From Candidatus Gastranaerophilales bacterium (GTDB taxonomy: Bacteria > Cyanobacteriota > Vampirovibrionia > Gastranaerophilales > Gastranaerophilaceae), in contig CANQNW010000008.1 in assembly GCA_947625305.1 (NCBI GenBank), positions 1 through 64,000 on the forward strand: a stretch of DNA of 64,000 bases. Direction: 5' to 3'. This document shows positions 1 to 64,000 of the stretch, in pieces; the first letter of the stretch is position 1; the number at the start of each line of letters is the position of its first letter. Below the pieces are notes generated by a model that saw only the letters and a list, made by a program, of their open reading frames with translations, did no database searches and was not told where the DNA came from. Position numbers and translations under genes: made by a program.

Positions 1-312
1 CAGCCTACAGATCCGACAGACACACAGCCTACAGATCCGACAGACACACAGCCTACAGATCCGACAGACACACAGCCGACAGATCCGACAGACACACAGC
101 CTACAGATCCGACAGACACACAGCCTACAGATCCGACAGACACGCAGCCTACAGATCCGACAGACACGCAGCCGACAGATCCGACAGACACACAGCCTAC
201 AGATCCGACAGACACACAGCCTACAGATCCGACAGACACACAGCCTACAGATCCGACGGATACGCAGCCTACAGATCCAACAGACACACAACCTACAGAG
301 CCGACGGATACT
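1..312 (+). repeat. 24-bp coding tandem repeats
   Basis: Twelve head-to-tail 24-bp units occupy 1-288, each encoding QPTDPTDT, followed by one variant unit at 289-312. Copies differ only at scattered positions, mostly third codon bases (cct/ccg, aca/acg), which suggests recent expansion. The array probably continues upstream of the window. Confidence 0.9.
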
Positions 313-1377
313 GAACCTACAGAACCTACACATGATGAACCGGAACCGACATTAGATCCTACAGATGTAGATACTGAGCCGACGGATCCGACTGACACGG
401 AACCAACAACTCCATCAGATACAGAACCAACGGATACAGAACCTGATATTCCTTCAAACCCGACAGGTGAAGATATTCCGCCTGAAGACCCGACAGATAC
501 GGAACCAACAACTCCGACTGACACGGAACCAACAACTCCGACAGATACGGAACCAACAACTCCGACAGATACGGAGCCAACAACTCCGACTGACACGGAA
601 CCAACAACTCCATCAGATACAGAACCAACGGATACAGAACCTGATATTCCTTCAAACCCGACAGGTGAAGATATTCCGCCTGAAGACCCAACAGACACGG
701 AACCAACAACTCCGACTGACACGGAACCAACAACTCCGTCAGAAACAGAGCCTACAACACCGACGGATACAGAACCAACAACTCCATCTGATACAGAACC
801 AACGGATTGTCCGGATGAACCTACAGAACCTACTGATAAAGAAGATGAACCGGGACTAGGCGATGATGATACTGTACCTTCAACTCCATCAGATTCTGAG
901 CCTACAGTTCCATCTGATACAGAACCAACAACCCCATCTGATACAGAACCATCAACTCCATCAGATACGGAACCAACGGATTGTCCTGATGAACCGACAG
1001 AACCTACGGATAAAGAAGAAGAACCGGGATTAGATGATGAAGAACCTTCTCCGTCAGATGAACCTGCACCTTCTGACGAACCTGCACCTTCTGATGAACC
1101 TAATCCTTCTGATGAACCTGATCCTTCAGACGAACCATGTCCTGATGAACCAACTGAACCTACGGATAAAGAAGAAGAACCCGGATTGGATTCTATAATA
1201 GAACCAGGAAATACATATGTAACTAGAAATCAACAGAATAATAACACGACACAAGTAAGTCGTTCGGAAACTGAAGTTAAGCCAAAATCAATAGCAGGTA
1301 AATTAGGTTCTTTATTAATCGAAAAATTGGCAGTCAAAAATAATAAAGAACAAAAAGGCTTAAATTACAGAGCATAA
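1..1377 (+). CDS. Pro/Thr/Asp-rich tandem-repeat protein, C-terminal part
   Basis: The frame is open from the first base to a TAA at 1375-1377, so the 5' end lies outside the window. The visible 458 residues are almost wholly low-complexity: twelve copies of an 8-residue unit QPTDPTDT, then EPTTPTDT/EPTTPSDT units, then three copies of a CPDEPTEPTDKE-type block. The last ~65 residues are ordinary sequence, Lys-rich and ending NYRA. No LPXTG anchor or membrane segment is visible at the C-terminus. A Pro/Thr/Asp/Glu-rich extended rod suggests a surface or stalk region, but that is inference. Function unknown. The repeats make copy-number change and mis-assembly likely. Confidence 0.8.
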   Translation, partial: QPTDPTDTQPTDPTDTQPTDPTDTQPTDPTDTQPTDPTDTQPTDPTDTQPTDPTDTQPTDPTDTQPTDPTDTQPTDPTDTQPTDPTDTQPTDPTDTQPTEPTDTEPTEPTHDEPEPTLDPTDVDTEPTDPTDTEPTTPSDTEPTDTEPDIPSNPTGEDIPPEDPTDTEPTTPTDTEPTTPTDTEPTTPTDTEPTTPTDTEPTTPSDTEPTDTEPDIPSNPTGEDIPPEDPTDTEPTTPTDTEPTTPSETEPTTPTDTEPTTPSDTEPTDCPDEPTEPTDKEDEPGLGDDDTVPSTPSDSEPTVPSDTEPTTPSDTEPSTPSDTEPTDCPDEPTEPTDKEEEPGLDDEEPSPSDEPAPSDEPAPSDEPNPSDEPDPSDEPCPDEPTEPTDKEEEPGLDSIIEPGNTYVTRNQQNNNTTQVSRSETEVKPKSIAGKLGSLLIEKLAVKNNKEQKGLNYRA

Positions 1378-1393
1378 AAATATAATAAATTAA

Positions 1394-1430
1394 AAGATAG
1401 AATGAATAATTATTCATTCTATCTTTTTTT
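1394..1430 (+). terminator. Rho-independent terminator
   Basis: A perfect 32-base palindrome (1394-1425; arms AAGATAGAATGAATAA and its complement) is followed by a T-run, 16 bases after the stop of the repeat protein. It lies between two convergent genes. Confidence 0.85.
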
Positions 1431-1445
1431 ATATAAAAAATAAAA

Positions 1446-2786
1446 TTATTTGTTTTTAAATTGATCTAATATATCTCTCCAAGATTCTCTATATTTAAAA
1501 TTTTCACCTAAAGATTCTATTAAAACCCCAGCATGGTGAATCATTGGTATTAATTTATCTGCTTTTATCGTTACGGGTTTATCAATATTATCATCTGTAT
1601 CGTTACAAATAAAGTAACCAATGCCGTCTTTATCTTCTTTATAGTCTACAATAGTCATTTCATGCCCGCCTTCAACTTTATTGTTTTCAATAAAGGTAAT
1701 ACCGACAATTACATTTTGACCAAGTTCAAGGGTTTTTAAAATTTGCTGCTTAACTTCGTTTTGTTCTGCAAAATAGCCTTGCAAATATCCTTCTTCATTA
1801 AGATTTTGGTATACTACTGAGGCTTTAGGTCTGTCAAAAACAACATTTTCAACAAAATCTTTTTCGCTTTCAGTTAATCCCGCAGTATCTTGATTAAATT
1901 CTGTTTGTGCTCTTTCATCTGTCATCGCATCATATGTGTGCTGTGAACCTAAATTTAAAAGAGCAGATTGAATTAATACATCAATACAAGATCTTTCACC
2001 GGGGTCTTTATAAGAAGTTTGAACTCTTGCTCTGACTATTGCGTTTCTGTCAGGTTTTATTCTAACTATAACATCATCCCAGTTGTTTAATATTTTATGT
2101 TCTGTTTTAAAATCTTTAAGAGCTTTCATCGCCGAAATATAGTTATAGTCTATTGATGACATTTTAACGGTTCTATCTACAGAGTAGTTTTTACCGCTTA
2201 ATCCGTTAGCAAATCTTACAAATTCTGCAGGCGATTTACTTGCTAAATTAAATTCCATGCTTGCAACTACACAGCAGGAGGAACTTACATTTAATGCTTT
2301 TTGGGGTAGAGGTCTGCCGGTTTCATTTTCAATCTGTTTTGCTACATTATTTGGAATATCCCCGAATTTTTGAGTAATTACAAACGGATTATCCAGAGCT
2401 TTTAATACTTCAGAAAGAATTTGATTCGTATCTAACCCAATAATTCTCGGTTCTGTTGCTATTTTGTACAGATTTTCCAAAACGGTGGAACCGTCATTTG
2501 AGTTATTATTTGCAAGAATTCCGCTTTCTGAAAGTTTTCTCAATACAAGTTGAGATTCCTTGTTTAAAAATGATTTGACGGTATTGTATTGCTGCTGAGG
2601 TGAAGGTATTGATTTTTTATCTTTTTTTCCGAATGAAGGATAGTATGCTAAAACATTTTTGCTTGTTACTCGTTTTAAATTTTGAGGCACAGAGTGAACT
2701 TGCGGATTTTGCACCGTTACTTTGTTTATATTATTTCCCTTATGATTTATTGTAGGAAAATTATTAAATTTTTGAATATTTAACAT
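1446..2786 (-). CDS. Uncharacterised protein with papain-like/C39-like Cys-His-Asn arrangement
   Basis: This 446-residue protein is not assigned to a named family here. A cysteine pair (C171-C172) starts a hydrophobic helix-like stretch (CCVVASMEFNLA). H375 lies in GGHEMTIVDYKED, and an Asn/Asp follows ~20 residues later in YFICNDTDDN. This Cys...His...Asn/Asp order and spacing resembles papain-like and C39-like cysteine peptidases, so a peptidase or related hydrolase is an inference. The first ~60 residues (polar, Asn-rich, no membrane helix) resemble the N-termini of other uncharacterised proteins in this window. It lies downstream of, and on the same strand as, the radical SAM gene at 2877-3842, with a 90-bp gap. 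Confidence 0.6.
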   Translation of the reverse strand: MLNIQKFNNFPTINHKGNNINKVTVQNPQVHSVPQNLKRVTSKNVLAYYPSFGKKDKKSIPSPQQQYNTVKSFLNKESQLVLRKLSESGILANNNSNDGSTVLENLYKIATEPRIIGLDTNQILSEVLKALDNPFVITQKFGDIPNNVAKQIENETGRPLPQKALNVSSSCCVVASMEFNLASKSPAEFVRFANGLSGKNYSVDRTVKMSSIDYNYISAMKALKDFKTEHKILNNWDDVIVRIKPDRNAIVRARVQTSYKDPGERSCIDVLIQSALLNLGSQHTYDAMTDERAQTEFNQDTAGLTESEKDFVENVVFDRPKASVVYQNLNEEGYLQGYFAEQNEVKQQILKTLELGQNVIVGITFIENNKVEGGHEMTIVDYKEDKDGIGYFICNDTDDNIDKPVTIKADKLIPMIHHAGVLIESLGENFKYRESWRDILDQFKNK

Positions 2787-2876
2787 AGCAATACTAATAC
2801 CTTCTTATATATAAAAAAAAGTTTATGAAAAAAATTGCCATAAAATATTAATATTATTGTATAAATTTACAATATA

Positions 2877-3842
2877 TTATAAATAATTTTTACCTTCTTT
2901 TAAGCCTAAAGCTCTGTCGTAGAGTTCTACTCTCATGTTATTCGCATTGCCTTTATCTATAACGTAATTAACTAAATCTAAGTAATATGAAGAAATCGTA
3001 GTACGGTTTGTTTTATACCATACATCTTCGATATCCAATGCCAGCCATTTCCCTCCGCAGTCAATTACAGAGTTTATCCATAAATCAATTTCTTTTCTGT
3101 TGTCATTAACATTAGGAATAATTATATATTTTGAAGTCATAAGACCATTGTTGGCTTGATTTGCTAATGCGTATCTTTTCATATTTTCAAGCACTTTTTT
3201 ATATGCATTAACCCTTTTAATTTGTTTGTATGTTTTTTCACAGCCCGAATCTATTGAAATTACTACGTTTAATACACCTTTTTTAATTGCCTCCTCCATT
3301 GCAGGCGAATGTTTAATTCCTGAAGAATGTATCCTTATATTTTTAAAATTATTAGAAGATAAAAGTTTAATTATATCCTCAAACTCAGGTGCAATGGTCG
3401 GTTCACCGCCGCCAAAAGCTATTTCTCCTCCCGGTCTTAGTATATTTTTTTCTATCATATCTTTTAAAACAGGTACGGAATTATATGGTTTGATTTTCTC
3501 AAAAAGCTTTCTGTGTTGAACTTCATAGCAGTATGTACAATTACTGTTGCATGCAATCCAATAATTAAATTGAAGATAATTTATATAATCTTCTTCATCC
3601 CATTCTTTTTCCTCCAGAAAAACGCACCCTGTACAATTTGGAGTTAGAATGCCGTTTCTGTGGTTTTGCCTGTATATTCTTTTCTTTTCAAATAATTCAT
3701 TCCAGTCAATGGGTTCACCGGAGTATTCATTCTCTAAAGTTATGTGTCCGCCTCCGCTGTGACAGGTAAAACAACAAGTTTCAAGTCTTGTATGTTCAAA
3801 ATCCATTCCGTGCTCTATATATCTGCAGCTTAAATATTTCAT
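2877..3842 (-). CDS. Radical SAM protein with N-terminal SPASM-like cysteine domain (paralog 1)
   Basis: The radical SAM cluster motif is CX3CX2C at C98, C102, C105 (CNSNCTYC). A GGGEP motif for SAM binding lies at 144-148. Before the core is a ~95-residue domain with conserved cysteines C6, C23, C24, C27, C70 and C73, an EHG motif and a W-x2-LF motif. The C...CC...CxxC pattern recalls a SPASM auxiliary-cluster domain, but it sits N-terminal to the core instead of C-terminal. Three more paralogs lie divergently next to it. The substrate is unknown; SPASM-type enzymes often modify peptides or act as anaerobic sulfatase maturases, but no partner is recognisable nearby. Confidence 0.8.
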   Translation of the reverse strand: MKYLSCRYIEHGMDFEHTRLETCCFTCHSGGGHITLENEYSGEPIDWNELFEKKRIYRQNHRNGILTPNCTGCVFLEEKEWDEEDYINYLQFNYWIACNSNCTYCYEVQHRKLFEKIKPYNSVPVLKDMIEKNILRPGGEIAFGGGEPTIAPEFEDIIKLLSSNNFKNIRIHSSGIKHSPAMEEAIKKGVLNVVISIDSGCEKTYKQIKRVNAYKKVLENMKRYALANQANNGLMTSKYIIIPNVNDNRKEIDLWINSVIDCGGKWLALDIEDVWYKTNRTTISSYYLDLVNYVIDKGNANNMRVELYDRALGLKEGKNYL

Positions 3843-3920
3843 TCTTTATTCCAATCTGTTACATATTAAATTAACATCTTAGCATTTTATAGTCAAGAAT
3901 GCTAAGAATTACTAAATTTT

Positions 3921-3950
3921 TTGTGCTTGTTTCTGTGTTAATGTTATAAT
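3921..3950 (+). promoter_or_regulatory. Predicted sigma-70 promoter for the radical SAM paralogs
   Basis: TTGTGC at 3921-3926 and TATAAT at 3945-3950 are separated by 18 bases, upstream of the TTG start at 3984. The start has an AGGA-type ribosome-binding site at about 3973. Confidence 0.55.
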
Positions 3951-3983
3951 ATTCTTGTTTAAAAGTATAGACAGGATAGTGCA

Positions 3984-4955
3984 TTGAAATATACAAGCTG
4001 TATTCATTTAGAACATGGAATTACTTTTTTTTCTAATTCTGTTCAGATATGTTGTATTAGCTCTCACCCGGGCGGCGGAAATATTCTGCAAATTGAAAAT
4101 TATCACGGCGAGCCTATTAATTGGGAGGATATTTTTTCTAAACGTTCCATAATGCGTGAAAATATAAAAAACGGTATTATTCCGGATAAGTGTCAGGGCT
4201 GTTATTATCTTAAAGAAGGTGATTGGAACAGCGAAAACTATTTTGATGAAGTATTAATCGGACACTTTACTCATTGTAATTGTAATTGTATTTATTGTTA
4301 TACGGAAAAGGATAAAAAGTTTTTTAACCAAAATAAAACTTATAATGTGTACCCGATAATAAAGGATATGATTGATAAAGGTATTTTATCTAAAAATTCT
4401 ACAATTACATTTGGCGGGGGTGAACCTACTATTTTAAAAGAGTTTGAAGAACTTGTATATATGCTCCTTGATTATGATGTTTATAATATCAGAATTCACT
4501 CTGACGGGATTAAATATTCTTCTGCAATTGAAAAAGGGCTAAAATTAGGTAAAATAACTTTAATTACATCAATTGATTCGGGCTCAAAGGAAGTTTACCA
4601 AAAGATAAAACAAGTTCAATGTTATGATCAGGTATGGAAAAACCTTGCTAATTACGCAAAAACTAAAAACGGATTAATAAGGACTAAATTTGTACTTATT
4701 CCGGGGGTAAACGATAGTTTGGCTGAAGTTAAAAATTGGCTTAAACAAACTTATGAGGCAGGAATTACAGATGTTGCTTTTGATATTGAGGACAATTGGT
4801 TTAAAGAACACAGAAATAATATTCCTCAATATGTCTATGTTATTTGTGATTTCGTTTTTGAATGCTACAGACAATATAATATTAAAACCTGTGAGTTGTA
4901 TGAAAGAGCATCTAACTTAAAAATTGACCGAGAAAACAGATTAAAAATTCATTAG
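3984..4955 (+). CDS. Radical SAM protein with N-terminal SPASM-like cysteine domain (paralog 2)
   Basis: This 323-residue paralog of the divergent neighbour starts at TTG, chosen because the resulting N-terminus (MKYTSC) aligns with paralog 1 (MKYLSC) and an AGGA site precedes it. The N-terminal cysteines C6, C23, C24, C70, C73 and the EHG motif are kept. The radical SAM cysteines are C98, C102, C105 and GGGEP is at 144-148. It is the first gene of a tight three-gene run; the gap to the next gene is 9 bases. It probably binds two iron-sulfur clusters. Substrate unknown. Confidence 0.8.
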   Translation: MKYTSCIHLEHGITFFSNSVQICCISSHPGGGNILQIENYHGEPINWEDIFSKRSIMRENIKNGIIPDKCQGCYYLKEGDWNSENYFDEVLIGHFTHCNCNCIYCYTEKDKKFFNQNKTYNVYPIIKDMIDKGILSKNSTITFGGGEPTILKEFEELVYMLLDYDVYNIRIHSDGIKYSSAIEKGLKLGKITLITSIDSGSKEVYQKIKQVQCYDQVWKNLANYAKTKNGLIRTKFVLIPGVNDSLAEVKNWLKQTYEAGITDVAFDIEDNWFKEHRNNIPQYVYVICDFVFECYRQYNIKTCELYERASNLKIDRENRLKIH

Positions 4956-4964
4956 GATATTAAT

Positions 4965-5966
4965 ATGTTATTTCAATCAAAACAAAAATTAAATACTTCT
5001 TGCCGTTATGTTAATGGCGGGTTGATTTTTACCGCAGATAATAAAATAACAATTTGTGATAAATCTTCTGATATATTATCAAATGAACTTATTATTTATG
5101 ATAAATTTAACGGAATTAATTTTGATGCAGCTGAGTTAAAGGCAAAGCTTGAAGAATTAAAATATAATTATTCAAACCGGTTTGATAAAAAAGAATGTCT
5201 TAATTGTTATAATTTTGAAAATATTAAAAGCAAAGAGCAAATACCTTTAAATTTTATAGAATTAAATCATTGGAAGTCTTGTTTTTTAAATTGTAAATAT
5301 TGTAATTATGCAAAAACAGATGATTTATCTACAGTAAGTCATTATGATGTAACACCGATTATTCAGGATATGCTTGATAAAAATCTTATAAACAAGCAGA
5401 CAAAAATAATTATCGGCTGCGGAGATGCGCTTTTACATCCTGAATTTGATAAATTAATGTATTTCTTTATAAATAACGATATGAAGGATATTGATATATA
5501 TACTCCTCTTCAAAGATACTGCCATTCTATAGCTGAAGCGATAGATAAAAAAATAGCAAGATTATTTGTTTCTTTTGATTCTGCGTGCCCTTATATTTAT
5601 CAATCGGTTAAAGGATATAATAAGTTTGATATTGCTGTTTCTAATTTAAAACGTTATTTAGAATTCAATGATAAATCTTCTAAAAGAATAATATTAACCT
5701 ATAAGCTTGTAAAGGGTGTAAATGATAATAAAAAAGAAATTCTTGACTGGTTTATGATGTCAAGAGGATTAGGGATTAAAAAACTTTTTGTTGATATTGA
5801 GCAAAATTGGTATGATGAATTAATAAATTCATCTGACGAAAATTTAAACCAATTGATAATTTTCATAAAAGAACTTTCACTCCTGAATAATTATGATATT
5901 GAGTTTTCGTTGAAACTGAACAAACTTTTTAAGCAAATAGAAAAGGATACTAATGTTTGTATTTAA
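4965..5966 (+). CDS. Divergent radical SAM paralog with altered GGEP motif (paralog 3)
   Basis: This 333-residue protein keeps the radical SAM cysteines C106, C110, C113 and equivalents of the N-terminal cysteines (C13, C31, C78, C81). It has lost the EHG motif, and the GGGEP motif is replaced by GCGDA at 151-155. The rest of the fold is recognisable (HYDVTPIIQDMLDK matches the neighbours' helix). It may be a regulatory or substrate-binding partner of paralogs 2 and 4, or an enzyme with altered SAM binding. It overlaps the next gene by 14 bases, so the two are probably translationally coupled. Confidence 0.75.
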   Translation: MLFQSKQKLNTSCRYVNGGLIFTADNKITICDKSSDILSNELIIYDKFNGINFDAAELKAKLEELKYNYSNRFDKKECLNCYNFENIKSKEQIPLNFIELNHWKSCFLNCKYCNYAKTDDLSTVSHYDVTPIIQDMLDKNLINKQTKIIIGCGDALLHPEFDKLMYFFINNDMKDIDIYTPLQRYCHSIAEAIDKKIARLFVSFDSACPYIYQSVKGYNKFDIAVSNLKRYLEFNDKSSKRIILTYKLVKGVNDNKKEILDWFMMSRGLGIKKLFVDIEQNWYDELINSSDENLNQLIIFIKELSLLNNYDIEFSLKLNKLFKQIEKDTNVCI

Positions 5967-6981
5967 TGAAAAATATGTAAGTAAAAAAGAAGGATATTAT
6001 TACAGCTGTCCTTGGATTGAACATGGGTTAGTTTTTTTTGAATACAAACTTGCTATGTGTTGTAACAGCGGGCATGAAAATGGCGGCAATACCATTGTAA
6101 GAAATAATTATACAGGGCAGAGGATTAATTGGGAACGAATTTTTAAGGTAAAAGATACTTACCGTAAATTTCATAAAAAAGGGAAAATTAATGTTAACTG
6201 TATTAATTGTCCGTATTTAACAGAAGAAAAATGGGAGGGTGAAAAATATATTAATAACCTGTATATCAGTCATTGGACACAGTGTAATTCCAAATGTATA
6301 TACTGTTATTCCGCTCAAAATCCTAATGAATTTATAAGTGATAAAACATATAACGTTTTTAATACAATAAGAGAAATGTATGAAAAAAATATACTTCGCC
6401 CGGGCGGACTTATCTCTTTCGGCGGCGGAGAGCCTACTTTATTAAATGAGTTTGAAGATTTAATTAATTACTTTTTAGACAATTATTTCTGGGGAATAAG
6501 GGTTCACACTTCAGGAATTAAATACAGCCCCGCTTTAGCCCGGGCAATTAATGAAATCAGAGGCTATGTAGTTGTTTCAGTTGATTCGGGAAGCAGAGAA
6601 ACCTTTAAAAAAATTAAGCAGGTTGATGCCTATGATAAAGTTCGTGACACAATAAGAAAGTATGCTCTTCAAACTAACTATTTAGGAAGATTTCTTATAA
6701 GTGCAAAATTCATCATAATCCCGGGGATTAATGATACTATTGAAGAAATTGAAAATTGGATGAAGGCTAATTATGATGCAGGGCTTTATACTACGGTAAT
6801 TGATATAGAAGAAAACTGGTATCTTAAAAACAGAGGAAATGTTCCGCCTCATATATTTAAGCTTATTGAATACGCAAGAAAACGCTCTAAACAACTTCAT
6901 ACAAATTTTGAACTGTATGAAAGAGTTCAAAATCTTATAAATGATAAAGTAGCAGAAAAGAAAAATAAATTACTTAAATAA
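5953..6981 (+). CDS. Radical SAM protein with N-terminal SPASM-like cysteine domain (paralog 4)
   Basis: This 342-residue paralog has N-terminal cysteines C19, C36, C37, C83, C86 with the EHG motif, radical SAM cysteines C111, C115, C118 (CNSKCIYC), and GGGEP at 157-161. It is about 13 residues longer at the N-terminus than paralogs 1 and 2. It is the last gene of the run and ends 2 bases before the convergent hydrolase gene. Four paralogs side by side suggest duplication followed by specialisation on related substrates. Chemistry and substrate are unknown. Confidence 0.8.
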   Translation: MFVFNEKYVSKKEGYYYSCPWIEHGLVFFEYKLAMCCNSGHENGGNTIVRNNYTGQRINWERIFKVKDTYRKFHKKGKINVNCINCPYLTEEKWEGEKYINNLYISHWTQCNSKCIYCYSAQNPNEFISDKTYNVFNTIREMYEKNILRPGGLISFGGGEPTLLNEFEDLINYFLDNYFWGIRVHTSGIKYSPALARAINEIRGYVVVSVDSGSRETFKKIKQVDAYDKVRDTIRKYALQTNYLGRFLISAKFIIIPGINDTIEEIENWMKANYDAGLYTTVIDIEENWYLKNRGNVPPHIFKLIEYARKRSKQLHTNFELYERVQNLINDKVAEKKNKLLK

Positions 6982-6982
6982 T

Positions 6983-7519
6983 TTATTTTATTATTGCTTG
7001 AACTTCTTTAAAATCAGGGTGTCTTGACGTTTTTAAAAGTTCAAAGATTACCATTTCATCTGTTACTATCTGGCTGTTTGCATGGATTAATCTTCTTAAT
7101 GCCGTTTCTTTATTTTCGTTATTTCTTGAGCCTGATGCATTTTTAACGACAAATACTTCATATCCGTTATTTAATAAGTCAAATGCCGTTTGAAGTACGC
7201 AGATATGTGTTTCTATTCCGAAAATTATAATATGTTTTTTTTGTTTTGTTTCAAGTTTTGATTTTATTTCATAAAATGCGCTAAATGCTGTTTTTTCAAT
7301 ATAATCAGCATTTGGTAATTCTGATTTTATTTCTTCTATCGTAGTGCCAAGGCCTTTTGGGTATTGTTCCGTTATAATTACGGGGATATTCAGTATTTTT
7401 GCAGTTTTTGCAAGTTTTATTGCGCTATCTTTAACAGAATTATCATTCAGCATTTTCACAAGTTTTTCTTGTATGTCTATTATTAAAAATAAGCAGTTCT
7501 CAGCATTTATTGTATTCAT
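6983..7519 (-). CDS. Isochorismatase-family cysteine hydrolase
   Basis: At 178 residues the size is usual for the family. The catalytic triad of the fold is visible as D15 (FLIIDIQ), K76 (YIEKTAFSA) and nucleophile C107 (ETHICV). The family includes isochorismatases, nicotinamidases and many enzymes of unknown substrate (YcaC-like). Nicotinamidase metal ligands are not evident, so a nicotinamidase is unlikely. A good ribosome-binding site (AAAGGAG) precedes the ATG. It converges on the radical SAM run and is divergent from the ldpA-like gene. Confidence 0.8.
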   Translation of the reverse strand: MNTINAENCLFLIIDIQEKLVKMLNDNSVKDSAIKLAKTAKILNIPVIITEQYPKGLGTTIEEIKSELPNADYIEKTAFSAFYEIKSKLETKQKKHIIIFGIETHICVLQTAFDLLNNGYEVFVVKNASGSRNNENKETALRRLIHANSQIVTDEMVIFELLKTSRHPDFKEVQAIIK

Positions 7520-7545
7520 TCTAAACTCCTTTTTATAATTTATTA

Positions 7546-7551
7546 TATAAT
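7546..7551 (+). promoter_or_regulatory. -10 element of a near-leaderless promoter (ldpA-like gene)
   Basis: TATAAT ends 9 bases before the ATG at 7561, with no ribosome-binding site between them. The transcript would start at or very near the start codon. Confidence 0.45.
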
Positions 7552-7560
7552 AACCATGTT

Positions 7561-8526
7561 ATGGAAAAGATAAAAAATATATTAAATTCGGGGAAAATAT
7601 TAAAATTAATCTGCGGGGCAGGCAATGAAAATTATAAGGAAATTGAAAAACTCTCTTTTGTGTTTGCCTCTGCAGGGTTTAATATGATTGATGTATCAGC
7701 TAAACTTGATGCGGTCAATAGCGCAAAATTAGGTATTAAAAGGGCAGGAAGGGAAAATGATGCTGCAATATGCGTTAGCGTAGGACTGGCAGATGATATA
7801 CATCTTAAAAAAGCAGTTATAAATATGCCCAAATGTACATCTTGCAGGGATTGTATTAATATTTGTCCTCAAAATGCAATATTTAATGAAGATAAAAAAA
7901 TATTAGTTGATGAAAAAAAATGTATCGGCTGTTCAAAGTGTCTATCTGAATGTTTAAACGGTGCAATTTTTATGGAGCACAAATATAAAGCACCTTATAC
8001 AATGCTCCTTCCCTTATTATCGGAAAATATTGACTGCGTTGAATATCATTGTTCCGTTAGTGATGAAGATATAATTCTTGATAATTGGAATAAGATTAAA
8101 TCCATATATAAAGGGTGTTTAAGTATTTGTTTGGACCGTTCTAAACTTGGGGATGATAAAATAATTTTACTTTTAAAAGAAATGATTAAAGATATTGATG
8201 ATATTATAATTCAGGCAGACGGCAAACCTATGAGTGGCGGTGCGGATGATTATAAATCTAACCTTCAGACGGTTGCTTTTGCGGAAATAATAAAAAATAA
8301 TAACCTGCCTGCCCGTGTAATACTTTCAGGCGGAACAAATTCAAAGACAACAAAGTTTGCTAAAGAATGTAATATCAGTGTTGACGGGGTAGCATTGGGC
8401 AGTTATGCAAGAAGACTTGTAAAAGAATATATATCATCAGATGATTTCTTTAGTGATGAAGTAAAACAGAAAAAAGCAATAAATATTGCAAAAAATCTTG
8501 CCGATGAATTAAAAAAATATCTTTAG
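7561..8526 (+). CDS. ldpA: LdpA-like iron-sulfur protein
   Basis: The N-terminus (KLICGAGNENYKEIEKLS, then FNMIDVSAKLDAV) and C-terminus (VILSGGTNSKTTKF, GVALGSYARRLV) match the cyanobacterial LdpA family. Two ferredoxin-type 4Fe-4S motifs lie near residues 92-103 (CTSCRDCINICP) and 121-132 (CIGCSKCLSEC). In Synechococcus, LdpA is a redox-sensing protein that feeds light and metabolic state into the circadian clock. No clock or photosynthesis gene is visible here, so it presumably has an older redox role. It overlaps the convergent next gene by 4 bases. The family call is from memory of conserved motifs. Confidence 0.75.
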   Translation: MEKIKNILNSGKILKLICGAGNENYKEIEKLSFVFASAGFNMIDVSAKLDAVNSAKLGIKRAGRENDAAICVSVGLADDIHLKKAVINMPKCTSCRDCINICPQNAIFNEDKKILVDEKKCIGCSKCLSECLNGAIFMEHKYKAPYTMLLPLLSENIDCVEYHCSVSDEDIILDNWNKIKSIYKGCLSICLDRSKLGDDKIILLLKEMIKDIDDIIIQADGKPMSGGADDYKSNLQTVAFAEIIKNNNLPARVILSGGTNSKTTKFAKECNISVDGVALGSYARRLVKEYISSDDFFSDEVKQKKAINIAKNLADELKKYL

Positions 8527-8939
8527 TATTTTGATATTTCGCTAAAGTACATTTCAAGCGCTTTATATCCCGAATAAATTTCGCTTGTTAAATTAACATA
8601 TCTTGAGGCAACTATAAATTTTAATTCTTTAGCTCTTATTTGCATAATTTCGTTTGCATCATCTCTAAGCCCTTTATCTAAAGATAAAGCCCATCTTTTA
8701 AGGAAAGAAAGTTCTTCGTTTATTTGTTTAATTGTTGAATATTCCAGCAAATTAAAATCATATTTAGCGAGCAGTGCTTTTTCTCTGTTATTAATGCGGG
8801 GTTGAACAACGGGAGCACCGTATACTTTTTTTATAACCATATAATTATCGGCAACTCTTCTGTGGCTTTCAGGTACTTCACCCCTTGCAAGCATAGCAGA
8901 TGTACTTAAAGAACTGAATTTATCATCTTCGCTTGACAA
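8523..8939 (-). CDS. Uncharacterised small protein, start uncertain
   Basis: A 138-residue protein, probably mostly helical, with no recognised domain. The start given is TTG at 8937-8939, which has no clear ribosome-binding site. The frame stays open upstream to about 9026 without an ATG, and a GGAG is followed by an in-frame ATT, so the true start may lie further upstream. The first ATG in frame is at 8894, giving 123 residues. It overlaps the end of the ldpA-like gene by 4 bases on the opposite strand. Function unknown. Confidence 0.55.
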   Translation of the reverse strand: MSSEDDKFSSLSTSAMLARGEVPESHRRVADNYMVIKKVYGAPVVQPRINNREKALLAKYDFNLLEYSTIKQINEELSFLKRWALSLDKGLRDDANEIMQIRAKELKFIVASRYVNLTSEIYSGYKALEMYFSEISKY

Positions 8940-9128
8940 TGAACTTAAATTAGTGCTTTCAATAAAAAATTTATTATGATTTGAAATAGTGTTATTAATT
9001 GCCCCATCTCCATATAATTTGATGTACTAATATAATAAAACTTCAAAAAAATTTTGTCATGGGATTTTGAATATTTATTAAGATTTTTTGTCAAATTTTT
9101 TACAATAGTATTAAATTTTTTTTTAGAA

Positions 9129-9134
9129 TATAAT
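9129..9134 (+). promoter_or_regulatory. -10 element of a leaderless promoter (mnmG)
   Basis: TATAAT followed by exactly 6 bases and then the ATG of mnmG at 9141. No ribosome-binding site is present. Confidence 0.5.
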
Positions 9135-9140
9135 TTAGTT

Positions 9141-11012
9141 ATGTTTAAGTATGATGTAATAGTAGTCGGAGCGGGACACGCAGGATGTGAAGCAGCTATT
9201 GCGTGTGCAAAATCGGGAGCCAAAACTTTGTTGGCCTCACTTAATTTGGATAATATTGCTTTAATGCCTTGTAATCCTGCAATAGGAGGGCCCGCTAAAT
9301 CGTGTTTGGTTAGAGAAATTGATGCCTTGGGCGGTATTATGGGAATAGCTGCCGATGCTACTTATATGCAGTTAAAAGTCTTAAATTCATCAAAAGGCCC
9401 TGCTGTAAGAGCCTTAAGAGCGCAATCCGATAAAAAAGAATATATGCGTTTTGTAAGAAGTCTGCTTGAAAGTGAAGAAAATTTATCTTTAAAGCAATGC
9501 ACCATGTCTGAATTACTTGTTGAAAATGACTGTGTTAAAGGTTTAAAAGATGAATTCGGACAGGAGTATCTTGCACCCTGCGTTATTTTAACAACAGGAA
9601 CTTCATTAGAGGCAAGAATTTGGGTGGGGCTTCAATATTTGGAATTTGGAAGATTAGGTGAGGCCAGTGCTAAAGGACTTTCTCCATCTCTTAAAAGGTT
9701 AGGTTTTAATATTGGCAGATTAAAAACGGGAACTCCCGCAAGAGTTGATGCAAGAACTATTGATTTTGATAAAATGGTAATTCAACCCGGTGATGAAAAT
9801 CCTTCATTCTTTTCTTTCCTGCCGGATAGACCTATTAGAAAACAGTATCCTTGCTGGCTGACAAGGACAACGGAAAAAACTCATGAAATTATAAAAAATA
9901 ATCTTGATAAATCCCCTATGTACTCGGGTTTAATACATGGGATAGGCCCAAGGTACTGCCCCTCCATAGAAGATAAAGTTATAAGGTTTGCGCATAATCC
10001 TTCTCATCATATATTTATTGAGCCTGAAGGTAAAAATACATACGAAATGTATGTTCAGGGTTTTTCAACGAGTTTACCCGCTTCTGTTCAAATAGAAATG
10101 CTTCATTCTCTTCCGGGGCTTGAAAATGTTCATGTTATGAAACCTGCGTATGCCGTTGAATATGATTATGTGCCGGCGGTTCAGTTAAATCATTCTTTAA
10201 TGACAAAGCTTATTAAGGGTTTATTTTGTGCCGGGCAAATTAACGGAACTTCAGGTTATGAAGAAGCTGCAGCTCAAGGGCTTTTAGCAGGTATTAATGC
10301 GATTAAGTATCTGCAGGGGAAAGAATTATTAACTCTTTCAAGAGAATCATCATATCTCGGTACTCTTGTTGATGACCTTGTAACTAAAGATATTAATGAG
10401 CCCTACAGAATGCTTACCTCGCGTTCCGAGTACAGATTACTTTTAAGGCAGGATAATGCAGATGAAAGACTTACAAAAATCGGTTATGAGGCAGGACTTA
10501 TAAGCGAAGAACGATATAAACGATTTTTAGATAAGCAGTCTTGTATTGAAAATGAAATTAAACGGCTTATGAGCGAAAAAATATCTCCGAGCGAAAAGGT
10601 TAATACAGTTCTTAATAAATACGGCGAAAATATAGATAGAGGCATGAAACTTGCAGAACTGATGAAAAGACCTAATATTACTTATGAAACTTTAATTGAA
10701 ACCGATGAAAATACCGCAAAACTTCATCTTACAAAAGATGTGTATGAACAGGTGGAAGTTAAAATTAAGTATGAAGGATATATAAAACGGCAGATTGAGC
10801 AGGTTAATATGTCAGATAAACTTGAAAAAATAAGAATTCCTTCTGATATTGACTATTCTGCAATAAAACACATTTCAACGGAAACTCGTGACAAACTGGC
10901 AAAAATCCGTCCTGTTACTTTAGGTCAGGCTTCAAGAATAGGCGGAGTAAAGCCTGCAGATATATCTGTTTTAATGATTATGATTGAATCTCATCAGCTT
11001 AAGACAAAATAA
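9141..11012 (+). CDS. mnmG: tRNA uridine 5-carboxymethylaminomethyl modification enzyme MnmG
   Basis: The 623-residue FAD enzyme works with MnmE to install the carboxymethylaminomethyl group at the wobble uridine of certain tRNAs. The N-terminal FAD-binding Rossmann motif VVGAGHAGCEAA is followed by PCNPAIGGPAKS, and the C-terminal MnmE-interacting part (RGGVKPADISVLM-type end) is intact. The frame is open to 9054, but the start at 9141 is chosen because MFKYDVIVVGAG is the usual family N-terminus and a TATAAT lies 6 bases upstream. mnmE is not in the window. Confidence 0.95.
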   Translation: MFKYDVIVVGAGHAGCEAAIACAKSGAKTLLASLNLDNIALMPCNPAIGGPAKSCLVREIDALGGIMGIAADATYMQLKVLNSSKGPAVRALRAQSDKKEYMRFVRSLLESEENLSLKQCTMSELLVENDCVKGLKDEFGQEYLAPCVILTTGTSLEARIWVGLQYLEFGRLGEASAKGLSPSLKRLGFNIGRLKTGTPARVDARTIDFDKMVIQPGDENPSFFSFLPDRPIRKQYPCWLTRTTEKTHEIIKNNLDKSPMYSGLIHGIGPRYCPSIEDKVIRFAHNPSHHIFIEPEGKNTYEMYVQGFSTSLPASVQIEMLHSLPGLENVHVMKPAYAVEYDYVPAVQLNHSLMTKLIKGLFCAGQINGTSGYEEAAAQGLLAGINAIKYLQGKELLTLSRESSYLGTLVDDLVTKDINEPYRMLTSRSEYRLLLRQDNADERLTKIGYEAGLISEERYKRFLDKQSCIENEIKRLMSEKISPSEKVNTVLNKYGENIDRGMKLAELMKRPNITYETLIETDENTAKLHLTKDVYEQVEVKIKYEGYIKRQIEQVNMSDKLEKIRIPSDIDYSAIKHISTETRDKLAKIRPVTLGQASRIGGVKPADISVLMIMIESHQLKTK

Positions 11013-11040
11013 AAAAGACACCCAAATTGAGTGTCTTTTT
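11012..11040. terminator. Bidirectional terminator between mnmG and ferredoxin
   Basis: The stem AAAAAGACAC / GTGTCTTTTT has a 9-base loop and A/T runs on both sides, so it can end both convergent transcripts. Confidence 0.8.
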
Positions 11041-11058
11041 GTTCTTTAAATAAAATTA

Positions 11059-11235
11059 TTATTGAACTTCAATAGCATTAACAGGGCAGCAGTCTGCAGC
11101 TTCTTTAACGCAGTCTTCATTTCCTGCGATAGCATTTGCATTAACTTGTGCTTTATCATCTACTGAAAATACTGCATCACATACAGATTCACAAGCTCCG
11201 CAAGCGATACAAGAATCATTAACTGTAACTTTCAT
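11059..11235 (-). CDS. Small 4Fe-4S ferredoxin
   Basis: A 58-residue ferredoxin with one complete cluster motif, CIACGACESVC near the N-terminus and a CCP near the C-terminus, typical of single-cluster 4Fe-4S (Thermotoga-type) ferredoxins. The frame runs 6 codons further upstream, but the ATG at 11235 is preferred because AAGGAG lies upstream at proper spacing. It would carry low-potential electrons, for instance for the many radical SAM enzymes here (inference). It lies downstream of nadA, whose product is also an iron-sulfur enzyme. Confidence 0.9.
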   Translation of the reverse strand: MKVTVNDSCIACGACESVCDAVFSVDDKAQVNANAIAGNEDCVKEAADCCPVNAIEVQ

Positions 11236-11325
11236 TATTTTCTCCTTTTTCATTACTAATGTATTTTTATAAAAAAATACAAATTAATTATAACATTAAA
11301 ATTTTAAATTTAAACATAAATCAAT

Positions 11326-12243
11326 TTATATCTTTACAGTAAGCATTTTTTCTATACAATTTTTTGCCTTAAGTCTTACTGTTTCATCAATTGTAATTTC
11401 GTTACTTTCTGTTAAGAGAACATTATAAATATCTGCTAATGAATTTTGTTTCATGTTAGGGCATATAACAGATTCTTTTATAAGTGTAAATTCTTTGCCC
11501 CAATTATTTAGCTTGCTGTCCCGATTAAGTCTTTGAACAACACCTTTCTCCGTTGCGATAATAAATTCTTTATTATCTGATTTTTTTGCAAATTCCATAA
11601 TCTCTTTAGTTGAACCTACAAAATCCGCTAATTTTGAAACTTCGCCGTGGCATTCGGGATGCGCTAATATAAGAGCATTAGGGTGTTCTTTTCTTGCTTT
11701 AATCATATCTTCGGGGGTAATTCTTAAATGAGTAGGACAGTACCCGTTATAGGTTATTACTTCAACATTTTTAAGTTTGTATTCCACCCATTTGCCAAGG
11801 TAGGTATCAGGGACAAATAAAACTTTAGGTTCATTTAAACTTTTTACAACGGAAATTGCATTTGAACTTGTTACGCAGATATCTGATTCCGCTTTAACTT
11901 CCGCTGTTGAATTAATATAGCATACAACGGGGATATTCGGATGTTGTGACTTAAATTTTCTTAAATTCTCAACATCTATCATATCTGCCATAAGGCATCC
12001 CGAGTGCATATTAGGAAGCAATACTTTTTTCTGGGGCGATAATATTTTTGCGCTTTGCGCCATAAAATAAACACCTGCAAACACTATAATATCCGCATTG
12101 GTATTTGCTGCCATTCTGCTTAAATAAAGGGAATCTCCGACAAAATCAGATACTTCATCAATTTCGCACTCTTGATAGCAATGCGTAAGAATTATTGCAT
12201 TTTTCTCTTTCTTTAGTCGTTTGATTTCCTCAATAATATTCAT
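11326..12243 (-). CDS. nadA: Quinolinate synthase A
   Basis: This 305-residue 4Fe-4S enzyme condenses iminoaspartate with dihydroxyacetone phosphate to quinolinate for NAD synthesis. The three cluster cysteines are C83 (HSGCLMAD), C198 (AHPECHGE) and C261 (VICPNMKQ). The family motif DFVGDSL is at 33-39. The usual H-x-Y-Q motif appears as HCYQ, with Cys at 22. The size matches the short nadA form. nadB and nadC are not adjacent. Confidence 0.92.
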   Translation of the reverse strand: MNIIEEIKRLKKEKNAIILTHCYQECEIDEVSDFVGDSLYLSRMAANTNADIIVFAGVYFMAQSAKILSPQKKVLLPNMHSGCLMADMIDVENLRKFKSQHPNIPVVCYINSTAEVKAESDICVTSSNAISVVKSLNEPKVLFVPDTYLGKWVEYKLKNVEVITYNGYCPTHLRITPEDMIKARKEHPNALILAHPECHGEVSKLADFVGSTKEIMEFAKKSDNKEFIIATEKGVVQRLNRDSKLNNWGKEFTLIKESVICPNMKQNSLADIYNVLLTESNEITIDETVRLKAKNCIEKMLTVKI

Positions 12244-12309
12244 TTAAGCCTTATTCTCCCTTGTTGTATATTTAAGTATAACGGGAATTTAAAGTCAAGC
12301 AATTATAGG

Positions 12310-13488
12310 TTATACAATAAGCCAATTAAGTATCCTGTCTGCTATATAATTAAAAGAATTAATTTCTTCAAGTCTTTTAGGTTTAATATTTTTTGAATAA
12401 ATAAGTATCGGAACCTGCTCTCTTGTATGGTCTGTGCCGGGTACGGTCGGATCACACCCATGGTCTGCTGTTATTATTAAAAGGTCATCATCCGTCATAT
12501 TTTCAATAAATTTGGGGATATATGTATCTATTTCCTCTATTGCTTTTGCGTAGCCGATTGCATCATTTCTGTGTCCGTAGAGCATATCCGTATCAACAAG
12601 ATTTGTAAATATAAATTCTTTATCAAAACTGTCTATATTATATTTTTTTGTTTTGAGTTCATTTAAATTTAACTCATTTTTTATAGCTTTCAGAGTTAAT
12701 TCAAGCCCTTCGGTATTTCCTCCCGTATGGATAGCATGTGAAATGCCTTTACCTACAAAGATATCTTCAATTTTACCTATTCCTAATACTGCGCCGTTAT
12801 TTTTTAATATTATATCGCAGGCGGAATCCTTAAACGGTTCTACTGAATAATCTCTTCTGTATTTACCTATTCTTACGGGTTTTCCGTTTTCCATTTTATA
12901 AGGGCGGGCGATTACACGAGATACATTGTATTCATCGGTTAATATTTCTCTTGCAATTTCGCAGTATTTATAAAGTGTTTCAAGCGGAATAACATCAATA
13001 TCAACTGCAATTTGAAATACACTGTCGGCACTTGTATAAATTATCGGGAATTTTGTCTTGGAGTGTTCAAGGTGCAAATCTTCAATTACTTTTGTTCCCG
13101 AGGCGGGGTAATTTGCAAGAATGCCTCCGCAATTAGTTTTTTCTATAAATTTATTTATCAGTTCACCCGGAAAACCATTTGGGTATACCTTGAAAGGGTT
13201 ATCCAATATTAACCCCATCATTTCCCAGTGACCTGTTGTTGTGTCTTTACCTTTAGAGGTTTCTTTCATTATTCCGTATTGAGCAATGGCATTTGGATTT
13301 TTATTTATGCCTTCTATATCGGAAAGATTGCCTAAACCTAATTTATAAAGATTTGGACAGTTAAGACCACCATTAGCTTTAGCAACATTTTGCACGGTAT
13401 TACATTCTGGTGTATCCCCATATTCTCTGCAATCGGGCATTGCACCTATTCCCATTGAATCTATTACAATTACTATTGCTCGTCTCAT
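12310..13488 (-). CDS. deoB: Phosphopentomutase
   Basis: This 392-residue metalloenzyme of the alkaline-phosphatase superfamily interconverts ribose or deoxyribose 1- and 5-phosphates in nucleoside salvage. The metal-binding start IVIVIDSMGIGAMPD, the GKDTTTGHWEMMG motif and the C-terminal ITADHGCDPT are all present. An AAGGGG site and a TATAAT precede the ATG. No other nucleoside salvage gene is adjacent. Confidence 0.95.
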   Translation of the reverse strand: MRRAIVIVIDSMGIGAMPDCREYGDTPECNTVQNVAKANGGLNCPNLYKLGLGNLSDIEGINKNPNAIAQYGIMKETSKGKDTTTGHWEMMGLILDNPFKVYPNGFPGELINKFIEKTNCGGILANYPASGTKVIEDLHLEHSKTKFPIIYTSADSVFQIAVDIDVIPLETLYKYCEIAREILTDEYNVSRVIARPYKMENGKPVRIGKYRRDYSVEPFKDSACDIILKNNGAVLGIGKIEDIFVGKGISHAIHTGGNTEGLELTLKAIKNELNLNELKTKKYNIDSFDKEFIFTNLVDTDMLYGHRNDAIGYAKAIEEIDTYIPKFIENMTDDDLLIITADHGCDPTVPGTDHTREQVPILIYSKNIKPKRLEEINSFNYIADRILNWLIV

Positions 13489-13524
13489 AAATTCCCCTTA
13501 CTTTTTGTATATTATAACCTAAGC

Positions 13525-13683
13525 AATAAAAAAAGTTCCTTTTACAGAACTTTTTAACAAATCCCTAGTCTCTCTCTTTTGATTAATCATTTTTTAAATT
13601 AATATCTAACCTTAAATTTTCCTTTTTCCTCCACCCTTATAACTTCACCATCACTCCTTTCCCCGTATACTATTTTCCCCGTG
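13525..13683 (-). ncRNA. Candidate purine-rich small RNA
   Basis: On the minus strand, TTGTAT (13713-13718), 17 bases, and TACTAT (13690-13695) form a promoter-like pair. A ~160-base transcript would run from about 13683 to the hairpin terminator at 13528-13555. It is purine-rich, contains two CGGGGAAA motifs and an AAAGGAG two bases before a four-codon ATG frame. It could be a small RNA, or just the tail of the upstream ATP-grasp transcript. Low confidence. Confidence 0.25.
13528..13556 (-). terminator. Rho-independent terminator, leftward
   Basis: Stem AAAAGTTC / GAACTTTT with a U-tract in the leftward direction. It is the first clear terminator downstream of the ATP-grasp gene. Confidence 0.65.
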
Positions 13684-13922
13684 TTTTATATAGTATGCCT
13701 AGCGAATAACTTATACAAGGTTAAGTTTATTAATTATTTTTTACAATTGACCATGCCCCTAGATACAAGTGTTTAAAATAATTTTTACATTCGTTAATAT
13801 TAAAAAATCCTTATTTTTTAACATTTTCGCTATTGACAGTGTCATGTTCTTTATTTATTTGTCTCTTAAAACATGCACTAATTCTGTAGTAAATTTTTTA
13901 TGTAACAGGCATGAAATCATGC

Positions 13923-14831
13923 TTACGGATTTATAAGCATGTCAATTAAACTGTCAATCAGCGGATATTTTGTTATCCTGTCAATAAAAATAAACATCGG
14001 TGCGGGGTTTGCTTCTATAAAAACATATTCTCCGTTTTTATTTAATCTTATATCTATACCCGAATACTTTAATTTAAGAATTTCCATTACTTTATAGCAG
14101 TCTTTAATTACTTTTTTTGGTAATTTAATTTTAGTATATTTTGCATTTCTGTCTTCTCTAAAGTCAACTGTTTTAGAATTTATTTTCAAAGCATAAATAC
14201 CGTTTTTATAGACATATACTCTAACATCTTCGCCGTCAATATATTCTTGGAATTTGGCAGGGACTTTATATAAGGTTTCCAATCTTGATTTTGTTAAAGC
14301 TCTTTTTGTAAGTTTTTCTGTATAAGCTCCGCCTAATACTGGCTTTACTATTATTTCTCCGTTATTTTGTTCAAAAAATTCTTTTATGGAATTTTTATCG
14401 TTTGTAACAAGTGTTCTTGGAATTCTGATATTATTTTCTTTCATTAAGTGCAGCGCATATGCTTTTTTTTGGTGGATTTCGAATGCTTCTACCGAATTGC
14501 ACCAATTTGTTTTTAGTGAATAAAAAAGACTGAAAAGAGCAGATTTTCTTTCTCTGTATATCATATCAGTCAGGTAGGCATCATTGTTAATTCGTTCAAA
14601 TTTAATTCCGTTAAAATTTCGCCAATAGACACTTTTAATATCTTTAAAATTAATTTTTTTATTTTTTATTTTTAGGTAGCCTTCGTTATTTTCGTCAGGA
14701 TTCCATTTTATCAAAATATTTTCAGGGTATAACCTGGTATCAAGAAAACAGAAGTCTTCTTTTTTGCTTTTTAATATATCTGCAACAAGTGCAGAATGTG
14801 CATCATTATTATCACCCAGAATTAAAATCAT
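13923..14831 (-). CDS. MvdD-like ATP-grasp peptide ligase (putative graspetide synthetase)
   Basis: This 302-residue ATP-grasp protein has the layout of MvdC/MvdD-type ligases. The pre-ATP-grasp domain (MILILGDNNDAHS... DIKSVYWRNF) is followed by a helical segment (RERKSALFSLFYSLKTNW), then the ATP-grasp fold with nucleotide-binding lysine in IIVKPVLGG and metal ligands in GIDIRLN...EYVFIEANP. These enzymes make ester or amide bonds between side chains of a precursor peptide in graspetides such as microviridin and plesiocin. The divergent neighbour carries two TTxxxxEE motifs, the plesiocin-type core, which supports this role. A RimK-like ligase of other function remains possible. A TTGACA promoter lies just upstream. 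Confidence 0.75.
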   Translation of the reverse strand: MILILGDNNDAHSALVADILKSKKEDFCFLDTRLYPENILIKWNPDENNEGYLKIKNKKINFKDIKSVYWRNFNGIKFERINNDAYLTDMIYRERKSALFSLFYSLKTNWCNSVEAFEIHQKKAYALHLMKENNIRIPRTLVTNDKNSIKEFFEQNNGEIIVKPVLGGAYTEKLTKRALTKSRLETLYKVPAKFQEYIDGEDVRVYVYKNGIYALKINSKTVDFREDRNAKYTKIKLPKKVIKDCYKVMEILKLKYSGIDIRLNKNGEYVFIEANPAPMFIFIDRITKYPLIDSLIDMLINP

Positions 14832-14840
14832 TATAGGTTT

Positions 14841-14869
14841 ATAAAATCATATGTTAATGTTTTTGTCAA
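14841..14869 (-). promoter_or_regulatory. Promoter of the ATP-grasp ligase
   Basis: On the minus strand a perfect TTGACA (14864-14869), 17 bases, and TTTTAT (14841-14846), 9 bases before the ATG. No ribosome-binding site follows, so the message is probably leaderless. Confidence 0.55.
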
Positions 14870-14953
14870 TATGAAGATTTGTTAAGGATATATTAATTTT
14901 ACTAAAGTTCTTTTTAAATTTGCCGATATTTATATAAAAAAGAAAGGGAAAAA

Positions 14954-15697
14954 ATGAATATAAATCGTTTTTCATTTGTTAAATTTAATTCCGTAATCAA
15001 TGAAAAGGCTAATAAAAACTTAAATGTTCAAAAAAAAGCTTCCAATGCTAAAAAGATTGGTGAAAAATATACAACGCAAGCATTAGGTGAAGAAGGCGGA
15101 AATAGAGTAATTAAAGATGAACAAACTTTTACTCCAAAGGTTTATAAGGAGAATGTTAAAAATCCGGAAGAAGCAAAAGATATTGTTGATAAATTAAAAG
15201 CTGAAGGTACTCCTGCCCCCAAGGTTTATCTTGATAGTGCTCAAGAAGGCAAAAAAATCCAAGGTACACCGGGACCAGGTGTTCATCTAGACGAAGGACA
15301 ATATGAAGGTAAAAAAATCCAAGGTACCCCGGGACCAGGTGTTCATCTAGACGAAGGACAAGAAGGCAAAAAAATCCAAGGTACACCGGGACCAGGTGTT
15401 CATCTAGACGAAGGACAAGAAGGCAAAAAAATCCAAGGTACACCGGGACCAGGTGTTCATCTAGACGAAGGACAAGAAGGTGAAAAAATCCAAGGTACTC
15501 CCGGGCCTAATCTTGAAGGAAAAGTCAACCGTGTAAAAATTGATGCATCAAACAGAGAATTACCTACAATTGACTTTGATTATACGGGCTATGTCAAAAT
15601 AAGTAAGCATATTCCTAAATTTAATCCTAAAGAAACAACAACTATGGCATTAGGTGAAGAAGGCGGGAGCAAGTATCCTAATTTATCAGAATATTAA
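14954..15697 (+). CDS. Putative plesiocin-like graspetide precursor with internal tandem repeats
   Basis: A 247-residue soluble protein with no signal peptide or membrane segment. Two near-identical motifs fit the plesiocin core consensus TTxxxxEE: TTQALGEEGG starting at residue 40 and TTMALGEEGG starting at residue 229. Between them are four 19-residue repeats (about 98-174; EGKKIQGTPGPGVHLDEGQ) plus a degenerate first unit and a partial fifth. Each repeat has Thr followed by Asp-Glu. In plesiocin the two Thr are joined to the two Glu by ester bonds; that this happens here is inference, supported by the divergent MvdD-like ligase 122 bases away. It is unusually long for a RiPP precursor. An AGAAAGGG site precedes the ATG. 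Confidence 0.65.
   Translation: MNINRFSFVKFNSVINEKANKNLNVQKKASNAKKIGEKYTTQALGEEGGNRVIKDEQTFTPKVYKENVKNPEEAKDIVDKLKAEGTPAPKVYLDSAQEGKKIQGTPGPGVHLDEGQYEGKKIQGTPGPGVHLDEGQEGKKIQGTPGPGVHLDEGQEGKKIQGTPGPGVHLDEGQEGEKIQGTPGPNLEGKVNRVKIDASNRELPTIDFDYTGYVKISKHIPKFNPKETTTMALGEEGGSKYPNLSEY
15245..15511 (+). repeat. 57-bp coding tandem repeats
   Basis: Units at 15245-15304 (60 bp, with one extra Tyr codon), 15305-15361, 15362-15418, 15419-15475, and a partial unit at 15476-15511. Copies are nearly identical at the DNA level, which indicates recent expansion and likely copy-number variation. Confidence 0.9.
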
Positions 15698-15724
15698 TAA
15701 ATTACTATAAATCAAATAATTTGA

Positions 15725-15753
15725 TATAATTTACCTATAGAAATATAGGTAAA
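15725..15753 (+). promoter_or_regulatory. -10 element and perfect stem-loop in the aroC leader
   Basis: TATAAT at 15725-15730 is followed directly by a perfect 10-bp inverted repeat (15730-15739 TTTACCTATA and 15744-15753) closing a GAAA loop, ending 2 bases before the aroC ATG. It covers the expected transcription start and ribosome-binding region, so it could be an operator or a translation-controlling hairpin. Confidence 0.5.
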
Positions 15754-15755
15754 TT

Positions 15756-16934
15756 ATGTTATTCAGATTTTTAACTTCAGGCGAATCCCACGGTAAATGC
15801 TTAACTGCAATTGTTGAAGGAATGCCCTCGGGTGTTGCTATAGATATTAATTATATCAATAATGAACTTGCCCGCCGTCAAACAGGTTACGGCAGGGGCG
15901 GGAGAATGAAAATAGAAAAAGATACAGCCGTTATTCTCTCAGGGGTAAGGCATGGAATATCTACGGGGGCGCCTATTTGTATTCAAATAGAAAACAGGGA
16001 CTGGGAAAATTGGAAAATTCCAATGTCGGCTGGTGCTGTTGAGTTAAATGAAGAGAATTTAAAATTAATAGAGGAGAAAAAAATTAAAAATGTACGTCCC
16101 GGGCATGCTGATTATGCAGGGGCTTTAAAGTATAACCATACTGATGTGAGAAATATTTTAGAGCGCTCAAGCGCAAGAGAAACTGCTATAAGAGTTGCAG
16201 TCGGGGCTATAGCTAAATGTTTATTAAAGCAATTCGATATTGAAGGAATTTCTTATGTTACTCAAATTGGTAATGCCTTGGCTGATGAGGTTGATAATCC
16301 TTTTGATTTTTTTGATGATATTGAAAATTCCGAACTCAGGGTTTTATCACAAAACGATTTTGAAAAAATGAAATCTGAAATTGATAATGCTAAAGCAAAT
16401 GGCGATACAATAGGCGGTAGTTTTAAAGTTATATATAAAAATGTCCCCGTTGGTTTAGGCTCTCACGTTCATTGGGATAGAAAATTGGATGGTATGCTTG
16501 CTCAAGCAGTTATGAGTATTCAGGCTGTTAAATCCGTTGAAATCGGTTTAGGCTCAAAAGCTGCGCAATTAACAGGCTCAAAAACCCATGATGAGATTTT
16601 TGTTAATAATGGTAAATATGAAAGAAAAACAAATAATGCAGGCGGGATTGAAGGCGGAATATCAAATGGGGAGGATATTATAGTATCTGCCTCCATGAAA
16701 GCAATTCCTACTATGATTAAACCTTTAAACTCTGTTGCATTAGATACAAGAGAAAATGTTTCCGCTCATTTTGAAAGGTCTGATGTTTGTGCGGTGCCTG
16801 CTTGTTCAGTTGTGGCAGAAGCTATGTGCGCAATTATTTTAGCTGATGCAATGATGGAAAAATTTTCACATGATTCCTTTGACGAGATGAAAATCAATTA
16901 TGAAAACTATATTAAAAGGATTTCCGAAAGGTAA
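15756..16934 (+). CDS. aroC: Chorismate synthase
   Basis: The 392-residue enzyme converts 5-enolpyruvylshikimate 3-phosphate to chorismate using reduced FMN. The N-terminal signature LTSGESHG, the RRQTGYGRGGRM motif and the ERSSARETA motif are present, and the C-terminal RSDVCAVPA block is intact. It is first in an aroC-aroK-aroB cluster with a 3-base gap to aroK. A perfect hairpin lies directly upstream of the start. Confidence 0.96.
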   Translation: MLFRFLTSGESHGKCLTAIVEGMPSGVAIDINYINNELARRQTGYGRGGRMKIEKDTAVILSGVRHGISTGAPICIQIENRDWENWKIPMSAGAVELNEENLKLIEEKKIKNVRPGHADYAGALKYNHTDVRNILERSSARETAIRVAVGAIAKCLLKQFDIEGISYVTQIGNALADEVDNPFDFFDDIENSELRVLSQNDFEKMKSEIDNAKANGDTIGGSFKVIYKNVPVGLGSHVHWDRKLDGMLAQAVMSIQAVKSVEIGLGSKAAQLTGSKTHDEIFVNNGKYERKTNNAGGIEGGISNGEDIIVSASMKAIPTMIKPLNSVALDTRENVSAHFERSDVCAVPACSVVAEAMCAIILADAMMEKFSHDSFDEMKINYENYIKRISER

Positions 16935-16937
16935 TTT

Positions 16938-17447
16938 ATGAATATTGCTTTAATCGGGATGATGGGTTCAGGAAAATCTACTGTGGCAAAGCTTCTTGCC
17001 AATCAATTACAGAACTTTTCTTTTGTTGATACTGATGAAGAAATAATTAAATCTCAAAAAATATCAATAAACGAAATTTTTGAAAAATACGGGGAAAAAG
17101 CATTCAGAACAATAGAAACCGTGCAGTTAAAAGATGTATTAAAAAATGACAATCAGGTTATTGCAACAGGAGGCGGAATTGTAATTTCCGAGGATAATCT
17201 TAATTTGCTTTTAAATAATTCTGTTCTTATATATTTAAAGGCAGAGCCCGAGGAATTATATAAAAGAGTTAAAAATAATAAAGAGCGCCCCTTATTAAAT
17301 GACTGTAATATTAAAGAAAAAATTATAAATTTACTCGGTCAAAGAGAAGAAAAATATAAAAAAGCACACTTTATAATTGATACAACAAATAAAACACCTG
17401 ATATAATTGTTAAAGAAATTTTAGAGAAAATATATGGAAAAAATTGA
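16938..17447 (+). CDS. aroK: Shikimate kinase
   Basis: The 169-residue kinase phosphorylates shikimate. The Walker A loop is GMMGSGKST (residues 7-15), followed by the substrate-binding DTDEE and the GGG motif (ATGGGIV) and the lid Arg region (NKERPLL). A GAAAGG site overlaps the end of aroC. It overlaps aroB by 14 bases, indicating translational coupling within the operon. Confidence 0.95.
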   Translation: MNIALIGMMGSGKSTVAKLLANQLQNFSFVDTDEEIIKSQKISINEIFEKYGEKAFRTIETVQLKDVLKNDNQVIATGGGIVISEDNLNLLLNNSVLIYLKAEPEELYKRVKNNKERPLLNDCNIKEKIINLLGQREEKYKKAHFIIDTTNKTPDIIVKEILEKIYGKN

Positions 17448-18519
17448 AGTTAAAATAAATCCCGTGGGTGAAAGTTCGTACCCGATTTTTATCGGGAAAA
17501 ACTTGTTAAATAATTTATATGATATAATTCAAAAATTTACAAAAGCATCAAGGTATCTTGTTGTGACAAATGATACTATTTATTCTTTGTACGGTGAAAA
17601 ATTAAAAAATGAATGTTCGCAATTTATTATTTTACCTGATGGTGAAATATATAAGAATATGGATATTCTGCAAAGAATTATTGATAAGTGTTTAGAATTA
17701 AACCTTGAGCGGAAAGATGCAATTATAGCACTTGGAGGCGGAGTTATAGGCGATATGGCAGGTTTTGCCTCTTCTATATATAGAAGAGGGATTGATTTTA
17801 TACAAGTCCCGACAACTCTTTTAGCAATGGTCGATTCATCTGTCGGAGGGAAAGTTGCGGTTAATCATTCTTCAGGTAAAAACATGATTGGTGCTTTTTA
17901 TCAGCCAAAAGCTGTAATAGCTGATACTAACACTTTATCTACTCTTGACGAAAGACAATTTAAAAGCGGATTGGGTGAAGTTTTAAAATATGCTTTTATT
18001 GAAAAAAACTGTGCTTGTCAGAGTGATTTTAATTTTCTTGAATTTTTGGAAACTCACAAAAATGATATTTTATTAAAAAATGCAGATATTACAGAAAAAA
18101 TGATAAAAATATGCTGTTCTTTAAAGGCATCTGTTGTTAATAAAGATGAGAAGGAAAAGGGGTTAAGAGCAATTTTAAATTTCGGGCATACATTTGCTCA
18201 TGCAATAGAAAAGCTAACGGGATATGAAAAATATACTCATGGTGAGGCTGTAGCAATCGGCATGACAATGATTTTTAATATTGCGGTTAAATTGAATTAT
18301 GTTACTGACGGGTATTATAAAAGGTGTATTAATTTAATAAATAACTATTCTCTTGTTAATACATATTCGGAAGAATTTTTACCTGAAGATTTTTATAATT
18401 CAATGCTTTCGGATAAAAAAGTTTCTGAGGGCAGAATAAATTTTGTTATTCCGACAGGGGAAAGAGAAGTTGAAATAATAAATAATATTGATAAAAATAT
18501 TGTATTAGAGGGTATTTAA
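17434..18519 (+). CDS. aroB: 3-dehydroquinate synthase
   Basis: The 361-residue NAD- and metal-dependent enzyme makes 3-dehydroquinate, the second step of the shikimate pathway. The NAD-binding ALGGGVIGDMAGF, the PTTLLAMVDSSVGGK block and metal ligands in FGHTFAHAIE and YTHGEAVAIG are present. It is last in the aroCKB cluster; a 27-base gap separates it from surE. Confidence 0.95.
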   Translation: MEKIEVKINPVGESSYPIFIGKNLLNNLYDIIQKFTKASRYLVVTNDTIYSLYGEKLKNECSQFIILPDGEIYKNMDILQRIIDKCLELNLERKDAIIALGGGVIGDMAGFASSIYRRGIDFIQVPTTLLAMVDSSVGGKVAVNHSSGKNMIGAFYQPKAVIADTNTLSTLDERQFKSGLGEVLKYAFIEKNCACQSDFNFLEFLETHKNDILLKNADITEKMIKICCSLKASVVNKDEKEKGLRAILNFGHTFAHAIEKLTGYEKYTHGEAVAIGMTMIFNIAVKLNYVTDGYYKRCINLINNYSLVNTYSEEFLPEDFYNSMLSDKKVSEGRINFVIPTGEREVEIINNIDKNIVLEGI

Positions 18520-18546
18520 TAGTTGTACAGATAAAAAGGGGTTTAT

Positions 18547-19338
18547 ATGAAGATATTACTATCAAATGATGACGGAGTTATGGCTGAAGGTATAAAGGCT
18601 TTAACCGTTGAATTAAGTAAAGAACATGATGTATATGTTGTTGCGCCTGATAGAGAAAGAAGTGCAGCGGGGCATTCTCTGACCCTTCATACCCCGATAA
18701 GAGTTGAAGAATTAGATTCAAAATTCGGAGCAAAAAGAATATGGATAACAAGCGGAACACCCGGAGACTGCGTTAAAATAGCTATAAATGCGATACTAAG
18801 CGAAGACGAAAAGCCTGATTTAATAATATCAGGGATTAACCATGGCCCCAATTTAGGTTCTGACATATTATACTCGGGTACGGTAAGCTGCGCAATGGAG
18901 GGCGCAATGATGGGTTACCCCAGTATTGCGGTATCACTTGCAAGTATGTCCTCTGAACCCGAATTATTTAAAAATGTTGCAAGCTTTATGGCAAAATTTG
19001 TTCATAAAGTAAAAGAATTTAATTTTCCTAAAAAAACGATATTAAATATTAATGTACCGGGGTTAATGCCCGAGGACCTAGCGGGTGTTGCAATAACCAG
19101 GCTCGGCGGTAAAATGTTTACCGATGAGTACGATAAAAGAGTTGACCCAAGGGGCAAAGTCTATTACTGGATGGCGGGTGAACTCATTAAGCAGTGTGAA
19201 AACGATGACTCTGATATTAATGCACTAAGGTGGAATAAAGTTTCAATTACTCCTATTACTTTTGAAATGACACTTGAAAAAGTCATGCCCGAGCTTGAAA
19301 GTGTTTTGTGCAAGGGCGGAATTTCAGACTGGCAGTAG
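18547..19338 (+). CDS. surE: 5'-nucleotidase SurE
   Basis: A 263-residue metal-dependent phosphatase of nucleoside monophosphates. The metal-binding Asp pair is at the N-terminus (LLSNDDG), and the family motifs PDRERSAAGHSLT and SGINHGPNLGSDILYSGTV are complete. An AAAAGGGG site precedes the ATG. It may be transcribed with the aro genes. It ends directly against the convergent yraN gene. Confidence 0.95.
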   Translation: MKILLSNDDGVMAEGIKALTVELSKEHDVYVVAPDRERSAAGHSLTLHTPIRVEELDSKFGAKRIWITSGTPGDCVKIAINAILSEDEKPDLIISGINHGPNLGSDILYSGTVSCAMEGAMMGYPSIAVSLASMSSEPELFKNVASFMAKFVHKVKEFNFPKKTILNINVPGLMPEDLAGVAITRLGGKMFTDEYDKRVDPRGKVYYWMAGELIKQCENDDSDINALRWNKVSITPITFEMTLEKVMPELESVLCKGGISDWQ

Positions 19339-19701
19339 TTAATATTGTCCGAGATTTTTAATATGTTCAATTTTAGGGTTATTTAATCCGATTATTGCTA
19401 TGCCGTCAAATCGGAACGATTTACATTTTAAATCCGTTTGAGAAAGATAAGCTGATATTGCCTTATGTATTTTTTGAATTTTTAAACCGTTAATTGCTTC
19501 AAAGGGATGTCCGAAATCAAGGTTAGTTCTTGTTTTAACCTCGACAAAGACGAGTGTATCTTTTTCTTTTGCAATAATATCAATTTCGGCATTTTTAGAA
19601 TAATGCCAATTCCTCTCTATTATAGTATATCCGCATTCTTTAAGATATTGGCAGGCTGTATCTTCGCCTTGTTTACCTTTTTGTATGTTATCTTTAAGCA
19701 T
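19339..19701 (-). CDS. yraN: YraN-family (UPF0102) nuclease-fold protein
   Basis: A 120-residue member of the UPF0102 family, related to Holliday junction resolvases. The PD-(D/E)XK-type core is visible as AEIDIIAKEKDTLVFVEVKTR-like sequence around residues 37-58 (key residues Asp, Glu, Lys). Its role is uncertain in all species. The ATG has TATAAT 6 bases upstream on the minus strand and no ribosome-binding site, so the message is probably leaderless. It ends one base after the convergent surE. Confidence 0.9.
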   Translation of the reverse strand: MLKDNIQKGKQGEDTACQYLKECGYTIIERNWHYSKNAEIDIIAKEKDTLVFVEVKTRTNLDFGHPFEAINGLKIQKIHKAISAYLSQTDLKCKSFRFDGIAIIGLNNPKIEHIKNLGQY

Positions 19702-19742
19702 AGTTTGATTATATCAAAATTTTATGATAAAAATGAAATGTT

Positions 19743-20576
19743 ATGAAAAATACTCAAAAAACAATATTTATAACAGGTGCATCATCAGGAATAGGTAAAG
19801 CTGCAGCAAAGGTTTTAGCTGAGAAGGGACACAAAGTTTTTGCAGGCATAAGGAGAAAAACTGATAAAGAAGAACTCTCCAAACTAAATAAAAATATTAT
19901 TCCCGTTTATATTGATGTTCAAATTTCTTCAAGCATTGATAAGGCTTTTTGGTATGTTATAAAACAAACTGATAAAATTGATGTTTTAATAAATAATGCA
20001 GGTATAGTTGAAGCATGTCCCGTTGAATGCATAAATATTGACAGGCTTAAAGAACAGTTTGAAGTTAATACTTTTGGTGCGCTTGCGGTTACTCAAAAAT
20101 TTTTACCCCTGCTTTCAGGCTCAAGAATTATTAATATAAGTTCTGATGCCTCAACAGGACTGTTCCCTTATATTTCTGCTTATTGTGCTTCAAAAAGAGC
20201 AATGGATATATTATTTAATTCTTTTTATCTTGAAAATAAGGATAATATTAAGGTCATATCCATAAAACCCGCATCAATAAAAACTCCTATTTGGAATAAA
20301 TCAGCTAAAAGGGCAAGAAAATATTTTGAAGGTGTTAATGAACTGATTAAGCAAAAATATGAAAAAGATTTACTCATCTTGGAAAAAAATGCGCTGGATA
20401 ATAATATAAAGGGGCTTGATGTTAGTATTGTTGTTAATACAATAGTAAAAGCAATACAATCAAAAAATCCGAAATCTTCTTATAACGTTGGTTTTGATGC
20501 AGTTATTGCGGATTGGGTTTCTAAACTCCCGATTGATTTAAGTAATCTGTTAATAAAATCAAGATTAAAAATATAG
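19743..20576 (+). CDS. Short-chain dehydrogenase/reductase
   Basis: A 277-residue classical SDR. The cofactor motif TGASSGIG is at 11-18 and NNAG at 84-87; the catalytic Ser133/134, Tyr147 and Lys151 (YCASK) are complete. The substrate cannot be read from the sequence. Its neighbours are an MCE lipid-transport protein and an alpha-oxoamine synthase, so a 3-keto-lipid reductase acting after the synthase is a plausible inference. No partner gene proves this. Confidence 0.85.
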   Translation: MKNTQKTIFITGASSGIGKAAAKVLAEKGHKVFAGIRRKTDKEELSKLNKNIIPVYIDVQISSSIDKAFWYVIKQTDKIDVLINNAGIVEACPVECINIDRLKEQFEVNTFGALAVTQKFLPLLSGSRIINISSDASTGLFPYISAYCASKRAMDILFNSFYLENKDNIKVISIKPASIKTPIWNKSAKRARKYFEGVNELIKQKYEKDLLILEKNALDNNIKGLDVSIVVNTIVKAIQSKNPKSSYNVGFDAVIADWVSKLPIDLSNLLIKSRLKI

Positions 20577-20623
20577 CCACATGTATTATTGATTATTTTT
20601 TTTATATTTTGTTTCATATTCTT

Positions 20624-21454
20624 ATGAAAAAAATAATTGTAATAATAGTATTAATAACTTTTGGAATTTTATTCTGGTTTTTGTATCAAAAACTTGCATT
20701 TTTAAATATTTTGGTTAAGTTTGATGATTTAGAACCGTTTGAAAAACAGATGAATGTTTATTATAAAGGATTTAAAATCGGGAAATCAACTAAAATATAC
20801 CCAGATAAAGATTATACAAATACCTTTTTAAAGTTAAAAATTCATCCTAATAATATAAACCTGCCCGAAAATATAACGGCAAAAATCCAAAAAAAAGGTA
20901 CGGGCGGATATATAAATATAATTTATCCCGATTCTCCGTCATTAAAGAAAATAAAAAATGATGATGTAATCCCAGGGCGCTTAACAAAAGATATAACAAC
21001 TATTTTAAGTGAAGAAGGCGCAGAAGAAATATTATCAAATGCTTCAGGACTTATATCTAATGCAAACACTGCAGTTCAAAGTCTTAACGGTATTTTTATT
21101 GAGGTGCATGGCATATTGCAGGATATAAGACCTGATATTAAGCTTGCAGTTTCAAATCTCGCTAAAACAACAACTAATCTTAAAGAAATGTCATCAAATA
21201 TGAATTCTTCGTTAAATAAAGAATCTCTGACGAATTCAGTTAAAAATGTAGAAAATACAACAAAAAGTTTAAGTGATATTACCGTTCAAATTGACAGAAC
21301 GACTATACCTGTTGTAAACTCAGTATTATGCCAGACTAATTCAACCATGAAAAATGTAAAAGAAATAACAGGCGGAGTTAAAAACACATTAAAAAAACAC
21401 TTCGGTTTCGGAAGGTTAATTTTTGGCAGACCGATTAGCAAAGATTGTGAATAA
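20624..21454 (+). CDS. MCE (MlaD-type) lipid-transport domain protein
   Basis: A 276-residue protein with one N-terminal membrane helix (residues ~4-24) and an MCE domain directly after it (VKFDDLEPFEKQMNVYYKGFKIG-like start, ending with the GGYINI segment). A long predicted helical C-terminal part follows. This architecture is typical of MlaD and cyanobacterial/plastid TGD2-like proteins, which form hexameric lipid channels between membranes. The ATG at 20624 is preferred over an upstream TTG because it starts the membrane helix properly. The ATPase and permease partners are not adjacent. Confidence 0.85.
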   Translation: MKKIIVIIVLITFGILFWFLYQKLAFLNILVKFDDLEPFEKQMNVYYKGFKIGKSTKIYPDKDYTNTFLKLKIHPNNINLPENITAKIQKKGTGGYINIIYPDSPSLKKIKNDDVIPGRLTKDITTILSEEGAEEILSNASGLISNANTAVQSLNGIFIEVHGILQDIRPDIKLAVSNLAKTTTNLKEMSSNMNSSLNKESLTNSVKNVENTTKSLSDITVQIDRTTIPVVNSVLCQTNSTMKNVKEITGGVKNTLKKHFGFGRLIFGRPISKDCE

Positions 21455-21487
21455 TAAAACTGATTATGAATAGATTGCGGAGTATAT

Positions 21488-22756
21488 ATGACAGTTACGG
21501 AACAAACAAAAAGTAATAAGTTTGAAGATTTTTTGAAAACAAGACAAGGTGATGACTTATTTGAAAAAGCTATGCTTGTTGATGAGGTTTTACATAGTGA
21601 AACATATACAGGCAATGAAGGGCTTGGAATGGTTTCAATGGATAAGCTTCAGGGTGAATACCCAATTAAAGAAAAATCAGGCGAAGTTCATTCGGTAATT
21701 ATGCTCGGGTCTAATTCATATTTAAATCTTTCTACAAATGAAGAAGTTGTTAAGGCTGCAAGGGAGGCTTTGGATAAATTCGGCTATGGAATGGGAGTTG
21801 TTTCAAATTATGCGGGGATAACGGAACTTCATAACAGCCTTGAAAATAAAATTGCTAAATTTTACGGAACCGAAAGTTCAATAGTATTTCCAAGCGGTTA
21901 CGGTGCAAATGTAGGTGTTATTTCTGCATTATGTAATGAAGGCGATGTAATTATAAATGACAGCGCAAACCATGCATCAATATTTGACGGATGCAGATTA
22001 TCCGGTGCGGATATAAAAGTATTTCCACATGCAGATATGAACGGGCTTGAGAGAGTTTTAAAAAGACTTCCCGAAGAAACTACAGGCAGACTTATAATAA
22101 CAGACGGTGTTTTCTCAATGGATGGTGATATTGCAAAACTTGATATTATAACTCAGCTTGCAAAAGAATATAAATGTAGGGTTATGGTGGATGATGCACA
22201 CGGTATAGGTATTGTAGGTAAAACAGGAAAAGGCTCTGCAGAACATCATAATGTAATGGATAAAATAGATTTACATGTAGGTATGTTAAGTAAATCTCCG
22301 GGCGGACTGGGCGGATATTGTGCTGCATCAAAAGAAATTGTACAATTCTTAAAATTGTATGCGAGAACTTATTTCTTCTCTACAGCACTTCCTGCATCAC
22401 TTGCGGGCGGATTGAACAAAGTTTTTGATTTGTTTCTTGCAGATAATGCAGGCAGAACTGAATTATGGGATAAAATCAATTATTTAAAAACTAAATTATT
22501 ATCAAAAGGTTTTGATATCGGACATTCTCAATCCGCTATTATACCCGTTATGATTTATGATGAAGAAAAATTATTTAAAATTCATTCCGAATTAAGACAA
22601 AAAGGCTTGTATGTCAATATTGTTACATATCCTGCAGTTCGCAGAAAAGAATGCAGATTAAGATTATGTGCAATGAAGGATTTAACTTATAGTCAAATAG
22701 ATAGAGCTGTTGATATTTTGGAAGAAACAGGCAGAAAATATGGAATAATTAAATAA
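21488..22756 (+). CDS. Alpha-oxoamine synthase (PLP-dependent; possible serine palmitoyltransferase-like)
   Basis: A 422-residue fold-type I PLP enzyme of the family that includes serine palmitoyltransferase, KBL, BioF and ALA synthase. H162 stacks on PLP (NHASIFDGCRLSG); D235 and H238 lie in VDDAHGIG; the Schiff-base Lys is K269 in LSKSPGGLGG. The ~65-residue N-terminal extension and the FGSNxYL-like motif (LGSNSYLNL) are closer to bacterial serine palmitoyltransferases than to KBL, but sequence alone does not settle the substrate. With the SDR and MCE genes upstream it may form a sphingolipid-like pathway (inference). Confidence 0.85.
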   Translation: MTVTEQTKSNKFEDFLKTRQGDDLFEKAMLVDEVLHSETYTGNEGLGMVSMDKLQGEYPIKEKSGEVHSVIMLGSNSYLNLSTNEEVVKAAREALDKFGYGMGVVSNYAGITELHNSLENKIAKFYGTESSIVFPSGYGANVGVISALCNEGDVIINDSANHASIFDGCRLSGADIKVFPHADMNGLERVLKRLPEETTGRLIITDGVFSMDGDIAKLDIITQLAKEYKCRVMVDDAHGIGIVGKTGKGSAEHHNVMDKIDLHVGMLSKSPGGLGGYCAASKEIVQFLKLYARTYFFSTALPASLAGGLNKVFDLFLADNAGRTELWDKINYLKTKLLSKGFDIGHSQSAIIPVMIYDEEKLFKIHSELRQKGLYVNIVTYPAVRRKECRLRLCAMKDLTYSQIDRAVDILEETGRKYGIIK

Positions 22757-22794
22757 TACTTTAATTTATTTTTAAATATTGATAAAATATAAGA

Positions 22795-23739
22795 ATGAAA
22801 AAAGTATTGGTAATAATCCCTGAAGATAATAAGGGAAAATACATCGCAAAGGGCTTTTCTTCAGCATTTAAAGACCTTGGGTTTTTTGTTATTGAAAAAA
22901 AGATATATGACTTATTCTTAGATGAAGTCTATAAAATTAAACCCGATTGTATTTTTTATTTTTGGTCAAATAATTCTCAAAATACTGCTGTTCTTGACTT
23001 TTATAAAGATTTAAATATTGAAAATATTAAATTGATTAATTTTGCGGAAATGTCTGAAAATATCCCCAAAGAGCTAAGGAAAAAAACTTTATCATATTGC
23101 TTTTCACAAGATGAAAAAGTTAAAAAAAACAAGATTTTGCTTGGTATAAACGGAAAAGATTACAAATCAAAATTTTCAGGATATAAATATTCAATTACTT
23201 TTGCGGGAAATCCTGCATATGAGTACAGGGAAAGGCTTTTAGCCTCGATAATCTATAATTTTGGAGAATTAAATATATTCTGCCGTTCGTATGATTTTTA
23301 CAAGAGTGCGGAGGAAATGTATAAATTAAACCTGCTGCCGGATAGATACATTGATATATATCGCTCAGCATATAGAGGATATGTTGATTCTCAAAAAGAA
23401 TTAGCGGAAATTTATTCTTCTTCAAAAATTAATATAGATATGCTGAATACTGAAAAGTTATCTGCAAATTACAGATGTTTTGAAATTTTAGCATCGGGTG
23501 GTTTTATGCTTGCTCCGAAAACTGCTCAGACGGATTATCTTTTTGACTACGGTAAAGATTTTGATTTTTATACTTCTCAGGTTGAACTAATTGATAAAAT
23601 TAAGTTTTACCTGAATAATTTAAACATTGCGCAGTTAATAGCATTAAACGGAAGAAAAAATGTTTTAAGCAATCATTCTTTTTATGATAGACTTAAATCA
23701 ATATTGAGGTCGGTTTATGGCAAAGATTTTAGTAGTTGA
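22795..23739 (+). CDS. CgeB-like glycosyltransferase
   Basis: A 314-residue protein resembling the CgeB/YkvP family of GT-B glycosyltransferases. The N-terminal Rossmann-like start (KKVLVIIPEDNKG), a central FAGNPAYEYRERLL segment and the C-terminal donor-binding region (NYRCFEILASGGFMLAPKT) are characteristic. The acceptor is unknown; cell-surface glycan or glycolipid synthesis fits the neighbours. TAAAAT lies 6 bases before the ATG with no ribosome-binding site, so the message is probably leaderless. The 3' end overlaps the response regulator gene by 23 bases. Confidence 0.75.
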   Translation: MKKVLVIIPEDNKGKYIAKGFSSAFKDLGFFVIEKKIYDLFLDEVYKIKPDCIFYFWSNNSQNTAVLDFYKDLNIENIKLINFAEMSENIPKELRKKTLSYCFSQDEKVKKNKILLGINGKDYKSKFSGYKYSITFAGNPAYEYRERLLASIIYNFGELNIFCRSYDFYKSAEEMYKLNLLPDRYIDIYRSAYRGYVDSQKELAEIYSSSKINIDMLNTEKLSANYRCFEILASGGFMLAPKTAQTDYLFDYGKDFDFYTSQVELIDKIKFYLNNLNIAQLIALNGRKNVLSNHSFYDRLKSILRSVYGKDFSS

Positions 23740-24436
23740 TGATGATACAGCGATTAATGAACTCATAAAAGTCAATTTAGAGTTAGCCGGTTATAAGGCA
23801 GTTTGTGCATTTGACGGAAACAAAGGATATGCGCTTGCAAAACAGGAACTGCCCGATTTAATTATTCTTGACGTTATGATGCCTGAAGTTGACGGTTACA
23901 CCGTTGCTAAAAGGATTAGAGAAAATCAAACGACTAAAGATATACCGATTATTATGCTTACTGCTTTAAATATGCTTCAAAATAAGGCGCAGGGCTTTAA
24001 TATAGGAGTTGATGATTATTTGGTTAAACCCTTTGAAATGGAAGAACTCCTGATGAGGGTTAAGGCGCTTTTAAAAAGAACAAATAATATTCCAAAATCA
24101 GTAGCGGTTAAAGAGGTGTTAGCTAAGGGCGATATAACTTTAATACCAGAAACATATTCTGTCGTCATTAACGGAAAATCGGCAAAAGTAACACCCATTG
24201 AGTTTGATATAGTTAATTTATTAATGCAAAATTATGGGAATATGGTTTCAAGTGCTAAAATATTAAATGATGTTTGGGGGTATGCAGCGGATGATGCAGT
24301 TGAAACAATCAGAGTTCATATGAGGCATATAAGAACAAAGCTGGATAAAATCTCAGACGGTAAAAAATATATAGAAACAATATATGGCGGCGGCTACAGA
24401 CTTATTCCCGAGGGTGTTAAGGAAAAAGTAAAATAA
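23717..24436 (+). CDS. OmpR/PhoB-family response regulator
   Basis: A 239-residue two-domain regulator. The receiver domain has acidic residues VDDD at 7-10, phosphoacceptor D52 (LILDVMMP) and the switch Lys in YLVKPFEM. The C-terminal winged-helix domain ends with the usual IETIYGGGYRL. It resembles cyanobacterial RpaA/RpaB-type regulators in layout, but orthology cannot be shown here. No histidine kinase is adjacent, so it is an orphan in this window. It overlaps the glycosyltransferase gene. Confidence 0.9.
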   Translation: MAKILVVDDDTAINELIKVNLELAGYKAVCAFDGNKGYALAKQELPDLIILDVMMPEVDGYTVAKRIRENQTTKDIPIIMLTALNMLQNKAQGFNIGVDDYLVKPFEMEELLMRVKALLKRTNNIPKSVAVKEVLAKGDITLIPETYSVVINGKSAKVTPIEFDIVNLLMQNYGNMVSSAKILNDVWGYAADDAVETIRVHMRHIRTKLDKISDGKKYIETIYGGGYRLIPEGVKEKVK

Positions 24437-24461
24437 TATTAACAATACTTAGTATATGATA

Positions 24462-24489
24462 TTGTATTATATATATAAATTGTTATAAT
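24462..24489 (+). promoter_or_regulatory. Promoter of the poly-C peptide operon
   Basis: TTGTAT (24462-24467) and TATAAT (24484-24489) are 16 bases apart, 23 bases upstream of the GTG start of the TupA-like gene. Confidence 0.55.
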
Positions 24490-24512
24490 AAAGATGAAAT
24501 ACAGGTATTGTT

Positions 24513-25499
24513 GTGAATATTATAAAAGCTTTTAAAGAAAAATTTAATATAGTTGATAAAAATAATGAATTATATATAAAAAGATTCAGATATAACGAGA
24601 ATTCAATTTATCAGTATGATTTTATTCTGTCTTTAAAAGAAAAAGAATATCCAAAATATCTTTGTGAAGCATATTATGTTAAAACAGGACAAAAACTTAA
24701 TTTAAAGCATCCTAAAATTTTAAATGAAAAAATTCAATGGTTAAAAATATATGATAATAAGCCGATTAAAACAACTTTAACCGATAAGGTGCTGGTTAGA
24801 GATTGGATAAAAGAAAAAATAGGTGAAGAGTATTTAAAGCCTGTTCTTTGGATTGGGAATAATTTTGATGATATTCCTTTTGATAAATTTCAGGAAAAAA
24901 TTATTATTAAATGTAATCATGGGTGTAAATGGCAGGTTGCATTAAAAAATAAAGATGAATTTTTAAGTAACAGTCAATTATTCGAGCTTATTAAAAAACA
25001 ATTTGGTTTATGGATGACTCAAACATTTTTTGGTTGGAGCGACTTTGAAACACAATATTTAAATATCAGCCCGCAAATTATAATTGAGTCGTTTTTAATA
25101 GTTGATGATAATGAACAGCCGCAGGAAATTGAAATTTGGTGTTTTAACGGAAAAGCTAAAATTATCCAAAAATGTAAGTATATTAATAAAAATAATAAAA
25201 ATTTATACCGGCAAATATGTTCATACGATGAAAATTTTAATTACTTTGATGTCAGGTTCTATAAAACAAATGAAATTCTGCACACTGAACCTGATGAAAT
25301 TTTAAGACAAGCAAAGGTTTTAAGTGAAAAGCTTGCAAAAACTTTTAAATTCGTTCGTGTGGATTGGTTAATTCATCAAGATAAATTGTATTTTCAGGAA
25401 ATGACTTTTACACCGCATTCAGGGTTTATTATCTTCCCTGAAAATCATAATGAACTGCAAATAAAATTTGGTAAAATGTTAAATTTGAAAGGAGAATAA
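24513..25499 (+). CDS. TupA-like ATP-grasp protein
   Basis: A 328-residue protein of the TupA-like ATP-grasp family, first described in teichuronopeptide synthesis and common in polysaccharide clusters. Family marks include LNLKHPKILNEKIQWLKIYD near residue 65, the DKVLVRDWIKEKIGEEYLKP block, the nucleotide-binding KCNHGCKWQV and the metal-ligand region FVRVDWLIHQDKLYFQEMTF. It starts at GTG. Its stop is one base from the first precursor-like gene, whose AAAGGAG lies within its 3' end. The position suggests a role in making the peptide product, for example amino-acid ligation or conjugation, which is inference. Confidence 0.8.
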   Translation: MNIIKAFKEKFNIVDKNNELYIKRFRYNENSIYQYDFILSLKEKEYPKYLCEAYYVKTGQKLNLKHPKILNEKIQWLKIYDNKPIKTTLTDKVLVRDWIKEKIGEEYLKPVLWIGNNFDDIPFDKFQEKIIIKCNHGCKWQVALKNKDEFLSNSQLFELIKKQFGLWMTQTFFGWSDFETQYLNISPQIIIESFLIVDDNEQPQEIEIWCFNGKAKIIQKCKYINKNNKNLYRQICSYDENFNYFDVRFYKTNEILHTEPDEILRQAKVLSEKLAKTFKFVRVDWLIHQDKLYFQEMTFTPHSGFIIFPENHNELQIKFGKMLNLKGE

Positions 25500-25500
25500 A

Positions 25501-25672
25501 ATGCCTGATAATAATGACTATAAAGATATATCAGACTTAAGCATTAGTGAAATAAACCAACTTTTCTCGGACATAATAGAATTCCCCCCCCCCCATAGAT
25601 GCTAGAGTTGCAATGGATACCATGTATACAATATCCGCTACTCCGGGTTTAGGTTGTGGAGGTCCAAAATAA
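25501..25672 (+). CDS. RiPP-like precursor peptide 1, switched out of frame by a C11 tract
   Basis: As given, translation from the ATG (strong AAAGGAG upstream) stops at 25603-25605 after 34 residues, just past a tract of 11 C. With 10 C the frame runs to the TAA at 25670-25672 and gives a 56-residue peptide: an acidic helical leader (DLSISEINQLFSDIIE), a PPP linker, then a divergent C-terminal part with RVAMDTMY and ending GLGCGGPK. A second copy follows. Leader conserved and core variable is the usual RiPP pattern. Either the gene is phase-variable and OFF here, or the tract length is a sequencing error. The modifying enzyme is probably the radical SAM/SPASM protein at 25901. Confidence 0.65.
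25584..25594 (+). repeat. Poly-C tract, 11 C (precursor 1)
   Basis: Eleven consecutive C in a strongly AT-rich genome, inside the coding region of precursor 1. One C fewer restores the full reading frame. Such tracts are hot spots for slipped-strand mispairing. Confidence 0.9.
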
Positions 25673-25707
25673 ACTTGGTAAAAGGTTAAATTTAAAAGGA
25701 GCGTAAT

Positions 25708-25883
25708 ATGACAGATAACAATAATGATATACCAGACTTAAGCATTAGTGAAATAAACCAACTTTTCTCGGACATAATAGAATCCCCCCCCCATACGAGG
25801 GTAGAATCGCAATGGATTCTGTGAATGTGCCAGGATTATTGACCGGTGGGACGAATGTCGTTAGCTGCGGTGGAGGAAAATAA
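25708..25883 (+). CDS. RiPP-like precursor peptide 2, switched out of frame by a C9 tract
   Basis: A second copy of the precursor gene with its own AAAAGGAG site. A 51-bp stretch of the leader (25733-25783) is identical to copy 1 (25532-25582). With the 9 C given, the frame ends at 25822-25824 after 38 residues. With 10 C it runs to the TAA at 25881-25883 and gives 58 residues; the core then aligns with copy 1 (RIAMDSVN versus RVAMDTMY) and ends VVSCGGGK. The common end Cys-Gly-Gly-x-Lys suggests the Cys region is the modified or recognised part. The second copy being restored by the same tract length argues that both frames are real. Confidence 0.65.
25784..25792 (+). repeat. Poly-C tract, 9 C (precursor 2)
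   Basis: Nine consecutive C at the same place in copy 2 as the 11-C tract in copy 1. One more C restores the full frame. Confidence 0.9.
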
Positions 25884-25900
25884 ACTTAACGAAGAATAAA

Positions 25901-27124
25901 ATGAATATTACATCAAGAACATATCATACAAAAGATAAAAATTATGCTGTATGTTTTGTTGAAGATTTAAAAAATCATATTTTCTATATATTTAAAAATG
26001 AACTTCTAAAAGAATGGTATAATGCCGAAGATAAAGAGAAGTTTCTTTTTGATGTATATAATAATAAAAATTTAAAATGTTCAATAAGTAAAGACAGCAG
26101 TAATTTTATGTATTTTCTTGAGCAGCTTAAAGAATTTTTTATTGAAAATAATTTTATTTATTCCCTGCACCTGGAACTCAATTATAATTGTAATCTAAAA
26201 TGTAAACACTGTTTTAATCCTAAGAATATAAACGAGTATTCAATAAATTTTGAAACTGCTAAAAAAATTATAGATGATGCATATTCATCCGATATATACT
26301 CTATTGCACTTACCGGCGGTGAATGTACAATAAATAATGATTTCTTAAAAATAGCAAAATACATTAAAGAAAAAAATATTCATTTGGATATTTTGACTAA
26401 TGCGCAAAAGCTTTATGATGATAAAAACTTATATAATGAACTTTTAAATATTTATCCCAAGTCTTTTAAAATATCCCTTTATTCAATGAATCCTGATGTT
26501 CATGATAGTATTACGGGGATTAAAGGCTCTCATCATAAGTCTTTAAGTATAATTAAATCTCTGAGAGAAAAAGGTATAACTGTTTATATTGCCGCGCCTC
26601 AGCTTATTCTTAATCCCGGTAGTTATAAGGAGGTTAAAGAATTCGCCGAAAAAATCGGGGCGGGTTTTAGTGCGGGATGTAATTTTATTTACAATAAAGA
26701 TAATAATAACTTAAACATAAAATCTGGTTTTGCCGATATCGAAAAGTTTTATTTTGATACTATAGATTTGAATAATATTAGAAATTTTCAAAAATCAGAT
26801 AAAAGAATTTGCGCAGCGGGCCAAACATTAATAAGTATACGGCCTAATCTGGATATAACTCCCTGTGTCGGGTTTAACCATGTTTTAGGTAATTATAATT
26901 CAACCTCATTAAAGGAACTTTCCGAAGAAATTCTTCCTAAATTTAAAGAGCAATTTATTATATCCAATCTTAAAGAATGTTTTAAATACGATTATTGCAG
27001 GTTTTGCAAGTACTGCTCGCTTCAATCCTCAAACGAGACAGGTTTTTTAAGAAAATCCCCTACGCTTTGCGAGATTGCAAAGGCATATCGTAATGCATAC
27101 TTAAAACATAAAAACAGTGGTTAA
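25901..27124 (+). CDS. Radical SAM/SPASM peptide-maturase-like enzyme
   Basis: A 407-residue protein. Residues 1-85 form a separate N-terminal domain that could bind a leader peptide (inference). The radical SAM cysteines are C97, C101, C104 (CNLKCKHC), with a GGEC motif in place of GGEP (139-142). The C-terminal part carries a SPASM-like set of cysteines (ICAAG, TPC, then C360, C366, C369, C372, C390), able to bind auxiliary iron-sulfur clusters. This architecture is typical of enzymes that make thioether or C-C cross-links in RiPPs. It starts 18 bases after the second precursor gene, with a GAAG-type site before the ATG. Confidence 0.85.
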   Translation: MNITSRTYHTKDKNYAVCFVEDLKNHIFYIFKNELLKEWYNAEDKEKFLFDVYNNKNLKCSISKDSSNFMYFLEQLKEFFIENNFIYSLHLELNYNCNLKCKHCFNPKNINEYSINFETAKKIIDDAYSSDIYSIALTGGECTINNDFLKIAKYIKEKNIHLDILTNAQKLYDDKNLYNELLNIYPKSFKISLYSMNPDVHDSITGIKGSHHKSLSIIKSLREKGITVYIAAPQLILNPGSYKEVKEFAEKIGAGFSAGCNFIYNKDNNNLNIKSGFADIEKFYFDTIDLNNIRNFQKSDKRICAAGQTLISIRPNLDITPCVGFNHVLGNYNSTSLKELSEEILPKFKEQFIISNLKECFKYDYCRFCKYCSLQSSNETGFLRKSPTLCEIAKAYRNAYLKHKNSG

Positions 27125-27180
27125 AAATTGAATAATATTATATAATTATGGCTGTAATCGGTAGATAGAAGGAGAAAATT

Positions 27181-29601
27181 ATGCCGTTATTTAAAAACAT
27201 AACAAACTCCGTTAAAAGTTTATTTATGGCATTATCGGTAATATTTTTAACGGCAGTGCCTGCTTTTGCGGGTGAGGCAAATTTAGTTGTTCCTAAAATT
27301 GAAGGCGCTAACTTTAATCTGTTACTTGCAGGTATTGTTGTTTCCGTTTTAGGGCTTATTTGGGGCTTAATTGCATATACTCAAATAAAAGGTATTAAAG
27401 CTCATAAATGTATGCTTGAAATTGGTAATACTATTTTTGAAACCTGTAAAACTTATTTAATTCAACAAGGTAAGTTTTTAATAGCATTGGAAATTTTAAT
27501 TGCAGTATGTATAGCCTTTTATTTCGGCTTTTTACAGGAAATGAGTATTAAAAATGTTCTTATAATTCTTGCTGCCTCAGTAATAGGTATATTAGGCTCA
27601 TACGGTGTTGCTTGGTTTGGCATAAGAATGAATACTCTGGCTAACGCAAGAACGTCATTTACGGCATTAAAAAATAAACCTTTGGATATTCTTAATATTC
27701 CGCTAAAAGCAGGCATGAGTATCGGGGTATTACTTGTAAGCGTTGAATTAATTGTTATGCTTGCAATATTATTATTTGTACCGGGACACTTGGCAGGTGC
27801 TTGTTTTATCGGATTTGCAATAGGTGAATCATTAGGGGCATCGGCACTTCGTGTTGCGGGCGGCATTTTTACAAAAATAGCTGATATCGGCTCTGATTTA
27901 ATGAAAATTCAGTTCGGAATTAAAGAAGATGACCCCAGAAACCCCGGGGTTATTGCGGATTGTACGGGTGATAATGCGGGCGATTCAATCGGTCCTACCG
28001 CAGACGGATTTGAAACATACGGTGTAACAGGTGTTGCTCTGGTAAGCTTTATTCTGCTCGGTGTATTTCCCGAACATCAAATCCAGCTTTTGACTTGGAT
28101 ATTTGTTATGAGATTTCTTATGATAATTACTTCTGTTATTTCATACGGAATAAACGGAGTATTAAACGTAATTTTATATTCAAAAAAAGAAGATTTAGAT
28201 TTTGAGGCTCCTTTAACAAATCTTGTTTGGATAACTTCAATCCTGTCGATTATTATGACTTTTAGTGTAAGCAGATATTTGCTCGGTAATATGCCGAATA
28301 ATTTATGGTTAACATTATCCATAATAATAAGCTGCGGTACATTAGGCGCTGCATTGATTCCCGAATTTACAAAAGTATTTACAAGTCCTAAAGCAAAACA
28401 TACTTCTGAAGTTGTAACAGCTTCAAAAGAAGGCGGAGCATCATTAACTATATTATCAGGTATAGTATCGGGCAATTTTTCGGGATTTTGGATTGGGCTT
28501 GTTATTGTTGCTTTAATGACATTGGCATATTTTGCAAGTTTGAATATTCCTTCAGACATAATGATATATTCATCAGTATTTGCATTCGGTTTAGTTGCAT
28601 TCGGCTTTTTGGGAATGGGGCCTGTTACAATCGCTGTTGACAGCTACGGGCCTGTTACTGATAATGCTCAATCTGTTTATGAATTATCTTTAATTGAAGA
28701 AATACCGAATATATCAGAGGAAATTAAAAATGAGTTTGGATTTGAACCTAATTTTGAAACGGCTAAGAAATTCTTAGAACAAAATGACGGAGCAGGAAAT
28801 ACTTTTAAGGCAACCTCTAAACCTGTTTTAATTGGTACTGCCGTTGTTGGTGCAACTACAATGATATTCTCTTTAATACTTGTAATCAAAGAAACATTGG
28901 GAATTGCACCTGAGGCTATATTAAACCTATTAAATCCTTATACAATTTTAGGATTGTTAATGGGCGGTGCCGTTATATATTGGTTCTCGGGAGCTTCTAT
29001 GCAGGCTGTTACAACCGGAGCATACAGGGCTGTTAAATATATTGCTCAAAATATTAAGCTTGGTGAAAGCGATGATAAAAAGGCAAATGTTGGTAATTCA
29101 AAAGAAGTTGTAAAAATATGTACCGAATATGCTCAAAAGGGTATGTTTAATATATTTATTGCACTGTTTGCATTTGCACTTGCTTTTGCTTGCTTATCAG
29201 CACCAATGTCGGAAAATAATAATCCCGTTTCATTTTTCGTAAGTTATTTAATAGGTATAGCAATATTCGGATTATTCCAAGCTGTATTTATGGCAAATGC
29301 CGGCGGCTGCTGGGATAATGCAAAAAAAATTGTTGAAGTTGATTTGGCGGAAAAAGGAACACCACTTCATGATGCAACGGTTGTAGGAGATACTGTTGGT
29401 GATCCGTTTAAGGATACTTCTTCAGTGGCTATGAATCCTATTATTAAATTTACAACTTTGTTTGGCTTATTGGCAATGGAAATAGCTATTGCTCCCGCAT
29501 TTAAGAGTATTGCTCCGATTGCGGGTGCTATTCTGTTCGTGATAGCAATTATATTTGTTATTCGTTCATTCTACGGAATGAGAATTCCTTCAGAGAAATA
29601 A
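27181..29601 (+). CDS. hppA: Membrane-bound proton-translocating pyrophosphatase
   Basis: An 806-residue integral membrane protein that couples pyrophosphate hydrolysis to ion pumping. The substrate-binding loop DDPRNPGVIADCTGDNAGD and the C-terminal GDTVGDPFKDTSSVAMN are complete. The N-terminus looks like a signal peptide (through ~30, ending AFAG). The segment GNTFKAT has Lys where K+-dependent enzymes have Ala (GNTTAA), which points to a K+-independent H+ pump. An AAGGAG site precedes the ATG, and a strong terminator follows. Confidence 0.95.
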   Translation: MPLFKNITNSVKSLFMALSVIFLTAVPAFAGEANLVVPKIEGANFNLLLAGIVVSVLGLIWGLIAYTQIKGIKAHKCMLEIGNTIFETCKTYLIQQGKFLIALEILIAVCIAFYFGFLQEMSIKNVLIILAASVIGILGSYGVAWFGIRMNTLANARTSFTALKNKPLDILNIPLKAGMSIGVLLVSVELIVMLAILLFVPGHLAGACFIGFAIGESLGASALRVAGGIFTKIADIGSDLMKIQFGIKEDDPRNPGVIADCTGDNAGDSIGPTADGFETYGVTGVALVSFILLGVFPEHQIQLLTWIFVMRFLMIITSVISYGINGVLNVILYSKKEDLDFEAPLTNLVWITSILSIIMTFSVSRYLLGNMPNNLWLTLSIIISCGTLGAALIPEFTKVFTSPKAKHTSEVVTASKEGGASLTILSGIVSGNFSGFWIGLVIVALMTLAYFASLNIPSDIMIYSSVFAFGLVAFGFLGMGPVTIAVDSYGPVTDNAQSVYELSLIEEIPNISEEIKNEFGFEPNFETAKKFLEQNDGAGNTFKATSKPVLIGTAVVGATTMIFSLILVIKETLGIAPEAILNLLNPYTILGLLMGGAVIYWFSGASMQAVTTGAYRAVKYIAQNIKLGESDDKKANVGNSKEVVKICTEYAQKGMFNIFIALFAFALAFACLSAPMSENNNPVSFFVSYLIGIAIFGLFQAVFMANAGGCWDNAKKIVEVDLAEKGTPLHDATVVGDTVGDPFKDTSSVAMNPIIKFTTLFGLLAMEIAIAPAFKSIAPIAGAILFVIAIIFVIRSFYGMRIPSEK

Positions 29602-29611
29602 AGAAAGTTAA

Positions 29612-29643
29612 AAAAATGCCCCTTCTTAAAAGGGGCATTTTTG
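29612..29643 (+). terminator. Terminator after hppA
   Basis: Stem AAAATGCCCCTT / AAGGGGCATTTT with a short loop and T-run. A/T runs on both sides also allow it to end the convergent pentapeptide gene. Confidence 0.85.
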
Positions 29644-29662
29644 TGCGAATATTAATCTGATA

Positions 29663-30187
29663 TTAATAATCGGAAATACTGCTTTCCTCTTCCTCTTCTT
29701 CATTATTATCTTTTGTGTAGTTAGTGTCAAAATCATCGGGCAGTAAGTCATTATCAGGCCAAATAGTAGTATCATCTGCTCTTGTTGCTGAAAGGTTTAA
29801 ACTCGCCGAAAAATCGGAATCCGTTAGGTCTGCTTCTTTTACTATGCACCCTGCCATATCAGCATCAGGGAAACTGCAATAGTTAACCGTAGCATAGCTG
29901 AAATCCGTACCGTTTAAAATACTTTCGGTAAAGTCGCATTCTACAATATTTGCTCTTGTAAAATCAGCAGCATTTAAGTCACTGCCCGTAAAATTACAAT
30001 TTGATAAATGAGAATCAACAAAAGAAGTACCTGCAAGTTCTGCACCTGAAAAATCAATTTCTTCCAGTGTGATGTTAGAAAAATCTAACTCCGTAAGGTC
30101 AAGACCTTCTCCTATTGTTTTTTTGTATGAATTATATTCCTCGGGATTTTTTATAATCAGTTCTGCAAGTTCTTCTTTTGAGTACAT
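29663..30187 (-). CDS. Pentapeptide-repeat protein
   Basis: A 174-residue protein. After a ~28-residue helical start, residues ~30-135 follow the A(D/N)Lxx pentapeptide pattern (LDFSNITLEEIDFSGAELAG and so on), which folds as a right-handed square beta-helix. The C-terminus is an acidic tail with a run of Glu. Such proteins are common in cyanobacteria and mostly of unknown role; some bind DNA gyrase. It is monocistronic and preceded by an AAGGAG site. Confidence 0.85.
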   Translation of the reverse strand: MYSKEELAELIIKNPEEYNSYKKTIGEGLDLTELDFSNITLEEIDFSGAELAGTSFVDSHLSNCNFTGSDLNAADFTRANIVECDFTESILNGTDFSYATVNYCSFPDADMAGCIVKEADLTDSDFSASLNLSATRADDTTIWPDNDLLPDDFDTNYTKDNNEEEEEESSISDY

Positions 30188-30374
30188 TTACTATCTCCTT
30201 AATAACCTCGTATTTTCTTTATTTTTATTCCACAATTATATATATTTATAACATATTATTGTCTTTCTTTTTTATATAATGTCAAGAAATGTTATAAATT
30301 TTAAAATTTGCGCAATTTTTATTTAATAAATTACTTTATATTATCATAGGGTGGTTTTTAAAAGGATTATTTTT

Positions 30375-31193
30375 TTGGAAAATAGTGTTAGTAAAATTAC
30401 ATTGTCCTCTGTGGGTACACCTCAGATAAACGGTAATAACGGACTTCCAAAATCTGCTAATATCAGCATGGATACTTACTGCCCTAATTTAAAAAAGGAT
30501 GTATATAAAACTAACGGGCAGAATAAATATTCTGGTAATACTGCTAAAACTGCGAATGTAAATCAATTTAATCCCAAACTTTTACTAAAAGTTCTGGCAA
30601 ATTATGACTATATCAATAGTGCTGTTAATGAAAATCCTGAATTAAAAGCAATTCTTGATAAATATAACTTAAAAGAAATAAATAAAAAAAATATATTGGA
30701 GGTAGCAGATTCTCATTTAACTACAACTACAATGTATGCTTTAATGATTGCAAATAAAATGGGGCTTTCCGCAGGAGAAAAAAAGATTCTTGAACAGGCT
30801 TGTATTTTTCATGATTTTGGTAAAATGTTAATTCCATCACAAATATTAAATAAACCCGGTAAATTAACTCAAGATGAAAAAGAAATAATGGATTTACATT
30901 CTGAACTCGGATATCAGGCATTATTAAATTCAGGTTTAAGTAATCGTGTATTAAATTTAGTTAGAAATCATCATAAAAATGTAACGGAAAATAATGACTT
31001 GTTGGGGCAAATACTGTCTGTCGCTGATATATATTCAGCGCTTAGGGAAAAAAGGGCTTATAAACAGCCTATGTCAGTTGATACGGCATTTGAAATCCTT
31101 GACCAAAAAGCAGAAAAAGGCGAAGTAAGTGCAGAAGTAGTAAATATATTAAAGTCTACGCAAATTTTTCCGTTAAAAAAATGGGGTGCTTAA
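30375..31193 (+). CDS. HD-GYP-like domain protein with degenerate GYP motif
   Basis: This 272-residue reading uses the TTG at 30375, with AAAGGA 9 bases upstream; the frame also opens at a GTG at 30351 that lacks a good site. The N-terminal ~90 residues are polar and Asn-rich. The HD domain follows, with FHDFGKMLIPSQILNKPG matching HD-GYP phosphodiesterases and a later NHHKN. The HHE-x-DGxGYP part is replaced by NHHKNVTENN, so cyclic di-GMP hydrolysis is doubtful. It probably still binds two metals. Its stop codon lies inside the rpmB terminator hairpin. Confidence 0.75.
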   Translation: MENSVSKITLSSVGTPQINGNNGLPKSANISMDTYCPNLKKDVYKTNGQNKYSGNTAKTANVNQFNPKLLLKVLANYDYINSAVNENPELKAILDKYNLKEINKKNILEVADSHLTTTTMYALMIANKMGLSAGEKKILEQACIFHDFGKMLIPSQILNKPGKLTQDEKEIMDLHSELGYQALLNSGLSNRVLNLVRNHHKNVTENNDLLGQILSVADIYSALREKRAYKQPMSVDTAFEILDQKAEKGEVSAEVVNILKSTQIFPLKKWGA

Positions 31194-31204
31194 TAGCACC
31201 CCAT
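31174..31204 (-). terminator. Terminator of rpmB, overlapping the end of the HD gene
   Basis: Stem ATGGGGTGCT / AGCACCCCAT (31181-31190, 31195-31204) with loop TAAT and a U-tract in the leftward direction. The stop codon of the HD gene is in the loop. Confidence 0.8.
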
Positions 31205-31222
31205 TATCATCTATAAGTTTTT

Positions 31223-31414
31223 TTAAACAGCTCTTTGAACTTTACCTGCTCTTAAACAAGAAGTACAAACTTTTACTCTTTTAATAGTACCGTTATCATT
31301 AATTTTAACAGTCTGTAAATTTGGAGTTTGTCTATATACATTGTGTTTATGAGAGAATGAAAGTTTTGCTGCTTTCAATGGTTTTTTTCCGCAAATTGCG
31401 CATTCAACTGACAT
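31223..31414 (-). CDS. rpmB: 50S ribosomal protein L28
   Basis: The 63-residue protein has the L28 start (MSVECAICGKKP) and the typical HKHNVYRQTPNLQTV and KVCTSCLRAGKV segments. The CxxC pair in each half marks the zinc-binding form. It is monocistronic with an AAAGGAAA site upstream and a clear terminator downstream. Confidence 0.97.
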   Translation of the reverse strand: MSVECAICGKKPLKAAKLSFSHKHNVYRQTPNLQTVKINDNGTIKRVKVCTSCLRAGKVQRAV

Positions 31415-31576
31415 TTTATTTTCCTTTCAAGTATTATATGTTTGAATAATATATAAAAAAAAACAATTAATCAAGCATTAATAAAAAATTTTATTAACTA
31501 ATTTGAAGAAAACAGTCTTTTTATATGGTAAATAAGCTTTATTTTTTATAAAATTTTATTGAGCAGGGGTTAATTT

Positions 31577-32620
31577 ATGGATGTTAAGTATTCTACAATA
31601 AGAGAAAAAATAGAAGCAAGAGAAAAACTCTTTTTATCCGATAAAGCAGCTTTAAGTTCAAAAACAAAGGGCAGAAAAAGATATGAAGAACCATGCCCAT
31701 TAAGAACGGAATTTCAAAGAGATAGAGACAGAATACTTCATTCAAAAGCCTTTAGAAGGTTAAAACATAAAACACAGGTATTTTTCTCTCCTTATGATGA
31801 CCATTTCAGAACGAGAATGACACATACATTAGAGGTTGCTCAAATTGCAAGAACTCTTTCAAGGGCTTTAGACTTAAATGAGGATTTAACAGAAGCTATT
31901 GCACTCGGGCATGATTTAGGGCATACTCCTTTCGGCCACAGCGGAGAAAGAGTCTTAAATGAACTTATGCCTAACGGCTATAGACACAATGAGCAAAGTG
32001 TTCGTGTCGCAGAGTTTATAGAAAACCTAAATTTAACCCAAGAAACATTAGACGGTATCTTAAACCACTCGTATAACTGCATGCCTTCTACTCTTGAAGG
32101 GCAGGTTGTAAGATTATCCGATAAAATTGCATATATAAACCATGATATTCAAGATGCAATCAGAGCAGGTATTATAAATTCTGATGACATCCCTAAAGAA
32201 AGCGTTAATTATTTTTCAACAACAAACAGAATAAGACTTACAAAACTTGTTAATGACATTGTTGAAAACAGTATGGGAAAAGATAAAATATTAATGTCAG
32301 AAGAATGTAAACGGCAGTTTATAAATTTAAGGTCGTGGATGTTCGATAATGTTTATAATAACTCGCCTGCAAAATTGGAAGAAGATAAAGCTCAGAATGT
32401 AATTAAACAGGTTTTTGAATTTTATTGTGATGATTTAACTAAAAAATATAAGTCATCAACAAAAGAACAGGTAATGCTGACGGCATGCGATTATGTCTCG
32501 GGAATGACTGACAGGTATGTTCTTATAAAATTTGAGGAATTATTTTTGCCATCTCCTCTAATGCAAAGGAACAGCGATAAATTTTTATATAAACTGGCTG
32601 AAATGAACGGATTAAAATAG
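31577..32620 (+). CDS. dgt: dGTPase-like HD phosphohydrolase
   Basis: A 347-residue protein of the deoxyguanosinetriphosphate triphosphohydrolase-like family. Metal ligands are in RTRMTHTLEV and GHDLGHTPFGHSGE, followed by RHNEQSVRV, and the N-terminus has the FQRDRDRILHSKAFRRLKHK block. The short form is usual outside enterobacteria and may act on several dNTPs. It sits 3 bases before dnaG, then rpoD, a replication-transcription operon layout known from many bacteria. An AGGGG site precedes the ATG. Confidence 0.92.
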   Translation: MDVKYSTIREKIEAREKLFLSDKAALSSKTKGRKRYEEPCPLRTEFQRDRDRILHSKAFRRLKHKTQVFFSPYDDHFRTRMTHTLEVAQIARTLSRALDLNEDLTEAIALGHDLGHTPFGHSGERVLNELMPNGYRHNEQSVRVAEFIENLNLTQETLDGILNHSYNCMPSTLEGQVVRLSDKIAYINHDIQDAIRAGIINSDDIPKESVNYFSTTNRIRLTKLVNDIVENSMGKDKILMSEECKRQFINLRSWMFDNVYNNSPAKLEEDKAQNVIKQVFEFYCDDLTKKYKSSTKEQVMLTACDYVSGMTDRYVLIKFEELFLPSPLMQRNSDKFLYKLAEMNGLK

Positions 32621-32623
32621 TTA

Positions 32624-34489
32624 ATGAATAATAAAACATATAGTGAAGCGGTTGATGAGATTAGGAACAAGTTAGACATATTGGATGTCGTACAGTCCCG
32701 TGTTGTTTTGAAAAAACGGGGTGCTAATTACTGGGGATGCTGTCCGTTTCATAACGAAAAAACACCATCATTTTGTGTAAGCCCGCAAAAAGGGATATTT
32801 AAATGCTTCGGATGCGGTGAAGGCGGAGATGCCATTACTTTTTTAATGAAAATAAATAATCAATCTTTCGCTGAGGTTATTAAAGATTTGGCGGCTCAAT
32901 TCGGTATTGAACTTCCTGCATTTAAAGGTGATTCCAAACAATTTTCCGAGGAAAAACAGCAGATAAAAGATATATTATCAAAGGCTTGTGATTATTTTCA
33001 TGATAATCTTTTAAATTTACCTGAAGCGCAGAGCGCCCGTGAATATCTTGAAAAAAGAGGAATAACAAAAGATATAATTGATGAATATAAATTAGGGTAT
33101 TCTCAAAAAGGGTTTACTGAACTTCAAAATCATTATAAAGCTGAATTTACACCGTCTATAATGGAAAAATCAGGGCTTACGGTAAAAACAGAAAAAGGCG
33201 ATACCGTAGATAGATTCCGCCATAGGATAATGATTCCGATACGAGACGAAGCAGGACAGGTAATTGCATTTGGTGCAAGGGCAATAGAGGCAAATCAAAA
33301 TCCTAAATATTTAAATTCGCCGGATACCGTCTTATACAATAAAAGCCGTATTTTATACGGAATAGATGTCGCTAAAAATAAAATGATTCAAGATGATTTT
33401 GTTGTAATAATGGAGGGCTATTTTGATGTTATATCGGCTCAGGCGGCAGGATTAAAAAATGCAGTTGCATCTTGCGGTACTGCCCTTACAGTTGACCATG
33501 TCAAATTAATTGCAAAATATTCAAAATCAAGAAAAATATTTCTTGCTTTTGATACCGATAGTGCAGGGCTAAAGGCAACTCAAAGAAGTACAGACGTTAT
33601 AAAAGAAGCATTTACGGGACTTGGTAATTTAAAAATATATGATGAAACATATTCTTCATTATCTTCAGATAAATATACCTGTGAAATAAGAGTTGTTGCC
33701 CCTTTTGACAGCAAAGACCCGGATGAATACATTCGTGAATACGGGATTGATGAATACAAAAAATATATTAAAAAAGCTCCTTTGCTTTTGGATTTTGAAC
33801 TTGAGCAGGTTTTAAAAGAATATAAACCTGAATTTTCTCCAACAGATAAGTTAAAACTTGTTAAAAAAATCATGCCTTTAATCGAGGAAATTCCAAACAA
33901 TATAGTTCAAAATGAATATATAAGGTTAATTTCTGACAGAATTAACATAGATGAAAAAGCAATGATTAGGGAGGTTAACAGAAGTAAGATGATGAACACT
34001 CTTGAAAATAAAGACTTTTCAGGAATTGTAACAAAATCTTCAAATATCAGTGAAAAAGCACAAAAAAATTTATTATCCTTGTTTCTAATCTGTGAAAGCA
34101 ATGCAGATAAAAAATATTTATCAGAAATAGTAAAGGATGTTCAATTTACAGATAAAAATTTAATTATTATTCAACAGACAATTGACAAATTGTTATGTCA
34201 GGTAAATAATAAAGTGGAAAATTTAATACAAGCCCTGTATAGACAATTTGCCGAGGATAATCAATTAAAGGATATAATTACAGATTTAATATATATAAGT
34301 GAAAGCTTTAAAAACCTTTCTGAGAGTGATTTTAAAGCTGCAGCAAGAGAAAACAAAGCTAAAATTCTGCGCTGTCAGAATGATTTTGAGAAAAAAGAAC
34401 TTGTGTCAAAATCTAAAAGCTTGAATGATGATGATGTAGAATCAATGCAATATCAAATGCAGCTGCGAGAAAAACTAAGAAACAAATAA
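32624..34489 (+). CDS. dnaG: DNA primase
   Basis: The 621-residue primase makes RNA primers at the replication fork. The N-terminal zinc-binding domain (CCPFHNEKTPSF ... FKCFGCGEGG) is intact. The TOPRIM core follows (VIMEGYFDVI, then FLAFDTDSAG). The C-terminal part, which would bind the helicase, is less conserved. It lies between dgt and rpoD in the common macromolecular-synthesis order. There is a 19-base gap to rpoD. Confidence 0.96.
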   Translation: MNNKTYSEAVDEIRNKLDILDVVQSRVVLKKRGANYWGCCPFHNEKTPSFCVSPQKGIFKCFGCGEGGDAITFLMKINNQSFAEVIKDLAAQFGIELPAFKGDSKQFSEEKQQIKDILSKACDYFHDNLLNLPEAQSAREYLEKRGITKDIIDEYKLGYSQKGFTELQNHYKAEFTPSIMEKSGLTVKTEKGDTVDRFRHRIMIPIRDEAGQVIAFGARAIEANQNPKYLNSPDTVLYNKSRILYGIDVAKNKMIQDDFVVIMEGYFDVISAQAAGLKNAVASCGTALTVDHVKLIAKYSKSRKIFLAFDTDSAGLKATQRSTDVIKEAFTGLGNLKIYDETYSSLSSDKYTCEIRVVAPFDSKDPDEYIREYGIDEYKKYIKKAPLLLDFELEQVLKEYKPEFSPTDKLKLVKKIMPLIEEIPNNIVQNEYIRLISDRINIDEKAMIREVNRSKMMNTLENKDFSGIVTKSSNISEKAQKNLLSLFLICESNADKKYLSEIVKDVQFTDKNLIIIQQTIDKLLCQVNNKVENLIQALYRQFAEDNQLKDIITDLIYISESFKNLSESDFKAAARENKAKILRCQNDFEKKELVSKSKSLNDDDVESMQYQMQLREKLRNK

Positions 34490-34508
34490 CAATTGGAGAA
34501 TATAACAA

Positions 34509-35618
34509 ATGAGTAAAAAGAAAATGTCAGATTTATCAGTTGTAGGGATGCTAGAGGAAGAGGAAAATATGGAGAGTGATACAAACGAAACCTCCGGTAT
34601 TATTCTTATGACTGAACCTGATTCTATCAGCCGAGACGGTATGGATGTTCTTATGAACTCTGAACGTAATAAAATTATTGATACTATGGAAAATGAAGAT
34701 TTGTTTTCTTCTGATATAACTGATGAAGACGAAGATGATGACGTATCTATAACAGATGCGCTCTTACCTAAAGGTGTTTCGTTTGATGACCCTGTAAGAA
34801 TGTATTTAAGAGAAATCGGAAGAATTAAATTATTAACAGCAGAACAAGAAATTGACCTTGCTAAAAAGATTATACAAGGCGGAAATGCAGGTGTTATTGC
34901 TAAAAGAAAATTAGTTCAAGCGAATCTAAGACTTGTTGTAAGTATCGCTAAAAAATATGTCGGCAGAGGCATGTTATTCTTAGACCTTATACAAGAGGGT
35001 AACTTAGGATTAATCAGAGCAGCTGAAAAATTTGACCATGAAAGAGGTTATAAGTTCTCTACATATGCTACTTGGTGGATTAGACAAGCTATCACAAGAG
35101 CAATTGCTGATCAGGCAAGAACAATCAGAATTCCTGTTCATATGGTTGAAACAATTAATAAACTTAAAAAAGTTACAAGAAAATTAGCGCAGGAACTCTC
35201 TCGTAAACCTACGGAAGAAGAACTTGCGGTTGAAATGAATATTTCTGTTCCAAAACTTAGAGAAATTATTAAAGTTGCTCAAGAACCTTTATCTCTTGAA
35301 ACACCTATCGGAAAAGAAGAAGATTCAAGACTGGGTGATTTTATTGAAGATAAAGAAGCTGATGCTCCCGTTAAAACTGTTGCGCAGGAACTCTTAAGAG
35401 AAGACTTAGCTGAAGTTTTAAGCGGTTTATCTCCGAGAGAAAGAGATGTTCTTCGTTTAAGATTTGGTATGGATGACGGAAGACAAAGAACCTTGGAAGA
35501 AGTCGGACAATTATTCGGAGTAACAAGAGAACGTATCAGACAAATAGAAGCAAAGGCTTTAAGAAAACTCAGACATCCGAACAGAAGTAAACGATTAAAA
35601 GAATATATTGAAGTTTAA
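34509..35618 (+). CDS. rpoD: Primary sigma factor RpoD (sigma-70)
   Basis: The 369-residue group 1-type sigma factor. Region 1.2 ([16 protein letters not shown]), region 2 ([23 protein letters not shown]), region 3 and region 4 with the helix-turn-helix ([27 protein letters not shown]) are complete. The N-terminus is a short acidic extension. It explains the TTGxxx/TATAAT promoters noted in this window. A TTGGAG site precedes the ATG. Confidence 0.96.
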
Positions 35619-35623
35619 AATTT

Positions 35624-35652
35624 AAGCGGGCTTATTTAATAAGCCCGCTTTT
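35624..35652 (+). terminator. Terminator after rpoD
   Basis: GC-rich stem AAGCGGGCTTA / TAAGCCCGCTT with a 5-base loop and a short T-run. Confidence 0.85.
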
Positions 35653-35695
35653 ACATGTATTTGATTTAATAATTTTTGAATAGTATCATAATTTT

Positions 35696-38332
35696 ATGAA
35701 AGTATTGAAAAAGCTTTTAAAAATAATATTTTTATTCTTTGTTGTAATATTTATATTTTTATATTGCGCATTTCTTTTTATACTTCCTCCTATCTTTAAT
35801 AATTCACAAATTGTAGATAAAATAGAACAAATTATTAAAGATAAAAATAATTTAAACATTGACATTGATAATTTAAGGTTAACAACTTATCCTAATTTAT
35901 CTTTTAAAATTAAGGCAAAACATTTATCGTTAATTAGCAATAATCATGCACATGCTGTCAATCTTGATAATATTGCTATTTTTTATAATTTATTCAGTAA
36001 AAAAATGAATAAAATTATCTCTGATTATATTTACATTGAACCTGACACTTTAAGTGAAATTTTTTCAAATAAAAAATCAGACAATAAACCGCTTGAAATT
36101 GATTTATCAATTTTTCCTTATGTTAATGTAAAAAAAATTGAAATAAATAATTATAAATCCGAAAAAGATTATTTCCTGATTACAATTAATAATATTGAAG
36201 GAAAAAGAAAAAAGAATAACTATAATTTTAGTTTTAACTCTGATCTTACATCATCAAATCTTAAAAATCCCGTTTTTATAAAATCAGAAAATAACATATA
36301 TATAAATAACAGCGGAATATATGCAAAAAACTTAGATATAATGTTTGGCAGTGCTAAACTTGAATTTGACGGTAAGATTATAGATAAAAACAAAAAATCG
36401 GACTTGAAAATTATCGGAAATAATATACCAGTATCTGATTTAGAGACATCTTTATTATATTTTCAAAAACTGAAGAAAAAAGGCAAGGTATTTATTGAGA
36501 ATTTTTATGATTTTTCAGGGGATATAGATGTTAATTTGTTGTATAAAGACGGCGGTTTTTACGGTGCTTGCGTTGCTAATAATTTAAAGGCTTCAACTGT
36601 ACTATTTAATGTCCCCGTAAGTTTTAATAAGGCAGTTTTTAATTTTGAAAATAGAACCGTAAAATCAAATTCCTTCGGATTAATCGGCGGAGAAAAACTA
36701 TATTCTTCCTTTGAATTAAGCGATTTAGCTACCGATAAACAAAAAGTAAAAGGCAGTGTAAAAGCGCAATTATCAGATAAAATAGTTGATAAATATGTCC
36801 CTCAAACAAGATTAAAGGGCAGCGCTGATGTTAGTGTTGATTATACCGTTCAAAAAGGGATTATAAATGTTAATTATCTTTTAAAATTAAGTCAGGGCTC
36901 TGATTTATATTATAAAAATGCTAATTTGGGGTTAGAAAATATAAACAGAAGACTTTTTGTTAAAACTGTTAAAACTCCGGAAAAACTTGTTATAACTAAT
37001 TATGATTATTCAATAGTTGACTCGGGAGAGATAACAAATATTCTTTTAGGTGAAGGTTTACTTCTTAAAGATAACTCTCATCTTGCTTTAAATTACATAA
37101 CCTGTAAAACAAACGGATATGCCCCCGTTTCCATTACGGGGTCTTTCGGAAAATATGTTGACGGCGGTTATTTTGACGGTGATTTAAAATATAATGCTAA
37201 AGATGAAAGAATAACGGGAAATTTTACCGTTGTTGATTCAAAATATAAAGATTTTTACTTAAAAAAAGCTGTTATTACCGCAAATGATAATGTAATGAAA
37301 ATATTAGCCGATGGAACTTATGATAATTCCGAATTTAATTGGGATTTATCGGCAAAAAATGATTTCAGAAAGAAAATTCATATTTATAATATGGACTTTT
37401 TCCTTGATGAATTGGTTGTAAATACTGCAAAGACAACATCAAAATTAAAAACTAAAGATATTGATATCCCTGATTCCGTGGAAGATATAAAAATTGATAT
37501 TGATAAATGGCAGATTAAAATGAATAAAATATCCAAAAACAGGATAGTTGTTACGGATATTTTAATGTCAGGAAGCTTAAAAGATGATGTATTTAAATTT
37601 TCAATGCCCTCTGTTAAATTTGCGGATGGCACATTAAATGCAAAGGGGAAGTATAATTTTTCAAATCATTCTGCTTTTGTTGATTTTAATGCAAATAACA
37701 TAAATTCAGATATTGTAGCTGATGTGTTATTTAATTTGCCGGATGAAATCCACGGCTTTGCCTCTGCTAAATTTCATGCGCAAACTGAGGCGAACTTAAG
37801 CAATATAAAAGCCCATGCGGATTTTGAAATAAAAGACGGTTACTTATTAAAACTCGGCAGTACGGAGTTTATGATAAAAAAATCAAGAAAATTAAAACGA
37901 CCGATAAAAATAAGAATATCAGACATTATAAATGTAGATATTACTAAATCAAAAGCACTAAGCTCCGATATAAAAGGAAGTTTTGATATTGATAATTATG
38001 ATATGAAAGATTTAAAATTAACTTCTCAGCAGAAATATTTATCTTTGCTTATAGAAGGGGATTACGATATTAAAGATCAGGATGCTAATTTAAAGTTGTG
38101 GGGCAGGTATAATAAATCTGCTGAAAAAGGCATAAGAATAATGTATGTTCCGCTTTCTTGGATAATAAAGATTGTATTTCGCCCTGAAAAAACCATGGAT
38201 ATCTACAAAGATAAAATAGAAGAAGTTCCCTCCGTAATCTCAAAGCCTGAAGATGAACAGGCATTTAGAGTTAAGCTTAAAGGAAATCTTAACAACAATA
38301 ATGTGAAGGTTGAACTAAAAAGAATAATTTAG
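35696..38332 (+). CDS. AsmA-like envelope protein
   Basis: An 878-residue protein with one N-terminal membrane helix (residues ~5-32, [20 protein letters not shown]) and a long beta-strand-rich periplasmic part. The layout and C-terminal [25 protein letters not shown] region fit the AsmA/TamB/YhdP superfamily. These bridge-like proteins are thought to carry phospholipids to the outer membrane. Detailed assignment within the superfamily is not possible by eye. It ends overlapping the convergent ribH by 4 bases. Confidence 0.75.
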
Positions 38333-38793
38333 ATAACGGTTAATAAATTAGCCATTTCGATAGCTGATTTAGCCGCATCTGCACCTTTATTGCCCGCTTT
38401 TGTTCCTGCTCTTTCGATTGCCTGTTCAATGTTATCGCAGGTTAAAACACCAAAGATAACAGGTATTGAGGTTTCAAGGCTGACAGAAGCAACACCTTTT
38501 GATACTTCAGCGCAAACATAATCGTAATGTGAAGTTGAACCTTTTATAACTGCGCCAAGTGTTATAATTGCACTATATTTTCCGCTTAAAGCTGCTCTTT
38601 TAGAAGCCAGCGGGATTTCGAATGCCCCCGGCACCCAAATTATATCTATATTATTTTCTTTAACTCCGTGGCGGATTAATTCATCTACGGCTCCTGATAA
38701 CAGTTTAGAACCTATAAATTCATTAAATCTTGCTATTACTATACAAAACTTTTCATTTTTAACCGTTAGCATTCCTTCAATTATGTTTGTCAT
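38329..38793 (-). CDS. ribH: 6,7-dimethyl-8-ribityllumazine synthase
   Basis: The 154-residue enzyme makes lumazine, the penultimate step of riboflavin synthesis. Family motifs include [28 protein letters not shown], the [20 protein letters not shown] block with the catalytic His, and [20 protein letters not shown]. An AAGGAG site precedes the ATG. ribF is nearby, but the other rib genes are not in the window. Confidence 0.96.
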
Positions 38794-38974
38794 AATATCT
38801 CCTTATGAATTTTCATAACTTGATTTTACAATAGTGTAAATCAATATTAAAGTTTTATATATAAAGTTTTACATGATTTTATGTAAAAAAATGTAAATTG
38901 GTATTATTTTCTTGTAAATTTTTTTAAGTGCAATTTTTTATATATTATATAATAAGAAAAGGAGATTTTTAAGT

Positions 38975-39352
38975 ATGGAAATTCAGAATGTAAGTGCAGC
39001 AACGGCAATGGGACCTGTCAGTTCAGCTAATATGCCAATAGAATATGCCCCGAAAGTAGATTTATCAACTCCGCAAGATACTGTGGAATTTAGTTCAAAA
39101 AATCCTGTTAAGGAAAAAGTTTCAACCGCTAAAAAAATCGGAGTTGGTCTTGCTTCGGCTATTGTTCCCGGAATTGGTCAATTCTGTAATGGGCAAGGGG
39201 GAAAAGGTGTTGCTCATCTGCTTGCTAATTTTGCGTTAAGAACAGGAACGGGAGCATTTATAGCTTTATGTCCTCCTCTTGCAATCGCTTGCGGAGTCGG
39301 CAGTTTAGTTTTAGGTATTGCTTCAATTGTTGATGCGGTTAAAAATGCATAA
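38975..39352 (+). CDS. Uncharacterised small membrane-associated protein
   Basis: A 125-residue protein. The first ~50 residues are polar and contain a DLSTPQDTVEFSSK segment seen in similar form in other unassigned proteins here (for example 62731-63216). The second half has two hydrophobic, Gly/Ala-rich segments with VPGIGQFCNGQGGKG between, reminiscent of TM2-type hairpins. Function unknown. A strong AAAGGAG site precedes the ATG and a terminator follows, so it is monocistronic. Confidence 0.7.
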   Translation: MEIQNVSAATAMGPVSSANMPIEYAPKVDLSTPQDTVEFSSKNPVKEKVSTAKKIGVGLASAIVPGIGQFCNGQGGKGVAHLLANFALRTGTGAFIALCPPLAIACGVGSLVLGIASIVDAVKNA

Positions 39353-39369
39353 TTTTTAATAGCTATAGT

Positions 39370-39398
39370 AAAAAGAGAGCTTTTACAGCTCTCTTTTT
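39370..39398. terminator. Bidirectional terminator
   Basis: Stem AAAAAGAGAGCT / AGCTCTCTTTTT with a 5-base loop between convergent genes; it overlaps the ribF stop codon. Confidence 0.85.
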
Positions 39399-40314
39399 AT
39401 TTTATGTAATATTTATATATTTCCGTAAATGCAATATCTCTTACTATTTGAGCTTTTAATTTCTCAATACTTTCAAATTTCATTTGATTACGAATTTTTG
39501 TTATAAAAGAAATTTTTAAATTTTTTCCGTATATATTTTGATTTAATCCCAAAATATGAACTTCCGTTTTAAGATTATTTATGTTATCAACCGTCGGAGC
39601 AAAGCCGTAGTTTAATATTCCGTTATATTTTTTGTTATCTACCGTAACCGTGACGAAATAAACTCCGTGCGGGATGTTAATTTTATCTTCGGGATAAATA
39701 ATATTTGCACTTGGAAATCCTAGTTTTGCTGCCAGATGGTCGCCTTCAATTACTGTTCCTTTTATAAAAAATCTGTAGCCCAAAAGCTTTTCGCTGTCGG
39801 GGAAATTACCAAGCTGTATATAATTTCTGATAACAGAGCAGCTTACAATGTTATTATTAACAACAAAAGGCGGGACTTCAAAGTATTTATAATTATATTT
39901 TTCTTTATTTTGTTTTAAAAGTTCTCCGTTTCCTTCTCCTTTAAATCCGAAGGAATGATTAAACCCTGTTGTTATTGCTATGGGAGAAAAATATTTAATT
40001 AAAATATTTTCAATATAATCTTGCGCTTTAATGTGGGAATATTTTTCAAAATCAAGAATAACTGTATTATCTATGCCTATTTTTGCCAAAATTTCAAGTT
40101 TTTCATCAAGTGTTAAAATCTGAGGAATTTTTGCATCCGTAAGGTAGTTAAGCGGATGTTCTTTAAAAATAATGACGGTAGAAACACTGTTATGTTCTTT
40201 TGCAACATGAATTGCATTTTTAAGAACTACCCTATGCCCTAAATGCAATCCGTCAAAAAAACCCAGCGCAAGTGATGAATTTTGTATAAAAGTTAAATCA
40301 TTATATATATTCAT
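39397..40314 (-). CDS. ribF: Bifunctional riboflavin kinase/FAD synthetase
   Basis: A 305-residue protein. The N-terminal FAD synthetase domain has the nucleotidyltransferase motif GFFDGLHLGHR. The C-terminal riboflavin kinase domain has KLGFPSANI and GVYFVTVTV. It makes FMN and FAD, needed here by MnmG and AroC. TATAAT lies 6 bases before the ATG on the minus strand with no ribosome-binding site, indicating a leaderless transcript. Confidence 0.95.
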   Translation of the reverse strand: MNIYNDLTFIQNSSLALGFFDGLHLGHRVVLKNAIHVAKEHNSVSTVIIFKEHPLNYLTDAKIPQILTLDEKLEILAKIGIDNTVILDFEKYSHIKAQDYIENILIKYFSPIAITTGFNHSFGFKGEGNGELLKQNKEKYNYKYFEVPPFVVNNNIVSCSVIRNYIQLGNFPDSEKLLGYRFFIKGTVIEGDHLAAKLGFPSANIIYPEDKINIPHGVYFVTVTVDNKKYNGILNYGFAPTVDNINNLKTEVHILGLNQNIYGKNLKISFITKIRNQMKFESIEKLKAQIVRDIAFTEIYKYYIK

Positions 40315-40369
40315 AACCTAATTATAGACAAAAATAAAAAATTGTAGAATACTGAATAATAGAGGTTAT

Positions 40370-42478
40370 ATGAAAGGACATAAATCATTTATTAATCATC
40401 ATCATAAGACTGACTGTGTATTTGACAGCTGGCATAATCATTTTGGTGCGTATTTTACCTGCAGCGGGGATATTGTATTTAAAATATTTACATTTCAAGA
40501 GGTTAAAACCGTTTATTTGGAAGTAAAACCCGAGGGTAAACCCATTCAAAAATTTACAATGGAACATTTCGGGCTTGGAATTTGGCAGTATGTTTTAAAA
40601 GAAGGAATTGTTAAAGAGGGCGACAGATATAGATTTATTCTTGACTTAAAGGATGAGTTAATCCCTGTTAAAGACCCTTGTTCCATGTATCAGGATGCTT
40701 ATTTTAAATGGTCAAGACTGTATAACCATGCTTCATTTAATTGGACTGACGATAACTGGATGGAAGGACAAAATCATAAAAGAATAAGCAGATTATCTAA
40801 TCAGACAAATAAACTCTCGCCCGTTGAAAGCTTAAGAATATATGAACTCCATATCGGTACATTTACGGATGAAGGAACTTTTTTATCTGCTATACCGCAA
40901 CTTCAAAGGATATCTAATGACCTTCATTTTAATGCTATAGAGATTATGCCAGTTGAAAACACTTATTCATTTAACTGGGGTTATGACGGAGTTGACAAGT
41001 ATGCCCCAAATCATACATACGGAACTCCTGATGATTTAAAGGCATTGATTGATTATGCTCACAGCCTTAATTTGAATGTAATAATGGATGTAGTACCAAA
41101 TCATCTCGGGCCTGATATTGCTCAATTACAAAAGACAGGGCCTTATATAGAAGGTGATAACTGCTTTGGATATAAATTTAATTTTGAAAAAGATGAATTC
41201 TGCCCCCGTGTAAGGGATTTTATAATTGGTGCTGCGCTGAATTGGATTGTTAATTATCACTGTGACGGATTAAGAGTTGATATGACAAAATTTATGTGCA
41301 GTGATTTTACAATGAAACAAATGGCGGCAGAAATTAATTTTCATGCACCTGATGCATTCTTAATTGCTGAGGACGGCAGAGATAATGATAACAGGGTTAC
41401 AAAACCTTTCAGCCCGTCAGATTTGGAAGAAAATGAACTCAATCATCAAAAATTTATAGACAGAATTAAAAAAAATGATGTTTCATTATCTGCATTAGGT
41501 TTTGACACGGAGTGGGATTTTCCTTTTCATAAACAGATTGCAGCTTCTGTTTTAGGTATTTGGGATTGCAGACAGAAAAATCTTTGTGCTTTTGATTATT
41601 CACTTCGTGATGCACAATCAAGAGTTAAATATCCGATGAGCCACGATGAGATAGGTAATGTCGACGGCACAAGGCTTATACCTAAGATTATGACAAACGA
41701 GTTAAATCTTAACGAAAAAGTTTGTGAATGCTGTCATACTATGAAATGCAAACTTGCTGCTCATGCTGCTCATAATATATTAGAGGCGCTTGTTACAGGC
41801 AGGCTTGAAAAAATGTCCGATGAAGAAAGGCTTAATTTCTTTAAAATAAATAATCTTGAGGCTGATTTTACAATAGAAGAAATCCATAACGCATATATAA
41901 AAGCATTTAATATGCATAAGCTTGCAGTCGGTAAAGTTTATTCAATTCCGGGGCCGAAAATGATTTTTCAAGGGGATGAATCTGCGGATATTTCGTATTT
42001 TAAGTTTTTTAGGAAATTTTCTACAGGCCCCGAACCATATTTAAGAGAAAAAGGATATGAACCCGGATTGCCTGCTTTCCTTGACTCTAAAAGATTTAAG
42101 GTTAAACCTTGCGATAAGTACAGGTATTTAAATACTGCAATGGAGGAATTTATTAAAGATTTAAATCTATTGTGCGAGAAAAATATTGCGCTTGCCTCCG
42201 GGCATATTGAAAAAACGGTTGTTCAGGAACAATCAGATATCCACGGAATATATTGCAGAAAAATTTATAATGAAATCTGTTCGGTTTCTAACTTCTCAAA
42301 TCAACCGTATACAAGATACGGATTAATGTTCCCTAAAGGACAGTGGCGAGAAGTCTTAAATTCAGACAACATTAAATACGGCGGTGAAGGTAAATTCATA
42401 AATGATGATATTAAAGAGCAGTTTTCATATTTTTCCATTGCCCCTTACGGAATTATCTTCTTTGAAAGATATGCGTAA
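40370..42478 (+). CDS. GH13 alpha-amylase-family enzyme, TreZ/GlgB-like
   Basis: A 702-residue GH13 enzyme. The N-terminal beta domain is followed by the catalytic barrel with YELHIGTF, VVPNHLGP, nucleophile D304 (LRVDM), acid/base E334 (LIAED) and the His-Asp pair H425-D426 (MSHDEIGN). The barrel resembles malto-oligosyltrehalose trehalohydrolase more than branching enzyme, but no treY is adjacent and the protein is longer. An insertion after the HDEIG motif has a CECCHTMKC cysteine cluster and a helical part not usual for the family, possibly metal-binding. The substrate is probably an alpha-glucan. Confidence 0.8.
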   Translation: MKGHKSFINHHHKTDCVFDSWHNHFGAYFTCSGDIVFKIFTFQEVKTVYLEVKPEGKPIQKFTMEHFGLGIWQYVLKEGIVKEGDRYRFILDLKDELIPVKDPCSMYQDAYFKWSRLYNHASFNWTDDNWMEGQNHKRISRLSNQTNKLSPVESLRIYELHIGTFTDEGTFLSAIPQLQRISNDLHFNAIEIMPVENTYSFNWGYDGVDKYAPNHTYGTPDDLKALIDYAHSLNLNVIMDVVPNHLGPDIAQLQKTGPYIEGDNCFGYKFNFEKDEFCPRVRDFIIGAALNWIVNYHCDGLRVDMTKFMCSDFTMKQMAAEINFHAPDAFLIAEDGRDNDNRVTKPFSPSDLEENELNHQKFIDRIKKNDVSLSALGFDTEWDFPFHKQIAASVLGIWDCRQKNLCAFDYSLRDAQSRVKYPMSHDEIGNVDGTRLIPKIMTNELNLNEKVCECCHTMKCKLAAHAAHNILEALVTGRLEKMSDEERLNFFKINNLEADFTIEEIHNAYIKAFNMHKLAVGKVYSIPGPKMIFQGDESADISYFKFFRKFSTGPEPYLREKGYEPGLPAFLDSKRFKVKPCDKYRYLNTAMEEFIKDLNLLCEKNIALASGHIEKTVVQEQSDIHGIYCRKIYNEICSVSNFSNQPYTRYGLMFPKGQWREVLNSDNIKYGGEGKFINDDIKEQFSYFSIAPYGIIFFERYA

Positions 42479-42491
42479 TGTTTGTAATAAT

Positions 42492-43445
42492 TTACATTTT
42501 ATATTTTTTAACTAAAATCGGGACAAATTCCTCCCACATTTTGTTGGAGGGATGATGATTATCAATTTTATAATCCGATGTACAATATGGCTTATTTGCC
42601 GTTTCTTCCATATTAATAATTTCAAATCCCCCCCCCCTTGGATTTGTAAGCTTTTTATATTCTTCCTCCGTAAACCAGGTATTAAGGTTGTGTATGTGTT
42701 TTAAATCATCTTCATTACAATCATTATCCCAATATAAAAGCATTATTAATTTTGCATGAGGATATCTGTCTTTTATTATATTTACGCTTCTTGAAAATAA
42801 ATCAAACATTAATTTTGAGGTTGCTTTTTTATTACTGTTTTTGATTTTTTCAATTCCATACTGAATATATTTTACTGTTAATAACCTGTAGAAGAACGGG
42901 TAAACCCTTTTATTCGCCTGCAGATTTCCTGTTTTATCATAAGTGTAATGTAGATATAAACCTGTATCATGAGGCCATCCTTGATAAAAATACAGTCTTC
43001 TTTTTTGATCGTGAATAAATGTATATATGATATATTCAGGGTCAAGTTTTTCTATAGCTTTATTTATTTGAAGGTGTCTGTACATATGAGAAATTGTCCA
43101 GCCGTCCTGTGCCAAATTATATACAGGTCTTTTTGTTATTCTTGAAAGTACTCCCGAAAAATTTTCATCATCAGATAATTTATTACCATAAGTAACCGAA
43201 CAGCCAAATAATAATATAGGTTTCTTTTTGTAATCTTTTCCGCTTATCGGTCTTTGTTCTTCAGAAGGTACATCATAAAATCTGTATTCCTCCTTAACAA
43301 TATAGCTTTTAAGTACAAACTTAATCGCTTCTAATTTACTCATAAATTGTGATTGAAAATTTACTGCCATTATATAGCATATAATTTCTGAAATAATAAA
43401 AACAAAAATAAATGCAATTATATTATATAAAATTAATTTTTTCAT
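42492..43445 (-). CDS. SGNH/GDSL-fold membrane-anchored protein with a phase-variable-type G10 tract
   Basis: A 317-residue protein with an N-terminal membrane helix (residues ~4-28) and an SGNH hydrolase-like domain: block I GCSVTYG with Ser83, block II NLAQDGWT, and block V DNHHP with Asp295 and His298. Such proteins often acetylate or deacetylate surface glycans. The gene contains a run of 10 G encoding Gly271-273, about 20 codons before the catalytic Asp/His; it is in frame here. Eleven G would stop translation two codons later, and nine G would read an unrelated tail. It is divergent from a GT-C glycosyltransferase. Confidence 0.75.
   Translation of the reverse strand: MKKLILYNIIAFIFVFIISEIICYIMAVNFQSQFMSKLEAIKFVLKSYIVKEEYRFYDVPSEEQRPISGKDYKKKPILLFGCSVTYGNKLSDDENFSGVLSRITKRPVYNLAQDGWTISHMYRHLQINKAIEKLDPEYIIYTFIHDQKRRLYFYQGWPHDTGLYLHYTYDKTGNLQANKRVYPFFYRLLTVKYIQYGIEKIKNSNKKATSKLMFDLFSRSVNIIKDRYPHAKLIMLLYWDNDCNEDDLKHIHNLNTWFTEEEYKKLTNPRGGGFEIINMEETANKPYCTSDYKIDNHHPSNKMWEEFVPILVKKYKM
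42628..42637 (-). repeat. Poly-G/C tract, 10 bases, in the SGNH gene
   Basis: Ten consecutive C on the plus strand (G on the coding strand). With the two tracts at 25584 and 25784 it is one of only three such long C/G runs noticed in the window. Confidence 0.9.
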
Positions 43446-43459
43446 ATTTCCTCTTATGT

Positions 43460-43465
43460 TATAAT
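43460..43465 (+). promoter_or_regulatory. -10 element of a leaderless promoter (GT-C gene)
   Basis: TATAAT with 6 bases to the ATG at 43472. Confidence 0.5.
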
Positions 43466-43471
43466 TTTTGC

Positions 43472-44959
43472 ATGAAGAATAAATTAAGTCGAGTTTTAAA
43501 TATTTTTGAATATCTCTTAGGCTTTTTGATTATTTTATTTGGAATTTATCTGAGATATAAGACATATAGTGCAAATTTGTCTTTTTGGGTTGATGAAGAT
43601 GCTCTTTTTCTTAATTCACAAAATATTTTTAAAGGCACGGAACATTTTTGGCACGGTTTGAATTCTGAATATATTACTCCTTTTATACTTTTATTTGGAA
43701 GATATTTATATAGAATATTCGGTTATAATGAGTTGGCTTTTAGATTTATACCCTTTGTTTCATCTGTATTAATGCTTCCTTTATTTTTTATATTCTTAAA
43801 GAAAATTATAAAAACCCCTTTTATATCACTTCTGCCGTTATTTTTTATTGCAATAAATCACGAGTTAATATTTTATTCACAATATTTTAAATTTTATTCT
43901 TCTGATTTCCTATGTTCAGTTTTAATAGGTTATTTAATTTTTAATATAAATAAATACAGTAAAAAAGAATTAATTTTATATTCACTTCTTGCCGTTCTTT
44001 TAGCTTACAGTGCCTATAGTTCAATATTTTATTTAACGGGTATATCTTTATGTTTATTTGTACGTTTATTGTTTAATCAATCCAAGGATAATTGGAAAAA
44101 ATTTTTAATTTTTGTCCTTCCTTGGTTTTCGTTAACCGTTTTTTACTTTTTTCAAGTAATTACAACAAGAACAAATTACGACAATTATCTGTATGAAGCT
44201 TGGAAACAGCTTGGTAATTATTTCCCTCAAAATATCGAGGATATTACAAAATTAATATCTTATCATACAAGATTATATGTTGATAATAACACTGTTATAA
44301 TTTGGATTATTATTGCACTGTGCGGATTATTTATCTTGTTTAAGAGAAACGGTTTTAAAACATTATGTTTTATTTCGCCTGTTTTTATAATGCTTTTATT
44401 TGGGTATTTTGAATTATTTCCGTTTATTGAAAGACAGACATTATTTTTAATGCCGATATGGCTTATAATATCGGCAAAATCTATTGATTTTATTGAGTGG
44501 AAAAATTTAAGTAAATATTTGCTAATAATTCCTATTATTTGTTTTTGTTTGCTTTTCTACATCTTTAAATATTATGATGCACGATATGTAAATGATATTA
44601 TTTCTAACCCTGATTATTACAGAATGTCAACGGCAAAAGAATTTTATCCCTATTTAATAAAGGATTATAAACCGGACGGACATCATTTAATATATTCTCG
44701 CGGACGGGATGCAAGCCTTAGAACTTATGATTTAAATAACAGAATTATAAATTTTGAGGACGCTGAAGAAATTAATGACTTTGAAACCTTTATTAATAAT
44801 CCAAAGTCCGACAATAAAATAATACATATTTACCTTATGGATTACCCGTATATTGGAACTACGAGCAGTGAGATATATGATTACATTCAAAACAACTGTG
44901 TAATTATTAAAGAAATTAATGACGGTAAAGGTAAGTATTTAATGTTTCGTAAAAGATAA
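43472..44959 (+). CDS. GT-C family membrane glycosyltransferase (ArnT/PMT-like)
   Basis: A 495-residue protein with about ten or more hydrophobic segments. The first extracytoplasmic loop has an acidic motif (FWVDEDALFLNSQNI) as in dolichyl-phosphate-mannose-type GT39/GT83 enzymes, which take sugars from polyprenyl phosphate donors. The acceptor could be a protein, lipid A or a glycan. The start at 43472 is chosen over an upstream in-frame ATG at 43412, because TATAAT lies 6 bases upstream and the longer form would overlap the divergent gene. The C-terminal soluble part is short. Confidence 0.75.
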   Translation: MKNKLSRVLNIFEYLLGFLIILFGIYLRYKTYSANLSFWVDEDALFLNSQNIFKGTEHFWHGLNSEYITPFILLFGRYLYRIFGYNELAFRFIPFVSSVLMLPLFFIFLKKIIKTPFISLLPLFFIAINHELIFYSQYFKFYSSDFLCSVLIGYLIFNINKYSKKELILYSLLAVLLAYSAYSSIFYLTGISLCLFVRLLFNQSKDNWKKFLIFVLPWFSLTVFYFFQVITTRTNYDNYLYEAWKQLGNYFPQNIEDITKLISYHTRLYVDNNTVIIWIIIALCGLFILFKRNGFKTLCFISPVFIMLLFGYFELFPFIERQTLFLMPIWLIISAKSIDFIEWKNLSKYLLIIPIICFCLLFYIFKYYDARYVNDIISNPDYYRMSTAKEFYPYLIKDYKPDGHHLIYSRGRDASLRTYDLNNRIINFEDAEEINDFETFINNPKSDNKIIHIYLMDYPYIGTTSSEIYDYIQNNCVIIKEINDGKGKYLMFRKR

Positions 44960-44965
44960 ACTATT

Positions 44966-46216
44966 TTAAATTCTGTCAAGTATGTAGTTTATTGCGCCTC
45001 TGTTCTCATCAAAAACGGATTTTGCATTACGGCAGAAGGTTTGGTATTTATCGTTATCAGTATAGAAGGATTGTAATTCTGTTTTAAATTCTTCTTCGTT
45101 ATTTACAATTACTGCACATTTTTTATCGGTTGTAATTTTATATACATCTTTAAAGTTAAATATACACCCGCCTGAAATAACGGGTTTACACCAGATATTT
45201 GCCTCAAGCGGATTATGTCCTCCTGTTGAAGAAAAGCTTCCGCCAATAAAAGCTATATGGCAGATTGAAAACAATTTAGATAATTCTCCCATTGTATCCA
45301 GCATAATTATTTCATTATTTTCAAAATCCTCGTTATTTGACCGTTTTCCCCATTTATAGCCTGATTTATTTAAAAGTTCAGAAACTTCGTCATACCTTTG
45401 AGGGTGTCTTGGGGCAAGCATTAATTTTGCATCAGGGCAGTTATTTTTAAGATTTTTAAATGCATTTAATACAATTTCGTCTTCGCCTTTATGAGTGCTT
45501 GCAGCTATAAATACTCTGTAATTATTTGTTTTTAATTGTTTTTTATAGTTTTCAATTTCATCCGTATTAAGATTTTGTGATATATCAAACTTTAAATTTC
45601 CCATAACTTCGGTTTTATCTTTATTAGCTCCGATTCCGATAATCCTTTGTGCATCACCTTCAGACTGCATAAATATTTTTTCATAACGGTTTAAAACAGG
45701 AGATAAAAAGAGTTTTATTTTTTTGTATCCGTCAAAAGAGTGCGGAGAAATTCTGCCGTTTACCGTATAAACTTTAATCCCTTTAAATTTTGCAATGGTA
45801 ACAAAACAAGGCCAAATTTCTGTTTCCGCAATAATAACTTTTTCAGGGGAAAATGTATTTAAAAATGATATTATGCTGAAAAAGAAATCATAAGGGTAGT
45901 ATGTTACTTTATCCGCAATTTTATCAAAGGTCTTTTTTGCCAGTTCCTGCCCTGTTTTTGTTGTGGTGGTTACGATTATAATTTCTTCGGGGTGTCTTAT
46001 TTTATATTCTTTTATAAGTTCTTTTACCGCATTTACTTCACCAACTGAAACTGCGTGGAATACCGTTGTTTTTTTACCTTTTTTGTCAAAAGAATAAAAT
46101 CCGAGTTTTTCCCAAAAGCCAGCTCTGAACTTTGGCTGCACAATAAAAGCCAATATAATAAAAGGCAGAAGAAGAATTGAAATAATTATTAAAACTAAAT
46201 TGTATATTATAATCAT
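44966..46216 (-). CDS. waaA: 3-deoxy-D-manno-octulosonic acid (Kdo) transferase
   Basis: The 416-residue GT-B enzyme adds Kdo to lipid A. It has an N-terminal membrane anchor (residues ~1-25), then FHAVSVGEVNAV, ETEIWPCFV, NGRISPHS and the C-terminal GGSFSSTGGHNPLEA block typical of the family. Its presence shows an LPS-bearing outer membrane. It starts 3 bases after secA ends, so the two form an operon. Confidence 0.93.
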   Translation of the reverse strand: MIIIYNLVLIIISILLLPFIILAFIVQPKFRAGFWEKLGFYSFDKKGKKTTVFHAVSVGEVNAVKELIKEYKIRHPEEIIIVTTTTKTGQELAKKTFDKIADKVTYYPYDFFFSIISFLNTFSPEKVIIAETEIWPCFVTIAKFKGIKVYTVNGRISPHSFDGYKKIKLFLSPVLNRYEKIFMQSEGDAQRIIGIGANKDKTEVMGNLKFDISQNLNTDEIENYKKQLKTNNYRVFIAASTHKGEDEIVLNAFKNLKNNCPDAKLMLAPRHPQRYDEVSELLNKSGYKWGKRSNNEDFENNEIIMLDTMGELSKLFSICHIAFIGGSFSSTGGHNPLEANIWCKPVISGGCIFNFKDVYKITTDKKCAVIVNNEEEFKTELQSFYTDNDKYQTFCRNAKSVFDENRGAINYILDRI

Positions 46217-46219
46217 ATT

Positions 46220-48898
46220 TTATTTGTCTTCTTGTTTTTTATCCTGCATAATGATTTCTTCAGGCTGATTCATTTGGTCAGGAGATACAATTTGTATCCC
46301 GAATTTTGTTCTAAACAGGTGTTTTACCGTATCGCTTTGAATTTCATACATCATGTTGTTAAACATATCGTATGCTTCTTTTTTGTATTCAAGAAGCGGA
46401 TTTTTTTGTCCGTATGCTCTTAACCCGATACCGTCACGAAGCATATCAATATTATGAAGGTGGTCAATCCATTTATTATCGACAACCCTTAATAATAAAT
46501 CTTTTTCCAAGTGGCGCATAATATTATTATTGCTGAATGCAACTTCTTTTTCCTGCGCTAAATTGTATTGTTCCGCTACTTGATTATAAAAATTAACAGT
46601 TTGTTCTTCATGTTCTTTATAGGCATCAAGTGCAAAATCTCTAATTTTTGAATATACATTTTCAAATTTCAGCCCTTGAATATCCTTAACTTCTATATGT
46701 GATAACTGAGGAATAACCGAATGAATTTCCTTAACGAGAGAAACTAAATCCTCGTAAATATATTCATCAGGGTTCATTCCGGGTGCAATATATGACTTTA
46801 AGAGCCTGTCAACTTCTCTTTCAATCATATACATAATATCTTCATGCAGGTCTGTATTTTCAAGAACACGATTTCTTTGTGCATAGAATTTTTCTCTTTG
46901 TAAATTCATAACATCATCGTATTCAAGTACACTTTTTCTTGCATCAAAGTGGAAAGTTTCAACTTTCTTTTGATTTCTTTCAATCTGTCTTGTAATAATT
47001 TTATTTTCGATAGCCATATCTTCTTCAATGTTAAAGGAGTTCATTAAAGTAATGATCTGCTGACCGCCGAAAATTCTCATTAAGCTGTCTTCAAGCGAGA
47101 GGAAAAATCTTGTAGAACCGGGGTCACCCTGTCTTGCGGCACGACCTCTCAACTGGTTATCAATACGGCGAGACTCATGTCTTTCCGTCCCTATAACGTG
47201 CAGTCCGCCTGCTTCAACAACTTTTTTATGTTCTTCTTCCGTTATTTTTCTTGTTTTTTCAAGAACTTCATTTTTGATTTTTTCATAATCAGGTGTATTT
47301 TCAGGGGTTATCCCTTTGGAATCAAGCTCTTGTTTTGCGAGGTATTCAGGATTCCCGCCTAAAAGAATATCGGTGCCTCGTCCTGCCATGTTTGTTGCTA
47401 TTGTAACCGCACCATATCTGCCTGCCTGAGCGATAATATATGCTTCTTTTTCGTGATGTTTCGCATTTAGAATATTATGCTTAATTCCTTTTTTCTTAAG
47501 AATATCAGATACAAGTTCGGATTTTTCAATACTTATAGTACCGACTAAAACGGGTCTGCCCTGTTCGTGCATTTTAATTATTTCGTCCACTACGGAAAGA
47601 TATTTAATTCTTTCCGTTTTGTATATAATATCTGGAAGGTCAATTCTAATATCCGTTTTATTCGTAGGTATTCTTGTTACTTCAAGATTATATATTTTGC
47701 CGAATTCTGCCTCTTCTGTCATTGCAGTACCTGTCATACCGGATAGTTTCGGGTATAATCTGAATAAATTCTGGAAGGTAATACTTGCAAGAGTTTGAGT
47801 TTCATCTTGAATTTGAACCGCTTCTTTCGCTTCAACTGCCTGATGAAGTCCGTCTGACCATCTTCTTCCTTCCATAAGTCTGCCCGTAAACTCATCAACA
47901 ATAATAACTTCGCCGTTCTTAATAACATAATCCGTATTAAGATGGAAAAGTTCTTTTGCTTTTAATGCCTGCAGAAGGTGATGTGCATATTGATTATTAA
48001 TATCAAATAAGTCTTGAATTTCAAGAATTTCCTGCGCTCTATCAATACCTTCTTCGGTTAAAATAACATTTTTGTTTTTTTCATCCACTTCATAGTGTTT
48101 ATTTTTCTCTAATTGCGGAGCAACTGCAGCCATTGTTCTGTATAGTTCGGCAGATTTATCAAGCCTTCCGCTGATAATAAGCGGTGTTCTTGCTTCATCA
48201 ATTAAAATACTGTCAACTTCATCTATAATTGCGTAATTATAAGGTCTTTGAACTCTTTGCTCAACTGATGTTGCCATATTGTCACGAAGATAATCAAAGC
48301 CGAATTCGTTGTTTGTTCCATAGGTTATATCACATAAATATGCCTGTTTCTTTCGGTTAAAGTCTTCATAATCATTCATTCCCGAAAGAATTACACCAAC
48401 AGACAGTCCTAAAAACTTATATATTTTGCCCATCCAATCGCTGTCTCTTTGAGCAAGGTAATCGTTAACCGTAACAATATGAACACCCTTCCCCGTAAGG
48501 GCATTTAAATATGCGGGAAGTGTTGCAACAAGAGTTTTCCCTTCACCTGTTCTCATTTCAGCTATTTGACCTTCGTGAAGAAAAATTCCGCCTAACAGCT
48601 GAACGTCAAAGTGTCTCATATTAAGAACTCTTTTACCTGCTTCTCTGACGGTTGCAAAAGCTTCGGGCAATATTGCATCAAGTGCCTGTTTTTCAAGTTC
48701 TCTGTCTTTTTTTATGTCATTAGATGTTGGACGTTTTGCCAGTATTTCTTTAAATTCTGCGGTTTTATTCCTTAACTGTTCATCAGTTAATTTAGAAAAT
48801 TCTTCTTCAAGTTTATTTATATGCTCTACAATCGGCATCATTTTTTTGATTTTATTGTTATTAGGATCGCCCAGTATTTTTAACAACAGGTCAATCAT
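46220..48898 (-). CDS. secA: Protein translocase ATPase SecA
   Basis: The 892-residue motor of the Sec pathway. The DEAD motor is complete: Walker A MRTGEGKTL, DEVDSILIDEARTPLIISG, TNMAGRGTDI and GRAARQGDPGS. The helical scaffold and wing domains follow. The C-terminus ends in an acidic and Lys-rich tail without the Cys-x-Cys zinc motif found in many SecA proteins. An AAGGGA/GGAG site precedes the ATG. Confidence 0.97.
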   Translation of the reverse strand: MIDLLLKILGDPNNNKIKKMMPIVEHINKLEEEFSKLTDEQLRNKTAEFKEILAKRPTSNDIKKDRELEKQALDAILPEAFATVREAGKRVLNMRHFDVQLLGGIFLHEGQIAEMRTGEGKTLVATLPAYLNALTGKGVHIVTVNDYLAQRDSDWMGKIYKFLGLSVGVILSGMNDYEDFNRKKQAYLCDITYGTNNEFGFDYLRDNMATSVEQRVQRPYNYAIIDEVDSILIDEARTPLIISGRLDKSAELYRTMAAVAPQLEKNKHYEVDEKNKNVILTEEGIDRAQEILEIQDLFDINNQYAHHLLQALKAKELFHLNTDYVIKNGEVIIVDEFTGRLMEGRRWSDGLHQAVEAKEAVQIQDETQTLASITFQNLFRLYPKLSGMTGTAMTEEAEFGKIYNLEVTRIPTNKTDIRIDLPDIIYKTERIKYLSVVDEIIKMHEQGRPVLVGTISIEKSELVSDILKKKGIKHNILNAKHHEKEAYIIAQAGRYGAVTIATNMAGRGTDILLGGNPEYLAKQELDSKGITPENTPDYEKIKNEVLEKTRKITEEEHKKVVEAGGLHVIGTERHESRRIDNQLRGRAARQGDPGSTRFFLSLEDSLMRIFGGQQIITLMNSFNIEEDMAIENKIITRQIERNQKKVETFHFDARKSVLEYDDVMNLQREKFYAQRNRVLENTDLHEDIMYMIEREVDRLLKSYIAPGMNPDEYIYEDLVSLVKEIHSVIPQLSHIEVKDIQGLKFENVYSKIRDFALDAYKEHEEQTVNFYNQVAEQYNLAQEKEVAFSNNNIMRHLEKDLLLRVVDNKWIDHLHNIDMLRDGIGLRAYGQKNPLLEYKKEAYDMFNNMMYEIQSDTVKHLFRTKFGIQIVSPDQMNQPEEIIMQDKKQEDK

Positions 48899-49068
48899 TA
48901 TCCCTTAATCTCCGTTAATCTACCTATTACAAGAATTTTAACATATAAATATTTATTTTAAAGATAGTTTATTTTATCTTAATGTTTCGTTATATTTTAA
49001 AATTTTTATTAAAGTTTTTTTATTCTTTTCCGATTTATAATACTGAATAGTATTAAAGGAGTTTTTTT

Positions 49069-50487
49069 ATGCCTATAGATCCTACCGGGCAGGTAAATTT
49101 AACAGGAAATTATAATATTAAAAATAATAATATTAATAATAGTGAAGAAATGAATATGCCAATCAGTATTTTTAATAGAAATGGTGTATATTTATATTCT
49201 GAACCGGCCCAAGTATTGCAGGATTATCCGGTAGAAGAAGAAACTGAAGAAGATAAATTATGTTCAGTTAGTGAATTTTATTCTGAATTAGATGTTGCTA
49301 AACAGCAGGTGGATAATAAAAGAGCCCAAATTAATATTATATTAAACGGGACTGGGTCTAATGAGCAATTAAATCAGGAACAAAGAGTATTTAATAAATG
49401 GTATGACACTATGCTTGTATCCTTGGATGAAGAGGCTGATAATATACCTGATGAACAATTAGAGGAGTATGAAACATTACAAGATGCCTTGTTACAAAAT
49501 ATTGAATCAAGTAATTTAGTATTTACTTTAACATCTGATGTAATGGATATTAAAGACGAAATTGCCTCTGTTATGGAAGAAATTGATAAAGAGAAATTAG
49601 AGTTAAAAAAACTTGAATTAAGATATTCATCTATGCCTCAGGACAGAAATGAAGATAGGGAACAATTTCCTAAAGACAGTACAATGCGTACACAATTGAA
49701 ATTGAGCAGAAAAGATGTTGAAAGAGATATTAAAAATAAAAATGCCTCTATTGACGGTTTAGAAACAAGAATGAATGAATTAAAGTCTTTATTAAGTGAT
49801 AAAATGTTTGAACTTAATACTGCGGAGATGAATTATAAACCTGAATTACTTGCGCAGGAAAGAGATGAAATTATATCGCACTTGAAACCTTTTATGGCTG
49901 AGGAAAATACTAAAATTGCAATGTTTGCCGTAAACAGACATCTAAATACTTTAAATGACATAAAAAGCGGTATGCTAGAGGGTATGCTTGATGAATTAAA
50001 TTCAAGAGAAAAGTATGCCGATTTAAAACGATATGAATTTGATAAGGCTGAATTTAATTATGATACGGAAAAAGAAAAATTATTTAAAGAAAGATTTTCA
50101 CAAAAATTAAATAAATTGCATCCTGATTCAGTATTTTTACCCCGTATTGATTTTATTATAGATACGGCAAATAAATACGAAATTGAGCCTGAATTACTGG
50201 CTGCTATAATGTGTAAAGAATCACTCTGGGGTGATGATGAAACTTGTGTTGATGAAAACAGATTTGGCGGTGTTAAAGGCGGTGACGGCGACTTTAATTC
50301 ATATTCAGATGTAGAAGAGGGTATTGAGGCTGTTGCCAAAAACCTTGCAAGCTATGTCGAAAGATTTGACAGTGTTGATGAAATAAGTATATATGAACTT
50401 AAAGATATAGGTGCAATATGGTGTCCCGGCTCAGAAGCATGGCTTAGACAGACTGAGGAAATATATTGTTCACTTAAGTGGGGCTAA
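49069..50487 (+). CDS. Coiled-coil protein with C-terminal lysozyme-like (glucosaminidase/SLT-type) domain
   Basis: A 472-residue protein. The first ~60 residues are polar and Asn-rich without a classical signal peptide. The middle (~70-340) is acidic and strongly helical, probably coiled coil. The last ~120 residues look like a lysozyme-fold domain: ELLAAIMCKESLWG with a candidate catalytic Glu, then ENRFGGVKG and a final WLRQTEEIYCSL. This suggests peptidoglycan cleavage (inference). How it leaves the cytoplasm is unclear. AAAGGAG precedes the ATG. Confidence 0.7.
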   Translation: MPIDPTGQVNLTGNYNIKNNNINNSEEMNMPISIFNRNGVYLYSEPAQVLQDYPVEEETEEDKLCSVSEFYSELDVAKQQVDNKRAQINIILNGTGSNEQLNQEQRVFNKWYDTMLVSLDEEADNIPDEQLEEYETLQDALLQNIESSNLVFTLTSDVMDIKDEIASVMEEIDKEKLELKKLELRYSSMPQDRNEDREQFPKDSTMRTQLKLSRKDVERDIKNKNASIDGLETRMNELKSLLSDKMFELNTAEMNYKPELLAQERDEIISHLKPFMAEENTKIAMFAVNRHLNTLNDIKSGMLEGMLDELNSREKYADLKRYEFDKAEFNYDTEKEKLFKERFSQKLNKLHPDSVFLPRIDFIIDTANKYEIEPELLAAIMCKESLWGDDETCVDENRFGGVKGGDGDFNSYSDVEEGIEAVAKNLASYVERFDSVDEISIYELKDIGAIWCPGSEAWLRQTEEIYCSLKWG

Positions 50488-50599
50488 TTTTATAAAAATA
50501 TAATTGTAAATTTTTCTTAACATTTTATGATAAAAAGGCAAAAAATAACCTTTATCGGTTTAATTGTAGTAGAATTAAATAGTAAGAAAGGTTATTATC

Positions 50600-51289
50600 A
50601 TGAATATTTCTGCAGTGAATTGTACACCTATTAAACCTCAAACTTTTGGTAATAATATATCAGATGATTATCAAAAACTTTGTAAACTTGAAGATTTTTC
50701 CGATGGGGTTATAGATGAATTTGTTGCATCAGAACAACAAGATAAAAAAACTAATATAAAGAAACCTCTTGCAGCAGCTGCTTCTGTCGGACTTGCTGCT
50801 ATGCTTGCTTTTGCATCAGGTAAACTTGCAGCTAATAAAATTGCTGAAGTATTAAAATCAGCACATGTTGATTTACCGGGGGTTATGGATAATTCTTTAA
50901 GAAAAGTTTCAGGCAAAATGAAAGAAACAGCATCTAAACTTTTAACCGAAGATCCTGCAACAAAATCAGCAAAAGCAAAAAATGTTCTTTCTAAAATTAT
51001 TTCAACTACTGAAAATGTAGCTAAAAAAGGTTATAAGAAAATTGCTTATTCAAGAGTTTTAGCAGAAGATACAGCAGAAGTTATTAAATCAAAAGCATTC
51101 GCTAATATGGGCGGTGCACTTGGTGTTGCTACTATATTACCTACGGTTTGCGCTAAAGATAACGATGAAAACGGTGTTGCTGATATTCTCCAAATCGGTC
51201 AAAATGCATATACAGGTACCAAAACCAAAATGTCTGATATGTTAAATAATGTCGGCAAACTCAGTGACTTAGTTTCAATATTGACATAA
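50600..51289 (+). CDS. Uncharacterised protein with one membrane-like segment and a Ca-binding-type loop
   Basis: A 229-residue protein starting MNISAVNCTPIKPQTFGNN, a style shared with other unassigned proteins here. An Ala-rich hydrophobic stretch lies at ~56-80 (AAAASVGLAAMLAFASG), followed by amphipathic Lys-rich helices. Near residue 185 is DNDENGVAD, which fits the DxDxDG loop of EF-hand/dockerin-type calcium sites. Function unknown. An AAAGG site precedes the ATG and a terminator follows, so it is monocistronic. Confidence 0.65.
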   Translation: MNISAVNCTPIKPQTFGNNISDDYQKLCKLEDFSDGVIDEFVASEQQDKKTNIKKPLAAAASVGLAAMLAFASGKLAANKIAEVLKSAHVDLPGVMDNSLRKVSGKMKETASKLLTEDPATKSAKAKNVLSKIISTTENVAKKGYKKIAYSRVLAEDTAEVIKSKAFANMGGALGVATILPTVCAKDNDENGVADILQIGQNAYTGTKTKMSDMLNNVGKLSDLVSILT

Positions 51290-51305
51290 TTAGTAATTAA
51301 AATAT

Positions 51306-51340
51306 AAAAAAGACTGCTATACAAGGCAGTCTTTTTTTTT
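51306..51340 (+). terminator. Rho-independent terminator
   Basis: Stem AAAAAGACTGC / GCAGTCTTTTT with an 8-base loop and a T-run that directly abuts the -10 element of the next gene (51341-51346). Confidence 0.85.
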
Positions 51341-51346
51341 TATAAT
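51341..51346 (+). promoter_or_regulatory. -10 element of a leaderless promoter (folP)
   Basis: TATAAT followed by 6 bases and the ATG at 51353; the -35 region would fall inside the preceding terminator hairpin. Confidence 0.5.
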
Positions 51347-51352
51347 TTAATT

Positions 51353-52519
51353 ATGAATGATATTGTTGTTAAAATTGCAAGTTCAAATATTTCAAAAGAA
51401 CTTCAAAATATAGGTTTTGATTCTTCATATTCATCTTATGCTGTAAATAAATATAAGGGTGCTACATATAAAATATTTAATCTTAAGCCGCATGAAGCTA
51501 ATATATTAAAGCAGTTGTGTCTTTCTTTGGGGTTTGACTGTGCTGTCAGAAGAGAAACTATAATGTGCAAGTGCGACTATACCGATGCCGTTATTTTTGC
51601 ATCTGAAGCTCAAATATTACAGCTTATTGAAAAACTCCGACTTCAGCCATTCAGGCTTAATGAGCTTGCCGAACTTATAAATCGGCTTAATTACAATTAC
51701 CAACCTCTAAAAATTAGAAAATATACTTTTGATTGGTCAAGACCTTATATTATGGGGATATTAAATGTTACACCCGATTCGTTTTCGGATGGGGGCAATT
51801 TTTCTAATGTTGAAGCTGCTTTAAATCGTGCTGTTGAAATGATTGAACAGGGAGTTGATATAATTGATATCGGCGGTGAATCTACCCGCCCTGATGCTGA
51901 AAGTGTTTCTGTTGATGAGGAATTAAATAGAGTTATTCCCGTTATAAGAAAAATTAGAGAGGCTGGCATAGGTATCCCTATAAGTATTGATACAAGAAAT
52001 TATCAAACGGCAAAAGAGGCTGTTGAAACAGGCGCTGATATTATAAATGATGTTTCGGGTTTTGAGTATGATAATAATCTTTTTGATTATGCTGCTAAAA
52101 ATAATATCCCTTCTGTTATTGTTCATTCAAATTCTGTTCCCGCAAAAAACATTGATTTTACGCAAGCTGATATTGTCGAAGAAATTTATTTTTCACTATA
52201 TAATAAAATTCAAAAATTAAAAAATGCGGGTATGGAAATTCAAAACATAATAGCAGACCCCGGTATTGGCTTTGGAAAATCCGCAGAAAGTAATTTTGAA
52301 ATATTAAAAAGATTTAATGAATTTAATACTTTGGGAGTTCCTTTGCTATTAGGAATATCACGAAAATCTTTTATTACAAAAACTTTTAATATCCCCTTTG
52401 AAGAAGCTGATATTGCTACTGCTTTATATTCATCTTTAATTAAGAATGTGAATATTCATAGGGTTCATAATGTTAAACTTGTTAAGCAGTATTTGCAATA
52501 TGCAAATAAAATCAATTAA
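51353..52519 (+). CDS. folP: Dihydropteroate synthase with N-terminal extension
   Basis: The 388-residue protein joins pterin and p-aminobenzoate in folate synthesis. The synthase starts at about residue 131 with MGILNVTPDSFSDGG (134-148), followed by DIGGESTRP and the DPGIGFGKS block. About 130 residues precede this: a domain with NLKPHEANILKQLCLSLG and a helical linker. Similar extensions occur in some other bacterial FolP proteins; its role is not known to me. It overlaps the convergent cysteine-cluster gene by 4 bases. Confidence 0.92.
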   Translation: MNDIVVKIASSNISKELQNIGFDSSYSSYAVNKYKGATYKIFNLKPHEANILKQLCLSLGFDCAVRRETIMCKCDYTDAVIFASEAQILQLIEKLRLQPFRLNELAELINRLNYNYQPLKIRKYTFDWSRPYIMGILNVTPDSFSDGGNFSNVEAALNRAVEMIEQGVDIIDIGGESTRPDAESVSVDEELNRVIPVIRKIREAGIGIPISIDTRNYQTAKEAVETGADIINDVSGFEYDNNLFDYAAKNNIPSVIVHSNSVPAKNIDFTQADIVEEIYFSLYNKIQKLKNAGMEIQNIIADPGIGFGKSAESNFEILKRFNEFNTLGVPLLLGISRKSFITKTFNIPFEEADIATALYSSLIKNVNIHRVHNVKLVKQYLQYANKIN

Positions 52520-52926
52520 TTCTTATACTTCTTTTTAACCTGTTCAAAAACTTGCGAAAAACTTTCAATCGGGGTGAATTTAAATCCGCAGTCTTCTGAC
52601 ATAACAGCCCCCATTTTAAATATGACTTCAGAGGGGTATCTTCTGCATATTCCGGGGCGGAATTTATGTATTGTGCAAATTCTTTTTTCTTTATCAAATT
52701 TGTTGCATTTAAAGACAAGTCCGTTTTCATCTTTATCAATAACTTCAAGGTAGGTGTAAAAAGGGTGGAGTTTTTTTAATTTTTCAAATTCTTCTTCCGA
52801 TTTTATGGTATCTTTTTTATGATTAACATAAATCTTGGAACAGCAGGCTCCGCATCTTATGCAATGCCCTGTGCGGTAATATTTTCTTCTTAAAATATAT
52901 TTATAAATAAATTTTTTAAATCCCAT
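52516..52926 (-). CDS. YkgJ-family cysteine-cluster protein
   Basis: A 136-residue protein with the family's cluster motif CIRCGACC (C22, C25, C28, C29) and later cysteines (KCNKF, ICTIHKFRPGICRRYP, DCGF), likely binding a zinc or iron-sulfur centre. The molecular role of the family is unknown. The ATG has TATAAT 7 bases upstream on the minus strand, overlapping the -10 of the divergent uvrC; no ribosome-binding site is present. Confidence 0.85.
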   Translation of the reverse strand: MGFKKFIYKYILRRKYYRTGHCIRCGACCSKIYVNHKKDTIKSEEEFEKLKKLHPFYTYLEVIDKDENGLVFKCNKFDKEKRICTIHKFRPGICRRYPSEVIFKMGAVMSEDCGFKFTPIESFSQVFEQVKKKYKN

Positions 52927-52933
52927 ATTATCT

Positions 52934-52941
52934 ATTATAAT
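52934..52941. promoter_or_regulatory. Overlapping divergent -10 elements (uvrC and ykgJ-like gene)
   Basis: On the plus strand TATAAT (52936-52941) is 6 bases before the uvrC ATG. On the minus strand TATAAT (52939-52934) is 7 bases before the other gene's ATG. The two elements share 4 bases, and only 21 bases separate the two start codons. Confidence 0.55.
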
Positions 52942-52947
52942 ATAATT

Positions 52948-54777
52948 ATGAATATAAAAGAGCAGTTAAGGCTAATCCCGGAATCAAGCGGTTCTTATCA
53001 GTTTTACGATAAGGATAATACGATAATTTATGTCGGGAAGGCTAAAAATTTAAAAAGAAGAGTTTCAAGTTATTTTAATAAAAAGCACGATTCCGTTAAA
53101 TTGGCGGTTATGGTGCCTAAAATTGAACGGATTGAGTTTATCATTACAAATTCAGAGGTTGAAGCTTTAATTTTAGAATCTCATTTGATAAAAAAATATA
53201 AGCCGAAATACAATGTTTTATTGAAAGATGATAAAAAGTTTCCGTATTTTCTTATAACCAAAGAAGATTACCCCAGAATTCTTGTTACAAGAAAGAAAAA
53301 TAAAAATATGGAGGAGGGTAAATATTTTGGGCCGTATACCAATGCAAAATCAATGTATACGACGTTGGATTTATTAAAAAAACTCTTCCCTTTAAAGCAG
53401 TGTAAAACTCCGAAATTTAAAGACCGCCCCTGCATTTATTATCAGATAGGAAGATGTCTTGCGCCCTGCCAAAAGATGATTTCTCCTGATGAGTATAAAA
53501 AATTAATTAAAAATGTTGAACTCTTTTTATCGGGCAAGCAAATGCAGTTAGTGGAAGAATTAAAGTCCATGATGGAAAAGTATTCAGCGAGTGAAGAGTA
53601 CGAAAAGGCCGCAAAGTATCGTGACAGTTATTTTGATGTTTTAAAAACAATCGAAAAACAAAAAGTAGTTTATGAAAATACTAAAATTAATCAGGATATT
53701 ATTTCAATAAGTACGGATAGTTATATGGGAGGTATTTCGCTTCTTCAAATCAGAGACGGAAGGCTGACTAATAAAAAAGATTTTGAAATCACTAAATCTG
53801 ATTATGATTGCGAAGATGAAATAATAACATATTTTATTAAAGAATACTATCAAATGACGGCAGAAACGGAAATCCCCTCTGAAATTGTATTTTCTTATAA
53901 AATATCCTCAGAGGATAAAGACTTGCTTGAAAAGTGGCTTACTTCAAAAAAAGGCTCAAAGGTTGTTATAAATCCTAAAACCAATAAAAAGAATGAAGAA
54001 ATATTAGAGCTTGCCTGCAAAAATTCCAATTATCATCTTGAAGAAATGAAGGTTAAGTCACTTCAGGATATTCAAAATAATTATAATGAAACCGGTGCTT
54101 ATATTCAGGAAAAATTAGGATTAAATAAATTTCCTCACAGAGTTGAGTGCTTTGATATATCTCATATACAGGGTACTCATACGGTTGCTTCAATGGTAAG
54201 TTTTTATAACGGTATGCCAAAGAAAAGCGAGTATAAAAGATTTAAAATTAAATCACTGGCTGAAGGCAAACCCGATGATTTTCAATCCATGCGGGAGGTC
54301 GTTACAAGAAGATATTCAAGATTACTAAAGGAAAACCTTGAATTTCCGGACTTGATTATAATAGACGGCGGAAAGGGTCAGCTTTCAAGTGCCGTTGAAA
54401 TACTAAATGAACTCGGGGTAAAAAATCAGGATATTGTTTCTCTTGCAAAGAGAATTGAAGAAGTATTTATTCCGAATAAATCCCGCCCTGTAATTTTTCC
54501 TTCTACCTCTCAGGCTTTATATTTCTTCCAAAGAATAAGAGATGAAGCCCATAGGTTTGCAATTACTTTTCACCGTCATTTAAGAGATAAAGATGCACTT
54601 CATTCCGAGCTGGATGAAATAAAGGGTTTATACGCAAAAAATAAGAAGTTATTGTTTGACAAGTATTCAAGTGTAGCTAAAATTTCCAAATTATCAAAAG
54701 AAGAACTTCTTTTGTTGCTGTCAAAACATCAAGCGCAAATTGTATATGACTATTTTCATACGGTTTCAAAGTCTTGA
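52948..54777 (+). CDS. uvrC: Excinuclease ABC subunit C
   Basis: The 609-residue nucleotide-excision-repair nuclease makes both incisions around DNA damage with UvrAB. The N-terminal GIY-YIG domain (SGSYQFYDKDNTIIYVGKAKNLKRR), the UvrB-interacting UVR motif (~200-235), the RNase H-like domain (FDISHIQGTHTVASMV, IIDGGKGQL) and the C-terminal HhH region are all present. Length is normal. Transcription is probably leaderless from the divergent promoter with the ykgJ-like gene. Confidence 0.96.
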   Translation: MNIKEQLRLIPESSGSYQFYDKDNTIIYVGKAKNLKRRVSSYFNKKHDSVKLAVMVPKIERIEFIITNSEVEALILESHLIKKYKPKYNVLLKDDKKFPYFLITKEDYPRILVTRKKNKNMEEGKYFGPYTNAKSMYTTLDLLKKLFPLKQCKTPKFKDRPCIYYQIGRCLAPCQKMISPDEYKKLIKNVELFLSGKQMQLVEELKSMMEKYSASEEYEKAAKYRDSYFDVLKTIEKQKVVYENTKINQDIISISTDSYMGGISLLQIRDGRLTNKKDFEITKSDYDCEDEIITYFIKEYYQMTAETEIPSEIVFSYKISSEDKDLLEKWLTSKKGSKVVINPKTNKKNEEILELACKNSNYHLEEMKVKSLQDIQNNYNETGAYIQEKLGLNKFPHRVECFDISHIQGTHTVASMVSFYNGMPKKSEYKRFKIKSLAEGKPDDFQSMREVVTRRYSRLLKENLEFPDLIIIDGGKGQLSSAVEILNELGVKNQDIVSLAKRIEEVFIPNKSRPVIFPSTSQALYFFQRIRDEAHRFAITFHRHLRDKDALHSELDEIKGLYAKNKKLLFDKYSSVAKISKLSKEELLLLLSKHQAQIVYDYFHTVSKS

Positions 54778-54826
54778 AAGTGAAATTTCCTTTTGATAAC
54801 ATTTAATTAAAATAAGGATTTCAATT

Positions 54827-55918
54827 ATGAGTGAAAATTTAGCAAAACCGATGCAAATTACTTTTGATATAACAGACAGATGCCAGATGGAATGTGTTAC
54901 CTGTTCAAAATGGAAAACTGTTGCATCAGAAGTAATGCCTAAAGAACTTACGACTGATGAATGGAAAAAAGTTTTAAATGACTTAAGAGCTTGGCTTGGT
55001 GAAGGCTTTTGGTTTTGTTTTTCGGGCGGTGAACCGTTTTTAAGACCCGACATATTTGAACTTGCAGAATATGCTAAATCTTTAGGCATTAAAGTTGCCT
55101 CTATGACAAACGCATTCAGTATTCAAAACTTATATGAAAAAATTGTCGATTCTCCTATTGAATCCTTAAATATCTCTTTAAATGCAATTACAAACCCTGT
55201 TATTCATGACGTATCCAGAGGAAGAACGGGTTCATTTGAAAAGGCGCTTGATACTATACTTCAACTAAAAAAAATAAGAGATTCAAAAAACGGAAATTTA
55301 GGAATAAACATTGCAACGATTTTGTTCCCTGAAAATATAGAAGAGGCAATTCCTCTTGTGGAATTTGTTACTAGAAATAGAATTAACGGTATAATGTTCC
55401 AATTACTTGATGATAAAGAATCTTTCCACGGCTACAACTTTCAAAAAGGATGTAAGACATCAACATATGAAATGCCAAAAGAACTCAGAGCTCAGTACAA
55501 ATCTATGGCAAAAAGAGCTATTGAAGTTGTTGACAGACTTATTGAAATGAAAAAAGCAGGTCATTCTATATATAATTCTTATGAACAGCTTGATGCTATG
55601 AAAATATTTTTTAATAATCCCGATGATATATTAAAAACAATTATTTGTGATGTGGGTTCTACTAATATGGCGATTGACCCTTATGGTGATGTAAGATTAT
55701 GTTTTAATATGCTCCCTGTCGGTAATATTAAAGAAAATACGGCGGAAGAAATATGGAATAATGCGAAATCAGCAGAATGCAGACAAATGACTAAAACCTG
55801 CAAAATGTATTGCAGAATGCTTAACTGTAATTTTAAACATAATTTCGCTAACTTTAATAAACCGTTTTTAACAAGATGTTTTAATAAATTAAATAAGATA
55901 CTTTGCGGAAAAAAATAA
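54827..55918 (+). CDS. Radical SAM/SPASM protein
   Basis: A 363-residue protein. Radical SAM cysteines are C19, C23, C26 (CQMECVTC) and GGEP lies at 67-70. The C-terminal part has a SPASM-like set: CDVGSTNMAIDPYGDVRLC, GNIKENTAEEIW, then a cluster of cysteines to the end. This places it with peptide- or protein-modifying or MoaA/NirJ-like enzymes; the substrate is unknown. It is separate in sequence from the four paralogs at 2877-6981. Its stop is one base before the DUF815 gene, suggesting co-expression. AAGGA precedes the ATG. Confidence 0.85.
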   Translation: MSENLAKPMQITFDITDRCQMECVTCSKWKTVASEVMPKELTTDEWKKVLNDLRAWLGEGFWFCFSGGEPFLRPDIFELAEYAKSLGIKVASMTNAFSIQNLYEKIVDSPIESLNISLNAITNPVIHDVSRGRTGSFEKALDTILQLKKIRDSKNGNLGINIATILFPENIEEAIPLVEFVTRNRINGIMFQLLDDKESFHGYNFQKGCKTSTYEMPKELRAQYKSMAKRAIEVVDRLIEMKKAGHSIYNSYEQLDAMKIFFNNPDDILKTIICDVGSTNMAIDPYGDVRLCFNMLPVGNIKENTAEEIWNNAKSAECRQMTKTCKMYCRMLNCNFKHNFANFNKPFLTRCFNKLNKILCGKK

Positions 55919-55919
55919 T

Positions 55920-57140
55920 ATGAGTTTAAAATTAACTTCTTTAATTTTAATATCAATTTTTAAAAATGTTATTAATGATAATGTTATAAGTCTTTTTGTT
56001 GAATTATTAAAGCATTTAACCTCGGATGAAAAAAATCTTGAAGGTGATTTAAAATTGTATTCTGATTTTGTAGAGGCGCTTTATTTAAAAAATGAAAATC
56101 AAAATCTTTATGAATACATTTTTAAACTTATATATACGGATGAAAATATTATCTCTAAAGGCTGCAGCGACTGTATTAGAGAAAATAATCAGTTGCTTGA
56201 TACAGCTAAATATGAGTTATCTCTTTTATATGATTTAATTGGATATGATTACAACAAAATTAAACATATGTTTAATGATAAGTATCCTGAAATGCAGGAT
56301 ATAATTTCTCATTTGCCGTTATTTAATACTCGGAGTATTAATGAATTTAATTTAAGTGATATTATAAAATCTTATTCATTAAACGGTTATGGTATATTTT
56401 CCTGCTACAGTGCTTTTAAATACTTGGATAACAAAGAAATTAAGCCTGTTGAGTATTTTGATACTCTTACTTTTTCGGATTTAAAAAATTATGAATATCA
56501 ACAAAATATCATAAAACAAAATACACTTGCATTTTTGCAGGGTAAACCCGCTAATAATGTTTTATTATATGGTGATAGAGGGTGCGGTAAATCTTCAACC
56601 GTTAAAGCTTTGATAAATGAATTTTCTGATTACAATTTAAAAATTATTCAGGTTTCAAAAAAAGGATTTATCAATCTGCCTGATTTATACGATAAATTAA
56701 GAAATCTGCCTTTAAAATTTATTATTTTTGCTGATGATATTTCATTTGATGAGAATGATGAAAATTTTTCTTCAATAAAGGCTATACTTGAAGGTTCATT
56801 GTATAACATTCCTAAAAACCTTATTATATATGCAACTACAAACAGAATGCACCTTGTAAAAGAAAGCTTTTCCTCAAGGGAAGGAAATGAAGTTCACTAT
56901 AACGATACTATAGATGAAATGGTTTCACTCTCAGACAGGTTCGGCATAATGCTTACCTTCTCATCATTAAATAAAAATGAATATCTTGATATAGTTAAAC
57001 AAATTGCTAATGATTGCTGTATTGAAGTTAATGAAAAACTTCTTAAAGATGCCTCTGCATTTTCTATCCAAAAGGGAATTATGACACCGAGAATTGCAAG
57101 GCAGTTTATAAACGATTTTATTGCAAACCTCACTATTTAA
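55920..57140 (+). CDS. DUF815-family AAA+ ATPase
   Basis: A 406-residue protein. The N-terminal ~190 residues are helical. The ATPase domain starts about residue 195 with the family signature (LQGKPANNVLLYGDRGCGKSSTV, Walker A GDRGCGKS), Walker B IIFADDIS, sensor IYATTNRMHLV and the DRFGIML segment. DUF815 proteins are conserved but uncharacterised; an AAA+ remodelling role is likely. It follows a radical SAM/SPASM gene after 1 base. Confidence 0.85.
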   Translation: MSLKLTSLILISIFKNVINDNVISLFVELLKHLTSDEKNLEGDLKLYSDFVEALYLKNENQNLYEYIFKLIYTDENIISKGCSDCIRENNQLLDTAKYELSLLYDLIGYDYNKIKHMFNDKYPEMQDIISHLPLFNTRSINEFNLSDIIKSYSLNGYGIFSCYSAFKYLDNKEIKPVEYFDTLTFSDLKNYEYQQNIIKQNTLAFLQGKPANNVLLYGDRGCGKSSTVKALINEFSDYNLKIIQVSKKGFINLPDLYDKLRNLPLKFIIFADDISFDENDENFSSIKAILEGSLYNIPKNLIIYATTNRMHLVKESFSSREGNEVHYNDTIDEMVSLSDRFGIMLTFSSLNKNEYLDIVKQIANDCCIEVNEKLLKDASAFSIQKGIMTPRIARQFINDFIANLTI

Positions 57141-57142
57141 TA

Positions 57143-57148
57143 TATAAT
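57143..57148 (+). promoter_or_regulatory. -10 element of a leaderless promoter (proB)
   Basis: TATAAT followed by 7 bases and the proB ATG at 57156. Confidence 0.5.
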
Positions 57149-57155
57149 TAATCTT

Positions 57156-58289
57156 ATGAATATAAATGATTATAAAAGAGTTGTTTTTAAATTCGGAACA
57201 AATGTTTTAAGAAATGATGATAAAGATATTTCTTTATCAAGAATTTATTCTTTTATCGAAGATATTTCAAACCTGCATAAGCAGGGTATGGAGGTCATTA
57301 TAGTTACCTCAGGGGCAGTAGGGCTCGGCGCTAAAAGATTGAATGTTAATTCCTCCGAGAGTTTATCCGTTAAGCAGGCATGTGCAGCTGTAGGGCAAAG
57401 TCAGTTAATGTGCATTTATGAGGATGGCTTTGGTAAGTATTCAATTAATACGGCTCAAGTTCTTTTGACGGAAGATGATTTTACAAACAGAGTTAAATAT
57501 TTAAGCTTAAACAATGTTTTAAATACTTTGATTGATTTAAGAGTTATCCCTATTATTAACCAAAATGATACAGTTTCGACTTCTGAACTTGAAGAAGCGG
57601 GCAACCCTTTATATGGTGTCAGTTTTTCAGATAATGATAAACTTTCTGCACTTGTTGCAAGTAAACTGGATGCGGATTTACTTGTTATATTATCAGATAT
57701 TGAAGGATTATATGATGATAATCCAAAAGATAATCCTGATGCAAAACTTATAAGTGAAGTAAAAGAACTTACACCGGAAATTGAAAATTATGCTAAATCA
57801 GCTTCAAACGGCGGTCGTGGGGGTATGATTACAAAACTTCAAGCGGCAAAAGTGGTTACACACTCGGGCGGAAGTGTAATTATTGCAAACGGAAAAACTC
57901 CTCAAATTATAAGAAAACTCTTTACGGGCGGAAAATTCGGAACAACTTTTTATCCCGTTGAACAATTATCTCAAAAGCGCAGATGGATAGCATACGCAAC
58001 AAATATTACAGGGCAGATAGTCGTAAATTCAGGTGCGAAAAAAGCAATAACAGAAAAGAATACAAGCCTTCTTGCTATTGGGGTTGTTAAAGTAAACGGA
58101 ATGTTCTCAAGGGGCGATGTTATTTCAATACTTGATGAAAATAATAATGAGTTTGCAAGGGGCATTGCTAATTATTCGTCCGCAGATTGTTCTAAAATTA
58201 TCGGAATGCACTCAGATAATATTTATGAAATTTTAGGTCATAAAAATTATGATGCCGTAATTACTAAAGATAATATTGCATTAGTATGA
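57156..58289 (+). CDS. proB: Glutamate 5-kinase
   Basis: The 377-residue enzyme phosphorylates glutamate, the first step of proline synthesis. The amino-acid kinase domain has FKFGTNVLR, VTSGAVGLGAKRL, and the INQNDTVS and SDNDKLSALVA segments. The C-terminal PUA domain (~278-365) is present, as in feedback-regulated forms. A 9-base gap leads to proA. Confidence 0.96.
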   Translation: MNINDYKRVVFKFGTNVLRNDDKDISLSRIYSFIEDISNLHKQGMEVIIVTSGAVGLGAKRLNVNSSESLSVKQACAAVGQSQLMCIYEDGFGKYSINTAQVLLTEDDFTNRVKYLSLNNVLNTLIDLRVIPIINQNDTVSTSELEEAGNPLYGVSFSDNDKLSALVASKLDADLLVILSDIEGLYDDNPKDNPDAKLISEVKELTPEIENYAKSASNGGRGGMITKLQAAKVVTHSGGSVIIANGKTPQIIRKLFTGGKFGTTFYPVEQLSQKRRWIAYATNITGQIVVNSGAKKAITEKNTSLLAIGVVKVNGMFSRGDVISILDENNNEFARGIANYSSADCSKIIGMHSDNIYEILGHKNYDAVITKDNIALV

Positions 58290-58298
58290 GGAGTTATT

Positions 58299-59588
58299 AT
58301 GCAGGATATTTTAAGTATTGCAAAATCAGCTAAAGAGGCTTCAATTAAGGCTCTTTCTTTATCTGAAGAAGTTAAAAATAATGCATTAATAAAAATTTCA
58401 GAAGAAATTTATAAAAACAAAAACATAATTTATGAAGCAAATAAAAAAGATTTAGAAAGTGCATCTATTCTGTTAAACGAAGGTAAAATTTCAAAATCAA
58501 TGTTTAACAGGCTTAAGCTTGATGAAAATAAACTGAATGATATGGTTCAAGGGATAAAAGATGTAGCAAAACTTCCTGAACCTGTTAATAAAGTTTTATT
58601 AGAAAGAGATATTGCAGAGGGAATTACTTTAAAAAAAGTTTCATGCCCGATAGGTGTTATAGCGGTAATATTTGAGGCAAGACCTGATGTAATCAGCCAG
58701 ATAGTTTCATTATGTTTAAAAACCTCAAATTCAGTTGTTTTAAAAGGCGGCAGCGAAGCTGTTAATACAAATCAAGCTATTTTTAATATAATTCAAAATG
58801 CATTAAATGAATTTTCTCAAATACCCAAGGGGCTTATAAATCTTGTTTTTTCAAGAGAAGATGTAAAAGAAATCCTATCAATGGATAAGTATATTAATTT
58901 AATTATTCCGAGAGGCTCTAATTCGCTTGTAAAATATATAAAAGAAAATACAAAAATTCCTGTATTAGGGCATGCGGACGGCATTTGCCATATTTATATT
59001 GATGAATATGCCGACTTAAATAAAGCAGTTAAAATCTGTATTGATGCAAAATGTCAGTACCCGAGCGCTTGTAACTCCGTTGAAACAATACTTGTTCATA
59101 AATCACTTTTAAATTCATTTGTACCTGAATTGATATCGGCTCTTAGGGAAAATGATGTCGAAATACTGGCAGATGAAAATATAAAAAATCTTATTCCTAC
59201 TGTTATGAGTGCAAGCGAGGAGGATTGGTCAACAGAGTACAGCGATAAAAAGGTTTCAATAAAAATCGTAGAAACAATTGATGAAGCCATAAATCATATA
59301 AATAAATACGGCTCAGGGCATACTGACTGTATTATTACCGAAAACAACGATAATGCTGAATACTTTATGCAAATGGTGGATTCAGCCGGTGTTTATAAAA
59401 ATATATCTACAAGATTTGCAGACGGATATAGATACGGTTTCGGCGCAGAAGTCGGGATATCAACAAATAAAACCCATGCAAGAGGCCCTGTCGGGCTTGA
59501 CGGCTTAACAATATATAAATATAAACTTTATGGCAGTGGCGATATTGTTGATGATTTTATAAAAGGCAAAAGAACTTTCTTAAAATAA
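58299..59588 (+). CDS. proA: Gamma-glutamyl phosphate reductase
   Basis: The 429-residue NADPH-dependent dehydrogenase makes glutamate 5-semialdehyde in proline synthesis. Family motifs include PIGVIAVIFEARPDVI, VLKGGSEA, IPRGSNSLV, the catalytic Cys in KCQYPSACNSVET and the end segment FGAEVGISTNKTHARGPVGL. A GAGGAG site precedes the ATG. It forms an operon with proB and ends at a terminator. Confidence 0.96.
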   Translation: MQDILSIAKSAKEASIKALSLSEEVKNNALIKISEEIYKNKNIIYEANKKDLESASILLNEGKISKSMFNRLKLDENKLNDMVQGIKDVAKLPEPVNKVLLERDIAEGITLKKVSCPIGVIAVIFEARPDVISQIVSLCLKTSNSVVLKGGSEAVNTNQAIFNIIQNALNEFSQIPKGLINLVFSREDVKEILSMDKYINLIIPRGSNSLVKYIKENTKIPVLGHADGICHIYIDEYADLNKAVKICIDAKCQYPSACNSVETILVHKSLLNSFVPELISALRENDVEILADENIKNLIPTVMSASEEDWSTEYSDKKVSIKIVETIDEAINHINKYGSGHTDCIITENNDNAEYFMQMVDSAGVYKNISTRFADGYRYGFGAEVGISTNKTHARGPVGLDGLTIYKYKLYGSGDIVDDFIKGKRTFLK

Positions 59589-59611
59589 AAAAGCCCTTTG
59601 GGGCTTTTTTT
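59587..59611. terminator. Bidirectional terminator after proBA
   Basis: Stem AAAAAAGCCC / GGGCTTTTTT with loop TTTG, between proA and the convergent WG-repeat gene; it overlaps the proA stop codon. Confidence 0.85.
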
Positions 59612-60791
59612 ATTTTGTGTTTGATAATATTGTTATTATAAGTTCATTTACTTTATGAGGAACTCTCTTGAATTTTTCGTTCTTTGTTTGATACTTGTTT
59701 TCACTTTTTGTTATGGTGCCTATTTGTTTATCATCTAAAGTTACAATTCCGTCATAATAAACATATACCCTGCTACCTGAATATACTGTAATATTATTTG
59801 CATTTTGCAGGGCATTTAAATTTCCTTTTAAGTCATATATATTATATAACCCGTCCTTTTGGGCAAGAATTACGGAATTAAAGAAATGAGAGCATGGTTT
59901 TAATATTTTAATGCTGTCAAAATTCGAAGGTAAAATTTCAACACCTGATTTATTTTTCAGACCTATTTTATCACCATTTTTACTTACTGAATAATCTTTG
60001 TTATTTATAGAAATGAAATTATTATCCGTATTTTCAAATTTTACAAGCTTGTCTCCGCGCATAGGCAGTCTTGAATTTTTCTTAAAGAAGGCTGCTTTTA
60101 CTTTTTTGTTTGATTTCATTTCTTGAATTTCATAAACAAGATTTGTATTAGCTGTTTCTTTTTCATAAGTTGTTTCTGTGTGTGTGTATTTAGTCTTAAA
60201 TATAGGTCTAATGTCGTTTGCAAGCAAAGATTCTTTGTCGGGGGTAATTGTATATAACTCATCTTCAGGTATTAATTTACCTGTATTTTGGAAAAATCTG
60301 TATTTTCCTTCAATTTTACCTGTTAAATATTCTTGTCCTCCTGAATTGAGAACACCAACTTTTTGAAATGCAGGCGGAAGTATTACATTCCCTTTCTTAT
60401 CAACAAGTCCGTATTTCCCGTCATTTTTAACTTTTACATATCCCCCGATAGTAGTAATATCTTCATACGGTGTTAGAAAAGTTGATTTTAAAGCTATATT
60501 TATATAACCTGCTTTGTTGTTTTTTATTATTTTATATTCATTGTCATTGATTGGTGTTATCTCATCCCATTCCGCTTTAAGAATAATTTTATCAGAATCT
60601 TTGTATTTAAGTCCGTATTTGTCGTTAATCTTAAAAATTATGGTATTTGCATTTTCACTTACTATTGTCTGTTCTTGTTCAGATGAAGATGTTTGAACTA
60701 TTTCGTCAGAAGTCTTTGTTTCTTTTGCACAAGAATAATTAAGCCCCGTAAAAAATAAAAAGATTGCTAAAATACAAATTATCTTTTTCAT
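59610..60791 (-). CDS. WG-repeat protein with signal peptide
   Basis: A 393-residue exported protein. The signal peptide covers residues 1-21 and a Cys follows (NYSC), but the lipobox is not canonical, so lipidation is uncertain. WG-type repeats are seen around residues 90-130 (AGYINIALKSTFLTPYEDI; YGLVDKKGNVILPPAF) and again near 275-290 (GLKNKSGVEILPS). WG proteins are common in host-associated bacteria and have no settled function. AAAGGA and an upstream TATAAT precede the ATG. Confidence 0.8.
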   Translation of the reverse strand: MKKIICILAIFLFFTGLNYSCAKETKTSDEIVQTSSSEQEQTIVSENANTIIFKINDKYGLKYKDSDKIILKAEWDEITPINDNEYKIIKNNKAGYINIALKSTFLTPYEDITTIGGYVKVKNDGKYGLVDKKGNVILPPAFQKVGVLNSGGQEYLTGKIEGKYRFFQNTGKLIPEDELYTITPDKESLLANDIRPIFKTKYTHTETTYEKETANTNLVYEIQEMKSNKKVKAAFFKKNSRLPMRGDKLVKFENTDNNFISINNKDYSVSKNGDKIGLKNKSGVEILPSNFDSIKILKPCSHFFNSVILAQKDGLYNIYDLKGNLNALQNANNITVYSGSRVYVYYDGIVTLDDKQIGTITKSENKYQTKNEKFKRVPHKVNELIITILSNTK

Positions 60792-60828
60792 ATTAAATCC
60801 TTTCTTAATTATGATTATAATATCATAG

Positions 60829-61809
60829 TTAATTTATATTGAAAATAAGGTTTTTAATTTCATCTGTGATATCCGTTTTATAGCAGATATTTTGAGATAT
60901 AATTTTAGCAAATTTAGCTTTTTTAAATTCTCCAAGCTGTCTTGTTCTGTATAAATGCTCTAAATTTTCACACATCTTTGGGAATAAAAGTAAATCTTTT
61001 TTTATAACGGGCAGAACTGTTTCATATTCATTATTTAATGCTCGTTTAATAAGATTTAGTGACAAAATATCTTCAAACTCACCTTTTTCGATTAGTAAAA
61101 TTTTATCTTTAGGATAAATATTTTCTTTTAATATATTGCATATTTCTTTTGCATCCGAGTCAAATAACAAAATAACGTGGATTTTTAGTTTATTTTTTAA
61201 TTTAAGATACAGGTTGGGACTTTTACTTTTACCGCCTGCTCCTAAAATATAAATACCTGATTTATTAAAGTCACACTTTAATTTTGAGGCAAAAACAGGC
61301 AGAAGAATTTCTTCTGTTATACCTTCAACTATTAATAGTTTTCTGATTGGGAATAAAAGTGAGTGTTTTTGGCTTATATTTAAAATCTCTTTTTCATCCG
61401 TCAGTTTGTGCGTTTTTATTAAAAATTTCATATTTACAGGCGATTTTTCGTAATTTAAATTTTCTAAAACAGGACTAATATTTAATTTTGTATTAATAAA
61501 CTTTTTTGTTTTCTCATCGATGTCTTTAAATGTGTATTCGCATAACCATTTAAGAATATTGAAATTATTTCTATGGCTTTGTTTTCCGTATAAATTTTCA
61601 ACGGATTTATTCCAGATAATTGAAACGACTCTGCAAATTTCATTTTCTTGCATATTTTCAATATCTTGCAAAGAATATTTAGGAATAATTAAATTCTTTA
61701 AAATTATTCCCGAAAATACTCTAAAATAAGATTCTTCAGGATGTTTAAATCTTGATAATCTATCAAGATTAATAATTAATTCATCCTTTGTAAGAAATTT
61801 AAATTTAAT
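60829..61809 (-). CDS. TOPRIM-domain protein (OLD-like TOPRIM), non-ATG start
   Basis: The TOPRIM core is visible as LLIVEGITEEILLPVFASKL and later VILLFDSDAKEI, with the conserved Glu and Asp-x-Asp. It resembles the TOPRIM of OLD-family nucleases but without the ABC ATPase. The frame is open upstream of the TTG (61671) and ATG (61653) starts. An AAGGGG lies 6 bases before an ATT at 61809, giving 326 residues with a sensible extra N-terminus (KFKFLTKDELIINLDRLSRF). The ATT start is inferred; 61671 is the conservative choice. Function unknown; DNA processing is likely. Confidence 0.6.
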   Translation of the reverse strand: MKFKFLTKDELIINLDRLSRFKHPEESYFRVFSGIILKNLIIPKYSLQDIENMQENEICRVVSIIWNKSVENLYGKQSHRNNFNILKWLCEYTFKDIDEKTKKFINTKLNISPVLENLNYEKSPVNMKFLIKTHKLTDEKEILNISQKHSLLFPIRKLLIVEGITEEILLPVFASKLKCDFNKSGIYILGAGGKSKSPNLYLKLKNKLKIHVILLFDSDAKEICNILKENIYPKDKILLIEKGEFEDILSLNLIKRALNNEYETVLPVIKKDLLLFPKMCENLEHLYRTRQLGEFKKAKFAKIISQNICYKTDITDEIKNLIFNIN

Positions 61810-61833
61810 GATAATCCCCTTAACTGCAAAATA

Positions 61834-61860
61834 AAAAGGAGTGCCGAAACACTCCTTTTA
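61834..61860 (-). terminator. Terminator after the ycf23 gene
   Basis: Stem AAAAGGAGTG / CACTCCTTTT with loop CCGAAA and a leftward U-tract. Confidence 0.8.
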
Positions 61861-61870
61861 AAATATAAAA

Positions 61871-62629
61871 TTAAACATTTGTTAATTGTTGTTTTGATGA
61901 TTTAGAAACTGCCTCAACCAAAGATTTAACAACAGCAATCATTGCGATTGTAGAGTTAAGCTTGTTAACACAAGAACCCACACCGATTGCACTTGCACCT
62001 GCGGCGAATGCCATAGGCGCTGTGGTTGTTGTAATACCTGAAGCTGTCATAACAGGAATTGAAATATTTCTTGTTAATTCAATTGTATTTGAAATTGAAA
62101 CTTCTGCAGTTTGAAGAAGTCCTCTTGCTCCTGATTTATCGGGAGTAACAGTAGCTGCGCCTTCTGTTTGAATTAAATCAATGCCCATTTCTTCAAGTTT
62201 TTCAGCAAGTTTAATTTGTTCTGAAATTTCAATATGACCCGGGACTGTAACACAAATAAATGTTTTTTCACCGTTTAAAAGATTAAGAGTTTCATTAACG
62301 ATATTTAAAACTTCATCAGCGCTTACTCTTTGTCCTTTTTTATAGAGAGCATCGAAGTTTCCTACTTCAATAGCGTCAGCACCAAGTCTTACAGCATTAG
62401 CGAGTTCTGCAGGTACTATAGAAGAAACAAATACGGGAAGAGTAGTCATTTCTTTAACCATAGAGATGATTTCTTCGTTGTAGCAGATATCTACAGCATG
62501 AGCTCCGCCCATTTCAGCAGCAGATACAACATTTTTTACAGATTCTTTATTAAAATTATCAATACCTGCAATAATTTTAACTGCGTTTCTTTCTTCGATG
62601 TGTCTTTTAAAATTTTCGATTTTATTCAT
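61871..62629 (-). CDS. ycf23: Ycf23/DUF561 family protein
   Basis: A 252-residue protein with a TIM-barrel-like pattern. Segments typical of Ycf23 are VKIIAGIDNFNKESVK, GGAHAVDICYN, VSSIVPAELANAVRLGADAIEVGNFD, FICVTVPGHI, IQTEGA and the ASGITTTTAPMAFAAGASAIGVGS phosphate-binding end. The family is found in cyanobacteria and plastids and has no settled function. The ATG at 62629 is chosen because GGAGG lies 5 bases upstream; the frame also opens 7 codons earlier. Supports a cyanobacteria-related host. Confidence 0.85.
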   Translation of the reverse strand: MNKIENFKRHIEERNAVKIIAGIDNFNKESVKNVVSAAEMGGAHAVDICYNEEIISMVKEMTTLPVFVSSIVPAELANAVRLGADAIEVGNFDALYKKGQRVSADEVLNIVNETLNLLNGEKTFICVTVPGHIEISEQIKLAEKLEEMGIDLIQTEGAATVTPDKSGARGLLQTAEVSISNTIELTRNISIPVMTASGITTTTAPMAFAAGASAIGVGSCVNKLNSTIAMIAVVKSLVEAVSKSSKQQLTNV

Positions 62630-62682
62630 AATATCCTCCATTAAATACAAGTACGAGTGTAATTATAACACATTCTATAAAA

Positions 62683-62711
62683 ATAAAACAGGCTTTAACC
62701 GCCTGTTTTAT
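62683..62711 (-). terminator. Terminator after 62731-63216
   Basis: Stem TAAAACAGGC / GCCTGTTTTA with a 7-base loop and a leftward U-rich tail. Confidence 0.8.
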
Positions 62712-62730
62712 TTTTTATTTTAAAATTTAT

Positions 62731-63216
62731 TTATTTTTCATGCCCTGTCCATCTGTGGTCAACATCGGAACGTTTTTCTGATGCATTTAGTGATGCGTTC
62801 CAGAGATTAAGACCCATGGCTGCAACAGCTGCAACAATTGCAAGTGTTTTATTAGGAAGATTTTTTCCACCTTTTGCCGCTTTAGATTTCAAATGGTTAA
62901 TTATACTACCTGCGGTATATATTAACGAACCAACGATTGCACCGTTTTTAATTCCTTTAAAGAAACCTTTTGTATATTCATTAAATGTTGCTAAACTTTT
63001 TTTAATGTTAGCTATAAAAGCTTTAATACTTTTAATCGGACCTTTTTTCTGTTTAGGTTCTTTTGATGCGGATAAATCAACTCTATCTGTTTCTATAGTA
63101 CTCGCAGCCGGAACTGAAGGCATTACATCTGCGACTTTAACTGTTGCTGGGGCTGATGTATAGCTTTTAGCTGCTTGTGTTGTTTGACTGATATCGTTGA
63201 ATATATTACTTGTCAT
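62731..63216 (-). CDS. Uncharacterised lineage-type protein with membrane-like segment
   Basis: A 161-residue protein. The polar N-terminus contains STIETDRVDLSASKE, similar to the DLSTPQDTVEFSSK of the protein at 38975-39352. A Lys-rich linker (KKGPIKSIKAF) follows, then two hydrophobic stretches (AIVGSLIYTAGSII near 93-106; ALAIVAAVAAMGLNLW-like near 125-140) and a polar tail. It may insert in a membrane. No domain recognised. It has its own terminator. Confidence 0.65.
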   Translation of the reverse strand: MTSNIFNDISQTTQAAKSYTSAPATVKVADVMPSVPAASTIETDRVDLSASKEPKQKKGPIKSIKAFIANIKKSLATFNEYTKGFFKGIKNGAIVGSLIYTAGSIINHLKSKAAKGGKNLPNKTLAIVAAVAAMGLNLWNASLNASEKRSDVDHRWTGHEK

Positions 63217-63312
63217 ACCTGCCTCACTTCTAAATTGTATCTATAAAAAACCTATGAACATTTTTTTTTGACTATTTTTAGTCATATTTTAACTTTTGTA
63301 AAGTATAAAATA

Positions 63313-64000
63313 CTATATTAATTTTAGCATTTCCTTAACAGCATTGTCCAGACCCGTGAATATTGCACGTGATATAATACTGTGACCTATATTAAGTTCG
63401 TGCAAATTCTTTATTTCGTGCATTCTGTGAACATTTTTATAATTTAATCCGTGGCCTGCGTTTACTGTAATGCCGTATGTTTGCGCTAAAATTGCGGAAT
63501 TATATAATTTTTGAAATTCAACTTCTTCGTTAACAGAACCAAAAGCTCTGGAATATGAGCCTGTATGAAGTTCAATAAATTTTGCTCCCGTATAATTAGA
63601 GGCCTCAATTTGTTTTTCCTCCGGATCAATAAAAAGGCTAACTTCAATTCCTTTATCAAGCAGAGGTGCAATAAAATTTTTTATTTTATCTTTTTTTGAG
63701 TATACATCAAGCCCGCCTTCAGTTGTAACCTCTTGTCTTTTTTCAGGTACTATACAGCAAGAGTGCGGAAGAAGTTTAAGTGCTATTTCCTGCATTTCAT
63801 CAGTAACTGCCATTTCAAGATTTAATTTGCAGTCGAGGTTGTTTTTTATTTTGAATACATCATCATCTTTAATGTGCCGTCTGTCTTCACGCAAGTGGGT
63901 AGTAATCCCGTTTGCACCTGCATTAATGCAAATTTGGGCAGCCTCAAAAACAGAGGGGTCATTTTCTCCTCTTGCATTTCTAAGAGTTGCGACGTGGTCA
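63313..64000 (-). CDS. pdxJ: Pyridoxine 5'-phosphate synthase, 5' end cut by the window
   Basis: The frame runs through the right edge of the window. The part visible beyond the first internal Met (residues DHVATLRNARGEN... THLREDRRHIKDDDV) is the conserved PdxJ N-terminus, so only a few residues are missing. Later motifs LNLEMAVTDEM, CCIVPEKRQEVTTEGGLDV, IELHTGSYS and the end INAGHGLNYKNV are intact. It condenses 1-deoxyxylulose 5-phosphate with 3-amino-1-hydroxyacetone phosphate to make vitamin B6. Confidence 0.93.
   Translation of the reverse strand, partial: DHVATLRNARGENDPSVFEAAQICINAGANGITTHLREDRRHIKDDDVFKIKNNLDCKLNLEMAVTDEMQEIALKLLPHSCCIVPEKRQEVTTEGGLDVYSKKDKIKNFIAPLLDKGIEVSLFIDPEEKQIEASNYTGAKFIELHTGSYSRAFGSVNEEVEFQKLYNSAILAQTYGITVNAGHGLNYKNVHRMHEIKNLHELNIGHSIISRAIFTGLDNAVKEMLKLI

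Follow-up and report, generated by a model that had tools for sequence, protein, structure and literature searches.

Poly-C tracts between leader and core in tandem RiPP-like precursor genes of a gut Gastranaerophilales bacterium: a likely case of phase-variable peptide production

Phase-variable genes and radical SAM maturases

Phase variation, i.e., switching by slippage within homopolymer tracts, is a classic and well-known phenomenon, with stochastic switching of this sort known mainly from mucosal pathogens. The classic epsilonproteobacterial cases are not known to possess the MutS/MutL repair system. The genome considered here resembles those of Campylobacter, Helicobacter, and Neisseria in possessing G or C runs of 8 to 11, these being found within coding sequence as well as in promoter spacers, in having about half of the associated genes out of frame, and in the prominence of glycan and surface genes among all those with tracts. 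It differs in that its host is instead a non-photosynthetic relative of cyanobacteria (Gastranaerophilales), in that a RiPP operon would be what is switched, and in that, unlike the classic epsilonproteobacterial cases, both MutS and MutL are kept.

The nearest published case of phase-variable peptide genes that was found is that of the Nap peptides of Neisseria gonorrhoeae. There, in the nap island (NapR/NapC), poly-G or other homopolymer tracts lie inside small bacteriocin-like peptide genes, with napC mostly OFF in isolates and one Nap peptide carrying a GG-leader (PMC11798529). No radical SAM maturase is mentioned in the passages of that source drawn on here, whereas in the present case the tract separates leader from core in a radical SAM RiPP precursor.

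As to enzymes, the likeness is to SkfB, SuiB, AlbA, and CteB, with which the maturase described here shares domain order, a CxxxCxxC motif, SPASM cysteines, and a short, Cys-bearing precursor adjoining the enzyme, and also, to judge from a structure model, probably an N-terminal recognition domain. It is unlike them in falling far under every named NCBIfam cut-off, in having its own leader family (LSIxEINxLFxDIIExP), and in being partnered with a TupA-like ATP-grasp. Similarity of the enzyme to SkfB, AlbA, and CteB is the only basis for speaking of a sactipeptide or ranthipeptide. A literature search, in which subscription journals were mostly not covered, found no paper on phase variation in Gastranaerophilales nor any joining homopolymer phase variation with RiPPs. 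A phase-variable RiPP, and likewise a large tract set in a member of the Gastranaerophilales that keeps MutS and MutL, appear not to have been reported previously.

Tandem precursors and their operon

The window, that is, the whole stretch of DNA analysed, consists of the first 64,000 nucleotides of contig CANQNW010000008.1. It contains an operon of ATP-grasp gene, two tandem precursor genes, and maturase gene (Table 1).

Table 1. Features of the precursor operon within the window.
Feature	Position	Strand	Basis and remarks
Probable operon promoter, TTGTAT-16-TATAAT	24462..24489	+	Inferred from sequence
TupA-like ATP-grasp, first operon gene, 328 aa	24513..25499	+	GTG start; Pfam PF14305, E 1.9e-26
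Precursor gene 1	25501..25672	+	Leader MPDNNDYKDISDLSISEINQLFSDIIE, poly-C, core; leader profile E 4.3e-16; ATG 25501; stop at 25605 as assembled; TAA 25670-25672 with 10 C
C11 tract	25584..25594	+	Leader/core junction of precursor 1
Precursor gene 2, tandem copy	25708..25883	+	Leader profile E 1.6e-11; ATG 25708; stop at 25824 as assembled; TAA 25881-25883 with 10 C
C9 tract	25784..25792	+	Leader/core junction of precursor 2
Radical SAM/SPASM peptide maturase, intact, 407 aa	25901..27124	+	Pfam Radical_SAM, E 1.9e-18

Direct reading bears out what a sequence-only reading had described, which is a first copy with 11 C that stops after 34 codons and a second copy with 9 C that stops after 38, both being OFF as assembled. 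A single-base change switches the frame in either precursor, with these frames closed at 11 and at 9 but open at 10 C. Also upheld is that 10 C gives full frames which align with each other: The first is then 56 aa, ending ...FPPPIDARVAMDTMYTISATPGLGCGGPK, and the second 58 aa, ending ...SPPPYEGRIAMDSVNVPGLLTGGTNVVSCGGGK, and their cores, once in frame, match as RVAMDTMY and RIAMDSVN, and as CGGPK and CGGGK (precursor 1 then precursor 2). That earlier reading took this twofold recovery of 10 C as indicating that the frames are real. The frames do hold up, but the agreement on 10 C is itself only modest evidence because solely length modulo 3 counts, such that agreement by chance has a likelihood of about 1 in 3.

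The frames rest strongly, by sequence comparison, on a tract-free homologue along with about 40 intact family members. The homologue comes from the same operon in another genome (L039 of G029), the maturase of which is 71% identical to that of the window. Its precursor, MPNDNNDEDLTNLSIEEINDLFSDIIEFPEDARLARNSNNKPGGASGLCDGGK, is uninterrupted and without a tract, and reads ...IIEFPEDARLA...LCDGGK, i.e., ...IIEFPEDARLARNSNNKPGGASGLCDGGK, with TTTCCCGAAGATGCAAGACTTGCC occupying the place of the window's C run plus ATAGATGCTAGAGTTGCA. More generally, a profile of the leader (as given above) matches approximately 40 precursors, nearly all of them within the window's Gastranaerophilales genus. These are short and adjoin the enzyme, and have conserved leaders along with diverse, mostly Cys-bearing cores, which is what a radical SAM/SPASM RiPP system calls for. 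No name for this RiPP-like leader family is known to me. In one relative (G022; L176, L190, and some 13 further places) there are also about 15 Cys-bearing open frames of roughly 90-175 aa with a related leader, and these longer frames, as read from their sequences, are an expansion of the precursor family.

Poly-C was not found to be conserved across the precursor family, being present in only the two window genes among about 43, which implies that this position for a switch is young. Lack of the tract in relatives was, in the sequence-only reading, to have shown that the frameshifts are sequencing errors. As far as precursors go relatives indeed lack it, but the contingency reading is not thereby refuted since it is another gene of the same operon that carries a tract there.

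The maturase has the radical SAM motif as CNLKCKHC as well as C-terminal cysteines that are invariant in 8 relatives, and can be classed with radical SAM/SPASM enzymes, even though its score against the SPASM model, 18.2 bits, is just under the cut-off of 21.5. By sequence-profile search its closest solved relatives are SkfB, entry 5wgg, and PqqE, with 5wgg being the thioether enzyme which I take to be CteB. The best structure matches of its AlphaFold2 model (mean pLDDT 71, with the SPASM region partly poor) are SuiB and SkfB, these matches running over the full length and including the N-terminal part. There the model places strands and helices, at moderate confidence, where SuiB and SkfB have a leader-recognition domain, and this part of the predicted structure is probably a recognition domain (RRE) as well. 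Assignment to a named NCBIfam family was considered and set aside: AlbA, GeoRSP, and similar models all score far below cut-off, e.g., 76 bits versus 400 for GeoRSP.

The ATP-grasp does not qualify the system as a graspetide, as its sole Pfam match is to the TupA-like rather than the graspetide type, and among NCBIfam models it has only a chance-level match to D-Ala ligase. No homopolymer tract is present in this ATP-grasp gene of the window, in contrast to its counterparts from 13 sister operons.

Tracts across the genome and in sister operons

The genome to which the window belongs (1.97 Mb, 97% complete, 32% G+C) has 71 C/G runs of at least 8, versus approximately 1.5 as expected from base composition. 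By length there are 10 runs of 6, 3 of 7, 6 of 8, 40 of 9, 20 of 10, and 5 of 11, i.e., a distribution with a hump at 9 rather than one of decay. The window itself, at 14.8% C and 16.9% G, has no C/G runs at all of 6-8 and yet three long ones, of 9, 10, and 11. The third of these is C10 at 42628-42637 (G10 on the minus strand), lying in frame within a gene on the minus strand that encodes some 317 aa and is without a Pfam match. Elsewhere in the window, at 14954-15697, is an open reading frame whose product repeats a unit of about 18 residues in tandem (EGKKIQGTPGPGVHLDEGQ).

About 52 of the genome's tracts, judged from the sequence surrounding them, are coding, and a simple frame test of my own, uncertain in some of its calls, divides these into 26 in frame and 26 out of frame. 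Pfam matches of tract genes include glycosyltransferases (families 2, 8, and 61), RgpF, UDP-galactopyranose mutase, WbqC, FkbM methyltransferases, MBOAT and AlgX-like acetyltransferases, DegT aminotransferase, and PIG-L deacetylase, and further ones include PEP mutase, nucleotidyltransferases, and radical SAM proteins. Many of these, going by annotation, are of glycan or surface type, which are the usual classes of contingency genes. Tracts are also present in two housekeeping genes, unexpectedly for contingency loci, i.e., those for PurD (L128:7558, out of frame) and RNase HII (L100:330, in frame), and not every tract thus need be adaptive.

Several noncoding tracts occupy the spacer that separates a −35-like element from TATAAT, and a layout of G8-9-TAAAA(G/A)TGG-TATAAT recurs among them. 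As judged from that arrangement, these spacer tracts are probably transcriptional switches. Such G tracts are seen at L109, L118, L121, L126, and L127, and the called genes 3' of spacer tracts mostly begin like those of secreted or membrane proteins.

Within the genus, genomes (G000-G093) range from 0 to 121 C/G runs of at least 8, and quite unevenly so, with most having either 0-5 or 20-121. Loss of mismatch repair can be rejected as a general cause of the tracts since the window genome, like most of its tract-rich relatives, retains both MutS and MutL. Nor is the uneven tract number among relatives explained by MutS/MutL.

In sister operons it is the ATP-grasp gene which carries the tract, that is, a poly-G of 8-10 in 13 operons from 9 genomes. 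In most of these it lies 51-56 bases after an ATG, several of these ATGs sitting directly behind a TTGCAA...TATAAT-like promoter. Two of these tracts are ON, 10 are OFF, and one is broken by a contig end. In the tract-free homologue's operon the ATP-grasp tract is interrupted, as GGGGGGTGGGG, and is in frame. On two further contigs of the window genome, C14 and C17, the same module of promoter, start, and G tract precedes instead a precursor, with no ATP-grasp gene present. This module, at L110:2430-2500 for C14 and on the minus strand near 2480 of L114 for C17, consists of promoter, ATG, about 18 codons, and then G10 or G11. On C17 the open frame continues as far as the start of the precursor, an arrangement that would suit translational coupling. 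Presence of tracts at different places within one kind of operon argues for selection on switching.

Recent tandem copies differ in tract length: 11 versus 9 within the window, and 10 versus 9 between the tandem operons of G020, where upstream flanks differ at only 2 of 97 bases and 9 G is ON but 10 G is OFF. To go by these two pairs of sequences, tract length is changing faster than are flanks, though no second strain was compared.

Explanations for the tracts and what they may mean

The explanation that I hold with considerable confidence, even though the evidence is indirect and there are no population length data, is that these poly-C tracts switch peptide production ON and OFF by slippage. 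That the tracts form contingency loci, as initially suggested from the window alone, gains support from the genome-wide excess of C/G runs 8-11 bases long, with about half of those that are coding lying out of frame, as well as from the classic phase-variable gene classes and the poly-G of sister ATP-grasp genes, which is near-fixed in position and occurs at both ON and OFF lengths. Each precursor would possess a hypermutable poly-C exactly between its leader, presumably the part recognized by the maturase, and its core, which would become the product. Slipped-strand mispairing during replication would then add or remove a C. With 10 C (or 7, or 13), leader and core would be joined in frame and peptide would be made. 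Other lengths would yield only the leader followed by a few incorrect residues, i.e., production would stop but with enzymes intact. It is as part of this same, well-favored explanation that the window genes are viewed as RiPP-like precursors made with the adjacent maturase and TupA-like ATP-grasp, with the product inferred and a thioether unproven. Slippage rate, reversibility, product, and benefit are all inferred, the last perhaps being hedging in competition, avoidance of self-toxicity, or a role in phage and host recognition.

It is possible, albeit unlikely, that the tracts are real but that their lengths are assembly or sequencing errors, with both genes having 10 C and being permanently in frame. 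Homopolymers that are 9-11 long readily pick up errors, the genome apparently is a metagenome assembly in which tract lengths are a consensus, possibly off by one, and a single base per copy is all that separates OFF from ON. ON and OFF states consequently are provisional here, with the existence of the tracts unaffected. Errors cannot, however, produce the genome's numerous long C/G runs with their hump at 9, not at 32% G+C, nor are the sister ATP-grasp tracts, mostly OFF too, from the same assembly. Tracts this long, furthermore, are slippage-prone in those organisms that have been studied so far.

Still less likely is that the tract is a join at which the product can be altered, whether through alternative-frame tails or through exchange of cores by recombination. 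The 51 bases upstream of C11 and C9 are identical between copies, if one extra T in copy 1 is allowed for, while the cores beyond diverge, and C-terminal sequence switching has been described in Helicobacter canadensis (PMC2823697). The leader identity is also explained, though, by recent duplication, the alternative tails (PPPHRC and PPHTRVESQWIL) are short and without the family's C-terminal motif, and nowhere else in the window genome was a donor cassette carrying the leader DNA seen.

That the precursors are instead decaying pseudogenes, with the runs being neutral expansions in unneeded genes, is quite doubtful. Both copies are OFF, it is true, and decay could be read as well into a related operon (L149 of G005) in which the ATP-grasp is out of frame, the maturase gene is frame-shifted, and one precursor has a G7 near its end. 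In the window, however, maturase and ATP-grasp are intact and the tract is the sole lesion of each precursor, with leaders identical just before it, and with the core motif, including Cys-Gly-Gly and the final Lys, retained, and many tract genes of the same genome are in frame. Least credible is that the frame is corrected during expression, with RNA polymerase or the ribosome slipping along the C run so as to give a constant full-length fraction from unchanged DNA, which, though both copies are off by one and such slippage is known for long A/T homopolymers, is opposed by the two copies differing in length and needing opposite corrections, by known cases mostly involving A/T runs, and by this genome's tract genes being equally in and out of frame, such that no fixed offset is kept.

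Returning to switching by slippage, a broader reading, which I favor but with appreciable reservation, is that a radical SAM peptide family of gut Gastranaerophilales is phase-variable, with its switch moving between operon genes and existing as part of a set of some 70 tracts in a genome that has kept mismatch repair. That moving switch would consist of poly-G in the sister ATP-grasp gene or, at two loci, before a precursor, and of poly-C in the window precursors. That tracts recur, and do so in different genes, within the same type of operon suggests that switching of the peptide as such is selected for, and a switch positioned between leader and core halts only the product, sparing the enzymes. 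Such precursors would look broken to genome-mining tools and be discarded by them, and other switched RiPPs may therefore be missed. With tract numbers varying so widely across a genus, and MutS and MutL kept, the origin of tract sets becomes testable by comparison. A little-studied, mostly uncultured lineage of gut commensals appears, that is, to switch both glycan genes and a RiPP family, and to do so at the scale of Campylobacter.
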